This document shows positions 1-64,000 of a stretch of DNA of 64,000 nt, piece after piece (position 1 is the stretch's first letter; the number at the start of each line of letters is the position of its first letter). The stretch covers positions 1-64,000 of the forward strand of contig JAQXZD010000099.1 in assembly GCA_029227035.1 (NCBI GenBank), given 5' to 3'. Source of the stretch: Lachnospiraceae bacterium. Its GTDB lineage: Bacteria > Bacillota > Clostridia > Lachnospirales > Lachnospiraceae. The notes beneath the pieces are model-generated. The model searched no databases. It was not told the origin of the DNA and saw only the letters and a list, made by a program, of their open reading frames with translations. Both the position numbers and the translations under genes were made by a program.

Positions 1-17
1 TTGGTGATCTGGATGCC

Positions 18-845
18 ATGAATGAATACATGAATCGCGTCAGTTTGTCTGTATTTAGCAGCTTTGATACCGGAAAACTTGCAACCTATTGGGCGAATAC
101 CAGTGCCAATGGTCTGGTGGGGAAACTGATTCGAGAGGGCAGCAACAAAGTAAAAGAGACCTTTGAGAGCCTTTTGGCGGGAGAGACGATTACAACCGCG
201 CTGGATGAACAGATTGTATATAATCAGTTGGGACAGACGGAAAATGCAATCTGGAGTTTGTTGCTTGCAAGCGGTTATCTGAAAGTGATAAAAGCGGATC
301 TTAAGGAAGAACGCTATGAACTCGGACTGACAAACTATGAAGTAAAAAGAATGTTTCAAAAAATGGTATCCGGTTGGTTTGACGCATCAGAGGGAAACTA
401 CAATGACTTTATCAAGGCATTGCTTTTGGGCGACTTGGATGCCATGAATGAATACATGAATCGTGTCAGCCTGTCTGTATTCAGCAGCTTTGATACCGGA
501 AATCGTCCGTCCGGAGCAGAACCGGAGCGGTTTTATCATGGATTTGTACTGGGACTCATGGTGGATTTGCGGAATCGGTATGTTATCACCTCGAACCGGG
601 AAAGCGGATTTGGAAGATATGATGTAATGCTGGAGCCAAAGGATAAAGCAGATGATGCGTTTATTCTGGAATTTAAGGTATTGAACCGGCGCAGGGAGCA
701 GACGCTGGAGGATACCGTTGCCGCTGCTCTTGCCCAGATAGAAGAGAAGCAGTACGAGAAAGTCCTGCTTGATATGGGAGTTTCGAAAGAAAAAATCAGA
801 AAGTACGGTTTTGCATTTGAAGGAAAGAATGTGCTGATCGGATAA
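18..845 (+). CDS. C-terminal part of an AAA-ATPase-like / PD-(D/E)XK nuclease family protein (DUF1703-type), 5' end outside window
   Basis: Translation contains KLATYWANTSANGLVGKLIREG, YNDFIKALLLGDLDAMNEYMNRV and ERFYHGFVLGLMVDLRNRYVITSNRESGFGRYDVMLEP, typical of this family; contains an in-frame internal duplication. Confidence 0.8.
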   Translation: MNEYMNRVSLSVFSSFDTGKLATYWANTSANGLVGKLIREGSNKVKETFESLLAGETITTALDEQIVYNQLGQTENAIWSLLLASGYLKVIKADLKEERYELGLTNYEVKRMFQKMVSGWFDASEGNYNDFIKALLLGDLDAMNEYMNRVSLSVFSSFDTGNRPSGAEPERFYHGFVLGLMVDLRNRYVITSNRESGFGRYDVMLEPKDKADDAFILEFKVLNRRREQTLEDTVAAALAQIEEKQYEKVLLDMGVSKEKIRKYGFAFEGKNVLIG

Positions 846-897
846 AGAAACGAAAAGGGAGACCGCCATCTGCGGGCTCCCTTTTTCGTTTCTTTTT
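844..897. terminator. Bidirectional intrinsic terminator
   Basis: aaagaaacgaaaagggag / ctccctttttcgtttcttt inverted repeat between convergent genes. Confidence 0.8.
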
Positions 898-2600
898 TAA
901 TCTGTCAAAGAGAAAATCTCTATGCTCTTTTCCAACTCCTGTATTACGTTCTGGACGCTGTTCATGGCGTTCTCGATTTCGGTTACTTTCTCGGTTACCT
1001 GATCCGTGAAGGCTGCCGTCTCTTCGGTGCTTGCGGCATTCTCCTGTGCGGAAGAAGCAACATTCTGTACCACTTCGATGGTCTTTCCGCGGGTTTCGTC
1101 AAGTGCATGTGTCTTGGTCTTGATTTCCTTGATACCGTTGATGGAGTTCTCAATATTGTCCTCCACGGTCTGGAAGATTGCGTTGGTATCGGAAATCTTT
1201 TCACCCTGTTCCTGAATGATTTTTTCTACTTCGTTCATGGTTGCAACAGAGCTGTCGGAATCCTCCCACAATTTGCGGAGCGTAACCTGAATCTCTTCTG
1301 CGGCCTTGTTACTCTGCTCTGCAAGCTGCTGGATTTCGGAAGCAACAACGGCAAAGCCTTTTCCCTGCTCACCGGCTCTGGCAGCTTCAATACTTGCATT
1401 CAGTGACAGAAGCGTGGTCTGGGAAGCGATATCGGTGATAACCTCCGTCATCTTGCCGACCGCCTGTACCGAATCATGAGTCTGTGAAGTCTGGTCGGAG
1501 ACAGTTCTTACGGCCTCGCGCACCTTGTTCATGTTTTCATTCAGCTCATTTAAAATATCCTTTGCCTGGTTGGAGGCTGCGGCCATGGTATCGGTGGTGT
1601 CGGTTAAGGAATCCACCTGCTGACCGGTTCTCTCAATCATGCTTCCCATCTCGGATACGTTGTCTCCGGCAGCCACGGCACTTGCGGCCTGGGAAGAAGA
1701 ATTGTTGGCGATATTCTGGATAGTCTGATCAATCTGCATAACGGAAGAGATGGCATCCTCTGTCCGCTGGGAGGAGGTGGTAGCCGCTTCTTCAAGGACA
1801 GTACATTGATCCTGCATATTCTGTATGATGGCGCGCAGCTTTTTCTCCAGATGCTTGACGCTCCGGCACATGTCTCCGATGACATCTTTTCGAATCATGA
1901 GACTCTTTTCCATCTTGAATCCCAGATGACCTTCCTCAAGCTGGGTTACATAGGAGATACCGGTGGAGATGTTGTTGACCAGCTTCATGGCAATCAGGTA
2001 GGCAACGATGGCCAGGATAATGGTCAGGAATAGGCTAAACAGTCCGATGGTAGACTTGGTGTCGTGGACGATGGCGTGCATTTCGTCATAGGATTGTCCC
2101 AAAAACAACATTCCGGCCACATCCTTGGTGCCGGTCTGATAAAGCGGAAGATAGTAGTCCACATAGCGCTTGCCCAGTACATTCGCGTTGTCGTTGCAGT
2201 AGGTGGCACCTTTTTTCAGTACTTCCGAGACAACAGCTTCGGAAGCCTGGGTTCCGACCTGTCGGTTGCCGTTTTCATCCGCGATGGTGGTGAGATAACG
2301 GGTGTCTCCGTAGAAAAGTGTGACATCGAAGCCGGATTGCTGCTTTAAGGAGTCCAACAGAGTGATTTCTTCGGAGAGATTATAGTTTCCTTTATATAGC
2401 TCTCCATTCTTTACCTCATATGCTCCGTCACCCAGCGCATCCAGCAAAGCTGTTGCAACAACGCCCGTTGCCTGCATGCCTTCATAGGCCTTGTCCGTGA
2501 TGCTTTGATCCATCCGGTACATGGAGTACGTGTATTGGACGGTACTGAACAGAAATGCCGGGAGAATCGCGAGTAAGACAATTTTGGTTCTTAATTTCAT
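897..2600 (-). CDS. Methyl-accepting chemotaxis protein
   Basis: N-terminal TM, extracellular sensor region, second TM, HAMP-like region and signalling tip [33 protein letters not shown]. Confidence 0.95.
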
Positions 2601-2879
2601 TGTAAAGCCCCCTTTTTAAGTAAAGTATTTTCGTCGAAATTTATCGAATATAGCTGAATACTAGCACTGGAAAATAAAATTGTCAATATATTTAATGCGG
2701 ATTTAGCTTACATTCTAAATATATTAAGATTAAATTAAGAAATAAACGTAACCTGAGGCCCCTCTGTGCAACTTATCCCCCGATTTGTGCAACTTAGTTG
2801 AAGTGCTATGGACATGGCCGAAAAATTCCGCTATTCTGTGGGAGAAGGAACACAGAGAGAAGCTAAGAGGAGGAAAGCT

Positions 2880-3800
2880 ATGAAAGAAGAACGTATTATT
2901 GAGATCGAGCACCTGAGCAAATCCTTCGGTGATGTCAAAGCAGTGCAGGATTTGAGTTTCTGTGTAAAACGCGGAGAACTGTTTGCATTCCTGGGAGTCA
3001 ACGGTGCCGGAAAAAGTACCACGATTTCCATTATCTGCGGACAGCAGAAAAAGGATATGGGAACCGTCCTGGTAAATGGAAAAAGGACAGACGGCAATAT
3101 GGATGCCATCCGGGAGGATCTGGGAGTTGTATTTCAGAACTCCGTGCTGGATCAGGCATTGAGCGTGCGGGACAATCTGCAGAGCCGCGCTGCCTTATAC
3201 GGCATAACCGGCAGAGCCTTTGAGCGGAGACTGGCAGAGCTGGCAGAACTTCTGGATTTTAAGGATATCTTAAAACGTACCGTCGGAAAACTCTCCGGAG
3301 GGCAGAGAAGAAGAATTGACATTGCGAGAGCTCTTTTGCACAGACCGGAGATTCTGATTCTGGATGAGCCGACCACGGGACTGGATCCGCAGACCCGAAA
3401 GCTTCTGTGGGATGTTGTGACAGAGCTTCGCCAAAAAGAAAAAATGACGGTATTTCTGACTACACACTATATGGAAGAAGCAGCGGATGCTGACTATGTG
3501 GTGATTCTGGACAGCGGAAAGATTGTGGCAGAGGGAACACCGCTTGAACTTAAAAATGCCTATACCGGAGACTTCGTTACCTTATATGGTGTATCGGAGG
3601 AGACCGCAAAACAGTTTGGCATGAAATATGAAAAAATCAGGGATGCTTACCGCATTGAAGTGCCGAATACAGCAAAAGCAACGGAACTGATTGTGGAAAA
3701 GCCGGAGCTTTTCAAGGATTATGAGATTACCAAAGGAAAGATGGATGATGTATTCCTTGCGGTGACAGGCAGAAAGCTGACAGGAGGAGAAAAATCATGA
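2880..3800 (+). CDS. ABC transporter ATP-binding protein
   Basis: Walker A GVNGAGKST, LSGGQRRRIDIARAL, Walker B ILILDEPTTGLD; SD aggagg before ATG 2880. Confidence 0.95.
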   Translation: MKEERIIEIEHLSKSFGDVKAVQDLSFCVKRGELFAFLGVNGAGKSTTISIICGQQKKDMGTVLVNGKRTDGNMDAIREDLGVVFQNSVLDQALSVRDNLQSRAALYGITGRAFERRLAELAELLDFKDILKRTVGKLSGGQRRRIDIARALLHRPEILILDEPTTGLDPQTRKLLWDVVTELRQKEKMTVFLTTHYMEEAADADYVVILDSGKIVAEGTPLELKNAYTGDFVTLYGVSEETAKQFGMKYEKIRDAYRIEVPNTAKATELIVEKPELFKDYEITKGKMDDVFLAVTGRKLTGGEKS

Positions 3801-4699
3801 AGAAAACAGGATATTTGATAAAGAGAAATATGAAATTATTTTTTAAGGACAAGGGAATGTTTCTGACTTCGCTGATTACCCCGATGATTCTTCTGGTTCT
3901 CTATGTGACGTTTCTGGGAAGCATATTCCGGGATTCTTTTACAAGTGCCATTCCGGACGGACTGGAGGTATCGGAAAATCTGATTGACGCACTGGTGGGA
4001 GGACAGCTTTTCTCCTCGCTTCTGGCAGTCTGCTGCGTGACGGTTGCATTTTGCTCGAACCTTCTGATGGTACAGGATAAAGTCAGCGGAGCAAGAACCG
4101 ACCTGACCATGGCACCGGTAAAAAGCTCTTCGCTGGCACTGGGATATTATATCGCATCGGCTGCGGTAACACTGATTATCTGTCTGGTTACGACGGGAAT
4201 CGGTTTCCTGTATCTGGCCAATATCGGCTGGTATTTTTCCGCCACGGATGTCATCGGAATCCTGCTGGATGTATTTCTTCTGGTTATGTTCGGTACGGCA
4301 TTGTCTTCCATTATTAACTTTTTCCTGTCTTCACAGGGACAGATTTCAGCGGTGGGAACCATCGTCAGTGCCGGATACGGATTCCTCTGCGGTGCTTATA
4401 TGCCGATTTCCAATTTCTCGGAAGGACTTCAGAAGGCGCTGATGTTCATCCCGGGCACATACGGTACATCCCTTCTCAGAAACCATGCCATGGGCGGAGC
4501 CTGCGAGGCATTGCTGAAAGAGGATGTTCCGAAGGGCGTGGTAAATGCCATCAAGGATACGGTAGACTGTAATCTGGAATTCTTCGAACACAGCGTGGAC
4601 ATCCCGACCATGTATCTGGTTATGGGAATCTCGGTTATTGTGTTGCTTGCGGTCTATATCCTTATGAACATTGTGGGCGGCAAAAAGAGAATCAGGTAA
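3797..4699 (+). CDS. ABC-2 type transporter permease
   Basis: Multi-TM protein overlapping the ATPase stop by 4 bp. Confidence 0.9.
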   Translation: MKKTGYLIKRNMKLFFKDKGMFLTSLITPMILLVLYVTFLGSIFRDSFTSAIPDGLEVSENLIDALVGGQLFSSLLAVCCVTVAFCSNLLMVQDKVSGARTDLTMAPVKSSSLALGYYIASAAVTLIICLVTTGIGFLYLANIGWYFSATDVIGILLDVFLLVMFGTALSSIINFFLSSQGQISAVGTIVSAGYGFLCGAYMPISNFSEGLQKALMFIPGTYGTSLLRNHAMGGACEALLKEDVPKGVVNAIKDTVDCNLEFFEHSVDIPTMYLVMGISVIVLLAVYILMNIVGGKKRIR

Positions 4700-4753
4700 G
4701 TTAAAACTATCCACCCCCCTTTGCCGAAAAATAACTAATATTTTCGAAATAAA

Positions 4754-4782
4754 TTGAAAACGTATAGGAAATGTACTATAAT
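4754..4782 (+). promoter_or_regulatory. Sigma-70-type promoter TTGAAA-N17-TATAAT
   Basis: Exact hexamers with 17-bp spacer upstream of the GGDEF gene. Confidence 0.7.
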
Positions 4783-4828
4783 TTGACCATAAAAATTAAC
4801 TCATTTTTGCCAATTAAAACAGGGGGAA

Positions 4829-6811
4829 TTGGAAACCGTGGAAAAAAAGAAGACAATCGGAGTATTGGTTGGGGGAATTACGGATGACTTTACGAGATGT
4901 CTCTGTGACGGAGTGAAGAAGGCGGCAGAAGACAGCGATGTCAATGTTGTTGTATTTCCGGGAAAGTTTTTGGATCGTGACTATGCGGAGAATCTGGATA
5001 TCCGTTATGAGTATCAGTACGAGACTCTTTTTTCTTATGCGACGAAATATTCGCTGGACGGTCTGATTGTGGCGGCAAACTGTATTGGCTGCTGTACCAC
5101 AAGGGAGCGTCTGGTGGAGTTTATGCAGCAGTATAAGGAGATTCCGTGCGTACTGGTTGCTTCGGATATTGATGGTTTTGTCAGCGTTAATTTTGACAAT
5201 TATCAGGGAATTAAGGAAGGACTGGAATATCTGATTGAAGTCCTGCACTGTAAGAAAATCGGAATGGTGGGAGGACCGGCGGCGTTGTCGGACAACGTGG
5301 CGCGCCGCAATGCCTATGAATCGGTACTGCGCGCTCATGGAATTGAGCCGGAGGAGAAGCTATATATAGAGAAACGGCATACCACCACTTCAAGAGAGGT
5401 TTACGAGAAACTTCTGGATGACAATCCGGATATCGAGGCGGTCTTTTGCGTCAACGACGAGACGGCAGCGGAATTGTACGAGGAACTGAAGAAGCGGAAC
5501 CGTATGCCGGGCAAGGATATCTCTGTCTTTGGCTATGACAATGTGTCGTGGTGTACGCAGATGTTTCCGACGCTGTCTTCCGTCAGTGCGGATGTGTCGG
5601 TGCTTGGAATAGAATCTTTCCGGCTGCTCTGCCGTATGATGAACGGAGAGGACGTACAGAGTGTGAATCTTCCGACGAAGTTTGTCCGGAGAAATTCTGT
5701 CTGCAGACCGTCGGCAATGCCGGAAGAGGACAGAGAGGAAGTCTTTGAGCAGTATCTGACCATGAATCACTGGATGGAAGAGCAGAGAGGCAAACAGAAC
5801 CGGACGAATTTTGAGATGAAGCAGTTCATTGCAAAGATTCTTCAGTTTGAGAAGGCCAATGACCAGAGCTACGCGGAGATTCTGGGAACCATGGACTGGC
5901 TGGAGATTTACAATGCGTTTTTGTTTACCTTTGACAAGCCGATTATCCATCTGAATCATGAGAAGTTTGAGCTGCCGGATTATCTGTATCTGAAAGCAAA
6001 CCAGAGCAAGGGAAAGGTGCGGAGTGTGCCGGCTGTCAAGCAGAAGATGCGGGTCAGATCCATCTTTGACATGAAGCGGCTGGGAATCGGCGAGCGCGCC
6101 ATGTTGGTGGTATTGCCGCTGTACTCCAATGAGATTCTGTACGGAATTTTATTGTGTGACCTGTCAGAGGGCGTGATGGAGAACGGAGAGTTTCTGGGAA
6201 ACCTGATGTCGGCAACGGTCAAGATGATAGAGCTTCTCAAGGCAAACGACTCCATCATGAAGAAGCTGGAGCAGTCTCTGGCGGTGCTGGAGGAGAATAA
6301 TCTGGAGCTGAACAATCTCTCCAAGAGAGATCCGCTGACCGGTATTTTAAACCGCAGGGGCTTTTTCCTGCAGGCGGAGCCGATGCTGGAGAAGTGTCGC
6401 AGTGAACAGAAGGAAGTCACAGTGCTGTATGTGGACAAGAATAATCTCAAGATTATCAATGACCGTTACGGTCATGAGGAGGGAGATTATTCCCTGCGTA
6501 CCATTGCGGAGATTCTGAAGGAGCAGGTGGGCAAGTACGGAGTGGTCGCAAGAATCGGCGGAGACGAATACGCCTGTGTGCTGACTACGGTTCTGGAGGA
6601 CGGTCAGATTCTGGAGAAGATTTATGCGGCTTTTGAAAAACATAATAATGTAAGTGATAAGCCGTATAATGTCACGGTATCCATCGGGGCGTACCGGATT
6701 CTGGTGGATGACGGACATACGCTGGAGGATGCCATGACTCTTGCGGACGAACAGCTCTACGAGGTGAAGCGGCTTCGTACCAAGAATGTTGCCAAGGTAC
6801 AACAGGCGTAA
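4829..6811 (+). CDS. LacI-type periplasmic-binding-like sensor domain fused to GGDEF diguanylate cyclase
   Basis: KKKTIGVLVGGITDDFTRCLCDGVKKAAED...GYDNVSWCTQMFPTLSSV followed by RDPLTGILNRRGF...ARIGGDEYACVL; no HTH or signal peptide visible. Confidence 0.88.
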   Translation: METVEKKKTIGVLVGGITDDFTRCLCDGVKKAAEDSDVNVVVFPGKFLDRDYAENLDIRYEYQYETLFSYATKYSLDGLIVAANCIGCCTTRERLVEFMQQYKEIPCVLVASDIDGFVSVNFDNYQGIKEGLEYLIEVLHCKKIGMVGGPAALSDNVARRNAYESVLRAHGIEPEEKLYIEKRHTTTSREVYEKLLDDNPDIEAVFCVNDETAAELYEELKKRNRMPGKDISVFGYDNVSWCTQMFPTLSSVSADVSVLGIESFRLLCRMMNGEDVQSVNLPTKFVRRNSVCRPSAMPEEDREEVFEQYLTMNHWMEEQRGKQNRTNFEMKQFIAKILQFEKANDQSYAEILGTMDWLEIYNAFLFTFDKPIIHLNHEKFELPDYLYLKANQSKGKVRSVPAVKQKMRVRSIFDMKRLGIGERAMLVVLPLYSNEILYGILLCDLSEGVMENGEFLGNLMSATVKMIELLKANDSIMKKLEQSLAVLEENNLELNNLSKRDPLTGILNRRGFFLQAEPMLEKCRSEQKEVTVLYVDKNNLKIINDRYGHEEGDYSLRTIAEILKEQVGKYGVVARIGGDEYACVLTTVLEDGQILEKIYAAFEKHNNVSDKPYNVTVSIGAYRILVDDGHTLEDAMTLADEQLYEVKRLRTKNVAKVQQA

Positions 6812-6836
6812 GAAAAACTTGAGAATTTGCAGAAGA

Positions 6837-6869
6837 AAAGGGATGACGTGAGTGCGTCATCCCTTTTGA
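6837..6869 (+). terminator. Intrinsic terminator
   Basis: aaaagggatgacg tgagtg/cgtcatccctttt inverted repeat. Confidence 0.7.
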
Positions 6870-6957
6870 AATACAGCACATAGTAATGAAAACTACATAA
6901 AGCAGTAGACAAAACAATACAAAAGGAGTACAATACCCTATGCAGAGGTGTTGATGT

Positions 6958-7734
6958 ATGAAAAAAGAGCAGAAGGTGATTTATTATCAGGATGAATTGG
7001 AGGATGAATTTGCCGGGGACAATATAAAAGCGAAACGGATTGATGGAAGCTACCGGTATCTGCGGGAGGGAGCCGGAGGAAGGTTTTTGCACCTGTTCTG
7101 GTACCGGGTGGTTGCCTATCCGCTGGCATGTGCTTATATGAAGCTGCATTTCCGCCATAAAGTGGTCAACCGTGAGGTGCTGCAGCAGGCGGGAGACAGC
7201 GGATATTACATGTACGGCAATCATACGCATTTTCTTGCGGACGCACTGGTGCCGACGCTGGTGAACCGCCCGAAGGATGTGTATGTGATTGTGCATCCCA
7301 ACAATGTGTCCATGCCGGTTCTGGGCAGGATAACGCCGAGTCTTGGCGCGATTCCGCTGCCGGATGACAGAGAGGCAATGCGGCATTTTGAGGAGGCACT
7401 GGATTACAGAATCCGGAAAAAGGACTGTATCCACATTTATCCGGAGGCGCATATCTGGCCGTATTATACGGATATCCGGCCTTTTAAGGAGGCATCCTTC
7501 GGCTATCCGGTTCGGCATAAGGTGCCGGTGTTCTGCCTGACAAATACCTATCAGAAGAGAAAGCACGGAAAAAGACCGCAGATGGTTACCTATATCGACG
7601 GTCCTTTTTATCCGGATGCCGCGCTTCCTGTGCGTCAGCAGAAAAAGATGCTTCGCGACAAAGTATACAATACCATGAAGGAGCGGGCAAAAAACAGTAA
7701 TGTGGAGTTGATACATTATATTAAAAGGGGATGA
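6958..7734 (+). CDS. 1-acyl-sn-glycerol-3-phosphate acyltransferase-like (PlsC) protein
   Basis: GNHTHFLADAL (HX4D-like) and IYPEAHIWPYYT motifs. Confidence 0.8.
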   Translation: MKKEQKVIYYQDELEDEFAGDNIKAKRIDGSYRYLREGAGGRFLHLFWYRVVAYPLACAYMKLHFRHKVVNREVLQQAGDSGYYMYGNHTHFLADALVPTLVNRPKDVYVIVHPNNVSMPVLGRITPSLGAIPLPDDREAMRHFEEALDYRIRKKDCIHIYPEAHIWPYYTDIRPFKEASFGYPVRHKVPVFCLTNTYQKRKHGKRPQMVTYIDGPFYPDAALPVRQQKKMLRDKVYNTMKERAKNSNVELIHYIKRG

Positions 7735-7743
7735 TTCAGAAAT

Positions 7744-10371
7744 ATGAGAAATATCTTATTTTCAGGAAATGAGAGAGTGTTTGACGGAATACTGAGCTGC
7801 ATGTTGTCCATCTTAAAGAGGACAGAGACAACGGAGCCGTTCCGTTTTTATATTTACACCATGGACATGACAAGAATCAAGCCGGAGTACACACCGATTA
7901 CGAGGGAAGCGGCGGAGTTCCTGCAGCATACGGCAAAAGGGTACAATCCGGAGAATGAAGTTACGGTTTTGGATGTGACGGATACCTATGAGCGGGAATT
8001 TGCATACTGTCCCAACGAGGATGCCTACTGTTCCCCGTACACGCTTTTAAGGCTTTTTGCGGATATCATACCGGGGATGCCGGACAAACTTTTGTATCTG
8101 GATGTGGATATCCTGTTTCAGAGGGATATCTGCCTGTTGTATGATACGGACGTGTCGGCCGTGGAGTATGCGGCGGCAAGGGATCATTACGGAAAGTATC
8201 TGCTGAATCCGAATTATATCAATGCCGGTGTGCTTTTGCTGAATATGAAAGAAATCAGAAACAGCGGACTTTTTGTGAAAGCAAGAAAGCTGATTCAGAC
8301 AAAAAAGCTGGTGTTTGCGGATCAGAGCGCAATCATACGGAGTACCACCGGAAAGCGGATGCTTCCGCAACGGTTCAACGACCAGAAGTTTTTGCACAGG
8401 TGGACGGTAGTGCGCCATTTTTCCAAGAGGTTGTTTTACCTGCCGTATCCGCATACGGCAAATATCAAGCAGTGGGATGTCAGCAGTGTGCACAGGGTTT
8501 TTCACTATTATGCCTTTGATGATATTTTGTATGATTATATTTATTTGAAGAAACAATATGAAAGGATGCAGGAGGAGAAGATGAATAAGAGAATTCCAAT
8601 TTTTTATGCGTGTGATGATAATTTTGTAAAATATACGGCGGTGTCGCTGCGTTCCATTATGGACAATGCGTCGAAAAACAGAAAGTATACGGTACATGTG
8701 CTGAATACGAATATTTCCGACGATATGAAGCAGGTATTAAATGAGATGCAGAACGAGCAGTTTGAGGTGAGATTTGATGATGTGACGGATTATCTGCGTT
8801 CCATAAGTGACAAGCTGCCGCTTCGGGATTACTATTCAAAGACCACGTATTTTCGGCTTTTTATCGCAGAGATGTATCCGGAGTACGATAAGGCAATCTA
8901 TATTGACAGTGATACGGTTGTGACGGGAGATATCGCAGAACTGTACGATTATGAGCTGGGGGACAATTATGTGGGTGCCTGCAAGGAGCAGGTCATGATT
9001 CAGGAGGATGTGTACGGAACCTATGTGGAGCAGGTGCTGGGAATCGAGAGAGACAATTATTTCAATGCCGGTATGCTGGTCATCAACTGTGAGCAGTTTC
9101 GGAAAAATAAGGTTCTGGACAGCTTTATCGAGCTGTTGCATACCTACAATTTTGTGGTGACCCAGGATGAGGATTATCTGAACCTGATCTGCCACAATAA
9201 AGTATGTTTCCTGCCGCAGAAGTGGAACGTGGAAGTGTTTGGTACATTGCCGTGCAGGGAGGAAGAAATCTGCATGCTTCATTATATTATGGTGTCAAAG
9301 CCGTGGCATTACAGTGACTGCCGCATGAAGGAATATTTCTGGAAATATGCAGAAAAAACAGTAGTTTATGACAGTATCATGGAGGTACTTTCTTCCTATA
9401 CTAAGGAGGAAAAAGAAAGAGATGCAGCTTCCTGTGAGCGTCTTCTTAAGCTGGCACAGGAAGAGACGGCAAAGGAGAATAATTACCTGAAGCTTCTGAA
9501 GGCGGGAAAGCTGAAGGAGCGGGGACGTCTTGAGGTATTGGATAAGATTGCAAAGTTCGAGCGGGAAGGCCGCTTTGACGAGGATGTGGAGGAGGATCCG
9601 CCAACCCGCGAGTTAAAGCCGCGAGAGATTGATTATCTGCGGACAAAACTGAGCAGCCGGATTAAGACGAAGCTTACCTATAAGGTTGCGCGAAGCTTCC
9701 TGAACAACATTCTGGACAGTAAGCAGCTCATTATCAAGGATATCAAGGGAATTGAAAATATGAATGCTCTGGAGAGCGGGGCAGTCATCACCTGCAATCA
9801 TTTTAATGCCTTTGACAGCTTTGCCATCCAGATTGCCTACGAAAAATCCAACCAGTGCAAAAAGAGACGCCTGTATCGCGTGATCCGCGAGGGAAATTAT
9901 ACAAACTTCCCGGGCTTCTACGGGATGCTGATGCGAAACTGCTACACTTTCCCGTTAAGTTCCAACAAGGACACCATGAAGAAATTTATGCGTTCCATGG
10001 ACAAAGTATTACAGCATGGGGATTTTATGGTGGTTTATCCGGAGCAGAGCATGTGGTGGAATTACCGGAAGCCAAAGCCGCTTAAGAAGGGAGCCTATAC
10101 CTTCGCCGCAAAAAACAATGTGCCGGTGCTGCCTTGCTTTATCACGATGGAGGACAGCGACATCATAGGAGAGGACGGCTTTTTTGTGCAGGAGTACACG
10201 ATTCATATCGCACCGCCGATTTATCCGATGGAGGATAAGAGCCGGGCAGAGAACATTGCCTATATGAAAGACAAAAATTATGCGGTATGGAAAGAAATCT
10301 ATGAGACCACCTATGGGGAGCCGCTGGTGTATACCTGTGAGGAAATGCAGGAGAAAAAAACGATTGCTTAA
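7744..10371 (+). CDS. Two GT8-family glycosyltransferase domains fused to a PlsC-like acyltransferase domain
   Basis: Two GT8-like segments (LLYLDVDILFQRDI; AIYIDSDTVVTGDI) then VITCNHFNAFDSFAIQ...VVYPEQSMWWNYRKPKPLKKGAY. Confidence 0.85.
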   Translation: MRNILFSGNERVFDGILSCMLSILKRTETTEPFRFYIYTMDMTRIKPEYTPITREAAEFLQHTAKGYNPENEVTVLDVTDTYEREFAYCPNEDAYCSPYTLLRLFADIIPGMPDKLLYLDVDILFQRDICLLYDTDVSAVEYAAARDHYGKYLLNPNYINAGVLLLNMKEIRNSGLFVKARKLIQTKKLVFADQSAIIRSTTGKRMLPQRFNDQKFLHRWTVVRHFSKRLFYLPYPHTANIKQWDVSSVHRVFHYYAFDDILYDYIYLKKQYERMQEEKMNKRIPIFYACDDNFVKYTAVSLRSIMDNASKNRKYTVHVLNTNISDDMKQVLNEMQNEQFEVRFDDVTDYLRSISDKLPLRDYYSKTTYFRLFIAEMYPEYDKAIYIDSDTVVTGDIAELYDYELGDNYVGACKEQVMIQEDVYGTYVEQVLGIERDNYFNAGMLVINCEQFRKNKVLDSFIELLHTYNFVVTQDEDYLNLICHNKVCFLPQKWNVEVFGTLPCREEEICMLHYIMVSKPWHYSDCRMKEYFWKYAEKTVVYDSIMEVLSSYTKEEKERDAASCERLLKLAQEETAKENNYLKLLKAGKLKERGRLEVLDKIAKFEREGRFDEDVEEDPPTRELKPREIDYLRTKLSSRIKTKLTYKVARSFLNNILDSKQLIIKDIKGIENMNALESGAVITCNHFNAFDSFAIQIAYEKSNQCKKRRLYRVIREGNYTNFPGFYGMLMRNCYTFPLSSNKDTMKKFMRSMDKVLQHGDFMVVYPEQSMWWNYRKPKPLKKGAYTFAAKNNVPVLPCFITMEDSDIIGEDGFFVQEYTIHIAPPIYPMEDKSRAENIAYMKDKNYAVWKEIYETTYGEPLVYTCEEMQEKKTIA

Positions 10372-10481
10372 AAATATTTAATTTCTGCTTGCCATAATGG
10401 AAAGGATATGTAATAATGTTTATATTGTATTTTTAGAAGTACAAAAAGAAAAATGGAAAGAACTAAGAAAGGAAGAAAGTT

Positions 10482-11498
10482 ATGAAAAAGAGTTTTTCAA
10501 AGAAGATGGCAAGTCTGGTTCTCGCATTTGCAGTTGCGTTTACCGCAGTATTTGCCAGTGCAACAACCGTACAGGCGGCAGAGACAGATATTCAGTATTT
10601 ATATAGTTCTGCTGATCTTGAGGCTGGATATGCACAGCAGGAGGTTCGTCATCAGTTTACACTGGATCAGGCGGGAATGGTTTATTTTGATTTATTCTCA
10701 TTAGCTCCAACAGGGGCAAAACTTGCAATCTATAACAGTGCAGGAAATCTGGTATCCGGATTTACTGATAATCCTGCAACAATTTATGCAAGTGACTGGA
10801 TAGCAGATGCCAGCTTGGGTGGATATGTTTATGGAGAAAGGTGTGATCTGAGTGCCGGAACTTATTATTATGGAGTAACATTTGATACGGATACATACTT
10901 TTTGGAGTATATTTCTACAGGAGCAGAAGAGGCAAAAATCAGTCAGGAAAGTGCTACCATTACAAAGGGATTTTCTCAGAAGTTATATGTAGAGGGCGCA
11001 AAGGTTAAGAGCTGGACTTCCAAGGATAAGAAGATTGCCACTGTCAGCAAGGATGGTAAGGTAACTGCAAAGAAGACCGGTAATACAACCGTTTATGCCA
11101 CACTGGAAGACGGAACCAAGCTTACCTGCAAGGTTAAGGTTAAGGCGAATGAGTACAAGGCTTCCAAGGGAACAACCGGGGATGTATCTTATGGCCAGAC
11201 AGTAGGTCAGATATATAACGCTAAGTATGATTCAAAGGGAAATCTTGTGGTAAAGATTAACATCATCAACAACTCTTATCACAGAATTGACAAGCTGCAG
11301 AATGTAAAGATTGTTGGTAAGGATCCAAACGGTAAGAAGTTTGTAAGTTACACTCTTAAGTCTAAGAGCGTATCTGTTTCATCAGGCTCCTGCAAGGTCA
11401 TTACCTTAACCATCAAGAAGTCTTCCCTGAAGAAGAAAAAGGTAGACCTTAGAAATTCTGAATTTTCATGCTCAGGAACATCTGTATATTATTACTAA
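10482..11498 (+). CDS. Secreted protein with Ig-like (Big_2-type) domain
   Basis: Signal peptide; KSWTSKDKKIATVSKDGKVTAKKTGNTTVYATL repeat-type domain. Confidence 0.8.
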   Translation: MKKSFSKKMASLVLAFAVAFTAVFASATTVQAAETDIQYLYSSADLEAGYAQQEVRHQFTLDQAGMVYFDLFSLAPTGAKLAIYNSAGNLVSGFTDNPATIYASDWIADASLGGYVYGERCDLSAGTYYYGVTFDTDTYFLEYISTGAEEAKISQESATITKGFSQKLYVEGAKVKSWTSKDKKIATVSKDGKVTAKKTGNTTVYATLEDGTKLTCKVKVKANEYKASKGTTGDVSYGQTVGQIYNAKYDSKGNLVVKINIINNSYHRIDKLQNVKIVGKDPNGKKFVSYTLKSKSVSVSSGSCKVITLTIKKSSLKKKKVDLRNSEFSCSGTSVYYY

Positions 11499-11510
11499 TT
11501 TGTAAACATT

Positions 11511-11537
11511 GCAGGCACCTTCGGGTGCCTGCTTTTT
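11511..11537 (+). terminator. Intrinsic terminator
   Basis: gcaggcacc ttc gggtgcctgc ttttt. Confidence 0.9.
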
Positions 11538-11654
11538 GATTGTAGTTTGTCCGAGATTCTGCTATAATGTAAAATAGATGTATACAATGAGAAAAATGTT
11601 TGTAACTGTGAAAGTACCGGGCAGTTACAGGTTTTTACGAAAGAAGGATTAGGA

Positions 11655-13319
11655 ATGGACAAAAGACAGTTCACGTTTGAGGAAATCAAGGAAGCAATTG
11701 AGAATTTTTCCCCATGCATGAATGATTATCTGTATGTGTTCGATATCCCGAATGACAGATATTATATTTCCGAGAGGGCGGTGGAACGGTTTAACATGCC
11801 GTGCTGCCAGTTTACGGATGTGGCAAATACGCACAGGAAGTTTGTGCATCCGGATGACGTTGATATGCTGTTTGAGGATTTGCAGCAGGTCATCTCCGGA
11901 GAGAAGGATGAGCATGATATCATATACCGCTGGATGGGGCGGGATGGGCATTCTATCTGGATTAACTGCAGGGGACGCAGTATTCGTGGAGAGGATCATA
12001 CCCCGCAGTTTCTGATTGGCTGTATCAATGAAGTCGGAATCCGGCCGATTGCGGACAATGTAAGCGGACTTTTGGAGAGTGTGGTTCTCAAAGCGTCTGT
12101 GGCAAATCTGCATGAGAACAGTCCGAAGGGATTTATCATGCGTCTGGGGATTGACGATTTTAAGGATATCAATGAGAAAATCGGAATCAGCTATGGTGAT
12201 TATGTCTTAAGGGGTGTTGCCGACCGGATTGTCAGCCTGCTTACGCCGAAGCAGAAGGTGTATCGCGTCGTGGCGGATGAGTTCATGGTGGTGGATTATC
12301 AGGATGGCGGCATTGAGGAGGCAGAGCGGATTTACCGTGCGCTTCAGCTGGCCGTGGATGAATTCATTCAGGAAGAGAATTACCGTGCGGTCTATGCACT
12401 GTCGGCGGGAATTATCTCCGGGGAAGATATTGCGGACATGGATTACAGCGAGATTATGAAGATATCCCAGTTTGCCTTAAGCAGGGCAAAGAAGCTTGGC
12501 AAGAATCAGAGCTACCGTTTTCAGGCGGAGGATTATCAGAAGTTTTTGAGAAAGCGGGAGATTCTTGTGGAGATGCGAAAGTCCATCGAGCGGAATTTTG
12601 AAGGCTTTGAGCTTCATTTTCAGCCGATTGTGACCGCAGAGAAAGAAGAGCTTTATGCGGCAGAAAGTCTTTTGCGCTATGTTACGTCGGAGGGAGAGCG
12701 GCTTTCGCCTCTGGAATTCATTCCCATCCTGGAGGAGAGCGGCCTCATTATTCCGGTTGGAAAATGGGTGCTGGAACACGCGCTTAAGATGTGTACCGAA
12801 TGCAGAAAGAGATACCCGGATTTTAAAATCAGCGTGAATCTGTCCTATGTGCAGATCTTAAAGAGTGATGTGCTGGAGGATATTGTACGGATTGTGGAAG
12901 AGAGCGGGGTTGCACCGGCGAATCTGATTATCGAGATGACGGAGAGCGGCTACGTGGAGCGAAATGCTTCTGTGCGTACCGTATGGAAACGGCTTCGGGA
13001 GTACGGAGTCTGGACGGCGATTGATGATTTCGGAACCGGATACTCCAACTTTTTGTCCATCAGTACCATGATGCCGAATGTGGTAAAACTGGACCGGGAA
13101 TTTACGGTAAAAGCCATGGAAAATGCTTATGAGTACCAGCTTATGCGCCATATTATCCAGCTTGTACACAGTGTGAACTTAAGAATTTGTGTGGAAGGTG
13201 TGGAGACACAGGAGGAATTGGAAAGGGTGCGAAAACTTGGGGCGGACTGTATTCAGGGCTACTATTTCAGCAAGCCTTGCCCGCCGCAGGAGTTTTTGGA
13301 ACGGTTTATAGAGCAGTAA
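11655..13319 (+). CDS. PAS-like / degenerate GGDEF / EAL domain protein (c-di-GMP phosphodiesterase)
   Basis: VADEF replaces GGDEF; EAL features ESLLR and AIDDFGTGYSNFLSI intact. Confidence 0.9.
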   Translation: MDKRQFTFEEIKEAIENFSPCMNDYLYVFDIPNDRYYISERAVERFNMPCCQFTDVANTHRKFVHPDDVDMLFEDLQQVISGEKDEHDIIYRWMGRDGHSIWINCRGRSIRGEDHTPQFLIGCINEVGIRPIADNVSGLLESVVLKASVANLHENSPKGFIMRLGIDDFKDINEKIGISYGDYVLRGVADRIVSLLTPKQKVYRVVADEFMVVDYQDGGIEEAERIYRALQLAVDEFIQEENYRAVYALSAGIISGEDIADMDYSEIMKISQFALSRAKKLGKNQSYRFQAEDYQKFLRKREILVEMRKSIERNFEGFELHFQPIVTAEKEELYAAESLLRYVTSEGERLSPLEFIPILEESGLIIPVGKWVLEHALKMCTECRKRYPDFKISVNLSYVQILKSDVLEDIVRIVEESGVAPANLIIEMTESGYVERNASVRTVWKRLREYGVWTAIDDFGTGYSNFLSISTMMPNVVKLDREFTVKAMENAYEYQLMRHIIQLVHSVNLRICVEGVETQEELERVRKLGADCIQGYYFSKPCPPQEFLERFIEQ

Positions 13320-13920
13320 GAAAATTCAGGGAACCCTGCGGATTGCCGGTGCCCTTTTCCAGAAGGGAGACCAGTCCGCGGAGAGTCTGCTCGATTTCTT
13401 CATGAGTGCCCGGGGAGATGGTATTGTCCAGCTTGACCGTCAGGATAATCAGAACAATTTCAGCAAGGGCAGACGGGGAGTCAAAGGTAATCTCTCCGTT
13501 GTCAATTCCCTGGTTGATGATTTCGGTGAGTACCGGTTTCATTTCACATACCAGATGGGACATATATTTATGATGAACGTAGGCCTCTTCCTGCACACTG
13601 TTGCCGGAAGAGGCTGTTTTGTTATTCAACAGCGCGGAGGAAGAATTGCGGCATGCCTGAAAAATCATTGCCATGCGGGTAAACGGCGAGATATCCGTCT
13701 GCTGTGCCAGATTCTTGGCAGTTTCAATGGGCTTCTCATAGTTGCGCGTCACCAGAGCTTCCAGCATTTCATCCTTTGAGGAAAAATAGTAATAGATACT
13801 TCCTTTGCCGATACCGGCAGCCTTTGCAATGTCACTGACAGAAATATTCTTCATTTCATTTGCTTCCAGCAATCCCTGCAGTGCGTCTAAGATCATATTG
13901 TATTTATCGGATGCTGCCAT
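13306..13920 (-). CDS. TetR/AcrR family transcriptional regulator
   Basis: N-terminal HTH MKNISVSDIAKAAGIGKGSIYYYFSSKDEMLEALV. Confidence 0.95.
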   Translation of the reverse strand: MAASDKYNMILDALQGLLEANEMKNISVSDIAKAAGIGKGSIYYYFSSKDEMLEALVTRNYEKPIETAKNLAQQTDISPFTRMAMIFQACRNSSSALLNNKTASSGNSVQEEAYVHHKYMSHLVCEMKPVLTEIINQGIDNGEITFDSPSALAEIVLIILTVKLDNTISPGTHEEIEQTLRGLVSLLEKGTGNPQGSLNFLTAL

Positions 13921-14068
13921 TTCTCTGTTTCCTCCCTTTATGGCTCCCGTTACATACCGGGAGCGGTTCCATATTGCAACAAGTATAACACAGATAAAAA
14001 GAGCAGTTCAATAAAAATAATTCACAGATAATCTTATTTTTCCAGTTTAATTATGGCAAAATGTATAA

Positions 14069-14126
14069 TTGACCGACGGTCGATAGTGTGCTATTTTAGT
14101 TATAAACAAAGCCGACCAATGGTCGA
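14069..14126 (+). promoter_or_regulatory. Promoter TTGACC-N17-TATTTT with two GACCNANGGTC-type palindromic operators
   Basis: GACCGACGGTC at 14071-14081 overlaps -35; GACCAATGGTC at 14114-14124 lies just downstream of the expected start site. Confidence 0.8.
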
Positions 14127-14151
14127 AACCTAAAACGAGAGGAGAAAGATT

Positions 14152-14505
14152 ATGACATATGCGGATTTTTTTGCAGATATCAGAGGAAGATTTTTGGAGG
14201 CGGATGTAAGTGATATTACGGAGCATCTGGCTTACCAGTTTAACATTACGGGAGAGGCTTCCGGAATTTTTTATGTGGAGGTTAAGGACGGGGTACTCCA
14301 TGTGGAGCCGTATGAGTATTATGACAGGGACGCCATGTTTACGGCAGACGCGGATACCCTGATGAAAATTGCGGAGGGAAAGACAGATCCAATGAAGGCG
14401 CTGGCTTTGCAGAAACTCAAATTTGAGGGAAATGTGGAGAAGGCACTGCGGTTAAACGATTTGATTAAAAGCAAGACAAAAGCCAAAGGAAAGGAGAACG
14501 AATGA
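14152..14505 (+). CDS. SCP2 sterol-binding domain protein
   Basis: FNITGEASGIFYVEVKDGVLHVEPYEYYDRDAMFTADADTLMKIAEGKTDPMKALALQKLKFEGNVEKALRL. Confidence 0.85.
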   Translation: MTYADFFADIRGRFLEADVSDITEHLAYQFNITGEASGIFYVEVKDGVLHVEPYEYYDRDAMFTADADTLMKIAEGKTDPMKALALQKLKFEGNVEKALRLNDLIKSKTKAKGKENE

Positions 14506-15455
14506 GAAACGGATGGATTATTGCCGGCGCGGCAGTCGGAGCTCTGGCGCTGCTGGAGGCCGGTATTTCTGCATATTTTTACAGAAGAACCATGATCAGA
14601 AGCAATGCAAAGCGCGAGCGGACGATTAAGATGGCGGGAACCGACTGGAACCAGTACATGCCATTGATTCAGGAGCGAAAAGAAAAGCTTCTGGCGCAGC
14701 CTCTGGAAGATGTGTTTCTCACGTCGGAGGATGGCTTAAAGCTTCACGGAACCTGGGTGAAAAATACGGACGGAAAAGAGACGACTAAGGTGGTAATCTG
14801 TTTCCACGGTTATACCAGCGAGGGACTGAGTGATTATATCGGACATTCCGATTATTATTTAAGAAACGGTTATGCGATGCTCCTTCCGGATGCCCGCGCA
14901 CATGGGCAGAGCGAAGGACATTATATCGGATTCGGTTGTAAGGACCGCTACGATGCAAGAAAGTGGATTGACTGGGTAATCAATCGGTGCGGATCAGACG
15001 TGCAGATTCTGTTGCACGGAACTTCCATGGGAGGTGCAACCGTGCTGATGACGGGCGGGCTGGAACTTCCGCCGCAAATCAAAGGCATTGTATCGGATTG
15101 TGCATTTACTTCCCCGAAGTATGTGTTTACCCATGTGCTTCATTCCATGTACCATATGCCGGCATTTCCGATTATTCAGATTGCCGATGCCGTCAATAAG
15201 AAAAAAGCGGGATACGGTCTGGATGAGTGCAATGCGGCAAGGGAAGCGGCAAAGATTAAGGTGCCGGTTCTGTTTATTCACGGAAGTGAGGATACCTTTG
15301 TACCTTGCAGTATGTGTGATGAAATCTATGACAGTTGCAGCGCGCCTAAGACGAAAGTGATTGTGGAAGGCGCCCATCATGCGGAAAGTTATTATAAGGA
15401 TACAGGGACTTATGAGAAAGCACTGGATTCCTTTACGGGAGGGATTATAAAATGA
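14502..15455 (+). CDS. Alpha/beta hydrolase
   Basis: HGYTSEG, nucleophile elbow GTSMGG, C-terminal FIHGSEDTFVP and GAHH. Confidence 0.9.
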   Translation: MRNGWIIAGAAVGALALLEAGISAYFYRRTMIRSNAKRERTIKMAGTDWNQYMPLIQERKEKLLAQPLEDVFLTSEDGLKLHGTWVKNTDGKETTKVVICFHGYTSEGLSDYIGHSDYYLRNGYAMLLPDARAHGQSEGHYIGFGCKDRYDARKWIDWVINRCGSDVQILLHGTSMGGATVLMTGGLELPPQIKGIVSDCAFTSPKYVFTHVLHSMYHMPAFPIIQIADAVNKKKAGYGLDECNAAREAAKIKVPVLFIHGSEDTFVPCSMCDEIYDSCSAPKTKVIVEGAHHAESYYKDTGTYEKALDSFTGGIIK

Positions 15456-16855
15456 TGAAAACAAGAAAAGGATATCAGGTATATCCGCTTACGGATGCAC
15501 AGAAATTTCACCTTTTTTATCAGAACTTCTGTCCAAAGAAAGAGGTGCTGAATATCGGAACCAGTCTGACCATCGGAACGGAGCTGGACTGGGACGTATT
15601 AAAGAAGTCGATTTACAAGGCATATGAGCGCTGCGAATCCATGCGTCTGCGTTTTGCGGCAGACAAGGAGGGCAACTGGTATCAGTATGTGGTTGACAAG
15701 GAAGAGCGGGACATTGAGTTTGTGGACTTTTCCGGAAAGACCATGGAGGAAGCGGAGGAGATTATGCGCAAATGGACGCGCAAGCCTTTTAAGCGCGCGG
15801 ACTCCCCGATGAACCGTCTGGTTATGATTAAGACGCCGGACGGATACAATGGTCTGTATCTTCTGGTGGACCACATGACCATGGATGCCCAGTCGTTAAT
15901 CTGCTTTTTGAAGGATATCATTGAAATCTATTGCAGCACCCTGTATGAGGGCGTGGAGTATCCGAAGGAGATGGCGTCTTACATAGAGCAGTTGCAAAAA
16001 GATCTTGCCTATGAAGCCGGCAGCAAGGCAAAAGAGCGGGATGCGGAATTTTTCCGGCAGATGATTGAAAGCTCCGAACCGATCTACAACGGTATTCTGG
16101 GCTCGCAGAAGCTGGAGCGGGAGCGCAAAGAAAGCGGCAATCCGAAGCTTCGGGCAGCGGTGAATGTATCGGATTCCGTGGACTCCGAGCTGGACATCTT
16201 CCATCTGGAGGCAGAACCGACGGAACGTCTCTTGAAATTCTGCGAGGAGTATCATGTATCCCTTGCCTGTCTTTTGATTATGGGACTCCGGACTTATTTC
16301 CAGAAGATGAACGGCAATGATGATGTGTCCATCAACACGGCGATTGCAAGACGTGCCACGTTAAAAGAAAAGCGTTCCGGCGGTACGAGAATTCATTCGT
16401 TCCCGTTTAGAACCATTATCGGCAAGGATAAGTCTTTTCTGGAGGGAATCTACGATATCCGTGACCTGCAGAATTCTTATTTCCGTCATGCAAATTACAA
16501 TCCGGTGGATTATTTTGCACAGAGAGGAAAAGTCTATCCGAATGAAAACGGCAGAACCTATGAGCCGATGTCTCTGACTTATCAGCCGCTGACCATGCGT
16601 GACAAGAGTCTGGATAAACTGGGAGATATCAGGTACAAGACAAAGTGGTATCCAAACGGCGCCACAACGCAGGCAATGTATCTGACCGTGATGCACAGAC
16701 CGGAGGACAACGGACTGGATTTCAGCTTTGAGCATCAGGTGAAGGCAGTATCCAGGGATGAGCTGGAATATCTGTATTATTACCTGTGCAAGATTATGTT
16801 CAAGGGAGTGGAAAACCCGAATCTTCCAATCGGAGATATCATTCAATTAGTCTAG
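15452..16855 (+). CDS. Condensation-domain-like acyltransferase (standalone C-domain)
   Basis: YPLTDAQKFHLFYQNF start and LLVDHMTMDAQSL corresponding to HHxxxDG. Confidence 0.75.
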   Translation: MMKTRKGYQVYPLTDAQKFHLFYQNFCPKKEVLNIGTSLTIGTELDWDVLKKSIYKAYERCESMRLRFAADKEGNWYQYVVDKEERDIEFVDFSGKTMEEAEEIMRKWTRKPFKRADSPMNRLVMIKTPDGYNGLYLLVDHMTMDAQSLICFLKDIIEIYCSTLYEGVEYPKEMASYIEQLQKDLAYEAGSKAKERDAEFFRQMIESSEPIYNGILGSQKLERERKESGNPKLRAAVNVSDSVDSELDIFHLEAEPTERLLKFCEEYHVSLACLLIMGLRTYFQKMNGNDDVSINTAIARRATLKEKRSGGTRIHSFPFRTIIGKDKSFLEGIYDIRDLQNSYFRHANYNPVDYFAQRGKVYPNENGRTYEPMSLTYQPLTMRDKSLDKLGDIRYKTKWYPNGATTQAMYLTVMHRPEDNGLDFSFEHQVKAVSRDELEYLYYYLCKIMFKGVENPNLPIGDIIQLV

Positions 16856-16867
16856 GAGGAAAAGAGG

Positions 16868-17095
16868 ATGTTTGAAAAACTGGTAGAAATTATCTGTAAT
16901 TATGTGGATGTAAAGCCGGAGGATGTGCATGCCGAGTCCCGCTTTATGGAAGACCTCGGTTTTACTTCTTTTGATTTTATGAGTATGCTGGGGGAGCTTG
17001 AGGATGAGTTTGATGTGGAGATTGACCAGCAGAGAGCGGTAGAGATTCGCACGGTGCAGGAAGCCGTAGATTATCTGACGGAACTTGCGGAATAA
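16868..17095 (+). CDS. Acyl carrier protein
   Basis: 75 aa; EDLGFTSFDFMSMLGELEDEFDVEI with candidate phosphopantetheine Ser. Confidence 0.9.
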   Translation: MFEKLVEIICNYVDVKPEDVHAESRFMEDLGFTSFDFMSMLGELEDEFDVEIDQQRAVEIRTVQEAVDYLTELAE

Positions 17096-17105
17096 GGAGG
17101 CGCGT

Positions 17106-18590
17106 ATGGTTTGCAGTACAATTCGTCAACTGCTTGTGGAGGCGGAGAAAAAATTCGGTGCGGAAGATGCTATCCGTTACAAGGTTGGGAAAAAGGAGAT
17201 TGAGAAAAAGTCTTTTACCCAGTTGAAGGAGGACAGCGAGAGCTTTTCCCGTGCCTTGGAAAATCTTTGTGAAAAGGGTGCGCATGTGGCGGTAACCGGC
17301 ATGACCTCGTACCTGTGGATTGTCACTTATTTCGGAACGGTGGGAAGCGGACATGTAGCGGTTCCTCTGGATGCGGCACTTCCGGCGGAGGAGATGTGTG
17401 AGCTTTTGGACCGTTCGGACGCAGAGGTTTTCGTGTATGACGAGTGCAGAAAGGATGTGGCAGAGCTTGCAAAGGAGCGCTGCCCGAAACTTAAACACAT
17501 GATTTCCATGCAAAATGCCCTGGGAGCGCTGCTGGAGGAGAACCGGGGAAGCTTTGATTACAACCCGAATCCGGATGAGCTTTGTACGATCATGTTTACT
17601 TCCGGAACCACCGGAAAAAGCAAGGGTGTCATGTTGTCCCAGCGCAATCTGGCAGAGAATGCCACCTGTCTGGATATGAAGATTCCGCCGCGGACCGTAT
17701 TGCTTTCCGTGCTTCCGATTCATCATGCATACTGTCTGTCCATGGACATCTTAAAGGCACTTTCCCTGGGCAGCATTATCTGTATTAACGATTCCCTGCT
17801 TCGTGTGGCAAAGAATATCAAGCTCTTTGAGCCGGATATGATTCTGATGGTGCCGCTTATGATTGAGACGATGGCACGAAAGCTGGAGGATGCGGGTAAG
17901 ATGCCGAAGAAGCTGGTGAAAAAGATGGTGTTCGGAGACCGGTTCCAGACCATCTGCAGCGGTGGCGCATACCTTCCACCGGCATTGTATGATCTGTTTT
18001 CTTCTTATGGAATTACCATTCTTCAGGGCTACGGCATGACCGAGTGTTCACCGGTTATCAGCACGAATGTGGCTTGGAACATCAACAGGGATTCCGTGGG
18101 ACAGCTTCTGCCAAACTGTGAGGCAAAAGTGGTGGACGAGGAAATCTGGGTGCGCGGCAGCAGTGTGATGATGGGATATTACAAGATGCCGGAGGAGACG
18201 GCAGAGACTCTTGTGGACGGCTGGCTTAGAACCGGAGATCTTGGTTATGTGGATGATGAGGGATTTGTCTTCCTGACCGGAAGAAAGAAGAACCTGATTA
18301 TTACGAAAAACGGAGAGAATGTATCTCCGGAGGAACTGGAAAACAAGCTTGGCGAGAACCGTCTGGTCAATGAAGTTCTGGTTCGTGAACATGAAGGTAC
18401 GATTGAAGCTGAGATTTTCCCGGATTATGATTACGCAAAGAAGAAAAAGATATCGGATGTTCCGGCAGCCCTGCAGGAAATCATAGATACATACAATAAA
18501 GGTGCGGCATCCTATAAGAGAATCTATGGACTGAAAGTGCGTCAGACAGAGTTTGAAAAGACACCGTCAAAGAAGATAAAAAGATATTAA
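17106..18590 (+). CDS. AMP-dependent acyl ligase (fatty-acyl-CoA/ACP synthetase-like)
   Basis: FTSGTTGKSKGVMLSQ, GYGMTECSPVIS, TGDLGYVDDEGFVFLTGRKKNLI, C-terminal KTPSKKIKRY; SD aaggagg before ATG 17106. Confidence 0.92.
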   Translation: MVCSTIRQLLVEAEKKFGAEDAIRYKVGKKEIEKKSFTQLKEDSESFSRALENLCEKGAHVAVTGMTSYLWIVTYFGTVGSGHVAVPLDAALPAEEMCELLDRSDAEVFVYDECRKDVAELAKERCPKLKHMISMQNALGALLEENRGSFDYNPNPDELCTIMFTSGTTGKSKGVMLSQRNLAENATCLDMKIPPRTVLLSVLPIHHAYCLSMDILKALSLGSIICINDSLLRVAKNIKLFEPDMILMVPLMIETMARKLEDAGKMPKKLVKKMVFGDRFQTICSGGAYLPPALYDLFSSYGITILQGYGMTECSPVISTNVAWNINRDSVGQLLPNCEAKVVDEEIWVRGSSVMMGYYKMPEETAETLVDGWLRTGDLGYVDDEGFVFLTGRKKNLIITKNGENVSPEELENKLGENRLVNEVLVREHEGTIEAEIFPDYDYAKKKKISDVPAALQEIIDTYNKGAASYKRIYGLKVRQTEFEKTPSKKIKRY

Positions 18591-18607
18591 AAAAGGGCAT
18601 AAAAACA

Positions 18608-18678
18608 AGCAGATGACGGGAGTCGAACCCGCCTCCCCAGCTTGGGAAGCTGGTGTTCTACCGATGAACTACATCTGC
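18608..18678 (-). tRNA. tRNA-Gly (anticodon CCC)
   Basis: Reverse complement gcagatgtagttcatcggtagaacaccagcttcccaagctggggaggcgggttcgactcccgtcatctgc folds as cloverleaf; anticodon loop TTCCCAA. Confidence 0.93.
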
Positions 18679-18726
18679 GTACTATTCAGTATAGCACAGG
18701 ATTCTGAAAAAGTCATTAAAATTCTG

Positions 18727-18755
18727 TTGCAAATTGCAAAAAACAGTCATATAAT
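18727..18755 (+). promoter_or_regulatory. Sigma-70-type promoter TTGCAA-N17-TATAAT
   Basis: Hexamers with 17-bp spacer upstream of the LuxR-type gene. Confidence 0.65.
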
Positions 18756-18823
18756 ATTTGTTAAGTACGAATTATTCACAGTCACCAAGTGAATAATTCA
18801 AAATTAATTTAGCGAATTGCCAA

Positions 18824-18860
18824 AGACGGTGTACTCAGGAAGGAGTACGCCGTCTTTTTT
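18824..18860 (+). terminator. Intrinsic terminator located before the LuxR-type CDS
   Basis: agacggtgtactc aggaag gagtacgccgtct tttttt. Confidence 0.9.
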
Positions 18861-18881
18861 GCCTGATAGGAGAACAATCGG

Positions 18882-19634
18882 ATGAAGACCTTGGAGACCA
18901 ATGACTGGCTTGTACTCAATACCATCATTTATAAGATTTATACCATGGAGAGCATGGAGGAGATGAGGCGTGAACTGTTGGAACAGTTGAAGCTTCTGAT
19001 TGATTTTGACAGTGCGGATTTTTATCTGGCATCCATGCACGAAAAAGGAAAGCTGGAGAAGCCGGTGACCTTAAACTGTGAGGGAAATCTGGCTGAAGAA
19101 TATGAAAAGCTGGATACGGCGCGGGGCGTATTTTCCAGCGGAAAAGCCCTGATTTACCGGGAGACGGATATTATCAACGAGGATGCCCGGGTGGAGACAG
19201 ACTATTATCGGAACGTATATAAGCCGAACAACTGGGATTATTCCCTGCAGATGATTCTGGCAAAGGATAAGCGTTTTCTGGGAGTCATCACCTTTTACAG
19301 GACCATCGGAAAAGAGAATTTTAAGTATGAGGATATCTTTGTCCTGGACATCCTGAAAGAGCATCTGGCATACCGGTTGGAGAAGTATTTCAAAAACGGT
19401 GGGGAAGAGAATGACAAGCTGACCGTGACGGCAGCCGTAAGACAGTACGGCCTGACAAGACGGGAAGATACCATATTGAGAAAACTTATGCAGGGGATGG
19501 ACAATCAGAAAATCTGCGACGAACTCAGTATCAGTGCGAATACCTTAAAAAAGCATATCCTGAATATATACAGAAAGCTGGGTATCCGCAACCGTGTACA
19601 GCTCTTTAAGATGATTCGCGAGCACGAAGATTAA
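18882..19634 (+). CDS. LuxR-type HTH transcriptional regulator
   Basis: C-terminal LTRREDTILRKLMQGMDNQKICDELSISANTLKKHILNIYRKLGIRNRVQL. Confidence 0.88.
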   Translation: MKTLETNDWLVLNTIIYKIYTMESMEEMRRELLEQLKLLIDFDSADFYLASMHEKGKLEKPVTLNCEGNLAEEYEKLDTARGVFSSGKALIYRETDIINEDARVETDYYRNVYKPNNWDYSLQMILAKDKRFLGVITFYRTIGKENFKYEDIFVLDILKEHLAYRLEKYFKNGGEENDKLTVTAAVRQYGLTRREDTILRKLMQGMDNQKICDELSISANTLKKHILNIYRKLGIRNRVQLFKMIREHED

Positions 19635-19655
19635 GCCCGGCTCATTCGGGCTGAG

Positions 19656-20036
19656 TTATTTGGAACCTGTTGCAACGGATGCGGCATGTGCCTTGATTGC
19701 GGCAAAGCTCTCCGGACTGATGACATGTTCAATGCGGCAGGCATCCTCCGCCGCAACCTCCGGGGATACCCCCAGCTTTACAAGACATTCGCTGAGCAGC
19801 TCATGGCGTTCGTATATCATTTCCGCAATTCTGCGTCCTTCGTCCGTCAGATAGATAAAGCCGGCATCGGTCACGGTAATCTGATTCTTTTCCCGCAGAT
19901 TTTTCATGGCAATACTGACACTTGGCTTTTTGAATCCCAATTCATTTGCGATGTCCACAGAACGGACAACCGGCAGCTTTTTGCTGAGAATTAAGATGGT
20001 TTCCAAATAGTTTTCCGCTGATTCGTTGCTTCGCAT
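19656..20036 (-). CDS. DtxR/MntR family metal-dependent transcriptional regulator
   Basis: MRSNESAENYLETILILSKKLPVVRSVDIANELGFKKPSVSIAMKNLREKNQITVTDAGFIYLTDEGRRIAE. Confidence 0.92.
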   Translation of the reverse strand: MRSNESAENYLETILILSKKLPVVRSVDIANELGFKKPSVSIAMKNLREKNQITVTDAGFIYLTDEGRRIAEMIYERHELLSECLVKLGVSPEVAAEDACRIEHVISPESFAAIKAHAASVATGSK

Positions 20037-20115
20037 GGCAATGCCTCCTGTTTTTAATCTTTTCTGATTATAGCATACCCTGAGAAAATCTTCCACAAAA
20101 AACGTCACAAAATTA

Positions 20116-20147
20116 TTGACATCTAATAAAAGTTAACATATACTAAC
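20116..20147 (+). promoter_or_regulatory. Promoter TTGACA-N17-TATACT overlapped by palindrome GTTAACATATACTAAC (candidate DtxR-family operator)
   Basis: Exact hexamers and spacer; GTTA-N8-TAAC palindrome (20132-20147) covers the -10. Confidence 0.7.
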
Positions 20148-20191
20148 ATTGAATCAGATAAAGGGTAATTTTGCGAAAAGGAGTTGTTATA

Positions 20192-20326
20192 ATGGGTACA
20201 GCGATTGTATTGATTATATTGACGGTGATCGTTGCTCTGATTATAAAGAGCATGATCAAAAACAAGTTGAACGGAAAATCCCTGTCCTGTGGCGGTGACT
20301 GCAAGAACTGCCGAGGATGCCATTAA
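20192..20326 (+). CDS. FeoB-associated-type Cys-rich small membrane protein (44 aa; below the ORF-track cutoff)
   Basis: MGTAIVLIILTVIVALIIKSMIKNKLNGKSLSCGGDCKNCRGCH: single TM then C-x-G-x-x-C-x-x-C-x-x-C; preceded by aaaaggag. Confidence 0.85.
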   Translation: MGTAIVLIILTVIVALIIKSMIKNKLNGKSLSCGGDCKNCRGCH

Positions 20327-20342
20327 GAATGTTCCTAAATCA

Positions 20343-20368
20343 TAAGACCGGTGTTCGCCGGTCTTTTT
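20343..20368 (+). terminator. Intrinsic terminator
   Basis: agaccgg tgttcg ccggtct tttt. Confidence 0.85.
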
Positions 20369-20473
20369 GTTTTTACAAAAACTTTGCAAAAACAGGATAG
20401 AGCTCCTTACATTTTTCTTTTATCATAATCACGAAAAATGAATGGTTGAACAAGACCGGAAGGAGTATCAATT

Positions 20474-22225
20474 ATGAAGAAAAAAGTATTACGAGTAACA
20501 GCCGGAGTATTGTCCTCAGCAATGTTGATCGGTTTGTGCACGGCAGGAATCACGACAGATGTGAAGGCAGCCACAGAGCATTGGAATGATGCGTCACAGG
20601 AGTCAACAGACTGGGAGAACTGGAAGAAAAACTGGGCAGCATACAGCAGTGATTATGAAAATGTATCACTGACTCCGGGTGTGGATGAGACACAGTTGAA
20701 CCTTGCATGGTACAGCCATACGGCAGAGACACCGAAGGTTCGAATCGGAACGAAGCAGAATATGGATGGGGCAAAGGAGTATACCGGTTCCCAGACAGAT
20801 GCTGTAACAGTCGGAACGGTTAAGTATCTCTCCAACAAGGTTACCGTAACAGGCTTAAAGGAAAATACAAAGTACTATTATCAGGTATTCCAGAATGGGG
20901 CATGGTCAGATGCAGAGACCTATACCACAAAGTCATTCTCAAAATTCTCTTTCCTGTATGTAGGAGATCCGCAGATTGGAGCTTCCAAGGGACAGACCAG
21001 CACAGAGAATGATAAGATGGAGACCGCAGGCAATGAGGTTGATTCCAAGCCGGAGCAGAATCTTGCCGCAAGAAATGACAGTTACAACTGGAACAAGATT
21101 CTTAAGGAAGCAGTGGAGGATCACTCGGATGTAAGTTTTCTGGTATCTGCAGGAGACCAGGTAAACTATGGAGCAAACGAGCGTGAGTATGCAGGTTATC
21201 TCGGTGCAGAGGCGCTTACCTCTCTTCCGGTAGCCACAACCATCGGAAACCATGACTCAACTTCCAACCAGTACAGCCTGCATTTTAATAATCCGAATGC
21301 TTTTTCCGATACGGATGCAAGCTATATTCAGGGAAAGACAGCAGCAGGAACGGATTATTACTATACCTACGGAAATGTCCTGTTTATCGTACTGGATACC
21401 AACAATTACAACTGTGCAACCCATGAGAACGTAATTAAGAAGGCAATTTCCGAGAATAAGGATGTAAAGTGGCGGGTAGTAATGTTCCATCAGGATATCT
21501 ACGGCTCAGGTCTTGACCATTCGGATTCCGACGGAATGGTGCTTCGTACCCAGCTTACTCCTCTGATGGACAAGTACGATATTGATGTGGTACTGCAGGG
21601 ACATGACCATACTTATTCCAGAACCTATCAGCTTGCAGGGGATGGTAAGGACCATACCGCTTACAGCAAGGATGTGGATATGAAGTCAGCAGAATATCTT
21701 GCACAGAATAACTGCTATGAGATTGTCAATGATACAGAAAGCGGCAAGGTGGTAAATCCGAAGGGTACGGTATATCTGGAGGCAAACTCAGCCACAGGTT
21801 CCAAGTTCTATAACCTGATTGCATCCCAGCAGGATTACATTGCAGAGAGAAGCCAGACCTGGACACCAACCTATTCCGTTATCGATGTGACAGACAACAG
21901 CTTTTCCGTAACCATCTATGATGCTTCTACCAGACAGCCGTTAAAAGGCTCTTCCGCATACACGATTGTAAAGGAAGCAAAGAAGCAGACAATTTCCGTA
22001 AAGTCCGCTTATACAAAGAAGGTTGGAGATAAGGCATTCAAGTTAAATGCAAAGGCAAAGACAAAACTGACCTATACCTCTTCCAACAAGAAAGTGGCAA
22101 CGGTTGACAAGAACGGAAAAGTAACCATCAAGGGTGCCGGAACTGCAACCATCACGGTTAAGGCAGCAGCAAGTGGGCAGTATAAGGCAGCTACCAAGAA
22201 GGTTAGTATTACAGTAAAGAAATAA
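20474..22225 (+). CDS. Secreted purple-acid-phosphatase-like metallophosphoesterase with C-terminal Ig-like domain
   Basis: Signal peptide; FLYVGDPQIG, SAGDQVNYG, TIGNHDS, VMFHQD, LQGHDHTYSR; C-terminal KKVATVDKNGKVTIKGAGTATITV. Confidence 0.92.
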   Translation: MKKKVLRVTAGVLSSAMLIGLCTAGITTDVKAATEHWNDASQESTDWENWKKNWAAYSSDYENVSLTPGVDETQLNLAWYSHTAETPKVRIGTKQNMDGAKEYTGSQTDAVTVGTVKYLSNKVTVTGLKENTKYYYQVFQNGAWSDAETYTTKSFSKFSFLYVGDPQIGASKGQTSTENDKMETAGNEVDSKPEQNLAARNDSYNWNKILKEAVEDHSDVSFLVSAGDQVNYGANEREYAGYLGAEALTSLPVATTIGNHDSTSNQYSLHFNNPNAFSDTDASYIQGKTAAGTDYYYTYGNVLFIVLDTNNYNCATHENVIKKAISENKDVKWRVVMFHQDIYGSGLDHSDSDGMVLRTQLTPLMDKYDIDVVLQGHDHTYSRTYQLAGDGKDHTAYSKDVDMKSAEYLAQNNCYEIVNDTESGKVVNPKGTVYLEANSATGSKFYNLIASQQDYIAERSQTWTPTYSVIDVTDNSFSVTIYDASTRQPLKGSSAYTIVKEAKKQTISVKSAYTKKVGDKAFKLNAKAKTKLTYTSSNKKVATVDKNGKVTIKGAGTATITVKAAASGQYKAATKKVSITVKK

Positions 22226-22240
22226 GCAGGAAGACGGAAT

Positions 22241-23368
22241 ATGAGAAAAAACTGGAAGAAAATTCTGGCAGGAACCCTATGTTTTTTAGGGTTCCTGTTC
22301 CTATTGATAAAAGTAAATCAATTTGAAAAAACGCCCCTGATATCTACGGAGGGGCAGTCTTATGAAAAGGCAATCGTCACAGAAATCACGAAGGATAATC
22401 TGGCGGAGGACGGCAACCGCTACGGAACGCAGGAAGTGCGCGTGCAGGTAAAAAGCGGTGAGTTTAAGAACGAAGAATTTGACGCGGTAAATCCGAACGG
22501 CTCCCTCTTTGGGGCAGAGTGTGAAGTGGGAACCCGGGTCATTGTAATTGTGAGTGCTTCGGAAGAAAATCAGGTGGTTACGGTATACAGTCAGGACCGC
22601 ACGACGGCAATCTATCTGTTTGCGCTTGTCTTTGCGGCAATTGTATGTCTTATTGGCGGAAAAAAGGGAATCAAGGCTGTTGTCAGCCTTGTCTTTGCGG
22701 GAATCTGCATTATTTATCTGATGTTTCCGCTTATTTACCGTGGCATATCGCCGATAGCGATTACCATAGTGGTGGCGCTTCTTACGACGGTTGTTACTTT
22801 GGGACTTTTGGGAGGAGTGTCGAAAAAGACGGTGTCGGCGATCGTGGGAACTGTCTGCGGAGTAATCATTGCCGCTGTTTTTGCGCTGATTTTCGGAGCG
22901 GCAGCAGGCATCAGCGGTTATAACGTTCCGGAGATTGAGACGTTGAATTATGTGGCGCAGAACAGTCAGATCCGTATCGGACAGCTTCTTTTTTCAGGTA
23001 TTATCATCTCGGCACTGGGGGCAACGATGGATGTGGGAATGTCCATTGCGTCAACCATACAGGAGATCCATGAGAGAAGTCCGCACCTTGGAGCGAAGGA
23101 ACTGTTTTTGTCCGGAATCCGGGTGGGACGGGACATGATGGGAACCATGACCAATACTCTGATTTTTGCCTATGTGGGCGGTTCCATTTCCACGCTTGTC
23201 ATCAATTATGCCTATGATTTAAGCTATAATCAGATTATCAACTCCTATGTGATTGGCATAGAAATCATGCAGGGGCTTTCGGGAAGTCTGGGAGTGGTGC
23301 TGACGGTGCCGATTACAGCAATTGTCGCTGCGTTGCTTGCCGGACACGAAAAGAAGGTAGAATCTTGA
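22241..23368 (+). CDS. YibE/F-like multi-TM protein
   Basis: TM topology and GATMDVGMSIASTIQEIHERSP...GRDMMGTMTNTLIFAYVGGS. Confidence 0.85.
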   Translation: MRKNWKKILAGTLCFLGFLFLLIKVNQFEKTPLISTEGQSYEKAIVTEITKDNLAEDGNRYGTQEVRVQVKSGEFKNEEFDAVNPNGSLFGAECEVGTRVIVIVSASEENQVVTVYSQDRTTAIYLFALVFAAIVCLIGGKKGIKAVVSLVFAGICIIYLMFPLIYRGISPIAITIVVALLTTVVTLGLLGGVSKKTVSAIVGTVCGVIIAAVFALIFGAAAGISGYNVPEIETLNYVAQNSQIRIGQLLFSGIIISALGATMDVGMSIASTIQEIHERSPHLGAKELFLSGIRVGRDMMGTMTNTLIFAYVGGSISTLVINYAYDLSYNQIINSYVIGIEIMQGLSGSLGVVLTVPITAIVAALLAGHEKKVES

Positions 23369-23435
23369 ATCTGTTATCCGGGCATGCTATAATGCACAGT
23401 GGTTATCATAAAAAACAGAAAAGAAAAGAGATTCT

Positions 23436-25190
23436 ATGAAAAAATTACTGGTATATTTAAAAGGATACACAAAGGAGTGCATATTTGCACCCTTATTCAA
23501 GCTTTTGGAGGCTTCTTTTGAGCTGATTGTGCCTCTGGTGGTGGCGGCAATTATTGACCGCGGAATTGCACAGTCTGACCGCCCGTACATCTATCGGATG
23601 GGGGGCGTGATGGTGCTTCTTGCGCTGGTGGGACTGACCTGCTCCGTGACGGCACAGTATTTTGCGGCGCGGGCGGCGGTGGGCTTTTCCACAAAGCTTC
23701 GTCAGGCGCTTTTTTCCCATATCGAGAAGCTTTCTTTTTCAGAGATGGATACCATTGGAACATCCACGCTGATTACCCGGATGACAAGTGATATCAATCA
23801 GGTGCAGTCAGGGGTTAACCTTGTGCTGCGCCTGTTTCTGCGTTCTCCGTTTATTGTCGTGGGCGCCATGGTGATGGCGTTTACCGTGGATGTGAAGGCG
23901 GCACTGATTTTCGTGGTGACGATTCCGCTTCTGTCCATTGTGGTGTTTTCCGTCATGTTTGTAAGTATTCCCCTGTATAAAAAGGTGCAGCAGGGACTGG
24001 ACCGGGTGCTGGGACACACCAGGGAGAATCTGGAGGGAGCGCGCGTGATTCGCGCCTTCAATAAGGAAAAAGAGGAGACGAAGGAGTTTGAAGAGAGCAA
24101 CGATTATTTGATGAAAATGCAGGTGTTGGTTGGAAAAATCTCAACCTTGATGAATCCCCTGACTTATGTGATTGTCAACTGTGCCATTCTGGCGGTTATC
24201 TGGGCGGGCGGCAAGCAGGTATACATTGGCGCGCTGGCAGCAGGACAGGTGGTGGCATTGGTGAACTACATGTCCCAGATTCTGGTAGAGCTGATTAAGC
24301 TTGCCAATCTGATTGTGACCGTGAATAAGGCGGTTGCCTGCGGAAACCGTATTGAGGAGATTCTTGAGGTGAAGCCTTCCGTGGTATGCGACGAGAAGAA
24401 AGAATGCAAGAGTGGGACTGCGGGTGCTCCGGCAGTGGAGTTTTCCCATGTGTCCATGACTTATGCAGACGGAGCGGAGGAAGCCCTTACGGACATCAGT
24501 TTCAAGGTGGAAAAGGGACAGACCATCGGTATTATCGGAGGTACCGGTTCCGGAAAATCTTCAGTGGTGAATCTGATTCCGCGGTTCTATGATGTATCCG
24601 CCGGAAGTGTGAAAGTGGACGGAACGGATGTGAGGGAGTATGACCTGACAGAGCTTCGGGACAAGATTGGTGTGGTTATGCAGAAAGCGGTTCTGTTTCA
24701 GGGCACCATTGCAGAGAATCTGCGCTGGGGTAAGCCGGATGCCACGGACGAGGAGCTGTGGAAGGCGATTGAGGTGGCACAGGCCACGGATGTGGTGCAG
24801 AAAAAGGAAGGAAAGCTGGATTATGTGATTGAGCAGGGCGGAAGAAATCTCTCCGGCGGGCAGAAGCAGAGGCTTACCATTGCCCGCGCCGTAGTGAAGG
24901 ATCCGGAGATTCTGATTCTGGATGACAGCGCATCGGCTCTGGATTTTGCGACAGAAGCGGGACTTCGCCGGGCGCTTCAGAACCTGCAGGGAAATAAAAC
25001 CATTTTTATCGTGTCCCAGAGAACTTCTTCCATACGGTTTGCAGACCGGATTATTGTGATGGATGACGGACAGGCAGTGGGAATCGGTACCCATGAGGAG
25101 TTGTTGGAAAACTGTGAAGTATACAGGGAAATCTATGAGTCACAGTTTAAGAAAGAAGAACAGGGTGTGAAGGGAGGTGCACGTTCATGA
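23436..25190 (+). CDS. ABC exporter, TM-NBD half-transporter (1)
   Basis: GGTGSGKSSV, LSGGQKQRLTIARAVV, ILILDDSASALD. Confidence 0.95.
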   Translation: MKKLLVYLKGYTKECIFAPLFKLLEASFELIVPLVVAAIIDRGIAQSDRPYIYRMGGVMVLLALVGLTCSVTAQYFAARAAVGFSTKLRQALFSHIEKLSFSEMDTIGTSTLITRMTSDINQVQSGVNLVLRLFLRSPFIVVGAMVMAFTVDVKAALIFVVTIPLLSIVVFSVMFVSIPLYKKVQQGLDRVLGHTRENLEGARVIRAFNKEKEETKEFEESNDYLMKMQVLVGKISTLMNPLTYVIVNCAILAVIWAGGKQVYIGALAAGQVVALVNYMSQILVELIKLANLIVTVNKAVACGNRIEEILEVKPSVVCDEKKECKSGTAGAPAVEFSHVSMTYADGAEEALTDISFKVEKGQTIGIIGGTGSGKSSVVNLIPRFYDVSAGSVKVDGTDVREYDLTELRDKIGVVMQKAVLFQGTIAENLRWGKPDATDEELWKAIEVAQATDVVQKKEGKLDYVIEQGGRNLSGGQKQRLTIARAVVKDPEILILDDSASALDFATEAGLRRALQNLQGNKTIFIVSQRTSSIRFADRIIVMDDGQAVGIGTHEELLENCEVYREIYESQFKKEEQGVKGGARS

Positions 25191-26941
25191 GCAGACAAAA
25201 AGGACAGCTTGAAACCTTGAAGAAGGTATTTCATTATATGAAACGGTATCTTCCGGTGCTTCTGCTTGCGATTCTTATGGCGGCGGTTACGGTGGCACTG
25301 ACTTTGTATTTCCCGATTCTGACCGGGCGGGCGATTGATCTGATTGTCACGAAGGGACAGGTAGATTTTGATGGAATCTTTGCTATCGTAAAGCAGGGGC
25401 TCATAGTGATCGGCATTACGGCGGCGGCACAGTGGGGCATGAACATGTGCAATAACCGGATGACTTACAACATTGTCCGGGATATCCGCAAGGATGCCTT
25501 CGATAAAATAGAGAAGCTTCCGCTCAGTTACATTGACAGCCATTCGCATGGGGACATGGTGAGCAGAATCATTGCGGATGTGGATACTTTTGCGGATGGA
25601 CTGCTGATGGGATTTACGCAGCTTTTTACGGGAGTTGCGACGATTGCCGGAACCCTTCTTTTTATGCTGTTTATCAATGTGAAGATTACCCTTGTGGTGG
25701 TGGTGCTTACCCCGATTTCCCTGGTGGTGGCAAGCTTTATCGCAAAGAAAACCTATGCGATGTTTCAGCTCCAGTCCAAGACAAGAGGGGAACAGACCGC
25801 ACTGATTGAGGAGATGGTTGGAAGCCAGAAGGTGGTGCAGGCCTTTAATCATGAGGATGAGGCTATGGAGCAGTTTACGGAGATTAATGAAAGACTGCAG
25901 AAATGCTCGCTTCGGGCAACCTTTTTCTCCAGTCTGACGAATCCAAGCACCCGTTTTGTGAACAGTCTGGTCTATGCGGCGGTTGCCATCACGGGAGCAG
26001 CGGCAGTGATGATTACGGCAGGCTCTTTTTCCGTGGGTAATCTGTCTGCTTTTTTGATGTATGCAAACCAGTATACCAAGCCGTTTAATGAAATCTCCGG
26101 GGTGGTAACGGAGCTTCAGAATGCGCTTGCCTGTGCGTCGAGAATCTTTGAACTGATTGAGGAACCGGCAGAGACAGCGGACGCAGCGGATGCCTGTGAG
26201 CTTTCCGGGGCAGAGGGAAATGTGGATGCAGAGCATGTGTATTTTTCCTATGTGCCGGAGCAGAAACTGATTGAGGATTTTAATCTGCATGTGAAACAGG
26301 GAGAGAGGATTGCCATTGTGGGACCTACCGGTTGCGGCAAGACTACGCTGATCAATCTTCTGATGCGGTTTTATGATGTGAATTCCGGAGAGATTGCAGT
26401 GGACGGACACAATATTATGGGTGTGACCAGAAAAAGCTTAAGAGCCAACTACGGAATGGTGCTGCAGGAGACCTGGCTGAAGAAGGGAACCATACGGGAG
26501 AATATCTGTATGGGTAAACCGGACGCGACGGAGGAGGAGATGATTGCAGCGGCAAAGGCATCCTACGCGCACAACTTTATTAAGCGTCTGCCAAAGGGCT
26601 ATGATACGGTGATTGCGGAGGAGGGCGGCAATCTGTCCCAGGGACAAAAGCAGCTTCTGTGCATTGCGAGAGTGATGCTGTGTCTGCCGCCGATGCTGAT
26701 TCTGGACGAAGCGACTTCCTCCATTGATACCAGAACGGAGATACGGATTCAGAAAGCCTTCCAGACCATGATGCAGGGGCGGACAAGCTTTATTGTGGCG
26801 CACAGGCTCTCCACAATCCGTGAAGCGGATGTGATACTGGTCATGAAAGACGGCAAAATAATCGAGCAGGGCAATCATGACACCCTGCTCGAACAGAACG
26901 GTTTTTATGCAAATCTTTATAATAGTCAGTTTTCTTCCTGA
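25187..26941 (+). CDS. ABC exporter, TM-NBD half-transporter (2)
   Basis: GPTGCGKTTL, LSQGQKQLLCIARVML, MLILDEATSSID; 4-bp overlap with partner. Confidence 0.95.
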   Translation: MSRQKGQLETLKKVFHYMKRYLPVLLLAILMAAVTVALTLYFPILTGRAIDLIVTKGQVDFDGIFAIVKQGLIVIGITAAAQWGMNMCNNRMTYNIVRDIRKDAFDKIEKLPLSYIDSHSHGDMVSRIIADVDTFADGLLMGFTQLFTGVATIAGTLLFMLFINVKITLVVVVLTPISLVVASFIAKKTYAMFQLQSKTRGEQTALIEEMVGSQKVVQAFNHEDEAMEQFTEINERLQKCSLRATFFSSLTNPSTRFVNSLVYAAVAITGAAAVMITAGSFSVGNLSAFLMYANQYTKPFNEISGVVTELQNALACASRIFELIEEPAETADAADACELSGAEGNVDAEHVYFSYVPEQKLIEDFNLHVKQGERIAIVGPTGCGKTTLINLLMRFYDVNSGEIAVDGHNIMGVTRKSLRANYGMVLQETWLKKGTIRENICMGKPDATEEEMIAAAKASYAHNFIKRLPKGYDTVIAEEGGNLSQGQKQLLCIARVMLCLPPMLILDEATSSIDTRTEIRIQKAFQTMMQGRTSFIVAHRLSTIREADVILVMKDGKIIEQGNHDTLLEQNGFYANLYNSQFSS

Positions 26942-28398
26942 TAGGAATAAGCATTGGAGATGCGGGCATTCTCGGCGGTCAGCTTGACCGGATCGCGGTA
27001 GTAAGCGATAACCGGGGTGCCCGTATCCAGTGTCTGATAAAGTTTCTTGGCGATTTTCGGCGGCACATTGATGCAGCCGTGGGAGCCGTTTTTCTTGTAG
27101 ATTTCCCCACCGAACTTATCACGCCATCCGGCGTCGTGGATTCCCACGTTATAAGCAAAAGGCATGAAATATTTCACTTTTGAGGCATAATTCTCGCCCA
27201 CCAGCGTCGCATCCCTCTCCTTATATACAACCTTATAGATGCCATCTGGTGAACCGTTCTTTAAGCTGATATTGCCGGAGACAATGTCCGTATCCGTAAT
27301 CAGCTTTCCTTCCTTGTAAAACCAGAGGTGCTGGTTGGTGTAGTCGATTTCCACATAGGTGTCACCGATATCGTCCAGTCCGCTCTGGATGGCGGTCTGT
27401 TCATAGACCGGCTCCCGGGAAACGGCTTTGCCTCCCTTTAAGTCCTTTTTTAACTGCTTTTTCTCTTTTTCCTTGCTGATTACCCAGCCATAATCCCCGC
27501 CGCCGACTTTGACGGTATCGCCCTTGGAGGTCTTGAATTTACGGACATCTCCGTAGGTGTTGTAGGTGCTGGCAAGATGCTGGACATAACTCGTCAGCCT
27601 GTCATCATTTATGGAGACGGTTCCGTCTTCTCCGATATCCAGAAGGGACAGAATTTTTTTCTTGTCCACGTTTTCGTCCACACCGTCAATTTCATAATGA
27701 ACCGTAGCGGCGGTGTAGGAGTCAATCTGTGCGGCGGTATCGGCAATGATACTGTCGTTTGCATAGACACCCGGATTTACATAACAGTCATCCGAGAGAG
27801 TGAGGTCTGTCTTCTGCTCGTCGATGGCAGAAGTAATCTCGGAAGCAACCTGCTCGGAAATCGGTTCGTTGCCCGGCACTTCCGGAACCACCTTGTAATC
27901 GTCTTCCGTGATATCCAGATAGGCATCCTTTGGCGTTTCTATGTAGTCTTTGGCAAAGAGCGGAAGTTCCTCAATCTTTGAAGAAAGTGCATCATTGTCA
28001 TAGGTAAAGGAATAATCCATCTCAATGTCATGGGTCTGAAAGATTCCCACAGGCCAGGCAAAGGCGTTCTGCTTTTTTAAGATGGCAAGTTCTTCGCCCT
28101 TTGCGTCATAGGCGTAATCGAAGTCTTTGCCGGCAATGGAGAAGGAGGAGCCTTTCCGGTCCTTGATGGTGAGAAGGTATTCGTTTGCCCGGGTAATATT
28201 CTCTTTCTCCACATAAGAGGCAGTCTGATTGCCGCAGGAGATGCCTCCAACGGTGGTCTTCGGGAAGAAATGTCCGCTGTAATAGACTGCCATACCGATG
28301 TAGAGGGCGATGAGAACAAGTCCTGTGATTAAGAGGGCTGTCTTTGGGGCAGTTTTCTTTTTATGTGTTGTTTTTGCTGTCATTGTGTTTCCTTTCAT
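26926..28398 (-). CDS. L,D-transpeptidase (YkuD) with peptidoglycan-binding-like region; start may be 28383
   Basis: Signal anchor; catalytic HDAGWRDKFGGEIYKKNGSHGCINVPP. Confidence 0.93.
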   Translation of the reverse strand: MKGNTMTAKTTHKKKTAPKTALLITGLVLIALYIGMAVYYSGHFFPKTTVGGISCGNQTASYVEKENITRANEYLLTIKDRKGSSFSIAGKDFDYAYDAKGEELAILKKQNAFAWPVGIFQTHDIEMDYSFTYDNDALSSKIEELPLFAKDYIETPKDAYLDITEDDYKVVPEVPGNEPISEQVASEITSAIDEQKTDLTLSDDCYVNPGVYANDSIIADTAAQIDSYTAATVHYEIDGVDENVDKKKILSLLDIGEDGTVSINDDRLTSYVQHLASTYNTYGDVRKFKTSKGDTVKVGGGDYGWVISKEKEKKQLKKDLKGGKAVSREPVYEQTAIQSGLDDIGDTYVEIDYTNQHLWFYKEGKLITDTDIVSGNISLKNGSPDGIYKVVYKERDATLVGENYASKVKYFMPFAYNVGIHDAGWRDKFGGEIYKKNGSHGCINVPPKIAKKLYQTLDTGTPVIAYYRDPVKLTAENARISNAYSYQEEN

Positions 28399-28412
28399 GG
28401 GTATGCCATGGC

Positions 28413-29651
28413 TTATTTTGCGGGCTTAAGGTGTGTGACCGGCATATACACCGGAAGTCCGTCTTTGTATTCAATCGAGACCTCACCCTGAATCAGCGGC
28501 TTCAGATAAGCAAGAAGCTCAGGGGTGATGTCGTTTCCGTCTTTGTGAATCCATTCAAGAGGAACGGATTTTGCTTCGTTTGCGATGTCCTTAATCGGGG
28601 CATGACTATAAGTGACCTGATAAGGTGCATTGCTGATACGCTCTAACGTAATCATGGAAGCGGTCACTCCGTTTTCTGCGGCTTCCACAGCCTTTTCCCC
28701 GAGGCAGAAGGCTTCGTCCAAATCGGTTTTGGATGCCATGTGGGAGGCGCAGCGCTGCAGTACGTTGATCTCCACTGAGCGGACCTTGACACCGATATTT
28801 TCTTTTACCAGAAACTCCAGGGCTTTGCCGGCTCCGGAGAGCTGCGTATGGCCGAACTGATCCTTGGCGGTGGTGGAGGCGGTAATGTAATCCCCGTTCT
28901 CATCACGGATTCCTTCCGATACGGCGACAATGACATTGTTTAAAGTCTCCAGCTGCTTACGGATGTCCGCAAGGAACTGTTCCTTATGAAAAGGTGTCTC
29001 CGGCAGATAAATCAGGTGCGGAGCCGTATTGTATTCGTTTCTGGCAAGGGCGCTTGCGGCGGTCAGCCATCCGGCATCCCTTCCCATAATCTCCACGATG
29101 GTGACACTTTTTACCGCATAGATAAAGGTGTCATGGGCAATCTCCAGCATACTGGAAGCGACATACTTGGCGGCGGAACCAAAGCCCGGCGTATGGTCGA
29201 TGCTGCAGAGATCATTGTCGATGGTCTTCGGGATTCCGACGATACGGATATCACTGTTAATCTTGGCAGCATAGTCGGACAGCTTTAAAACCGTGTCCAT
29301 GGAATCATTGCCGCCAATATAAAAGAAGGCTTTGATATTCAGTTTGGCAAACTGGTTAAATATGAAAACATAGACGGAATCATCATCTTTGTAATCCGGC
29401 AGTTTGTAACGGCAGGAGCCAAGATACATGGCCGGAGTGACGGAGAGCCGGTTCAGGCTTTCTTCGTCCGGAATGAGTTCATCCAGATTGATATAATGTT
29501 CATTTATAATTCCCAGAATACCGTTGACGGAACCGTAGCAACTGTCGTATTTTTCGGATTTTCTGACTGCGGATATCACACCCGCGAGACTGGCGTTGAT
29601 GGCAACGGTTGGGCCGCCGGACTGGGCAACCATACAATTTGCTTGCTTCAT
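28413..29651 (-). CDS. 6-phosphofructokinase family (probably PPi-type)
   Basis: MVAQSGGPTVAINASLAGV, GGNDSMDTVLKLS, IPKTIDNDLCSIDHTPGFGSAAKY, EIMGRDAGWL. Confidence 0.92.
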   Translation of the reverse strand: MKQANCMVAQSGGPTVAINASLAGVISAVRKSEKYDSCYGSVNGILGIINEHYINLDELIPDEESLNRLSVTPAMYLGSCRYKLPDYKDDDSVYVFIFNQFAKLNIKAFFYIGGNDSMDTVLKLSDYAAKINSDIRIVGIPKTIDNDLCSIDHTPGFGSAAKYVASSMLEIAHDTFIYAVKSVTIVEIMGRDAGWLTAASALARNEYNTAPHLIYLPETPFHKEQFLADIRKQLETLNNVIVAVSEGIRDENGDYITASTTAKDQFGHTQLSGAGKALEFLVKENIGVKVRSVEINVLQRCASHMASKTDLDEAFCLGEKAVEAAENGVTASMITLERISNAPYQVTYSHAPIKDIANEAKSVPLEWIHKDGNDITPELLAYLKPLIQGEVSIEYKDGLPVYMPVTHLKPAK

Positions 29652-29756
29652 AGAATACTCCTTTTTTTCATAGTCATATGTCTTTATAATAGTTTTTTTT
29701 CGGGCAATTCGCAAGTGGTATGAATAAAAAAACAAAAATGGGATAAAATAACTTAT

Positions 29757-29956
29757 AAATTTATTCACAGCCACCACACAGGCAGGCCGCAGACCAGCTG
29801 CGCTGTGCGCATCTGCCGCTGCTTTGCAGCTAATGTCTGAGGCTGTGTGGTGGGTGAATTCTATTCACCAGGCAGGCGAAAGTATAAATTCGTCTTACAA
29901 GCAAGCTTGACGTCCGAATTTATACTTTCACTTGCCGCTGTGAATAATTCAAATTT
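29757..29956. repeat. Multi-arm palindromic intergenic element (MITE-like or structured RNA)
   Basis: TTATTCACAGC/GCTGTGAATAA outer arms enclosing CCACCACACAG/CTGTGTGGTGG and AAAGTATAAATTCG/CGAATTTATACTTT hairpins. Confidence 0.8.
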
Positions 29957-30000
29957 TGCTGGCATTTTGTCGAATTTTGTAGTACCATGGTATTAGACAA

Positions 30001-30318
30001 ATGAATGTTATGAGGGAGGTTGGATATATGGGGAAAAAAGCACAGGGGCAGGTTTTAATCGAGTGCCCGAATACGGTTTTTTATCTTTATGTCAGTGATG
30101 AGAGGGATTTGTCCAAGATTGCGACTTTCACCAGGAATCTGAAGAAAATCAGAGAGATTGGGTTAAATGACATATATATGTGGTGCAACCGGCAGGGGAT
30201 TGCCTACCGCACCAGATTCCATTACAGAAAGGAATTTTCCCTGTTGGAGAATATGATTGCCTACATACGGTATTCCCAGCAGAAAATCAAATATCAGGTA
30301 CTAATCGGGATGGCTTAA
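30001..30318 (+). CDS. Conserved-looking hypothetical protein; start may be 30028
   Basis: ORF with SD-like gagggagg; no recognised domain; followed by terminator. Confidence 0.6.
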   Translation: MNVMREVGYMGKKAQGQVLIECPNTVFYLYVSDERDLSKIATFTRNLKKIREIGLNDIYMWCNRQGIAYRTRFHYRKEFSLLENMIAYIRYSQQKIKYQVLIGMA

Positions 30319-30348
30319 ACCGCTGTGCACTGCACAGTGGTTTTTTCG
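30317..30348 (+). terminator. Intrinsic terminator
   Basis: aaccgctgtgc act gcacagtggtt tttt. Confidence 0.8.
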
Positions 30349-30361
30349 GGTTAAGTAAATG

Positions 30362-30621
30362 CTTGTAAAATCACCTGAAAACAATTGTCTTGTATTATTA
30401 TGGGGATTCTGCAGGAGCGTATCATGTTTTGTGAAAGACCAAAAATCGACAGTATCAGGGTTCCATTGAATAATGGTAATAGCATAAAAGTTGCAAATTA
30501 TCAGTAGCTATATGAAATCGTTCCTGATGCAAACTCGATTTTTGACTTGAACAAAATATGATATGTTACTGCGGAAGGTTTTGATTTTAATGTAACAATT
30601 GTTTTCAGGTAATTTTGCAAG
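30362..30621 (+). repeat. Hairpin element family, copy A, with 27-bp TIRs
   Basis: cttgtaaaatcacctgaaaacaattgt / acaattgttttcaggtaattttgcaag (25/27 match) plus internal long imperfect hairpin. Confidence 0.85.
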
Positions 30622-30656
30622 AGACTTTTAGTTTGTGTTTGTAAAGGAGATAAAAA

Positions 30657-31679
30657 GTGAGATATCCGGAATTTTTGAAGGAGAACGGAACAATCGGGTT
30701 TGTGGCACCGTCCTTTGGGTGTGCGACAGAGCCGTATTATACAGCATTTCAGAATGCAATGACAAAGTTTAGACAGATGGGATACAGGATGAAGACGGGA
30801 CCGAACTGTTTTCTGGATGAGGGAATCGGAATCAGCAATAAACCGCAGTTGTGCGCACAGGAGTTAAATGACAGCTACTGTGATGAGGAGAGTGACATCC
30901 TGATTTCCTGCGGCGGCGGAGAACTGATGTGTGAGATTATTCCCTATCTGGATTTCGCGCGTATAAAAGCCGCAAAACCAAAATGGTATATGGGATTTTC
31001 GGATAATACAAACTTTACGTTTCTGTCTGCCACAATCTGTGATACGGCGGCCATTTATGGTCCCTGCGCAGCCGCCTTTGGCATGGAGCCGTGGCACAAG
31101 TCACAGCAGGATGCACTGGACCTTCTCTGCGGAAAAACGGAGCAGGTGCATAATTACGACATGTGGGAGAAAGAATCCTTAAAGGATGAGGAGCATCCGC
31201 TTGTTCCCTATAATCTTACGGAGCCGATGCAGATTCGGTATCATAAGGGAAAGGAAGCGCACCTGACAGGGCGGCTGATTGGAGGTTGCATGGATTGTCT
31301 GGTGACTTTACTTGGAACGGAATATGATAAAACGAAAGAGTTTGCAGAGCGTTATAAGGAGGACGGAATCATCTGGTTCCTGGAAGCCTGTGACTTAAAC
31401 ATTATGTCCATCCGCAGGGCAATCTGGCAGATGAAGAATGCCGGATGGTTTTCTTATGTAAAAGGCTTTTTGATCGGAAGACCTCTCTGTTATGGGGAGG
31501 AAATGTTTGGCATTGATCAGTACCGGGCAGTGACGGATCTTCTCGCAGATTATCAGGTTCCGATTCTTATGGATCTGGATATCGGGCATCTGTCACCGAT
31601 GATGCCGGTGGTAAGCGGGGCATTGGCAGAAATTAACGCAGTTGAAAATTCTCTGGATATACGGTATATTTGGAGGTAA
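30657..31679 (+). CDS. LD-carboxypeptidase-like (peptidase S66 family)
   Basis: IGFVAPSFG, ISCGGGELMCEIIPYLD, YMGFSDNT, GRLIGGCMDCL; GTG start with SD. Confidence 0.88.
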   Translation: MRYPEFLKENGTIGFVAPSFGCATEPYYTAFQNAMTKFRQMGYRMKTGPNCFLDEGIGISNKPQLCAQELNDSYCDEESDILISCGGGELMCEIIPYLDFARIKAAKPKWYMGFSDNTNFTFLSATICDTAAIYGPCAAAFGMEPWHKSQQDALDLLCGKTEQVHNYDMWEKESLKDEEHPLVPYNLTEPMQIRYHKGKEAHLTGRLIGGCMDCLVTLLGTEYDKTKEFAERYKEDGIIWFLEACDLNIMSIRRAIWQMKNAGWFSYVKGFLIGRPLCYGEEMFGIDQYRAVTDLLADYQVPILMDLDIGHLSPMMPVVSGALAEINAVENSLDIRYIWR

Positions 31680-31692
31680 AAGGAGGTAGAAG

Positions 31693-32628
31693 ATGAACAA
31701 GTTTGCAAAGAGATTGTTGGTGCTTGCGGTTGCGGCGGTGACCACAGCAGGGACGTTTACCACTGCAATGCCGGTATATGCGGCAGAAGAAGAGACTACG
31801 GAAGCCGGAGATGATGTGGATATCACATTGGAGGATAAGCCGTATCTGGCACTGGGAGCAGATCTGACTGCAGACGAGCAGCATAAGGTTCTTTCCTATA
31901 TGGGCGTGGAAGCCGCAGATTTTGATCAGTATGATGTGGTCTATGTCAGCAATGAGGAGGAGCATAAATATCTGGATGCTTATGTGCCAAAGGAGAAAAT
32001 CGGAACCCGCGCACTTTCTTCCGTTCTGGTTTCCCTGACGGAGGAAGGGGACGGACTTAAGGTTTCTACATATAACATCAATTACTGTACGGCAGGTATG
32101 TACAAAAATGCGCTGGCAACAGCAGGAATTTCGGATGCCAATGTGATTGTTGCGGGACCTTTTGAGTTGTCCGGTACAGCGGCTCTGGTGGGAACCTTTG
32201 AAGCATATGAAGAACTGTCCGGGGAGACCTTGGATGAGGATGTGGTGGACGCCGCCATGGATGAGCTGGTTACCACCGGGGAACTGGAGCAGAGCATCAA
32301 GGGAAACTCTCAGGACATCGAAGCAATGATTGCCGACCTGAAAGGAAGGATGGCAAACGGAGATCTGGATACAAGAGAGCAGATGGAAAAGGCAATCGAT
32401 GAATATGCCGGGAAATACGATCTGGGTATCTCAAAGGATGATAAGGAAAAAATCATGGATCTTCTGGAAAAACTTCAGGGCGTCGATTTGGACTGGGACA
32501 GTATCGCATCCCAGGCGCAGGAATGGGCAGACAAATTAAGCAATGCGGTGGACGGGGAAGGAATCGGAGCCGCAGTTAAGAATTTTTTCTCAAAAATCTG
32601 GGATGCCATTACCTCGCTGTTTGAATAG
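31693..32628 (+). CDS. Secreted DUF1002-type protein
   Basis: Signal peptide; LGADLTADEQHKVLSYMGV...TYNINYCTAGMYKNALATAGISDANVIVAGPFELSGTAALVGTFEAYE. Confidence 0.85.
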   Translation: MNKFAKRLLVLAVAAVTTAGTFTTAMPVYAAEEETTEAGDDVDITLEDKPYLALGADLTADEQHKVLSYMGVEAADFDQYDVVYVSNEEEHKYLDAYVPKEKIGTRALSSVLVSLTEEGDGLKVSTYNINYCTAGMYKNALATAGISDANVIVAGPFELSGTAALVGTFEAYEELSGETLDEDVVDAAMDELVTTGELEQSIKGNSQDIEAMIADLKGRMANGDLDTREQMEKAIDEYAGKYDLGISKDDKEKIMDLLEKLQGVDLDWDSIASQAQEWADKLSNAVDGEGIGAAVKNFFSKIWDAITSLFE

Positions 32629-32662
32629 CAACAGATAGGAGATCAGACAAAGGATAAGAGTT

Positions 32663-33208
32663 ATGAGAATAAGGGATATTGACTGGATGAAGGAGCGACA
32701 GATTACGCCGCTTCTGCTGGTGATGGTGTTTTTATTCGGGGGAGTGTTTGGGTTTTTATACGAAGAAGTTTTTTACAGGATAGATCTGGGATATTTTGTG
32801 AAGCGGGGAACCACTTTCGGACCATGGATACCCATCTATGGATTTGGGGCAATGCTTATCGTGGTCAGCACGGAGAAGCTGAAAAAGAGTCCGTTTCTGG
32901 TATTCCTGACGGCGGGAGCCGTCTCCGGAATTGTGGAGTTTTTGACTGGATATATCCTGTTTCACAGGCTGGGAATCCGCCTGTGGGATTACAATGTGGA
33001 GATTTGGAACTGGCTGAACGTCGGAGGATATGTGTGCCTGCGTTCGGTGTTGTTCTTCGGAGTCTCGGCATTGTTCCTGAAATATGTGGTACAGCCGGTC
33101 TTCTGCCAGCTTATCGACGAAGACCATCAGACTGCAATCACATGGCTTAAGCTTCTGGCAATGCTTTTTATCATAGATGTCATAGGAGCTTTCTTTAAAC
33201 TGATGTAA
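32663..33208 (+). CDS. Putative ABC-transporter-type integral membrane protein (CmpB-like)
   Basis: FLFGGVFGFLYEEVFYRIDLGYFVKRGTTFGPWIPIYGFGAMLIV. Confidence 0.75.
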   Translation: MRIRDIDWMKERQITPLLLVMVFLFGGVFGFLYEEVFYRIDLGYFVKRGTTFGPWIPIYGFGAMLIVVSTEKLKKSPFLVFLTAGAVSGIVEFLTGYILFHRLGIRLWDYNVEIWNWLNVGGYVCLRSVLFFGVSALFLKYVVQPVFCQLIDEDHQTAITWLKLLAMLFIIDVIGAFFKLM

Positions 33209-33238
33209 GACAGAACAGATAATCATTAGGAGGTATGC

Positions 33239-33700
33239 ATGATGAGACAGGAAATTGAAGTGGCAGAGCCATTAACGGACATAAAAATACATCCGTATGA
33301 GCACAAAGCGCAGTATTATGAAACGGATCAGATGGGAATTATTCACCACAGTAATTATGTCAAGTGGATGGAAGAGGCAAGAATGGATCTGATGGACCAG
33401 ATCGGCCTGAATTATAAGGCGATGGAAAAAATGGAGATTATCAGCCCGGTCCTTGCCATTTCGGTGGAGTATCACAGCATGGTTCACTTTGATGATGTGG
33501 TGGTGATTGAGACCAGACTGGTGAAGTACAACGGAGTCAAGATGGAGATTGAATATACCATGACGGATAAAGAGACCGGGGAGCTGCGTACCACGGGAAG
33601 AAGTTCCCATTGCTTCCTGACACGTTCCGGCAAGCCGATTTCCCTGAAGAGATCTTATCCGGAACTGGATACCAAGTTCTTTGAGATGAAGGAGGAGTAG
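33239..33700 (+). CDS. Acyl-CoA thioesterase (hotdog fold, YbgC-type)
   Basis: YYETDQMGIIHHSNYVKWMEEARMDLM. Confidence 0.92.
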   Translation: MMRQEIEVAEPLTDIKIHPYEHKAQYYETDQMGIIHHSNYVKWMEEARMDLMDQIGLNYKAMEKMEIISPVLAISVEYHSMVHFDDVVVIETRLVKYNGVKMEIEYTMTDKETGELRTTGRSSHCFLTRSGKPISLKRSYPELDTKFFEMKEE

Positions 33701-33702
33701 TA

Positions 33703-35502
33703 ATGATCCCGGAGAGACTTTCTGCGCTTCGAGGACAAATGAAAAAGAAAAACATTGCGGTCTATATCATTCCCACAGCGGATTTTCACATGTCCGAGTA
33801 TGTAGGGGAATATTTTAAAGCAAGAGAGTACATGACCGGTTTTACCGGTTCCGCGGGAACCGCCGTGATTACCATGACGGAAGCCGGGTTATGGACGGAC
33901 GGCAGATATTTTCTGCAGGCGGAAGAACAGCTTGCGGGGACAGGCATTACACTTTACCGGATGGGCGAAGAGGGTGTCCCGACGGTGGATGAGTATATCG
34001 AAGATACCCTGAAAGAGGGAGAATGTCTCGGATTTGACGGCCGCGTGCTGGATGGAAAATGGGGCAAAAAATTGCGTGCCCTTGTGCAAAAAAAGCACGG
34101 CAGTCTGCAGACAGAGGAGGATCTGGTCGGGCTTATCTGGATGGACAGACCAAAGATGTCCGGGGAGCCGGTGTGGATACTGGATACGGCATACAGTGGA
34201 CAGAGCACGGCGGACAAGCTGGCAGAGGTGCGTCAGAAGATGCAGGAGAAGGAGACATCCCTGCATCTTCTGACTTCCTTATGTGATATTGCTTATCTTC
34301 TGAACCTTCGTGGAAATGATATCTGTTATGTGCCGGTGGCACTGTCCTATCTGGTTCTTACGAAGCAGGAAGGAATCCTCTTCCTGCAGGAAGAGGCAGC
34401 GGATGAGAACGTGCGAACCTGTCTTTTGGATAACGGAATTACGATAAAGCCCTATGACAGCTTTTACGGATATCTGGAAGACATTCAGGACCAGACAATA
34501 CTTTTGGACACTTCCGTGGCAAATGACCGTATCTGCAGTGTGCTGGCAGAGAAAAACAGGATTGTGGATGAGCCGTCACCGGTAAGCCGGATGAAGGCGG
34601 TCAAGAACGAGACAGAGCTGGCAAATATCAGGAAGGCGCATGTAAAAGACGCGGTTGCAATGTGCAGGTTTATGTACCGGTTGAAAAAGAATGTGGGGAA
34701 GGTTCCCATGACGGAGCTTTCCGTGTCGGAATATCTGACCGGTCTTCGGGCAGACATGGATGGCTTTTTGGAGCCAAGTTTCGAGACCATCAGCGGATAT
34801 GCGGAGCACGGCGCAATTGTACACTATGCAGCGACTGCTGAGACGGATGTCCCTTTGAAGCCGGAAGGATTTCTTTTGGTGGACTCTGGGGGACATTATC
34901 TGGAGGGCACCACGGATATCACCAGAACTTTTGCGCTGGGGAAACTTACCCGGGAGATGAAGGAACTGTATACCCGCGTGTGCAGGGCAAATCTGAATCT
35001 TATGAATGCAAAATTTTTGTACGGATGTACCGGAAAAAATCTGGATATTCTTGCAAGGGAGCCACTGTGGGAAGCCGGACTGGAATACCGGCACGGAACC
35101 GGGCACGGCGTGGGATATATCCTGAACGTTCATGAGGGCACCAATGCGTTTCGCTGGCACGGAGAAGCCGGGGCAGTTTTGGAGGAAGGCATGGTGACAA
35201 CGGACGAGCCGGGCGTGTATCTGGAAGGAAAGTTCGGGATTCGTCTGGAGAATGAGCTTTTGTGCCGCAAGGGAGAGAAGAATGAATATGGGCAGTTTAT
35301 GTATTTTGAGAATCTGACATATGTGCCCTTTGATTTGGATGCGATTCTTCCGGAGCAGATGACGGAGACGGAAAAACGCCGTCTGGATGCTTACCATGAG
35401 AAGGTGTACGAGACCGTGGCGCCTTATTTGGAGGGAGAGGAGCTTGCGTGGCTTAGAGCGGCCACGGAAAAAGTGAGTGAGGAAGGAGCAGAGAATGAGT
35501 AA
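33703..35502 (+). CDS. Xaa-Pro aminopeptidase (M24 family)
   Basis: FLLVDSGGHYLEGTTDITRTF, RHGTGHGVGYILNVHEG, MVTTDEPGVYLEGKFGIRLENE. Confidence 0.95.
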   Translation: MIPERLSALRGQMKKKNIAVYIIPTADFHMSEYVGEYFKAREYMTGFTGSAGTAVITMTEAGLWTDGRYFLQAEEQLAGTGITLYRMGEEGVPTVDEYIEDTLKEGECLGFDGRVLDGKWGKKLRALVQKKHGSLQTEEDLVGLIWMDRPKMSGEPVWILDTAYSGQSTADKLAEVRQKMQEKETSLHLLTSLCDIAYLLNLRGNDICYVPVALSYLVLTKQEGILFLQEEAADENVRTCLLDNGITIKPYDSFYGYLEDIQDQTILLDTSVANDRICSVLAEKNRIVDEPSPVSRMKAVKNETELANIRKAHVKDAVAMCRFMYRLKKNVGKVPMTELSVSEYLTGLRADMDGFLEPSFETISGYAEHGAIVHYAATAETDVPLKPEGFLLVDSGGHYLEGTTDITRTFALGKLTREMKELYTRVCRANLNLMNAKFLYGCTGKNLDILAREPLWEAGLEYRHGTGHGVGYILNVHEGTNAFRWHGEAGAVLEEGMVTTDEPGVYLEGKFGIRLENELLCRKGEKNEYGQFMYFENLTYVPFDLDAILPEQMTETEKRRLDAYHEKVYETVAPYLEGEELAWLRAATEKVSEEGAENE

Positions 35503-38152
35503 AAAGCTGGTACTGATTGACGGGCACAGTATTTTGAACCGGGCATTTTTCGGCTTGCCGGATCTGACCAATTCAGAGGGTTTACACACCAATGCAGTAT
35601 ATGGATTTCTCAATATTCTTTTTAAAATCCTGGAGGAAGAAAAACCGGATTATCTGACGGTGGCATTTGACGTGCATGCTCCGACCTTCCGCCATAAGAT
35701 GTATGAAGCCTACAAGGGCACCAGAGGACCTATGGATGATGCGCTGCGCCAGCAGGTGCCGCTCATGAAGGAGATGCTTACCGCCATGGGGGTATGCATT
35801 GTGGAAAAGGAAGGCTACGAAGCAGATGATCTTCTTGGAACCATTGCCGGAATGGGTGAGAGAGAAGGCATGGATGTATCCGTGGTATCCGGAGACCGCG
35901 ACCTTCTGCAGCTTGCGACGGAGCATGTAAAAATCCGGATTCCGAAGACCAAGAAGGGCGGAACCGAGATAGAGGATTATCTGGCAGAGGATGTCAAAGC
36001 GCGTTATCAGGTGACACCGAAGGAGTTTATTGATGTCAAGGCACTGATGGGCGATACGGCAGACAATATCCCGGGTGTGCCTGGAATCGGCGAGAAGACG
36101 GCGACCGCGCTGATTGCACAGTACGGAAGCATTGAGGAGGTTCACGCCCATGCAGAGACCGTGAAGCCGCCGCGGGCATCCAAAAATATCGTGGAATACT
36201 GGGAACAGGCAGTGATGAGTAAGGAGCTTGCAACCATCATTACGGATGTTCCGATCGCCTATGATTTTTCCAATGCGACACTTGAAACTGCCGCGGATCT
36301 GTATACAGAGGAAGCCTTTGTGTTGTGCAAACGTCTGGAATTTAAGAATCTTCTGGGACGTTTTGAGGTGAAGGGACCGAAGAACAATGTGGAGGAGAAG
36401 TTCCGGATTGTAAAGGAAAAAAAGGAGGCTGACGCCATCTGGGAAAAAGTGGGAAATGCTCCTCTGGCATTTTGTATTCTGGAAGATTTTTGCGGTATGG
36501 CGGTGGCTTTTTCCGAGGAGGACTGCTGTCTTTTTGTGACAGGAGAAGAGCTTACGGCTTCTTATCTTGAGGAAGCACTTTTCAAGTCAGAGGCAGAAAA
36601 ACTTCTGACAGCGGATTTGAAAGGGCAGCTTAAGTACCTGCACATAGCTGGCGAGGATGACTGGGACGGTTATCTGAAGACCAGAGGCCGCTTTTTCGAC
36701 CGAACCATTGCCGCCTATCTGTTAAATCCCCTGAAGGGAGATTATCCGTATGATGATGTGGCAAAAGACCAGCTTGGACTATTGCTTCCGGCAAAGGGAG
36801 AACTGCTGGGAAAGAAGACCGCGGCTGAGATGCTTTTGGAGAACGAGACCGAAGCCATGCGCTATGCATGTTATGAAGCATATGTGACATGGAAGTCATA
36901 TCCGCTCCTTACGGAAGGCCTTCGGGAGCACGGAATGACGCAGCTTATGGAAGAAATTGAGATGCCTCTGGTGTTCGTGCTTTCCGATATGGAAAAGCAG
37001 GGAATCTGCATTGATGCGGATGCGTTACGGGAGTATGGAGACAGACTTTCGGTGTCCATCACGGAGCTGGAGAAGAAAATCTATGAGCAGGCGGGAGAGG
37101 AATTCAACATTAATTCCCCGAAGCAGCTTGGAAACATTCTGTTTGAAAAGCTCCAGATGCCAAACGGTAAGAAGACCAAGACGGGATATTCCACTTCCGC
37201 GGAAGTCTTGGACAAGCTGGCGGCAGATTATCCGATTGTGGCGGATATACTGGAGTATCGCAAGCTGACCAAGCTGAAATCGACCTATGCGGACGGACTG
37301 TCCAATTACATTGATGATACCGGAAAGATTCACACCACTTTCCATCAGACCATTACGGCGACCGGAAGATTGAGCAGCACCGATCCGAACCTGCAGAATA
37401 TCCCGATTCGGATTGAGCGGGGAAAGATTATTCGAAAAGTTTTTCATCCAATGAAGGGAAATCTGTTTGTGGATTCGGACTATTCCCAGATAGAGCTCAG
37501 GCTTCTGGCGCATATGTCCGGGGATGAAAAACTGATTGAGGCCTTCCGTCAGAATCAGGACATTCACAGGAGTACGGCGGCGTCTGTGTTCCATGTACCT
37601 TTTGATGAGGTCAGTGACCTGCAGAGACGCAATGCCAAAGCAGTTAATTTCGGAATCGTGTACGGCATCAGTGCCTTTGGCTTAAGTCAGGATTTGAACA
37701 TCAGCCAGAAGGAGGCACAGGGCTTTATCGACAGCTATTTTGAGACCTATCCGAAGATTAAGGAATTTCTGGACGGGACGGTCGCAGAAGCAAAGGAAAA
37801 AGGCTTTACAAGAACGTTGTACGGAAGAATCCGTCCGGTTCCGGAACTGTCTTCCGGCAATTATATGCAGCGGCAGTTCGGGGAACGGGTGGCAATGAAT
37901 GCACCGATTCAGGGAACGGCGGCGGATATTATCAAGATTGCAATGATTCGTGTACATGACCGCCTGATCCGGGAGGGATACAAATCCCGTCTGATTCTTC
38001 AGGTGCATGATGAGCTTTTAATTGAGACAGTTGAGACAGAGAAAGATGCCGTGACAGCACTGCTGGAAGAAGAGATGCAGGGAGCCGCCGATTTGCAGGT
38101 GGAGCTTGCTGTGGGAACCGAGTGCGGCGCGGACTGGTATGAGGCACATTAG
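35495..38152 (+). CDS. polA: DNA polymerase I
   Basis: 5' nuclease domain plus polymerase motifs DSDYSQIELRLLAHMS, RRNAKAVNFGIVYGIS, QVHDELLIE; ATG 35495 within previous stop region. Confidence 0.97.
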   Translation: MSKKLVLIDGHSILNRAFFGLPDLTNSEGLHTNAVYGFLNILFKILEEEKPDYLTVAFDVHAPTFRHKMYEAYKGTRGPMDDALRQQVPLMKEMLTAMGVCIVEKEGYEADDLLGTIAGMGEREGMDVSVVSGDRDLLQLATEHVKIRIPKTKKGGTEIEDYLAEDVKARYQVTPKEFIDVKALMGDTADNIPGVPGIGEKTATALIAQYGSIEEVHAHAETVKPPRASKNIVEYWEQAVMSKELATIITDVPIAYDFSNATLETAADLYTEEAFVLCKRLEFKNLLGRFEVKGPKNNVEEKFRIVKEKKEADAIWEKVGNAPLAFCILEDFCGMAVAFSEEDCCLFVTGEELTASYLEEALFKSEAEKLLTADLKGQLKYLHIAGEDDWDGYLKTRGRFFDRTIAAYLLNPLKGDYPYDDVAKDQLGLLLPAKGELLGKKTAAEMLLENETEAMRYACYEAYVTWKSYPLLTEGLREHGMTQLMEEIEMPLVFVLSDMEKQGICIDADALREYGDRLSVSITELEKKIYEQAGEEFNINSPKQLGNILFEKLQMPNGKKTKTGYSTSAEVLDKLAADYPIVADILEYRKLTKLKSTYADGLSNYIDDTGKIHTTFHQTITATGRLSSTDPNLQNIPIRIERGKIIRKVFHPMKGNLFVDSDYSQIELRLLAHMSGDEKLIEAFRQNQDIHRSTAASVFHVPFDEVSDLQRRNAKAVNFGIVYGISAFGLSQDLNISQKEAQGFIDSYFETYPKIKEFLDGTVAEAKEKGFTRTLYGRIRPVPELSSGNYMQRQFGERVAMNAPIQGTAADIIKIAMIRVHDRLIREGYKSRLILQVHDELLIETVETEKDAVTALLEEEMQGAADLQVELAVGTECGADWYEAH

Positions 38153-38154
38153 AT

Positions 38155-40818
38155 ATGCAGTTTATTGGAATAACCGGCGGAGTCGGAGCCGGAAAATCGC
38201 AGATACTTTCTTATCTGGCAACAAAACCGAAGACAAAAGTAATGCTGGCGGATGATATCGCCCATGAGCTGATGGAACCGGGAACAGAATGTTACAGGCG
38301 GTTGCGTGAGCACTTTAAAGGGGAAGACATCTGGCAGCCGGACGGATATTTTGACCGGGAAAAGCTGGCAGCCGTCATTTTTTCGGATGACGGAAAGAGG
38401 GAAGAGATGAATGCCATTGTGCATCCGGCAGTCCGGGAATATGTGTGCGCGCAGGCGGAAAAAGAGCGGCAGGCAGGAGAGCTTGAGCTTCTGGTTCTGG
38501 AAGCGGCATTGTTAATCGAAGAACATTATGATGCAATTTGCGACGAACTTTGGTATATTTATACCAGCAGGGAAATTCGAAGGGAACGGCTGAAAGCATC
38601 CAGAGGCTATTCGGATGAAAAAGTGGATGGGATTTTTGCAAGCCAGTTAAGCGAGGAGGAATACCGCAGGCATTGCAAAGTGGTCATTGACAACAACGGA
38701 GCTCTGGAAGATACCCTGACGCAGATTGAGAAAGCTTTGAGGAGAAAGCATATGGAGAACGTATTTGGTTTGGACATTGGAACCCGCAATGTGGTGGGAA
38801 CCGTTGGATACCGCACAGAAGAGAATGAGTTTGTGGTGGTGGCACAGTATATGAAGCAGCATGAGACAAGAGCCATGCTGGATGGACAGATTCACGATAT
38901 CGGCAGAGTGGGCAGAACCATTAACGCGGTGAAGGCAGAGCTGGAATCACAGATTGGAGAGCCGCTGACGGATGTATGTATCGCAGCCGCAGGACGAGTG
39001 CTTAAGACCGTGACAACGCATGTGGAATATGAGTACGCGGAGGAGACTGTGGTTTCCGCGGAGGATCTGCATACACTGGATCTGCTTGGCGTGGAGAGTG
39101 CCCAGAAGACTTTGAAGGAAAAGAATGATACCAACTACCGGTTTTACTGTGTCGGCTATTCGGTTATGAAATATTATCTGAATGACGAAGTGTTTATCAG
39201 TATCAAGGACCATAAGGCAAACAAAATCGGGGAGGACATTATTGTGACTTTCCTTCCGGAAGATGTTGTGGACGGTCTGTATTCCGCAGTGGGACAGGCG
39301 GGACTTACCGTTGCCAATATGACTCTGGAGCCTATCGCTGCAATCAATGTGGCAATTCCGGAGAACTTCAGGATGCTGAATATCGCGCTGGTGGATGTGG
39401 GAGCAGGAACTTCCGATATCTCCATCACCAAAGAGGGAAGCATCATCGCTTACGGTATGATTCCATATGCGGGAGATGAGCTGACCGAGCTGATTGTGCA
39501 GAACTATCTGGTCGATTTTAAGATGGCGGAGGCAATGAAGCTGGCATCCACCACAGAGGACGAGATTACTTATGAAGACATCATGAGCATCACCCATACC
39601 ATTCCGTCCAAAGAGGTGTGGGATCTGGTAGCGCCGACGGTGGATAAGATTACGACGGAGGTTGCCGCCAAGATTAAGGAGTTAAACGGTGACAAGACGG
39701 TGAGCGCCTGCTTTGTGGTCGGCGGAGGCGGCAAGATACACGGTTTTACGGATATGCTTGCGGAGCGTCTGGATCTGCCGAAGGAGCGTGTGGCATTAAG
39801 AGGCGAGGAAGTCTTAAAAGAAGTGATCTTTGAGCAGGAGGATATCAAAAAGGATCCGCTTCTGGTTACCCCGATTGGTATCTGTCTGAATTATTATGAG
39901 CAGAAGAACAACTTTATCATGGTTCGTTTTAACGGAGAGCGGTTAAAGCTGTATGACAACAACAGACTGACCATTGTGGATGCTGCGCTTCAGGCGGGAT
40001 TCCCGAATGACCAGCTTTTCCCAAGAAGAGGCGTGCCGATTAATTTTACGGTCAACGGTGCGGCGCGAATCGCAAGAGGAGAAGCGGGAGAGGCGGCAAA
40101 GGTTACCATGAACGGCAAGCCTGCGCATATCAATACGCCTCTTGAGCCAAACAGCGAGATTGTCATTGAGCCTTCCACGGCGGGAGAAGATGCCGTGTAC
40201 CGTATCGGACAACTGGCGGAATATCACGAGTCTACGATTTCCTTTATGATTAACGGACAGAGGGTGGTATGCCCGAAGTTTGTGGAGGTAAACGGAAGTC
40301 TGGAGCCGGAAAGCTATGAGATTCAGGAAGGGGATGTCATTGAGACCAGAAACTTCTACACAGTTGGTCAGGTGGCGGAGTTCATGGATGCCACAATCGA
40401 TGAAAATTATCAGATTATGGTCAATAACCGGGTAGCCAATCTGGACACACTGGTGTATGAAAATTTCTCAATCGACTGGACTCTTTCCGGTTTCGGGGTT
40501 GCACCGGAGCCTGAGAATCTGTATAATGCTACAGGAGAAAGCAATGAAGACGAAGCGGACGGTGAGGTACCGCAGGAAGAACCGGAAACCATCCCTCCGC
40601 AGAATGAAACGATCTGCATTGTGTCGGTGAACGGAGAGACGGTTGAACTGATGGGCAAAGAGAGTTATATCTTTGTGGACATCTTTGACCGGATTACCTT
40701 TGACCTGAATGCCGGGCAGGGAAGAGCAATCGCCACACTGGTAAACGGGGAGCAGGCAGAGTTTTCACAGCCGCTTCACAATGGCGATCGGATTGATTTA
40801 TATTGGAAAGAGCAGTAA
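38155..40818 (+). CDS. coaE: Dephospho-CoA kinase fused in frame to an FtsA-like actin-fold protein; internal ATG 38752 possible
   Basis: GITGGVGAGKSQILSYLA...VVIDNNGALEDTLTQIEKALRRKH then MENVFGLDIGTRNVVGTVGYR...LVDVGAGTSDISI. Confidence 0.88.
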   Translation: MQFIGITGGVGAGKSQILSYLATKPKTKVMLADDIAHELMEPGTECYRRLREHFKGEDIWQPDGYFDREKLAAVIFSDDGKREEMNAIVHPAVREYVCAQAEKERQAGELELLVLEAALLIEEHYDAICDELWYIYTSREIRRERLKASRGYSDEKVDGIFASQLSEEEYRRHCKVVIDNNGALEDTLTQIEKALRRKHMENVFGLDIGTRNVVGTVGYRTEENEFVVVAQYMKQHETRAMLDGQIHDIGRVGRTINAVKAELESQIGEPLTDVCIAAAGRVLKTVTTHVEYEYAEETVVSAEDLHTLDLLGVESAQKTLKEKNDTNYRFYCVGYSVMKYYLNDEVFISIKDHKANKIGEDIIVTFLPEDVVDGLYSAVGQAGLTVANMTLEPIAAINVAIPENFRMLNIALVDVGAGTSDISITKEGSIIAYGMIPYAGDELTELIVQNYLVDFKMAEAMKLASTTEDEITYEDIMSITHTIPSKEVWDLVAPTVDKITTEVAAKIKELNGDKTVSACFVVGGGGKIHGFTDMLAERLDLPKERVALRGEEVLKEVIFEQEDIKKDPLLVTPIGICLNYYEQKNNFIMVRFNGERLKLYDNNRLTIVDAALQAGFPNDQLFPRRGVPINFTVNGAARIARGEAGEAAKVTMNGKPAHINTPLEPNSEIVIEPSTAGEDAVYRIGQLAEYHESTISFMINGQRVVCPKFVEVNGSLEPESYEIQEGDVIETRNFYTVGQVAEFMDATIDENYQIMVNNRVANLDTLVYENFSIDWTLSGFGVAPEPENLYNATGESNEDEADGEVPQEEPETIPPQNETICIVSVNGETVELMGKESYIFVDIFDRITFDLNAGQGRAIATLVNGEQAEFSQPLHNGDRIDLYWKEQ

Positions 40819-40819
40819 A

Positions 40820-41623
40820 ATGTTGGAATTATGCAGTATTGCAAGCGGAAGCAGCGGAAATTGCATATGTGTCGGTTCGGATGACTGCCACATACTGATT
40901 GACGCAGGCATCAGCGGAAAGAGAATTGAACAGGGACTCAATTCCATTGATTTGAAGAGTCAGGAGATGCAGGGGATTTTTGTTACCCATGAGCATATCG
41001 ACCATATTGCGGGACTCGGCGTGATGGCAAGAAGGTACGGACTGCCGATGTATGCCACCCAGGGAACCATTGAAGCAATCAAAAATACATCTTCTGTGGG
41101 AAAAATTGATGAGGAACTGTTTCATCCGGTATGTCCGGAGGAAGAAATTACCATTCAGGATTTGTCTATTACACCCATTGCCATTTCCCATGATGCGGCG
41201 GAGCCGGTGGCTTACCGGATTCGAAGCGGGCAGCAGCAGGCAGCGGTGGTGACGGATCTTGGCAATTACGACGAAGAACTGGTAGGAAAACTGCAGGGAC
41301 TGGATTTGCTGCTTCTGGAAGCAAATCATGATATACATATGCTGGAGACAGGCGTATATCCTTATCCGCTGAAGCGGAGAATTATGGGAGACAGAGGGCA
41401 TCTGTCGAATGAGCGGAGCGGGCAACTGCTCGGCGAACTTCTTCATGATAGATTTGGTGCAGTGATGCTTGGGCATCTGAGTAAAGAAAACAATTACGAG
41501 GAGCTTGCCTATGAGGCGGTGCGTCTGGAGGTTACGATGGGCGATAATCCGTACAAGGCAGACGATTTCCCGATGCAGGTGGCAAAGCGGGATACGGTTT
41601 CTCCTGTAATGCGGGCAGAGTGA
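40820..41623 (+). CDS. MBL-fold metallohydrolase (WalJ/YycJ-like)
   Basis: SGSSGNCICVGSDDCHILIDAGISGKRIEQGL, FVTHEHIDHIAGLGVMARRY. Confidence 0.92.
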   Translation: MLELCSIASGSSGNCICVGSDDCHILIDAGISGKRIEQGLNSIDLKSQEMQGIFVTHEHIDHIAGLGVMARRYGLPMYATQGTIEAIKNTSSVGKIDEELFHPVCPEEEITIQDLSITPIAISHDAAEPVAYRIRSGQQQAAVVTDLGNYDEELVGKLQGLDLLLLEANHDIHMLETGVYPYPLKRRIMGDRGHLSNERSGQLLGELLHDRFGAVMLGHLSKENNYEELAYEAVRLEVTMGDNPYKADDFPMQVAKRDTVSPVMRAE

Positions 41624-41646
41624 AAGTGAAAGGAGAATAGAACATT

Positions 41647-41931
41647 ATGGAAAATGCAATCAAAAAGACAATTATCACTGTTGTTGGAAAGGATACCGTT
41701 GGAATTATCGCAAAGGTGTGTACCTATCTGGCAGATAACGGAATCAATGTACTGGATATCTCACAGACAATTGTGTCCGGTTACTTTAATATGATGATGA
41801 TTGTTGATATGAGCGGGGCAACAAAAGCCTTTGCCGAGATTTCGGAGGAGATGGACCAGCTTGGCGATCAGATTGGAGTTGCCATCAAGTGCCAGCGCGA
41901 GGAAATATTTGAAAAAATGCATCGTATATAA
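41647..41931 (+). CDS. ACT-domain protein (UPF0237 type)
   Basis: [33 protein letters not shown]. Confidence 0.92.
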
Positions 41932-41945
41932 GAAGGAGCAGACGG

Positions 41946-43310
41946 ATGATTAATATCGGTGAAGTAATAGAAACAAATGATATGATTGAGAAGGAAAATC
42001 TGGACGTTCGGACCATTACGCTGGGCATCAGCCTGCTGGATTGTATTGATTCCGATCTGGATCGCCTGAATGAAAAGATTTTTGACAAGATTACAACGGT
42101 TGCAAAGGATCTGGTGGCAGTAGGAGAGGATATTGAGAACCATTATTGTATTCCGATTGTCAACAAGCGAATTTCCGTGACACCGATTGCACTGGTGGGA
42201 GGTTCGGCCTGCAAGAAGCCGGAGGATTTTGTGACCATCGCGCACACACTGGATCGTGCGGCAAAGAAGGTCGGAGTCAATCTGATTGGCGGTTATTCCG
42301 CAATTGTATCTAAGGGTATGACAAAGGCAGATGAGAATCTGATTCGCTCCATTCCGCAGGCACTGGCGGAGACGGATGTGGTGTGCAGCTCCGTGAATGT
42401 GGGCTCCACCAAGACCGGTATCAATATGGATGCGGTACGTCTGATGGGAGAGATTATTAAAAAGACTGCAGAGGAAGCTCACAAAAAGGGTATCTTCGGC
42501 TGTGACAAGCTGGTGGTATTCTGCAATGCGCCGGACGATAATCCGTTTATGGCGGGAGCTTTCCACGGTGTGACAGAGGCAGATGCCATCATAAACGTTG
42601 GTGTCAGCGGACCGGGAGTGGTTAAGACCGCACTGGAGAAAGTACGCGGAGAGAGCTTTGAGGTACTCTGCGAGACCATCAAAAAGACCGCCTTTAAGGT
42701 AACCCGTGTGGGACAGCTTGTGGCAAAGGAAGCATCCGCAAAGCTTGGCATTCCGTTTGGAATTATCGATTTGTCCCTGGCACCGACTCCGGCAATCGGA
42801 GACAGTGTGGCAGACATTCTCTGTGAGATCGGACTGGAGCATGCGGGCGCACCGGGTACCACGGCAGCCCTTGCCCTTTTGAACGATCAGGTAAAGAAGG
42901 GCGGAATCATGGCTTCTTCCTACGTGGGTGGTTTAAGCGGCGCCTTTATTCCGGTCAGTGAGGATCAGGGTATGATCAATGCCGTTGAAGCGGGCGCACT
43001 GACACTGGAGAAGCTTGAGGCAATGACCTGTGTCTGCTCCGTCGGACTGGATATGATTGCTATTCCGGGAGATACAAAGGCAACAACGATTGCCGGTATC
43101 GTAGCGGATGAGATGGCAATCGGAATGATTAACCAGAAGACCACGGCGGTACGTCTGATTCCTGCAATTGGTAAGGATGTGGGCGAAATCGTCGAGTTCG
43201 GAGGACTGTTCGGTTATGCGCCGATTATGCCGGTCAACAAATTCTCCTGTGACGATTTCATCAATCGAAAAGGACGTATTCCGGCACCTGTGCACAGTTT
43301 CAAAAACTGA
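41946..43310 (+). CDS. PFL-like family protein (UPF0210)
   Basis: [16 protein letters not shown]... and paired with upstream ACT protein, the usual arrangement. Confidence 0.92.
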
Positions 43311-43325
43311 CGCGATAAGCGATGA

Positions 43326-43391
43326 AAATGAAAAGAAAGAAGCTCTGGAAAGAAAATTTATTTGCTTTCCAGAGCTTCTTTCTTTTCATTT
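43326..43391. repeat. Perfect 27-bp inverted repeat, 12-nt loop
   Basis: aaatgaaaagaaagaagctctggaaag ... ctttccagagcttctttcttttcattt. Confidence 0.95.
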
Positions 43392-43395
43392 GAGG

Positions 43396-43644
43396 AGCAA
43401 CGCGATCACGAGGAAATCAGAGATTTCCGAGTCGTCGCTTATCGCGTCCCAAAAACAACGCGACAGCCCGCGCACGAGGAAATCTGTGATTTCCGAGTCG
43501 ACGCGTCTCGTAGCGTAATATATCAGAGCAACGCGATCACGAGGAAATCAGAGATTTCCGAGTCGTCGCTTATCGCGTCCCAAAATAATGCGACAGCCCG
43601 CGCACGAGGAAATCTGTGATTTCCGAGTCGACGCGTCTCGTAGC
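43396..43644. repeat. Tandem palindromic repeat array: ~118-bp unit x2 (period 131), each containing two ~65-bp palindromic monomers
   Basis: cacgaggaaatcWgWgatttccgagtcg at 43407, 43473, 43538 and 43603. Confidence 0.95.
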
Positions 43645-43647
43645 TTA

Positions 43648-44160
43648 TTACACACTAAAGGGTTTAACTTCTTTCATTAATTCATTGATTAAATAATTCT
43701 TTATATCGGTTATATGTTGAGGAAAATAGTTCGGTTTCCTGGATTCAAAGGCTAAAATTCTCTTTAATTTGCGTTCCAATTCGTTTACTGTTTCTGCTCT
43801 GCGAATAATTACATGTTTACCACAAGAACTAAATTCATGGTCTATGTATTTTTCAATAATAGGATAGCAGGAACTTATTTTATATAATGCCTCTTTAGTT
43901 GTTTTTCCTATATGATAATAGCAACTTCTTAAATCCTTATTTGGTAGTTCCAAGCACTTTTGGTAATAAGATTTTTGCGCATCAGTCCGATGGCTAATGT
44001 CACTTGTTGGGATAGCCCAATACAACCCTTCAATTAAATTATCCTTAATGCAACAATATATCGGGCGTTTGTTGCCATTATAGCAATCACAATCGCCACC
44101 AATATCACGTACTAATTGCAAAAAGTCTTTTTTGATAATATATAGTCCATGTTCTTGCAC
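43648..44160 (-). CDS. Probable type III toxin-antitoxin endoribonuclease toxin (ToxN/AbiQ/CptN-like)
   Basis: 170 aa; RPIYCCIKDNLIEGLYWAIPTSDISHRT, YYHIGKTTKEALYKISSCYPIIEKYI, KHVIIRRAETVNELERKLKRIL; GTG start, SD aggaga; preceded by pseudoknot-repeat RNA and terminator. Confidence 0.75.
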   Translation of the reverse strand: MQEHGLYIIKKDFLQLVRDIGGDCDCYNGNKRPIYCCIKDNLIEGLYWAIPTSDISHRTDAQKSYYQKCLELPNKDLRSCYYHIGKTTKEALYKISSCYPIIEKYIDHEFSSCGKHVIIRRAETVNELERKLKRILAFESRKPNYFPQHITDIKNYLINELMKEVKPFSV

Positions 44161-44177
44161 TTTATCTCCTGAATAAT

Positions 44178-44203
44178 AGAAAAAGCCTATATTTTTATAG
44201 GCT
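44178..44203 (-). terminator. Intrinsic terminator between antitoxin RNA and toxin
   Basis: minus strand AGCCTATA AAAA TATAGGCT TTTTC. Confidence 0.9.
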
Positions 44204-44351
44204 CTCTATTCGTGTAATTTAGTAACGCCACACGACAGGCGTATTTCTTCGATTCATACATTTCAAACACTAATGACCTGTGTTTTTTAATCAATCTACT
44301 TAATTTGGAAGCGCCAAGTAGCAAGCGCATAAGAGAACAATTTGTTCTCTT
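44204..44351 (-). ncRNA. Candidate type III antitoxin RNA with three tandem H-type pseudoknot units
   Basis: Minus-strand units at 44328-44296, 44283-44254, 44242-44210 share the architecture 4-bp stem / loop / stem / 9-nt NNNNAAATN-like linker / loop complement; -10 TATAAT at 44363-44358. Confidence 0.75.
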
Positions 44352-44599
44352 GTTTGTATTATACACAATTATAGAAAAATTAACAGCACTCAATACATAG
44401 AAAACTAACAGAAAATCTCTACTTGAATTTGTATAAATTAACGAAATTTACAATTCATCAGATAATACAAAGTAAAATGAAAATGTATTGCAATTATGCG
44501 CACAAGTTGGCATAATAAGAGCAGGCAGAAGTTGACTTAGAGAAAGAAATTAAGATTCCGGAGCCTTGACAAGCTGAAAAAACCATGGTTAAATAAGAA

Positions 44600-44668
44600 C
44601 AGTTATATGACTGACGGAAGTGGAATCAACCACATGAAGTATAACAGTAAAAGCCGACCGTCTGGGCG
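44600..44668 (+). ncRNA. ZTP riboswitch (pfl motif)
   Basis: atatgactgacggaagtggaatcaaccacatgaag...aagccgaccgtctgggc matches the pfl core, upstream of purine genes. Confidence 0.92.
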
Positions 44669-44693
44669 CCATGCCCGGTCGTGTTGGCTTTTT
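44652..44693 (+). terminator. Riboswitch expression-platform terminator
   Basis: agccgaccg...cggtcgtgttggctttttat overlaps the 3' aptamer element. Confidence 0.8.
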
Positions 44694-44718
44694 ATTTAAA
44701 TAACAGGAGGAAATGCAA

Positions 44719-45432
44719 ATGAACAAGGTATCACTTGCGGCAGAATTATCTGCGACAACGTATCCGGGACGGGGTATCGTCATCGGACGTTCTAAGGATG
44801 GAAAGAAGGCAGTTACGGCATATTTTATCATGGGTAGAAGTGCCAACAGCAGAAACCGCGTATTTGTGGAGGACGGCGAGGGCATTCGTACACAGGCGTT
44901 TGATCCGTCCAAGCTGGAGGATCCGAGTCTGATTATCTATGCGCCGGTGCGTGTGCTCGGCAACAAGACCATTGTGACAAACGGAGACCAGACGGATACG
45001 ATTTATGAGCTGATGGACAAGCAGCAGACCTTTGAGCAGTCTCTGCGAACCAGAGAGTTTGAGCCGGATGCGCCGAATTATACACCTCGCATTTCCGGAA
45101 TCATGCATATCGACAAGGGTGAGTTCAATTACGCCATGTCCATTTTGAAGAGCAACAACGGAAATCCGGATGCGTGCAACCGTTATACCTTTGCATATTC
45201 CAATCCGGTGGCAGGTGAGGGACATTTCATCCATACCTATATGGGAGATGGCAATCCGCTTCCGAGCTTTGAGGGAGAGCCGACCTGGGTGGAGATTGAC
45301 GGAGATATCGACAGCTTTACCGATATGGTATGGAAGAACCTGAACGAGGACAATAAAGTGTCCCTTTTTGTACGTTTTATCGACATTGAGACCGGGGCTT
45401 ACGAGTCCAGAATCGTAAACAAGAACAAGTAG
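44719..45432 (+). CDS. IMP cyclohydrolase (standalone); ORF-track start 44713
   Basis: YPGRGIVIGRSKDGKKAVTAYFIMGRSANSRNRVF; adjacent to AICAR transformylase. Confidence 0.88.
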   Translation: MNKVSLAAELSATTYPGRGIVIGRSKDGKKAVTAYFIMGRSANSRNRVFVEDGEGIRTQAFDPSKLEDPSLIIYAPVRVLGNKTIVTNGDQTDTIYELMDKQQTFEQSLRTREFEPDAPNYTPRISGIMHIDKGEFNYAMSILKSNNGNPDACNRYTFAYSNPVAGEGHFIHTYMGDGNPLPSFEGEPTWVEIDGDIDSFTDMVWKNLNEDNKVSLFVRFIDIETGAYESRIVNKNK

Positions 45433-45448
45433 ACGAGAGGAGAAAATA

Positions 45449-46627
45449 ATGCAGGAATATGAATTAAAGTATGGATGTAACCCGAACCAGAAACCTTCCA
45501 GAATCTATATGCAGGAAGGTGAGCTTCCAATCAAGGTATTGTCCGGCAGAGCCGGTTATATCAATTTTCTGGATGCCTTCAATGGATGGCAGCTTGTGAG
45601 AGAGTTGAAGAAGGCAACCGGACTTCCGGCGGCAGCATCTTTTAAGCATGTATCACCGGCGGGAGCAGCCGTGGGACTTCCTCTTTCCGATGTGGAGAAG
45701 AAGATCTACTGGGTGGACGATATGGATATCGAGTTTACTCCGCTTGCCAATGCATATATCCGCGCGAGAGGCGCAGACCGTATGTCTTCCTTCGGAGATT
45801 TTATTTCCCTGTCGGATGTCTGCGATAAAGAGACGGCACTGGTTATCAAAAGAGAGGTGTCGGACGGTGTGATTGCTCCGGGTTATACCGAGGAGGCGCT
45901 GGAAATCTTAAAGCAGAAGAAAAAGGGAAATTACTGCGTGATTGAGATGGATCCGGATTATGAACCGGCTCCGATTGAGCGCAAGGATGTGTTTGGAATT
46001 ACCTTTGAGCAGGGAAGAAACGAGCTTCACATTGATGACAAGTTTTTTGACAATATCGTAACACAGAACAAGGAGCTGCCGCAACAGGCGAAGATTGATC
46101 TTGCAATCGCCATGATTACGTTAAAGTATACGCAGTCGAACTCGGTATGCTATGTCAAGGGCGGACAGGCAATCGGTATCGGTGCAGGACAGCAGTCCAG
46201 AATCCACTGTACCCGTCTTGCCGGTTCGAAGGCGGACAACTGGTGGTTGCGTCAGTCTCCGCAGGTGCTGGGACTTCAGTTCGTGGACGGCATCAAGCGT
46301 GCAGACCGTGACAATGCAATCGATTTGTACATGGGCGAGGATTATATGGATGTCCTTGCAGACGGCGCGTGGGAGAAGATTTTCAAGGTGAAGCCGGATG
46401 TCTTTACTGCCGAGGAGAAGCGAGCATGGCTGGATAAGAATACGGATGTAGCTCTTGGTTCGGATGCCTTTTTCCCATTCGGGGACAACATTGAGCGTGC
46501 ACACAAGAGCGGCGTGAAGTATGTTGCAGAGCCGGGCGGCTCTGTGCGTGATGATAACGTGATTGAGACCTGTGATAAGTATGGAATGGTAATGAGCTTT
46601 ACAGGAATCCGTCTGTTCCATCATTAA
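45449..46627 (+). CDS. purH: Phosphoribosylaminoimidazolecarboxamide formyltransferase (PurH AICARFT domain only)
   Basis: LKYGCNPNQKPSRIY, AASFKHVSPAGAAVG, FGDFISLSDVCD, NSVCYVKGGQAIGIGAGQQSRIHCTRLAG. Confidence 0.95.
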   Translation: MQEYELKYGCNPNQKPSRIYMQEGELPIKVLSGRAGYINFLDAFNGWQLVRELKKATGLPAAASFKHVSPAGAAVGLPLSDVEKKIYWVDDMDIEFTPLANAYIRARGADRMSSFGDFISLSDVCDKETALVIKREVSDGVIAPGYTEEALEILKQKKKGNYCVIEMDPDYEPAPIERKDVFGITFEQGRNELHIDDKFFDNIVTQNKELPQQAKIDLAIAMITLKYTQSNSVCYVKGGQAIGIGAGQQSRIHCTRLAGSKADNWWLRQSPQVLGLQFVDGIKRADRDNAIDLYMGEDYMDVLADGAWEKIFKVKPDVFTAEEKRAWLDKNTDVALGSDAFFPFGDNIERAHKSGVKYVAEPGGSVRDDNVIETCDKYGMVMSFTGIRLFHH

Positions 46628-46728
46628 TCAGAATAGTTATAACAAAAGTGACTCTGACACCGAAACCACGGTTGAGGTGAAAGGTATGGCATAAGAATAA
46701 GGGAGCGCTGCGCAAGCAGCGTTTACTG

Positions 46729-46759
46729 GCTGTACCCATTTGGAGGGTACAGCTTTTTT
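46729..46759 (+). terminator. Intrinsic terminator
   Basis: gctgtaccc atttgga gggtacagc tttttt. Confidence 0.92.
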
Positions 46760-46810
46760 ATTTCATACTTTTGTAAAAAGGAACTTATTAAAATATGTGT
46801 AGGAGAAAAT

Positions 46811-47068
46811 ATGGAGACAAGAATTGCATTGATTGGAATCATTGTGGAGAATGATGAGGCAGCGGAGCCATTGAATCATCTGCTGCATGAATACAGGGAG
46901 TGTGTGGTCGGAAGAATGGGAATTCCGTACCGGGACAAGGGTGTGAACATTATCAGCGTTGCGGTGGATGCACCGCAGGATGAGATTAACGCCCTGTCCG
47001 GAAAAATAGGAAGATTGGATGGCGTAAGTGCCAAGACGGTATATTCAAATGTTAAGGGAAGTCGTTGA
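46811..47068 (+). CDS. TM1266-type iron-only hydrogenase system putative regulator
   Basis: ALIGIIVENDEAAEPLNHLLHEYRECVVGRMGIPYRDKGVNIISVAVDAPQDEINALSGKIGRLDGVSAKTVYS. Confidence 0.88.
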   Translation: METRIALIGIIVENDEAAEPLNHLLHEYRECVVGRMGIPYRDKGVNIISVAVDAPQDEINALSGKIGRLDGVSAKTVYSNVKGSR

Positions 47069-48092
47069 TCGGATTCAAAAGGAACAGAACATCAGCAGGG
47101 AAGACCTGGCCCTGCTTCTTACGGCAGGGGACGAAGAGATTGCCTGCCTTAAGGAAAAGGCACGAGAGGTGGCAGATGAGGTGTATGGAAAGCAGATTTT
47201 TATCCGAGGTCTGATAGAATTCACCAATTACTGTAAAAATGACTGCCTCTACTGCGGAATACGAAGAAGCAACCGGTGTGCAGAGCGTTACCGGCTTTCA
47301 GAGGAGGAGATTTTATCCTGCTGCGAGAATGGATATGCCCTGGGATTTCGGACGTTTGTGCTTCAGGGCGGAGAGGATTCTTATTTTACGGATGAGAAAA
47401 TCTGTGCCCTGATTCGAAAGATTAAGGCAGGTTATCCGGACTGTGCCCTGACGCTCTCCATCGGAGAGAAGGAAAAAGACAGCTATCAGGCATATTTTGA
47501 TGCGGGAGCGGACCGTTATCTGCTTCGGCATGAGACCGCGGACGAAGCACATTACAGGCGGCTGCACCCGGCGGAGATGTCCCTTGTGCACAGGAAGCAG
47601 TGCCTGCGGAACTTAAAGGAAATCGGCTATCAGGTGGGGTGCGGATTTATGGTGGGCTCACCGGGACAGACTGTGGATACGTTGTATGAGGATCTGCAGT
47701 TTATTCGGAAGCTGCAGCCCCACATGGTGGGAATCGGCCCCTTTATCCCCCAGAAGGACACGCCTTTTGGAGCGGAAAAGGTGGGCACACTGGAAATGAC
47801 GCTTCGGCTTCTTTCTATTATCCGCCTGCTTTTGCCGCGTGTACTTCTTCCGGCAACCACGGCGCTTGGAACCATTCATCCGCTGGGGCGGGAAAAAGGA
47901 ATTCAGGCCGGAGCCAATGTGGTGATGCCGAATCTGTCCCCGGTTGCCGTAAGGGATAAGTACCTGCTTTACGACAATAAGATTTGTACCGTAGATGAGG
48001 CGGCAGAGTGCAGATATTGTATGCAGCGGCGCATGGAAGGGATTGGCTATCAGGTGGTAGTAGACAGAGGGGATTACAGAGAACAGAGATAG
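47049..48092 (+). CDS. hydE: [FeFe]-hydrogenase H-cluster radical SAM maturase HydE
   Basis: FTNYCKNDCLYCGIRRSN radical-SAM motif; adjacent to hydG and hydF. Confidence 0.93.
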   Translation: MLREVVDRIQKEQNISREDLALLLTAGDEEIACLKEKAREVADEVYGKQIFIRGLIEFTNYCKNDCLYCGIRRSNRCAERYRLSEEEILSCCENGYALGFRTFVLQGGEDSYFTDEKICALIRKIKAGYPDCALTLSIGEKEKDSYQAYFDAGADRYLLRHETADEAHYRRLHPAEMSLVHRKQCLRNLKEIGYQVGCGFMVGSPGQTVDTLYEDLQFIRKLQPHMVGIGPFIPQKDTPFGAEKVGTLEMTLRLLSIIRLLLPRVLLPATTALGTIHPLGREKGIQAGANVVMPNLSPVAVRDKYLLYDNKICTVDEAAECRYCMQRRMEGIGYQVVVDRGDYREQR

Positions 48093-48107
48093 ATAAAGGA
48101 GAATACT

Positions 48108-49535
48108 ATGTACGATGTAAAATCATTAAAAGCGGAGGAATTTATCTCCGACGAGGAAATCAGAGAGACGCTGGCATATGCCGATGCCAACAGGGACAAT
48201 ATGGAGTTGGTGGATGCCATCATTGAGAAGGCGAAGGAGCGCAAAGGATTAAACCACAGGGAGGCATCCGTGCTTCTGGCGTGCGAAAATGAGGAAAAAA
48301 TTCAGGAAATTTATGAGCTTGCGCAGCAGATTAAGAAGGATTTTTACGGAAACCGGATTGTCATGTTTGCACCGCTGTATCTGTCCAATTACTGCGTAAA
48401 CGGCTGTGTATACTGCCCGTATCATATGAAAAATAAGCATATTGCGCGCAAAAAGCTGACACAGGAGGAGATTGTGAAGGAAGTGACGGCGCTTCAGGAT
48501 ATGGGACACAAGCGTCTTGCCATTGAAGCGGGAGAGGATCCGGTAAACAATCCGATCGAGTATATTCTGGAGTGTATCAAGACCATTTACAGCATCAAGC
48601 ATAAGAACGGTGCCATCCGCCGCGTAAATGTCAATATTGCGGCAACCACGGTGGAGAATTACCGTAAGCTCAAGGATGCGGGAATCGGGACTTATGTGCT
48701 GTTTCAGGAGACCTACCACAAGGAAAGCTATGAACAGCTTCATCCGACCGGACCGAAGCATGATTATGCGTACCACACAGAGGCCATGGACCGTGCCATG
48801 GAGGGCGGTATTGATGATGTGGGACTTGGCGTGCTCTTTGGACTGGACAAGTATCGTTATGAGTTTGCAGGTCTTCTCATGCATGCGGAGCATCTGGAAG
48901 CAGTTCACGGTGTGGGACCGCATACCATCAGTGTTCCACGCCTTAAGAGAGCGGATGATATAGATCCGACTGCTTTTGACAACGGCATCAGTGATGATAT
49001 TTTTGCAAAAATCTGTGCGCTGATTCGTATTTCCGTGCCATATACCGGAATGATTATCTCAACCCGTGAGAGTCAGGCAGTGCGCGAAAAGGTGCTGCCG
49101 CTTGGAGTGTCCCAGATCAGCGGCGCCTCCAAAACCAGTGTGGGCGGCTATGCAGATCCGGAGGCAGAGAAGCTTGCAAACGAGACTTCGGAGCAGTTTG
49201 ACGTCAGTGACCAGAGAACGCTGGATGAAGTGGTGAACTGGCTGATGAAGCTGGGATATATTCCTTCTTTCTGTACGGCATGCTACCGGGAAGGCAGAAC
49301 CGGAGACCGTTTTATGGCACTCTGCAAAAACATGCAGATTTTAAACTGCTGTCACCCGAATGCGCTTATGACCTTAAAGGAATATCTGGAGGATTATGCA
49401 AGCGAGGAGACCAGAAAACTGGGAATGGAGCTGATTGAGCGCGAGCTTGAGAAGATTCCGAATCCGAAGGTGAAGCAGACTACCTATGAGCACATTCACG
49501 ATATCTCGGAAGGAAAGAGAGACTTTCGTTTTTAA
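48108..49535 (+). CDS. hydG: [FeFe]-hydrogenase H-cluster radical SAM maturase HydG
   Basis: YLSNYCVNGCVYCPYHMKNKHIARKKLTQEEI; C-terminal FCTACYREGRTGDRFM. Confidence 0.96.
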   Translation: MYDVKSLKAEEFISDEEIRETLAYADANRDNMELVDAIIEKAKERKGLNHREASVLLACENEEKIQEIYELAQQIKKDFYGNRIVMFAPLYLSNYCVNGCVYCPYHMKNKHIARKKLTQEEIVKEVTALQDMGHKRLAIEAGEDPVNNPIEYILECIKTIYSIKHKNGAIRRVNVNIAATTVENYRKLKDAGIGTYVLFQETYHKESYEQLHPTGPKHDYAYHTEAMDRAMEGGIDDVGLGVLFGLDKYRYEFAGLLMHAEHLEAVHGVGPHTISVPRLKRADDIDPTAFDNGISDDIFAKICALIRISVPYTGMIISTRESQAVREKVLPLGVSQISGASKTSVGGYADPEAEKLANETSEQFDVSDQRTLDEVVNWLMKLGYIPSFCTACYREGRTGDRFMALCKNMQILNCCHPNALMTLKEYLEDYASEETRKLGMELIERELEKIPNPKVKQTTYEHIHDISEGKRDFRF

Positions 49536-49547
49536 GGAGGACAGGGC

Positions 49548-50762
49548 ATGGGCGTTACGTTAAATGATACACCGTCGGCAAACCGGCTGCACATTGGTGT
49601 GTATGGAAAGACAAACAGCGGAAAATCCGCATTGATCAATGCTTTTACGGGACAGGAAGTGTCGATTGTGGCAGATGTGGCGGGAACAACGACGGATCCG
49701 GTATACAAGGCAATGGAGATTCATCCGTTGGGGGCGTGTACCATCATCGACACGGCTGGATTTGATGATGACAGCAGTCTTGGCGGGCAGCGGGTGGAGC
49801 GGACAAAGCTTGCGGCGGAGAAAACTGACCTGGCGGTCATGGTATGTGCGGCAGACAGTGAATGCAGCCGTGAAAATTTCACGGAGGAATTGAAGTGGTA
49901 CCGTTATTTCCGGGAAAAGGGGACACCGGTACTGTTTATCATCAATAAGACGGATCTTGCGGATGCGGAAGAGCTTTCGGCCTTTTTGAAAAGAGAAACC
50001 GGGGAAGAGGCATTGGCGGTCAGTGCAAAAACCGGGGAGGGAATGGACGAGGTAAAGACTGCGCTTGTCCGGAAGGTGCCGGAGAACTTTGGAAGCCGGC
50101 TGATTACCGGAGATATGGTGAAAGAAGAGGATCTGGTTCTTTTGGTGATGCCACAGGATATTCAGGCACCAAATGGGAGACTGATTCTGCCGCAGGTACA
50201 GACCTTGCGTGAGCTTCTGGACAAGAAATGCCTGGTTATGAGCGTGACAACCGACAAGTTAATTCCTGCTTTAAAAACGCTGTCGGCACCGCCAAAGCTG
50301 ATTATCACGGATTCGCAGGTGTTTGATTATGTATATGAGAACAAGCCGAAGGAGAGCATGCTGACTTCTTTTTCCGTACTTTTTGCGGCATATAAGGGAG
50401 ATCTGCCTTATTATGTGCAGGGGGCAAAGGCGATGGATGCTCTTACGGAGAAGTCGAGGGTTCTGATTGCGGAGTGCTGTACCCATGCTCCGCTTGCGGA
50501 GGATATCGGAAGAGTCAAGCTGCCGCGGATGCTCAGGAAGAGGTTCGGGGAAAAACTGCAGGTAGAGAATGTGAGCGGAACGGATTTTCCAAAAGATTTG
50601 TCTGGATATGACCTGATTATCCAGTGCGGCGCCTGTATGTTTAACAGAAAGTATGTCCTGTCACGCATTGACAGGGCAAAGGAGCAGGAGATTCCGATGA
50701 CCAACTACGGGGTGGCAATTGCGCATCTGACAGGGATTTTGGAGCATGTGGCTATGCCGTAG
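49548..50762 (+). CDS. hydF: [FeFe]-hydrogenase H-cluster maturation GTPase HydF
   Basis: HIGVYGKTNSGKSALINAFTGQEVSIVADVAGTTTDPVYK; C-terminal cysteines CTHAP, QCGACM. Confidence 0.96.
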   Translation: MGVTLNDTPSANRLHIGVYGKTNSGKSALINAFTGQEVSIVADVAGTTTDPVYKAMEIHPLGACTIIDTAGFDDDSSLGGQRVERTKLAAEKTDLAVMVCAADSECSRENFTEELKWYRYFREKGTPVLFIINKTDLADAEELSAFLKRETGEEALAVSAKTGEGMDEVKTALVRKVPENFGSRLITGDMVKEEDLVLLVMPQDIQAPNGRLILPQVQTLRELLDKKCLVMSVTTDKLIPALKTLSAPPKLIITDSQVFDYVYENKPKESMLTSFSVLFAAYKGDLPYYVQGAKAMDALTEKSRVLIAECCTHAPLAEDIGRVKLPRMLRKRFGEKLQVENVSGTDFPKDLSGYDLIIQCGACMFNRKYVLSRIDRAKEQEIPMTNYGVAIAHLTGILEHVAMP

Positions 50763-50786
50763 GGGGGAGACGCTGTGAAAAAAAAT

Positions 50787-50815
50787 TTGACTTTTGCAGC
50801 AGACAGTGCTATTCT
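50787..50815 (+). promoter_or_regulatory. Sigma-70-type promoter TTGACT-N17-TATTCT
   Basis: Hexamers with 17-bp spacer before the T-box leader. Confidence 0.75.
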
Positions 50816-50821
50816 TAAGCA

Positions 50822-51138
50822 GAAACAGAGAATCAAATGCGATGAACAGGCATACGAACCTTAAGAGAATTCTTTCAGAGAGCTGCCGGATGGTGTGAGA
50901 CAGCAGATATCTTTTGGCGACATCCCCTGCAAGCAGTACACTGAAACGACGGCCGAAGAGCTGACTGTCGGATTAAGTCATACCGGAGTCCCACCGTTAC
51001 AGGGGAGCTTATTGATACGGCTGAGCGCCGGAAGATAGGGCAGAGTGGTCATATTTTATATGGCAAGCAAAGTGGTAACGCGGAAGAATTGATTGGCTTT
51101 CGTCTTTGACAGTTGATGTTAAAGACGAAAGCTTTTTT
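50822..51138 (+). ncRNA. T-box leader with terminator
   Basis: Stem I motif cagagagctgccggatggtgtgaga; T-box aaagtggtaacgcgg; terminator gctttcgtcttt...aaagacgaaagctttttt. Confidence 0.88.
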
Positions 51139-51327
51139 GTTTCATAGGAAAGCGTGTCCTATGAAACAAAAGCCCTCCGGGCAGGATGCGCACCTCGCGG
51201 ATGTGAAATTTATGCTGCGCATACCGCTCGAGCGCAAAAGAGTCGCTTGCGACTCTTTATGTGTAGCATCTTCGCGAAAGTTTGTGAAACGCAGGTGATT
51301 TTCTGAAAAATAAAAGGAGTGTGTGAT

Positions 51328-53043
51328 ATGAATAGTTTAGTAATTGTGTTAATCGGTGTGCTTGTGCTGGCATTGGGTTACATATTGTACGGACGCTGGC
51401 TGGCTAAGAAATGGGGAATTGATCCGAAGGCCGAGACACCGGCAGTGAAGTATGAGGATGGACAGGATTTTGTACCTTCTTCAAAATTTACGGTATTTTC
51501 GCATCAGTTTTCTTCCATCGCAGGAGCAGGACCTGTCACCGGACCGATTCTTGCATCTGTATTCGGATGGGTACCGGTTATGCTCTGGCTGTTAATCGGC
51601 GGTCTGTTTTTCGGTGCGGTACAGGATTTCGGAGCTTTGTATGCATCGGTAAAAAACGAAGGAAAATCAATGGGTATGCTGATTGAAAAGTATATTGGCA
51701 AGATGGGACGTAAGCTTTTCATGCTTTTCTGCTGGCTTTTTACTCTGTTGGTTATTGCAGCATTTACGGATATGGTAGCCGGAACATTTCAGGCGTTTCC
51801 GGTAGATGCGGCAACAGGAAAGGCAGTTACCGAGCCGGTATTTGCAAACGGTGCAGCGGCATCCGTTTCCATGCTGTTTATCCTGGTAGCGGTTATCATG
51901 GGACTGATTCTGAAAAAGGTAACAAACATAAATGAGATTGTTAAGGGCGTTCTCGCCATTGGTCTGATTATCGTCATGTTTGCAATCGGTATGAAGCTTC
52001 CGATTTATGCAGATAAGAATGTATGGATTTACATTATTATGGCATATCTGTTTCTTGCATCCGTTCTTCCGATGTGGTTACTGATGCAGCCGAGAGATTA
52101 CATGACAACCTATATGCTTCTTGGCATGATTATCGGTGCAGTGGTCGGTGTGCTGGTGGCACATCCGGACATGAACCTGAATGCTTTCAACGGATTTACA
52201 CTTGTGGCAGCAGACGGAAGCAAGTCTTATCTGTTCCCGACACTGTTTGTAACCATCGCCTGCGGTGCGGTATCCGGTTTCCACAGTCTGGTATCTTCCG
52301 GAACTTCATCCAAGACCATCCGGAATGAAAAGGATATGCCGATGGTCGGATACGGTGCCATGGTGGTAGAGTCTTTACTTGGTATTATTGCACTTGTTGT
52401 TGTCGGTGCAGTGGCAGTAAACGGCACAAAGCCGGAGGGAACTCCGTTTGCCATCTTCTCCTCAGGTGTTGCCGGATTTTTGGAGAAACTTGGACTGCCG
52501 GTAGAGGTGGCAACGGTATTTATGACCATGTGTGTATCGGCTCTGGCTCTGACATCTCTGGATTCTGTTGCACGAATCGGAAGAATGTCTTTCCAGGAGC
52601 TGTTCTATGACGATACCACAGATCCTTCCAAGATGGGACCGGTTCGCAAGGTACTGACCAATAAGTATTTTGCAACGGTAATTACTCTGTTCTTTGGCTG
52701 GCTCTTATGCCTTGGCGGATACAACAATGTATGGCCGTTATTCGGTTCTGCAAACCAGCTTCTTGCAGCACTGGTACTGATTGCTCTGGCTGTATTCTTA
52801 AAGACAACCGGACGTACCGGCTGGACCTTGTATGTGCCGATGTTTGCAATGCTTGCAGTTACCTTTACGGCACTTGTCCAGAAGACAATTGCTCTGATTG
52901 GCAATGTCGCAAGTGGAAATGCAACCTTCCTGGTAGATGGCTTGCAGCTCATTATTGCAATTCTTTTGATGGTACTTGGTGTGCTGGTTGCGGCAAGCTG
53001 CTTCCAGAAGCTCTTCAAAAAGAAAGAAAAGCAGGCAGCTTAA
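51328..53043 (+). CDS. cstA: Carbon starvation CstA family transporter
   Basis: FTVFSHQFSSIAGAGPVTGPILASVFGWVPVMLW; ALALTSLDSVARIGR; SD aaggag before ATG 51328. Confidence 0.94.
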   Translation: MNSLVIVLIGVLVLALGYILYGRWLAKKWGIDPKAETPAVKYEDGQDFVPSSKFTVFSHQFSSIAGAGPVTGPILASVFGWVPVMLWLLIGGLFFGAVQDFGALYASVKNEGKSMGMLIEKYIGKMGRKLFMLFCWLFTLLVIAAFTDMVAGTFQAFPVDAATGKAVTEPVFANGAAASVSMLFILVAVIMGLILKKVTNINEIVKGVLAIGLIIVMFAIGMKLPIYADKNVWIYIIMAYLFLASVLPMWLLMQPRDYMTTYMLLGMIIGAVVGVLVAHPDMNLNAFNGFTLVAADGSKSYLFPTLFVTIACGAVSGFHSLVSSGTSSKTIRNEKDMPMVGYGAMVVESLLGIIALVVVGAVAVNGTKPEGTPFAIFSSGVAGFLEKLGLPVEVATVFMTMCVSALALTSLDSVARIGRMSFQELFYDDTTDPSKMGPVRKVLTNKYFATVITLFFGWLLCLGGYNNVWPLFGSANQLLAALVLIALAVFLKTTGRTGWTLYVPMFAMLAVTFTALVQKTIALIGNVASGNATFLVDGLQLIIAILLMVLGVLVAASCFQKLFKKKEKQAA

Positions 53044-53063
53044 CAACTGTGTATAAGAAAGAA

Positions 53064-53099
53064 GCATTTCCGCGGGTTTTTGTGGAAATGCTTTTTTTT
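53064..53099 (+). terminator. Intrinsic terminator
   Basis: gcatttcc...ggaaatgc tttttttt. Confidence 0.9.
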
Positions 53100-53170
53100 A
53101 ATAAATACTCTCCCATATCTGTGGGAAAAATGATAGAATAGGCACAGAGTTTGTTTACAGAGGTGAGGAC

Positions 53171-53548
53171 ATGAAATATTTAAGACAACTACTAATCATT
53201 CTTTTGTTTTCTTTTATCGGGGAGCTGTTGCATGCTTTTATTCCCTTGCAGATTCCCGCCAGCATTTACGGGCTGGTGCTTTTGTTTGTGGCGCTGATGG
53301 CAGGCTGGATTAAGCTGCCGCAGGTAAGTGAAACGGCAAAATTTTTGATTGAAATTATGCCCATGATGTTTATTCCGGCAGGAGTGGGGCTGATGGTAAG
53401 CTGGGGAGAGCTTAAGCCGATTCTGCTTCCGGTCTGTGTCATTGTCGTGGTTTCCACGATTCTGGTGATGGGCGTATCCGGCAGGGTGACGCAGACTATG
53501 ATGCGTTCGGCCCGGAAAAAGAAGATTGCGAAAGGAAAAGAAGAATGA
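53171..53548 (+). CDS. lrgA: CidA/LrgA family protein
   Basis: FSFIGELLHAFIPLQIPASIYGLVLLFVALMAGWIKL. Confidence 0.9.
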   Translation: MKYLRQLLIILLFSFIGELLHAFIPLQIPASIYGLVLLFVALMAGWIKLPQVSETAKFLIEIMPMMFIPAGVGLMVSWGELKPILLPVCVIVVVSTILVMGVSGRVTQTMMRSARKKKIAKGKEE

Positions 53549-54243
53549 AGGAATTTTGGCAGAACTCGGTATTTTTTGGAGTGTTTATCAGTATTCTCAC
53601 TTATGAGATTGGTGTGCTTATCAAGAAAAAATGGAATGTTGCATTGTTTAATCCACTTTTAATTTCAATTATTTTAATTATTGTTTTCCTGCAGTGCTTT
53701 CATGTGGATTATGAGACTTATGAGTCCGGAGCAAAATACCTGTCGTATTTTCTGACACCGGCCACTGTGGCGCTGGCGGTGCCGCTTTACGAGCAGATAG
53801 AGCCGCTTAAGAAGAACTGGAAAGCAATTATGGCAGGTATTCTGGCGGGAACGCTGACTTCCGCAGTCTGTGTGCTGGTTTTTGCGCTGCTGTTCGGATT
53901 CAGCCACAAGCAGTTTGTGACACTGCTTCCGAAGTCCATTACCACGGCAATCGGAATGGGAATGTCGGAAGAGCTGGGAGGAATTGTGACCATCACGGTT
54001 GCGTCGATTGTTGTGACCGGACTTTTGGGGAACATGTTTGCGGAAACTATCTGCAGGCTGTTTCATATTACGGATCCGGTTGCCGTGGGAATCGGGATCG
54101 GTACGGCATCCCATGCGATGGGAACAGCAAAGGCTATGGAGCTGGGTGAGGTGGAAGGTGCCATGAGCAGTCTCTCCATAGCAGTCTCGGGACTTCTCAC
54201 CGTCGTGGTAGCCATTGTCTTTTCCAATATATATCCTCTGTAA
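53545..54243 (+). CDS. lrgB: LrgB family protein
   Basis: NPLLISIILIIVFLQ, FLTPATVALAVPLYEQ, LPKSITTAIGMGMSEELGG, GIGTASHAMGTAKAMELGEVEGAMSSL. Confidence 0.94.
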   Translation: MKEFWQNSVFFGVFISILTYEIGVLIKKKWNVALFNPLLISIILIIVFLQCFHVDYETYESGAKYLSYFLTPATVALAVPLYEQIEPLKKNWKAIMAGILAGTLTSAVCVLVFALLFGFSHKQFVTLLPKSITTAIGMGMSEELGGIVTITVASIVVTGLLGNMFAETICRLFHITDPVAVGIGIGTASHAMGTAKAMELGEVEGAMSSLSIAVSGLLTVVVAIVFSNIYPL

Positions 54244-54279
54244 CAGAGTATGGGAGACTGCGAAACTGCATGAAAGTAA

Positions 54280-54490
54280 TTGCCTGTTAAAAATTGTACC
54301 ATTTCACAGGAGAGCATCATATTTTGTTCAAGTCAAGAATCGAGTTTGGACCAGAAACGATTTCACATAATTGCCGACAATTTGCAACTTTTACGCTATT
54401 ATCTCACGTGGAGCACTTTGGTCCTGTCGATTCTTGGCCTTTCAAAAACACGATGCCCCCCTGCGAAATATTACTAAGAGTGCAAGGCAA
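54280..54490 (-). repeat. Hairpin element family, copy B (inverted relative to A and C)
   Basis: Ends ttgcct/aggcaa; core tttcacaggagagcatcatattttgttcaagtcaagaatcgagtttggaccaga... shared with copies A and C. Confidence 0.9.
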
Positions 54491-54551
54491 CTACTTGATG
54501 GAGTACCGCAATCGTTGATGTAGCAGAATATGGGAAATGAAGGAGAGAGAG

Positions 54552-57500
54552 ATGTCGCTACAGTTTGTTCTTGGCAGCTCAGGGAGCGGAAAAACAGAAT
54601 ATATTTACCGGAAAGTGGTGGAGGAAGCAGGAAAGCATCCGAAGAAGAATTATCTTGTGATTGTGCCGGAGCAGTTTACCCTGCAGACACAGCAGAAACT
54701 GGTGGAGCTGGCACCCGCCCATGCCATCATGAATATCGACGTGCTGAGTTTTAAGAGACTTGCGTACCGTGTGTTTGATGAACTGGGGAAAAATGATATA
54801 CAGGTGATTGAGGAGACAGGAAAAAACCTGATTCTCCGAAAGCTTGCGGGAGAGCAGGAGGAGAAGCTTACGGTGTTTCGCCCGAATATGAACCGGATGG
54901 GATATATCGGGGAAATCAAATCCCTGCTCTCGGAGCTGGTGCAGTATAATGTATCACCCGAGCAGCTTACGGAGATTACAAGGCGGCAGGATATCTCCCC
55001 GGTGCTGGCGGCAAAGCTTAAGGACGTGGTGACCATGTATCGGGCATTTAACGACTATATGCAGGAAAGTTATATCACGGCTGAAGAAATATTGCATGTG
55101 TTAAAGGAGCTTGCACCACAGTCAGCCATCTTAAAAGACAGCGTGATTGTCTTTGATGAGTTTACCGGTTTTACACCGATACAGAATGACCTGCTCCATG
55201 AACTTTTAAGGATTGCGGAGCATATTTTTGTTGTGCTTACCATGGATGAGCGGGAAGATTTTTATCACAGTACCGGAAGTGAAGATCTTTTTGATATGTC
55301 AAAAAAGACCATTGCAGCCCTGATGAAGATGGCAAACGAGCAGCATATCGAAGTGCTGGAACCGGTGGTGCTTGGAGACAGCGGGAAGAAGCGTTTCGCA
55401 AATGCACCGGCGCTTGCCTTTATGGAGCAGAACCTGTTTCGTCCGCAATACGAAAAAATGCAGGGAGAGGTTCGGGAGATTCGGATTTCTGCAGTGCGTT
55501 CCCCAAGGGAGGAACTGATTCTTGTGGCAAGGGAAATTAACCGGCTGATTCGTAAGGGATATCATTACCGGGAGATTGCGGTTGTGACGGGAGCAGTGGA
55601 GAACTATCAAAGCTATGTGGAGTCTGTCTTTCGCAAATATGAGATTCCGTATTTTATGGATACCACGAAGGAAGTCCTGTTTCATCCGTTTATCGAGTTT
55701 GTGAGGGCTACGCTTGAGGTGGTGGAGAGCAATTACAGCTATGAAGCCATGATGCGTTTCCTGCGGTGCGGATTCTGTGGCATTGAGCAGGAGGAACTGG
55801 ACAGGCTGGATTTGTATCTGACCGCCACCGGCATCCGGGGAAGGGCAGCCTGGAAGAAAAGATGGGTACATATGCCGGCGCAGAAAAGCCTGTACGATCT
55901 GGAGAAACTGGAGGAGCTTCGCGTCACCATCTATGATATTCTGGAGCCTCTTACAGAGGTGTTCTCTAAAAAGGAAGCCTGTGTGAGTGATGGAATTGAA
56001 GCGCTGTATGCCATGTTTGTCCGTCTGCAGGTGGAGCAGCAACTGTGGGACAGGGAGCAGGAGCTGTTAAGTCTGGACGAGCAGGCAAAGGCGAAGGAGT
56101 ATGGACAGATTTATCGTATTGTCATGGAACTTCTGGAAAAATACTATGCGCTTCTGGGACAGGAAAAGCTGGATATTGAGGAGTTTTCGGATATTCTGGA
56201 CGCGGGGCTGTCGGCAGCTTCCGTCGCTGTGATTCCGCCGGGATATGACAGCGTAACCATCGGAGATATCGAGCGTACCCGATTGGATTATACCAAGATT
56301 TTATTTTTTATCGGTGTGAATGACGGGGTGATTCCAAAGTCCGGCAATTCCGGTGGAATTATTTCCGAGTATGAAAGGGAATATCTGATGGAAGCGGATA
56401 TGGAGCTGGCACCGGGAGTACGGGAGCAGGCTTTTATCCAGAGATTTTATTTATATCGCAATTTGACAAAGCCTTCAGAGGGACTGTATATCAGCTATTC
56501 CAAGCTTGACCATGAGGGGAAAAGCGTGCGCCCGTCCTATCTGGTCGGAATGTTAAAGAAGCTGTTTCCGCAACTGGAAGTAAGGGAATATGAAGATGTG
56601 GAGGCAGGAGAGGATTTCTATACAAAAGGCGCTGCCATAGATTATCTTCTGCACGGAAACAGAGACGAATCCTGGATGGCGCTTGCCAAGTGGTTCCTTC
56701 ACGGGGATGAGGCGGATGCCCGCAGGGTGGAGGAGCTTCTGGCGGCGGAATACAAAACTTATGTCAATACACCAATCAGCAAGGCGGTTGCGCTGGCATT
56801 GTACGGCAGAAAGCCGACGGCGAGTGTTACGCGGCTGGAGCAGTTTGCGGCCTGTGCCTATGCACATTACCTACAGTATGGCCTGAAACTGAAGGAGCGG
56901 GAGACTGCAGGCTTTGAGAGCGTGGATATGGGAAACCTGTATCACATGGCATTGGAGCGTTACAGCAGGAAGCTTGAGGAATCCCGGTATGACTGGTTTG
57001 GCGTCCCGGATACGGTGCGGGAAGAACTGGCGCATGAGGCAATGCAGGAGGCTTTTGATTCCTATCCCAATGCCGCAATGTATGGGACGGCGGAGAATAG
57101 CTACCGGGCAAAGCGGATGGAAGAGATTTTTTCGAGGACGGTATGGGCGCTGACCGGACAGGTGCGGGCAGGGGAATTCGTACCGAAAGATTTTGAGATT
57201 TCTTTTGCCGAGCTGTATGATGTGGATGCGTTGGAAGTGGAATTGGCAGATGATGTCCGAATGAAATTAAACGGACGTATCGACCGACTGGACAGCTATG
57301 ATGACGGAAATCATATCTCGATTAAAATAATTGATTACAAGTCCGGCAATACAAAATTTGACTTGGTTCGCATCTATCAGGGCCTGCAGTTGCAGCTCAT
57401 GTTCTATATGAATGCGGCAGTCGAGCTGAGCCGGAAAAAATATCAGGGGAGGGAAATCCTGCCGGGAGGTGTGCTCTATTATCACATTGATGATCCGGTG

Positions 57501-57986
57501 CTGGAAGCGGACGGAGAAATGACAGAGGCAGAGGCAGAACATGCGCTGATGCTGGCGCTTCGCCCGGATGGTCTGGTCAATGCGGATGAGAATATTTACC
57601 GGGCAATGGACCGGGATCTGGAAGGAAAATCTGAGGTGATTCCTCTGGAACTGAAAAAATCCGGTGAAATCTCCGAGGCACGTTCCCATGTGGCAACCAC
57701 GGAAGAGTTCAATCTGCTTTCCCGCTATACGGCTGAGAAGATACGGCAGAACGGGCAGGCGGTTTATGACGGGGATGTGAGTGTGAATCCGTACCGGATG
57801 GGAACCCAGAGCAGTTGCGATTACTGTCCGTATGCTTCGGTCTGCGGACTGGACGGAAAGATTCCGGGATATGCCTACCGTTATCCGGAGAACCTGAAAA
57901 AAGAGGAAGTGCTGGAGAAAATGGAGACGGAACTGGCACGCAGAAAGCAGCACAAGGAGGAACCGCAGCATGAAGTGGACAAGTGA
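54552..57986 (+). CDS. addB: Helicase-exonuclease AddAB, AddB subunit
   Basis: LGSSGSGKTEYIYRKV; C-terminal FeS-type CDYCPYASVCG; addA follows; SD ggagagag before ATG 54552. Confidence 0.95.
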   Translation: MSLQFVLGSSGSGKTEYIYRKVVEEAGKHPKKNYLVIVPEQFTLQTQQKLVELAPAHAIMNIDVLSFKRLAYRVFDELGKNDIQVIEETGKNLILRKLAGEQEEKLTVFRPNMNRMGYIGEIKSLLSELVQYNVSPEQLTEITRRQDISPVLAAKLKDVVTMYRAFNDYMQESYITAEEILHVLKELAPQSAILKDSVIVFDEFTGFTPIQNDLLHELLRIAEHIFVVLTMDEREDFYHSTGSEDLFDMSKKTIAALMKMANEQHIEVLEPVVLGDSGKKRFANAPALAFMEQNLFRPQYEKMQGEVREIRISAVRSPREELILVAREINRLIRKGYHYREIAVVTGAVENYQSYVESVFRKYEIPYFMDTTKEVLFHPFIEFVRATLEVVESNYSYEAMMRFLRCGFCGIEQEELDRLDLYLTATGIRGRAAWKKRWVHMPAQKSLYDLEKLEELRVTIYDILEPLTEVFSKKEACVSDGIEALYAMFVRLQVEQQLWDREQELLSLDEQAKAKEYGQIYRIVMELLEKYYALLGQEKLDIEEFSDILDAGLSAASVAVIPPGYDSVTIGDIERTRLDYTKILFFIGVNDGVIPKSGNSGGIISEYEREYLMEADMELAPGVREQAFIQRFYLYRNLTKPSEGLYISYSKLDHEGKSVRPSYLVGMLKKLFPQLEVREYEDVEAGEDFYTKGAAIDYLLHGNRDESWMALAKWFLHGDEADARRVEELLAAEYKTYVNTPISKAVALALYGRKPTASVTRLEQFAACAYAHYLQYGLKLKERETAGFESVDMGNLYHMALERYSRKLEESRYDWFGVPDTVREELAHEAMQEAFDSYPNAAMYGTAENSYRAKRMEEIFSRTVWALTGQVRAGEFVPKDFEISFAELYDVDALEVELADDVRMKLNGRIDRLDSYDDGNHISIKIIDYKSGNTKFDLVRIYQGLQLQLMFYMNAAVELSRKKYQGREILPGGVLYYHIDDPVLEADGEMTEAEAEHALMLALRPDGLVNADENIYRAMDRDLEGKSEVIPLELKKSGEISEARSHVATTEEFNLLSRYTAEKIRQNGQAVYDGDVSVNPYRMGTQSSCDYCPYASVCGLDGKIPGYAYRYPENLKKEEVLEKMETELARRKQHKEEPQHEVDK

Positions 57987-60900
57987 GCAGCAGAAGGTAA
58001 TTGAATACAGAGACCGGGATATTCTGGTATCCGCTGCGGCAGGTTCCGGAAAGACGGCGGTGTTGGTGGAGCGTATTATCAGACGGATTACCGATCCGGA
58101 AAATCCCATGGACATTGACAGGCTTTTGGTGGTGACTTTTACGAAAGCGGCTGCGGCAGAGATGCGGGAGCGTATCGGAAATGCCATAGAGGAGCAGTGC
58201 GAGAAGAATCCGGCGGACAGCCATCTGCGCAGGCAGTCGGCGCTTCTTCACAATGCGATGATTACCACCATAGACAGCTTCTGCCTGTTTGTGGTGCGGA
58301 ATCATTTTGATGAGATCCATCTGGATCCGAATTTCCGCATTGCGGACGAGGGCGAGATACGGCTGTTGGAACAGGATGTATTAAAGCAGGTTTTTGAGGA
58401 ATGCTATGGGGAGCAGTCGGAGAGCTTTACGCATCTGATTGATACCTATGCGGGAAAACGAAACGATGCTGCGGTGCGCGATATGGTGGGGAAAATCTAT
58501 CGGATGTCTTTGAGCAGTCCATGGCCGAAGGAATGGGTGCAGGGACTGGGTGAGCCTTACCGGGCAGAGGATACCGAGGGTCTTTTTCAGACACCGATGT
58601 TTCAGGATATTGCGGAAAATGCAAAGCTTCTGCTTTGTGATATGCGAAAAAGACTTTCGGAACTGCTTGTGACCGCGCAGGCGGAAGATGGGCCTACGGT
58701 TTATGCAAAGACTCTGGAAGAGGACATTGCTGCGTTGGAGCAGGCAAAGGAGTTGGAAGGCTATGAGGCGGTGAAGGACTTTTTTGCCGGTTTAAAGTTT
58801 GGAAATCTGTCTCCGGTTCGCAAATATACGGGCGATATCTTAAAGAAAGAGGCGGTGCAGAACGAGCGGAATGCCATCAAAAAAGAGATTGAGGAGATGC
58901 GGAAAAAGTATTTTTCCGGGGATGGGGATGCGATACTGGAGCAGTTGAAGCGCCTGCGTCCGCTGGTGGAGGAACTGGTTCGTGTCACGCTTTTGTATAT
59001 GGATGCCATGGAGCGGGCAAAACGGAAAAAGAGGATTGTGGATTTTTCCGATATCGAGCATTTTGCGCTGAAGATTCTGGTGGATGAAGAGACGAAGTGC
59101 AGCAAGCAGACGGCGCAGGAGTTTCAGGCACATTTCGAAGAGATTATGATTGATGAATACCAGGACAGCAATCAGGTGCAGGAAGAGATTATGCTTGCCA
59201 TCTCCAAGGAACACAATATGTTTATGGTGGGGGATGTGAAGCAGAGTATTTACCGTTTTCGTCTGGCAAGACCGGAGTTGTTTATGCAAAAATATGACAG
59301 CTTTTCGACGGAGGATGGGCTGCAGCAGAGAATTGACCTGCACAGGAATTTCCGAAGCCGGAGAGAGGTTGTGGATTTCTGTAATGATATCTTTTATAAG
59401 ATTATGAGTCCGGATCTTGGAAAAGTCCGGTATGACGAAGAGGCGGCACTTTATTGTGGAGCGTCTTATCCGGAAAATACCGGTATGGATGCGGAGCTTC
59501 TTCTGGTGGATGAGGAGGATCCGCTTCTTGCTGACAAAAAGGACTGGAATAAGCATGAGCTGGAAGCACATCTGGTGGCTGTGCGGATTCAGGAACTGAT
59601 GAAGCAGACCATGGTGACACAGAAGGACGGAACCACCCGTCCGCTCCGTTATTCGGATATCGTCATTTTGTTTCGAAGCCTCAAAAACTGGGGAACGGAT
59701 TTTGTGAAGGTGCTGGAGGAACATGGAATTCCGGCTTATGTGGAGTCTTCCACGGGTTATTTCTCCGCGACGGAGGTACAGACGGTACTCAATATGCTTA
59801 AAATTCTGGATAATCCGTATCAGGACATTCCGATGGCTGCAGTACTCAAATCACCAATTGTGGGGCTGGACGAGGAGGAGCTGGCGGAGATTCGTGTGAA
59901 GGATGAGACGGTTACGTTTGCGGAGGCTGCCATGCAGGAGATGCGGGAAGCCGGAGAAGGACCGCTTTTTGAGTTTTACAGGACATATTGTGCGCTCAGG
60001 GAAAAGCAGGATCTGCCAATTCATGAGCTGATACAGGAGCTTTTGGAGCAGACGGGATACGGAAATTATGTGGCGGCGCTTCCGGCAGGGGAGCAGCGCG
60101 CGGCAAATCTCGCAATGCTGGTTGAGAAAGCGGTGGATTATGAGAAAACCAGTTACCGGGGACTGTTTCATTTTGTACGGTACATTGATGCGCTGCAAAA
60201 GTATGAAATTGACTTTGGAGAAGCGGATGTGTCCGGAGAAAATGCGGATGTGGTGCGGATTATGACCATTCATAAGAGCAAAGGTCTGGAATTCCCGGTG
60301 GTATTTGTGTCTGGGCTGTCCAAGAAATTCAATCAGATGGATGCCGGGGACAAGCTTGTGGTGCATGCGGATCTGGGACTTGGACTGACGGAAGTCACGG
60401 GAAGCCCGAAGGTGAAGAAGAACTGCATTTACCGGGAGGAGATTGCAGACAGAATCCGTAGGGAAAATCAGGGCGAGGAGCTCCGGATTCTCTATGTGGC
60501 GCTGACCAGAGCGAAGGAGAAACTGATTTTATCGGGAGTCATAAAGAATTTGGAAAAGACAGTTTCCGGTTATACCGGAAACAGGACTGAGCATATGCCA
60601 ATCAGTTACCGCCAGAGAGTAAAAGCTGGCAGTTATATGGACTGGGTTCTTCCGGCAATGCTGTCCTATCCGGAAAAGTACACCATTGACACGGTGGATG
60701 TCGCGGAGATTGTGACGGCGCAGGTGAAGGAAAAGGCAGACCGGAAGATAAGCCATGGGCAGCTTCTGGAACAGATAGAGGCCGCAGATGACAGTCAGGT
60801 CAGCCGGTATGATGAGCTTTTTTCCTATCAGTATCCTTATCAGAGGGAAATCGGGCGGAAAAGCAAGTATTCCGTTTCTGAGCTTAAGCATGTCTCTCTG

Positions 60901-61515
60901 GTGCAGCAGTATGACAGGACCGAGGGCGGGGAAGAGGTGCCGGATTATGCCAAAAGTGATAAGGACTCTTATATCCCGGCCTTTGCAAGGGGAGCAGAGC
61001 AGACAGACCATGCTTTGGGGGCAAACCGTGGTACAGCGGTTCACCGCGTTATGGAGTGCTTGGATTTTCAGGCTCTTGCACAGGTAGACAGGTCCAGCAG
61101 AACAGAGGTAAAACAGTTTGTTAAATCAGAACTTAACAGAATGTTATCTGCCGGTGAACTGACCAAAGAGTGGTATGAGCTGATTTATCCGCCGGTGATT
61201 GAGACTTTTGCACAGACACAGACGGCAGAGCGCATGGCACAGGCGGCGCTTCGCGGCGAACTGTACCGGGAGAAGCCGTTTGTCATGCAGCAGGATGGCG
61301 TGCTGGTGCAGGGAATCATTGATGTGTTCTGGAGAGAAGAGGACACAATTCAGTTGCTGGATTACAAGACGGACCGGGTGGAGCAGGCGGAGGAGCTGCG
61401 GAAACGCTATCAGATGCAGCTTGATTTGTATGGGGATGCCCTGGAGAGGATTTTTTCCGGAAAAGCAGAGAAATATATTTATTCATTCAGTCTTCAGGAG
61501 GTGGTTACATTATGA
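57970..61515 (+). CDS. addA: Helicase-exonuclease AddAB, AddA subunit
   Basis: VSAAAGSGKTAVLVERII, IDEYQDSNQVQE, VGDVKQSIYRFR, nuclease LLDYKTDRV. Confidence 0.97.
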   Translation: MKWTSEQQKVIEYRDRDILVSAAAGSGKTAVLVERIIRRITDPENPMDIDRLLVVTFTKAAAAEMRERIGNAIEEQCEKNPADSHLRRQSALLHNAMITTIDSFCLFVVRNHFDEIHLDPNFRIADEGEIRLLEQDVLKQVFEECYGEQSESFTHLIDTYAGKRNDAAVRDMVGKIYRMSLSSPWPKEWVQGLGEPYRAEDTEGLFQTPMFQDIAENAKLLLCDMRKRLSELLVTAQAEDGPTVYAKTLEEDIAALEQAKELEGYEAVKDFFAGLKFGNLSPVRKYTGDILKKEAVQNERNAIKKEIEEMRKKYFSGDGDAILEQLKRLRPLVEELVRVTLLYMDAMERAKRKKRIVDFSDIEHFALKILVDEETKCSKQTAQEFQAHFEEIMIDEYQDSNQVQEEIMLAISKEHNMFMVGDVKQSIYRFRLARPELFMQKYDSFSTEDGLQQRIDLHRNFRSRREVVDFCNDIFYKIMSPDLGKVRYDEEAALYCGASYPENTGMDAELLLVDEEDPLLADKKDWNKHELEAHLVAVRIQELMKQTMVTQKDGTTRPLRYSDIVILFRSLKNWGTDFVKVLEEHGIPAYVESSTGYFSATEVQTVLNMLKILDNPYQDIPMAAVLKSPIVGLDEEELAEIRVKDETVTFAEAAMQEMREAGEGPLFEFYRTYCALREKQDLPIHELIQELLEQTGYGNYVAALPAGEQRAANLAMLVEKAVDYEKTSYRGLFHFVRYIDALQKYEIDFGEADVSGENADVVRIMTIHKSKGLEFPVVFVSGLSKKFNQMDAGDKLVVHADLGLGLTEVTGSPKVKKNCIYREEIADRIRRENQGEELRILYVALTRAKEKLILSGVIKNLEKTVSGYTGNRTEHMPISYRQRVKAGSYMDWVLPAMLSYPEKYTIDTVDVAEIVTAQVKEKADRKISHGQLLEQIEAADDSQVSRYDELFSYQYPYQREIGRKSKYSVSELKHVSLVQQYDRTEGGEEVPDYAKSDKDSYIPAFARGAEQTDHALGANRGTAVHRVMECLDFQALAQVDRSSRTEVKQFVKSELNRMLSAGELTKEWYELIYPPVIETFAQTQTAERMAQAALRGELYREKPFVMQQDGVLVQGIIDVFWREEDTIQLLDYKTDRVEQAEELRKRYQMQLDLYGDALERIFSGKAEKYIYSFSLQEVVTL

Positions 61516-62138
61516 GTCGGATTGTACTGGCGTCGGCATCACCCCGCCGCAAGGAGCTTTTGGAGCAGGTTGGAATTGAATTTGAAATCTGCCCGGCGCG
61601 GGGAGAGGAGAAAATCACACAGACAGCGGCAGATGCCGTGGTGCTGGAGTTGTCCAAACAGAAAGCGGAGGAGGTGGCTTCCGGGATTCTTGCCTATCAG
61701 AATCAGCACAGGGAGCTTTCCACACCGCAGGACATTCTTGTTATCGGAGCGGATACCGTGGTGTCTTGTGCGGGAAGAATTCTTGGAAAACCGAAGGATG
61801 ACGAGGATGCAAAAGACATGCTTACGCAGCTTGCGGGACGGACACATAGTGTATATACCGGAGTAACCCTTGTCTTTATGGATAAGGCAGGCCGGATTGG
61901 GGAACATTCTTTTTATGAGAAAACGGATGTGGACATGTATCCCATGTCAGAGGAGGAGATTGCCCGTTATGTGGCTGGCGGCGAGCCTGTGGACAAGGCC
62001 GGAAGCTACGCCATTCAGGGACAGTGTGCGGTTTATATCCGTGGAATTAAGGGGGATTACAACAATGTGGTGGGCCTGCCGGTGGCAAGGCTTTATCAGG
62101 AGATAAAGAAACTGGGAATAGACATATACAATTTTTAA
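61512..62138 (+). CDS. Maf-family nucleotide pyrophosphatase
   Basis: IVLASASPRRKELLEQVG, IGADTVVSCAGRILGKPKD, GDYNNVVGLPVARLY. Confidence 0.96.
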   Translation: MSRIVLASASPRRKELLEQVGIEFEICPARGEEKITQTAADAVVLELSKQKAEEVASGILAYQNQHRELSTPQDILVIGADTVVSCAGRILGKPKDDEDAKDMLTQLAGRTHSVYTGVTLVFMDKAGRIGEHSFYEKTDVDMYPMSEEEIARYVAGGEPVDKAGSYAIQGQCAVYIRGIKGDYNNVVGLPVARLYQEIKKLGIDIYNF

Positions 62139-62218
62139 AGGAAAAGGCTTTCTATCGGTTGTATCCTGTCTCTTTCTTGGATATAATAGCAGTCAGAAGT
62201 GATGAAAGGAGAAATGAT

Positions 62219-62482
62219 ATGTACGAATATGATGAAGAAGTACTGGATTATTTTCTGGCACACCAGAGCCGGCTTTTTTCGGAAAATGTGGCAGAGACCA
62301 GAGAGGATGCGGAGGCATTTTTGGAGGACTGCATGGCAGTGGTCTGCGACAGCATCGCAGATGTCCGGGATTATTTTGAGGATGCAGGCATGGATATTTC
62401 AGGGCTTGATGATGAGGAGCTTTTGGAGGAGAGCGAAGTGTTTTCCATTCCGGACGGCAGATATCTGATTGTTGAGGGGTAA
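62219..62482 (+). CDS. Small acidic conserved-looking hypothetical protein
   Basis: 87-aa ORF with SD aaaggagaaatgat; no recognised domain. Confidence 0.7.
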   Translation: MYEYDEEVLDYFLAHQSRLFSENVAETREDAEAFLEDCMAVVCDSIADVRDYFEDAGMDISGLDDEELLEESEVFSIPDGRYLIVEG

Positions 62483-62491
62483 AGGATATAT

Positions 62492-63487
62492 ATGAGAAGA
62501 AAAAGGGTGATGGCGGTTATTCTTGCAGCCTGTATGGTATCAACAGTGCTGACAGGCTGCAGAGTGGGGGATACCGAGATCAGAATCGAGGGAAGGCAAC
62601 TGAATAACCAGAGAACCATCTTTGAAGTTAATGATTATAAATGCAGCATTAAGCAGGCAAAGCTGTATCTGTGCAATTACCGGAATCTCTACGGAGAGGC
62701 ATACGGGCAGGATTTGTGGCAGGACAATGATCAGGAGCTGGAGGCATATGTCAAGGATGTGACCATACAGGAGCTTTCGCATATTGTGTGCATGGAGCTT
62801 CTGGCCAGGGAGCAGGGAATGAGCCTGACGGAAGAGGAACAAAAGCAGATGCAGGCGGCAGCAAAGGCATATTACGATTCCCTTAAGGAGGAAGAAATCT
62901 CTTACATGGACATCAGCGAGAAGGACGTGGAAGAGGCTTACATGCAGTACGCTCTGGCGCAGAAACTGTATGATTCCCTGACGGAGGATAACAACGAGGA
63001 AATCAGTGATGATGAGGCGCTGGTTATCCGTGTCCAGCAGATATGCGTCAAGGACAAGGACACCGCAGATTCCATACAGCAGAGACTTGCGGCAGGGGAA
63101 GAATTCAGTGCGATTGCGGGTGCATACAGCAAGAGCGGTGAGATTGAAAAAACCGTGGCAAGAGGAGATTATCCGCAGGAAGTAGAGAACATAGCCTTTA
63201 ATCTGGAAGACAATGAAGTGTCGGATATGGTAGAGGCGGATGGCAGTTACTATTTTATCAAATGTATCAGCAAATTTGAGGAAGAACTGACGGAACTGAA
63301 CAAGGAGAAGATTCGCATCAACCGGGAAAAAGAGCAGTTTGAGGACAGCTATCAGAGCTTTGTGGATGCTTCCTCTTTTCGGATGAATGAGGAACTCTGG
63401 AAAAAGGTTTCATTGCAGGATACTTCCTACATTACAACGGATTCTTTCTTTGAAGTATTCGAAAAATATTTTGCTCCGCATCATTGA
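62492..63487 (+). CDS. PrsA/SurA-like peptidylprolyl isomerase lipoprotein
   Basis: Lipobox STVLTGC; VQQICVKDKDTADSIQQRLAAGEEFSAIAGAYS parvulin-like segment. Confidence 0.85.
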   Translation: MRRKRVMAVILAACMVSTVLTGCRVGDTEIRIEGRQLNNQRTIFEVNDYKCSIKQAKLYLCNYRNLYGEAYGQDLWQDNDQELEAYVKDVTIQELSHIVCMELLAREQGMSLTEEEQKQMQAAAKAYYDSLKEEEISYMDISEKDVEEAYMQYALAQKLYDSLTEDNNEEISDDEALVIRVQQICVKDKDTADSIQQRLAAGEEFSAIAGAYSKSGEIEKTVARGDYPQEVENIAFNLEDNEVSDMVEADGSYYFIKCISKFEEELTELNKEKIRINREKEQFEDSYQSFVDASSFRMNEELWKKVSLQDTSYITTDSFFEVFEKYFAPHH

Positions 63488-63512
63488 TAAGTCTCTTTTT
63501 AAAAGTGTACCC

Positions 63513-63645
63513 AAATGAATTTGCATATTCTATTGCAGACACGCTTTCGCTCTGATCGCAACGTAGCGGTACTAAATTCGTAAAAAACACTCATTAAGTA
63601 CCGACGTTGCTTTACGGTCTGCAATTAGAATAGCAAAATTCATTT
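63513..63645. repeat. Long nested inverted repeat (element D)
   Basis: aaatgaatttgcatattctattgcagac / gtctgcaattagaatagcaaaattcattt with inner gcaacgtagcggtact / agtaccgacgttgc. Confidence 0.9.
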
Positions 63646-63654
63646 TTATGAACG

Positions 63655-63878
63655 CAACAGTAAAATGGAGTTAGGTATTTCACAGGAGTGTATCGTGTTT
63701 TGTGAAAGGCCAAGAATCGACAGGACCAGAGTTCATTACCTGAAAATAATAGCGTAAAAGTTGCAACTTGTTGGCAATTATGTGAAATCGTTTCTGGTCC
63801 AAACTCGATTCTTGACTTGAACAAAATATGATGCAATTCTGTGAAATGATGCAATTTTTAGTAGGCAATCATATCATT
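63655..63878 (+). repeat. Hairpin element family, copy C; core 63678-63846
   Basis: TTTCACAG...CTGTGAAA hairpin core shared with A and B; right end tttttagtaggcaa as in copy B. Confidence 0.88.
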
Positions 63879-63906
63879 AAGGCAGGAAGCGGAAGGAGAT
63901 TGTATC

Positions 63907-64000
63907 ATGGATTGGGAATTTGACTGGTTATATGCATTACAGGAGATACATAATCCGGTGATGGATAAGCTGATGGTGTTTTTCTCTCATCTGGGAGATA
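63907..64000 (+). CDS. N-terminus of a PAP2-type phosphatase (truncated by window edge)
   Basis: MDWEFDWLYALQEIHNPVMDKLMVFFSHLGD; SD ggaagcggaaggag. Confidence 0.7.
   Translation, partial: MDWEFDWLYALQEIHNPVMDKLMVFFSHLGD

Follow-up and report, generated by a model that had tools for sequence, protein, structure and literature searches.

Among described type III toxin-antitoxin systems, the one to which the locus reported here appears closest is CptIN of Eubacterium rectale (4RMO; PMC4627078). Its antitoxin RNA, CptI, is arrayed as two identical 45-nt units, each with a one-base first loop (L1) and a nine-base A-rich second loop (L2, A27-G35) whose A29 and U30 are essential, and is cleaved after G44-A45 (PMC4627078). 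The system stabilizes plasmids, and it conferred no resistance against more than 200 coliphages in E. coli (PMC4627078). Antitoxins of the ToxI family are built from units of 34-36 nt that form triplex-containing knots (PMC5086642).

The locus described below lies in a 64,000-nt stretch of DNA, hereafter called the window. Taken together, its parts very probably constitute a type III locus in which an array of RNA knots serves as antitoxin to a CptN-like, MazF-fold toxin, a reading that draws on the order of the parts, the homology and predicted fold of the protein, the conserved pairings, and the tail and loop motifs of the RNA. With E. rectale CptIN it shares the locus order, a MazF-type toxin fold, an H-type pseudoknot with a very short L1, a 9-nt A-rich L2 and a GA 3' tail, and a unit length of ~42-45 nt. 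It differs in having three diverged units rather than two identical ones, and in the linker between stem 1 (S1) and stem 2 (S2), which is TG or AGG.

Layout of the locus and its surroundings

Read 5' to 3', the minus strand at 43648-44363 presents a TATAAT hexamer, a short hairpin, three pseudoknot-forming units, an intrinsic terminator, an AGGAG and a GTG-initiated open reading frame (ORF). With the exception of the hairpin, these parts lie where an earlier note, made from the sequence alone, had placed them. The promoter consists of the -10 hexamer only (44358-44363, read from the sequence), because a consensus promoter scan lists no site on the minus strand and shows no recognizable -35; the string TGTGTATAAT, at the hexamer, occurs at the same place in three of the loci compared here (designated by L numbers), L051, L079 and L178. 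Between the hexamer and unit 1 lies the hairpin absent from the earlier note, AAGAGAAC-AAATT-GTTCTCTT (44351-44331), of 8 pairs.

Unit 1 (44291-44328) comprises S1 GCGCT/GGCGC, L1 TG, S2 CTACTT/AAGTAG, L2 TTCCAAATT and the 3' tail ATTGA; unit 2 (44249-44283) has S1 ACAC/GTGT, S2 TCAT/ATGA, L2 TTGAAATGT and the tail ATCGA; and unit 3 (44205-44242) has S1 ACGCC/GGCGT, L1 TG, S2 TCGTGT/ACACGA, L2 TACTAAATT and the tail ATAGA. Stem 1 begins at intervals of 45 and 41 nt from unit to unit, in agreement with the earlier note. The earlier drawing of three knots also stands, but in units 1 and 3 a stem 1 of 5 bp fits better than one of 4; so redrawn, these units have a 2-nt linker, TG, and the first strand of S2 abuts the second strand of S1 without a gap. 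An intrinsic terminator (44180-44207), with a 12-pair stem, a loop of 4 and a T run, marks the boundary between the antitoxin RNA and the toxin gene, which is a 170-aa ORF with a GTG start and AGGAG ahead of it (43648-44160). Tandem structured RNA repeats, a terminator and a predicted toxin ORF thus follow one another on one strand in the type III order that had been claimed, and the same part order with multi-unit arrays recurs in L017, L018, L079, L051, L052, L169, L174, L184 and others. As to the leader hairpin, one placed directly 5' of unit 1 is common in CptI loci (L012, L017, L019, L025, L030, L051, L079, L088), and none was seen ahead of unit 1 in the E. rectale-type locus L005; such a hairpin may shield the 5' end or serve as a cap for unit 1.

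The locus is flanked by a DUF711 gene on one side and by a ZTP-riboswitch/purine operon (purO leader) on the other. The gap between DUF711 and purO measures 1403 nt in the window. In eight genomes of the genus that share these neighbors it is 65-299 nt; three further genomes of the genus have longer gaps with different contents. The gap comparison and a drop in GC (down to 31% vs ~50% in the flanking genes) delimit an AT-rich insert of ~1.2 kb, at approximately 43311-44560, that holds the locus and is missing from several same-genus genomes, and the two features together are consistent with foreign DNA having been inserted here. The ORFs listed for this intergenic stretch are all too short to encode an integrase or transposase. 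Because E. rectale CptIN stabilizes plasmids without phage resistance (PMC4627078), maintenance of a mobile segment would by analogy be a more likely role for the locus than phage defense.

Three further features of the surroundings were recorded. Beside the insert, the ZTP riboswitch (Rfam RF01750, 55 bits) occupies 44597-44674 on the plus strand, upstream of genes for IMP cyclohydrolase and AICAR transformylase. Between the toxin gene and DUF711, at 43407-43640, a GC-rich element with a GGAAATC-NNN-GATTTCC hairpin stands in four tandem copies; no copy was found elsewhere in the genome or in any other locus compared, and an identity as a genome-wide interspersed element was ruled out, since all four genome copies are at this locus. 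At 38155-40818 on the plus strand, an 887-aa ORF holds both dephospho-CoA kinase (CoaE, residues 3-185) and an FtsA/PilM-like region, a putative fusion or frame join.

The predicted toxin and its relatives

The earlier note had proposed that the ORF encodes a toxin of the ToxN/CptN superfamily, and sequence and fold comparisons agree. An NCBIfam scan returned the CptIN profile (NF047359) alone (E=5e-18, 65.4 bits), and Pfam and PADLOC scans of the ORF gave nothing above threshold. The sole significant match in a PDB sequence search was CptN 4RMO (E=4.2e-13, or 1e-16 when a profile of five sequences was the query), and canonical CptN was matched in a profile-profile comparison at E=1.7e-22 with a probability of 99.5. 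The AlphaFold model of the ORF reached a pLDDT of 91.4 when built from 24 window and locus sequences, five close homologs alone having given 42. Searched against 350,542 PDB chains, this model has a ToxN/CptN (MazF-like) fold and again found CptN 4RMO as its best match (E=2.2e-9, TM 0.72/0.78, ~26% structural-alignment identity), followed by MazF and CcdB. From these profile, PDB, profile-profile and fold matches we infer that the ORF product is a CptN-like, MazF-fold toxin.

ToxIN and AbiQ (4GLK) resemble the window locus in their type III order and have a toxin of related fold, but the fold likeness (AbiQ TM 0.54/0.56) is far below that of CptN, and no ToxN/AbiQ sequence match was found either in Pfam above its cut-off or among the chains returned by the PDB sequence searches. 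No TenpN family appeared in the NCBIfam or PADLOC scans, libraries that may hold no TenpN model. As judged from sequence and modeled structure, then, the nearest family is CptIN and not ToxIN or AbiQ. Counting against full membership, however, the 65.4 bits fall below the curated NCBIfam cut-off for CptIN, which is 90 bits, and for this reason the locus is a CptIN-like sister lineage rather than a textbook CptIN member.

In the alignment with the E. rectale toxin (CptN-Er), residues T52-S53 of the ORF lie opposite its active-site Ser-Ser pair, and the conserved H57-R58 lies beside the site of Arg53, with a three-residue insertion intervening. Of the residues that specify adenine in CptN-Er (Asp81, Ser85 and Tyr104), Tyr104 is opposite Phe110 in the window, and the segment bearing Asp81 and Ser85 is shorter; both differences count against the CptN-like reading.

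In a maximum-likelihood tree of 85 toxins, the window protein falls within a 13-row clade (window, L017, L018, L079, L086, L087 and L089, together with L050, L051, L052, L081, L085 and L088) that has a support of 100/99 and a branch length of 1.05 changes per site, and that stands outside all canonical CptN sampled; a plasmid sequence, L083, sits at its base on a long branch, its placement unsure. Five relatives from the clade, scored against the NCBIfam profile, reached 61.6-69.3 bits, all below the 90-bit cut-off. The lineage adds a deep and mostly unannotated CptN-like branch, whose tested members all fall under the curated annotation cut-off. Its hosts include Clostridia genomes, IMG/VR contigs of up to 349 kb and an unannotated C. 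difficile phage record. A scan of viral contigs with the single E. rectale CptN sequence found nothing, although alignment queries did find members.

Joined to the window's side within the toxin clade is a sister clade comprising L081 (pCD1602_4) and the Clostridia loci L050-L052, L088, L169 and L174, which likewise mostly have three heterogeneous units and a terminator, with 5' hairpins in several. It differs from the window in that stem 1 is only 3 bp, L2 is shorter and without the UAAAU core, protein identity is ~43%, and MG or VG replaces the active-site Ser-Ser pair. The same replacement at the catalytic Ser-Ser of CptN is seen across L050-L052, L081, L085 and L088, where covarying knots with the 3-bp stem 1 are kept; judging from these residues, the active site of this group may differ. 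In the 132-kb C. difficile phage record pCD1602_4, the L081 locus is an unannotated CptIN-like locus at 5001-5489 with three heterogeneous units.

A different elaboration is seen in two genes at L201:140-3013 (minus strand, 957 aa) and L202:1757-4195 (plus strand, 812 aa), each of which encodes an N-terminal CptN-like domain and a C-terminal DUF6674 region (E=7.6e-45 in L202; E=6e-6, just below the Pfam cut-off, in L201) and lies behind its own pseudoknot-like repeat array and terminator. Their predicted products are type III toxins fused to a large protein.

Pairing, loops and tails of the antitoxin RNA

The best pseudoknot chain in the 140-nt antitoxin region comprises three units with a score of 76.8, which none of 400 dinucleotide-preserving shuffles attained (mean 14.6, maximum 62.0). 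For covariation, the window, L017 and L079 loci were aligned by sequence alone and the structure was taken from the window; an alignment of the three window units alone was rejected because it misaligned the stems. All 113 of 113 cells pair across the three loci, and nine stem pairs are changed on both sides with none broken, a number of two-sided changes reached by 0 of 500 shuffles; slid structures pair only 25-48%. The strongest signal comes from S2 of unit 3, where five of six pairs are changed on both sides (TCGTGT/ACACGA in the window, CCATAC/GTATGG in L017 and CTATGT/ACATAG in L079). The pairs of unit 1 are kept in both relatives, and the leader hairpin is 100% paired in all three loci with two pairs changed on both sides. 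Both helices of the H-type pseudoknots, which the earlier note had deduced from differences among the units, are in this way upheld by homologous loci, L017 and L079 keeping all pairs and showing compensatory changes.

Unit 2 is the exception and counts against the overall reading. Its stems are only 4+4 bp and its pairs are invariant among the window, L017 and L079, so covariation gives no test of it there, and its support is limited to its presence and to the different yet pairing stems found in L018 (ACAC-TTG-CTGGT-T-GTGT-TTTAAAC-ACCAG) and L178. These short stems are also what would be expected of a decayed locus, in which a toxin remnant lies beside an accidental or degenerating array. 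The ORF is intact and has a confident predicted fold, however, and the survival of every pair in three species, some by compensatory change, indicates that the structure is under purifying selection, leaving decay very improbable.

The loops and tails tie the array to CptI. Across 20 units from seven arrays on the window's side of the clade, GA is present in the tail right after stem 2 in every unit (at offset 3 in 18 and offset 2 in two), and L2 is A-rich in every unit and exactly 9 nt long in 15. All three window units have the CptI-type knot, with a short L1, a 9-nt A-rich L2 and GA at the predicted 3' cleavage end, the tails matching in sequence the known G44-A45 cleavage site of CptI; by analogy, a cut after GA would yield units of 42 and 44 nt. 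The base equivalent to the kink base U30 of CptI is U in unit 3 and another base in units 1 and 2, and the window loop is therefore not an exact copy of that of CptI. That a structured RNA and a terminator precede an ORF could also suggest an unrelated regulatory leader, an attenuator or riboswitch upstream of a gene that encodes no toxin, but with a CptN homolog as the ORF, repeat units bearing the CptI loop and tail motifs, and no Rfam family at gathering score in the antitoxin region, this is extremely improbable.

For the preferred reading, a type III locus with a knot-array antitoxin, we infer cleavage, ring assembly, toxicity and neutralization from E. rectale CptIN. Transcription from a single promoter would yield an RNA in which the 5' hairpin is followed by the three H-type pseudoknots in tandem, with most transcripts ending at the terminator and read-through providing the toxin mRNA. 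The toxin, a predicted MazF-fold endoribonuclease, would cut the precursor right after the conserved GA tail, and the released knots, of ~42-44 nt, would stay bound in a toxin-RNA ring with the active site blocked. By this analogy the three RNA knots would almost certainly hold the toxin in check. Were the supply of antitoxin to fail, for example through loss of the locus or shut-off of host transcription, free toxin would cut cellular RNA.

Divergence among the units

The earlier note took the diverged unit sequences as a sign of an unusual antitoxin variant. The divergence is real but not unique: diverged units are the rule in the window's clade and are common, though milder, across canonical CptI arrays, so that the heterogeneity is a trait of the clade and lies toward one extreme of a range. 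A survey of 40 non-redundant CptI arrays counted 68 stem pairs in which both bases change from unit to unit without loss of pairing, a figure that leans toward pairing because the units were located by complementarity; only the two-sided count was used because ungapped projection and differences in unit length create apparent broken pairs.

The simplest account of this heterogeneity within the type III reading, and the one to which we incline, is neutral drift, in which the toxin ignores stem letters, any pairing stems work, and no unit has a specific job. What the toxin appears to read is the shape of the knot, the A-rich L2 and the tails, not the letters of the stems; stems under such a toxin could change pair by pair, and the sequences of the three units would grow apart. 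Compensated stem changes alongside constant loop and tail motifs, and the milder heterogeneity of many canonical arrays as seen in the 68 two-sided changes, agree with drift. The compensatory changes from unit to unit also represent natural evidence that these toxins tolerate widely different stems while the loop and tail motifs stay fixed, and they make the recognition code and interchangeability of antitoxin repeats directly testable. Against pure drift stands the retention of positional identity: stem 1 of unit 2 is ACAC/GTGT in five relatives (among them L017, L018, L079 and L178), down to ~59% protein identity, and in L018, L051, L052 and L169 unit 2 stands apart from units 1 and 3, which match each other fully or almost fully, an arrangement that pure drift would not favor.

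Such A-B-A arrays would be accounted for if adjacent stems were kept different to block cross-knot pairing during folding, units 1 and 3 being free to match. Of 18 three-unit arrays, 11 have their greatest likeness between units 1 and 3, against an expectation of one third (binomial p=0.014), a pattern noticed post hoc among related arrays, with a p value uncorrected for phylogeny. Since seven of the 18 arrays are without the pattern, and some arrays (L005, L041, L123) are made of identical units, this account is doubtful. It is unlikely that the units go further and are position-specific parts, with neighbors kept different for a set order of folding, cutting or assembly and the middle knot having a role of its own, although if this were true a type III antitoxin would be made of distinct modules rather than repeats; for such a scheme the A-B-A order and the ACAC/GTGT marking of unit 2 are suggestive only. 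Avoidance of recombination ranks low as a cause of the heterogeneity, because it would leave identical units 1 and 3 free to recombine.
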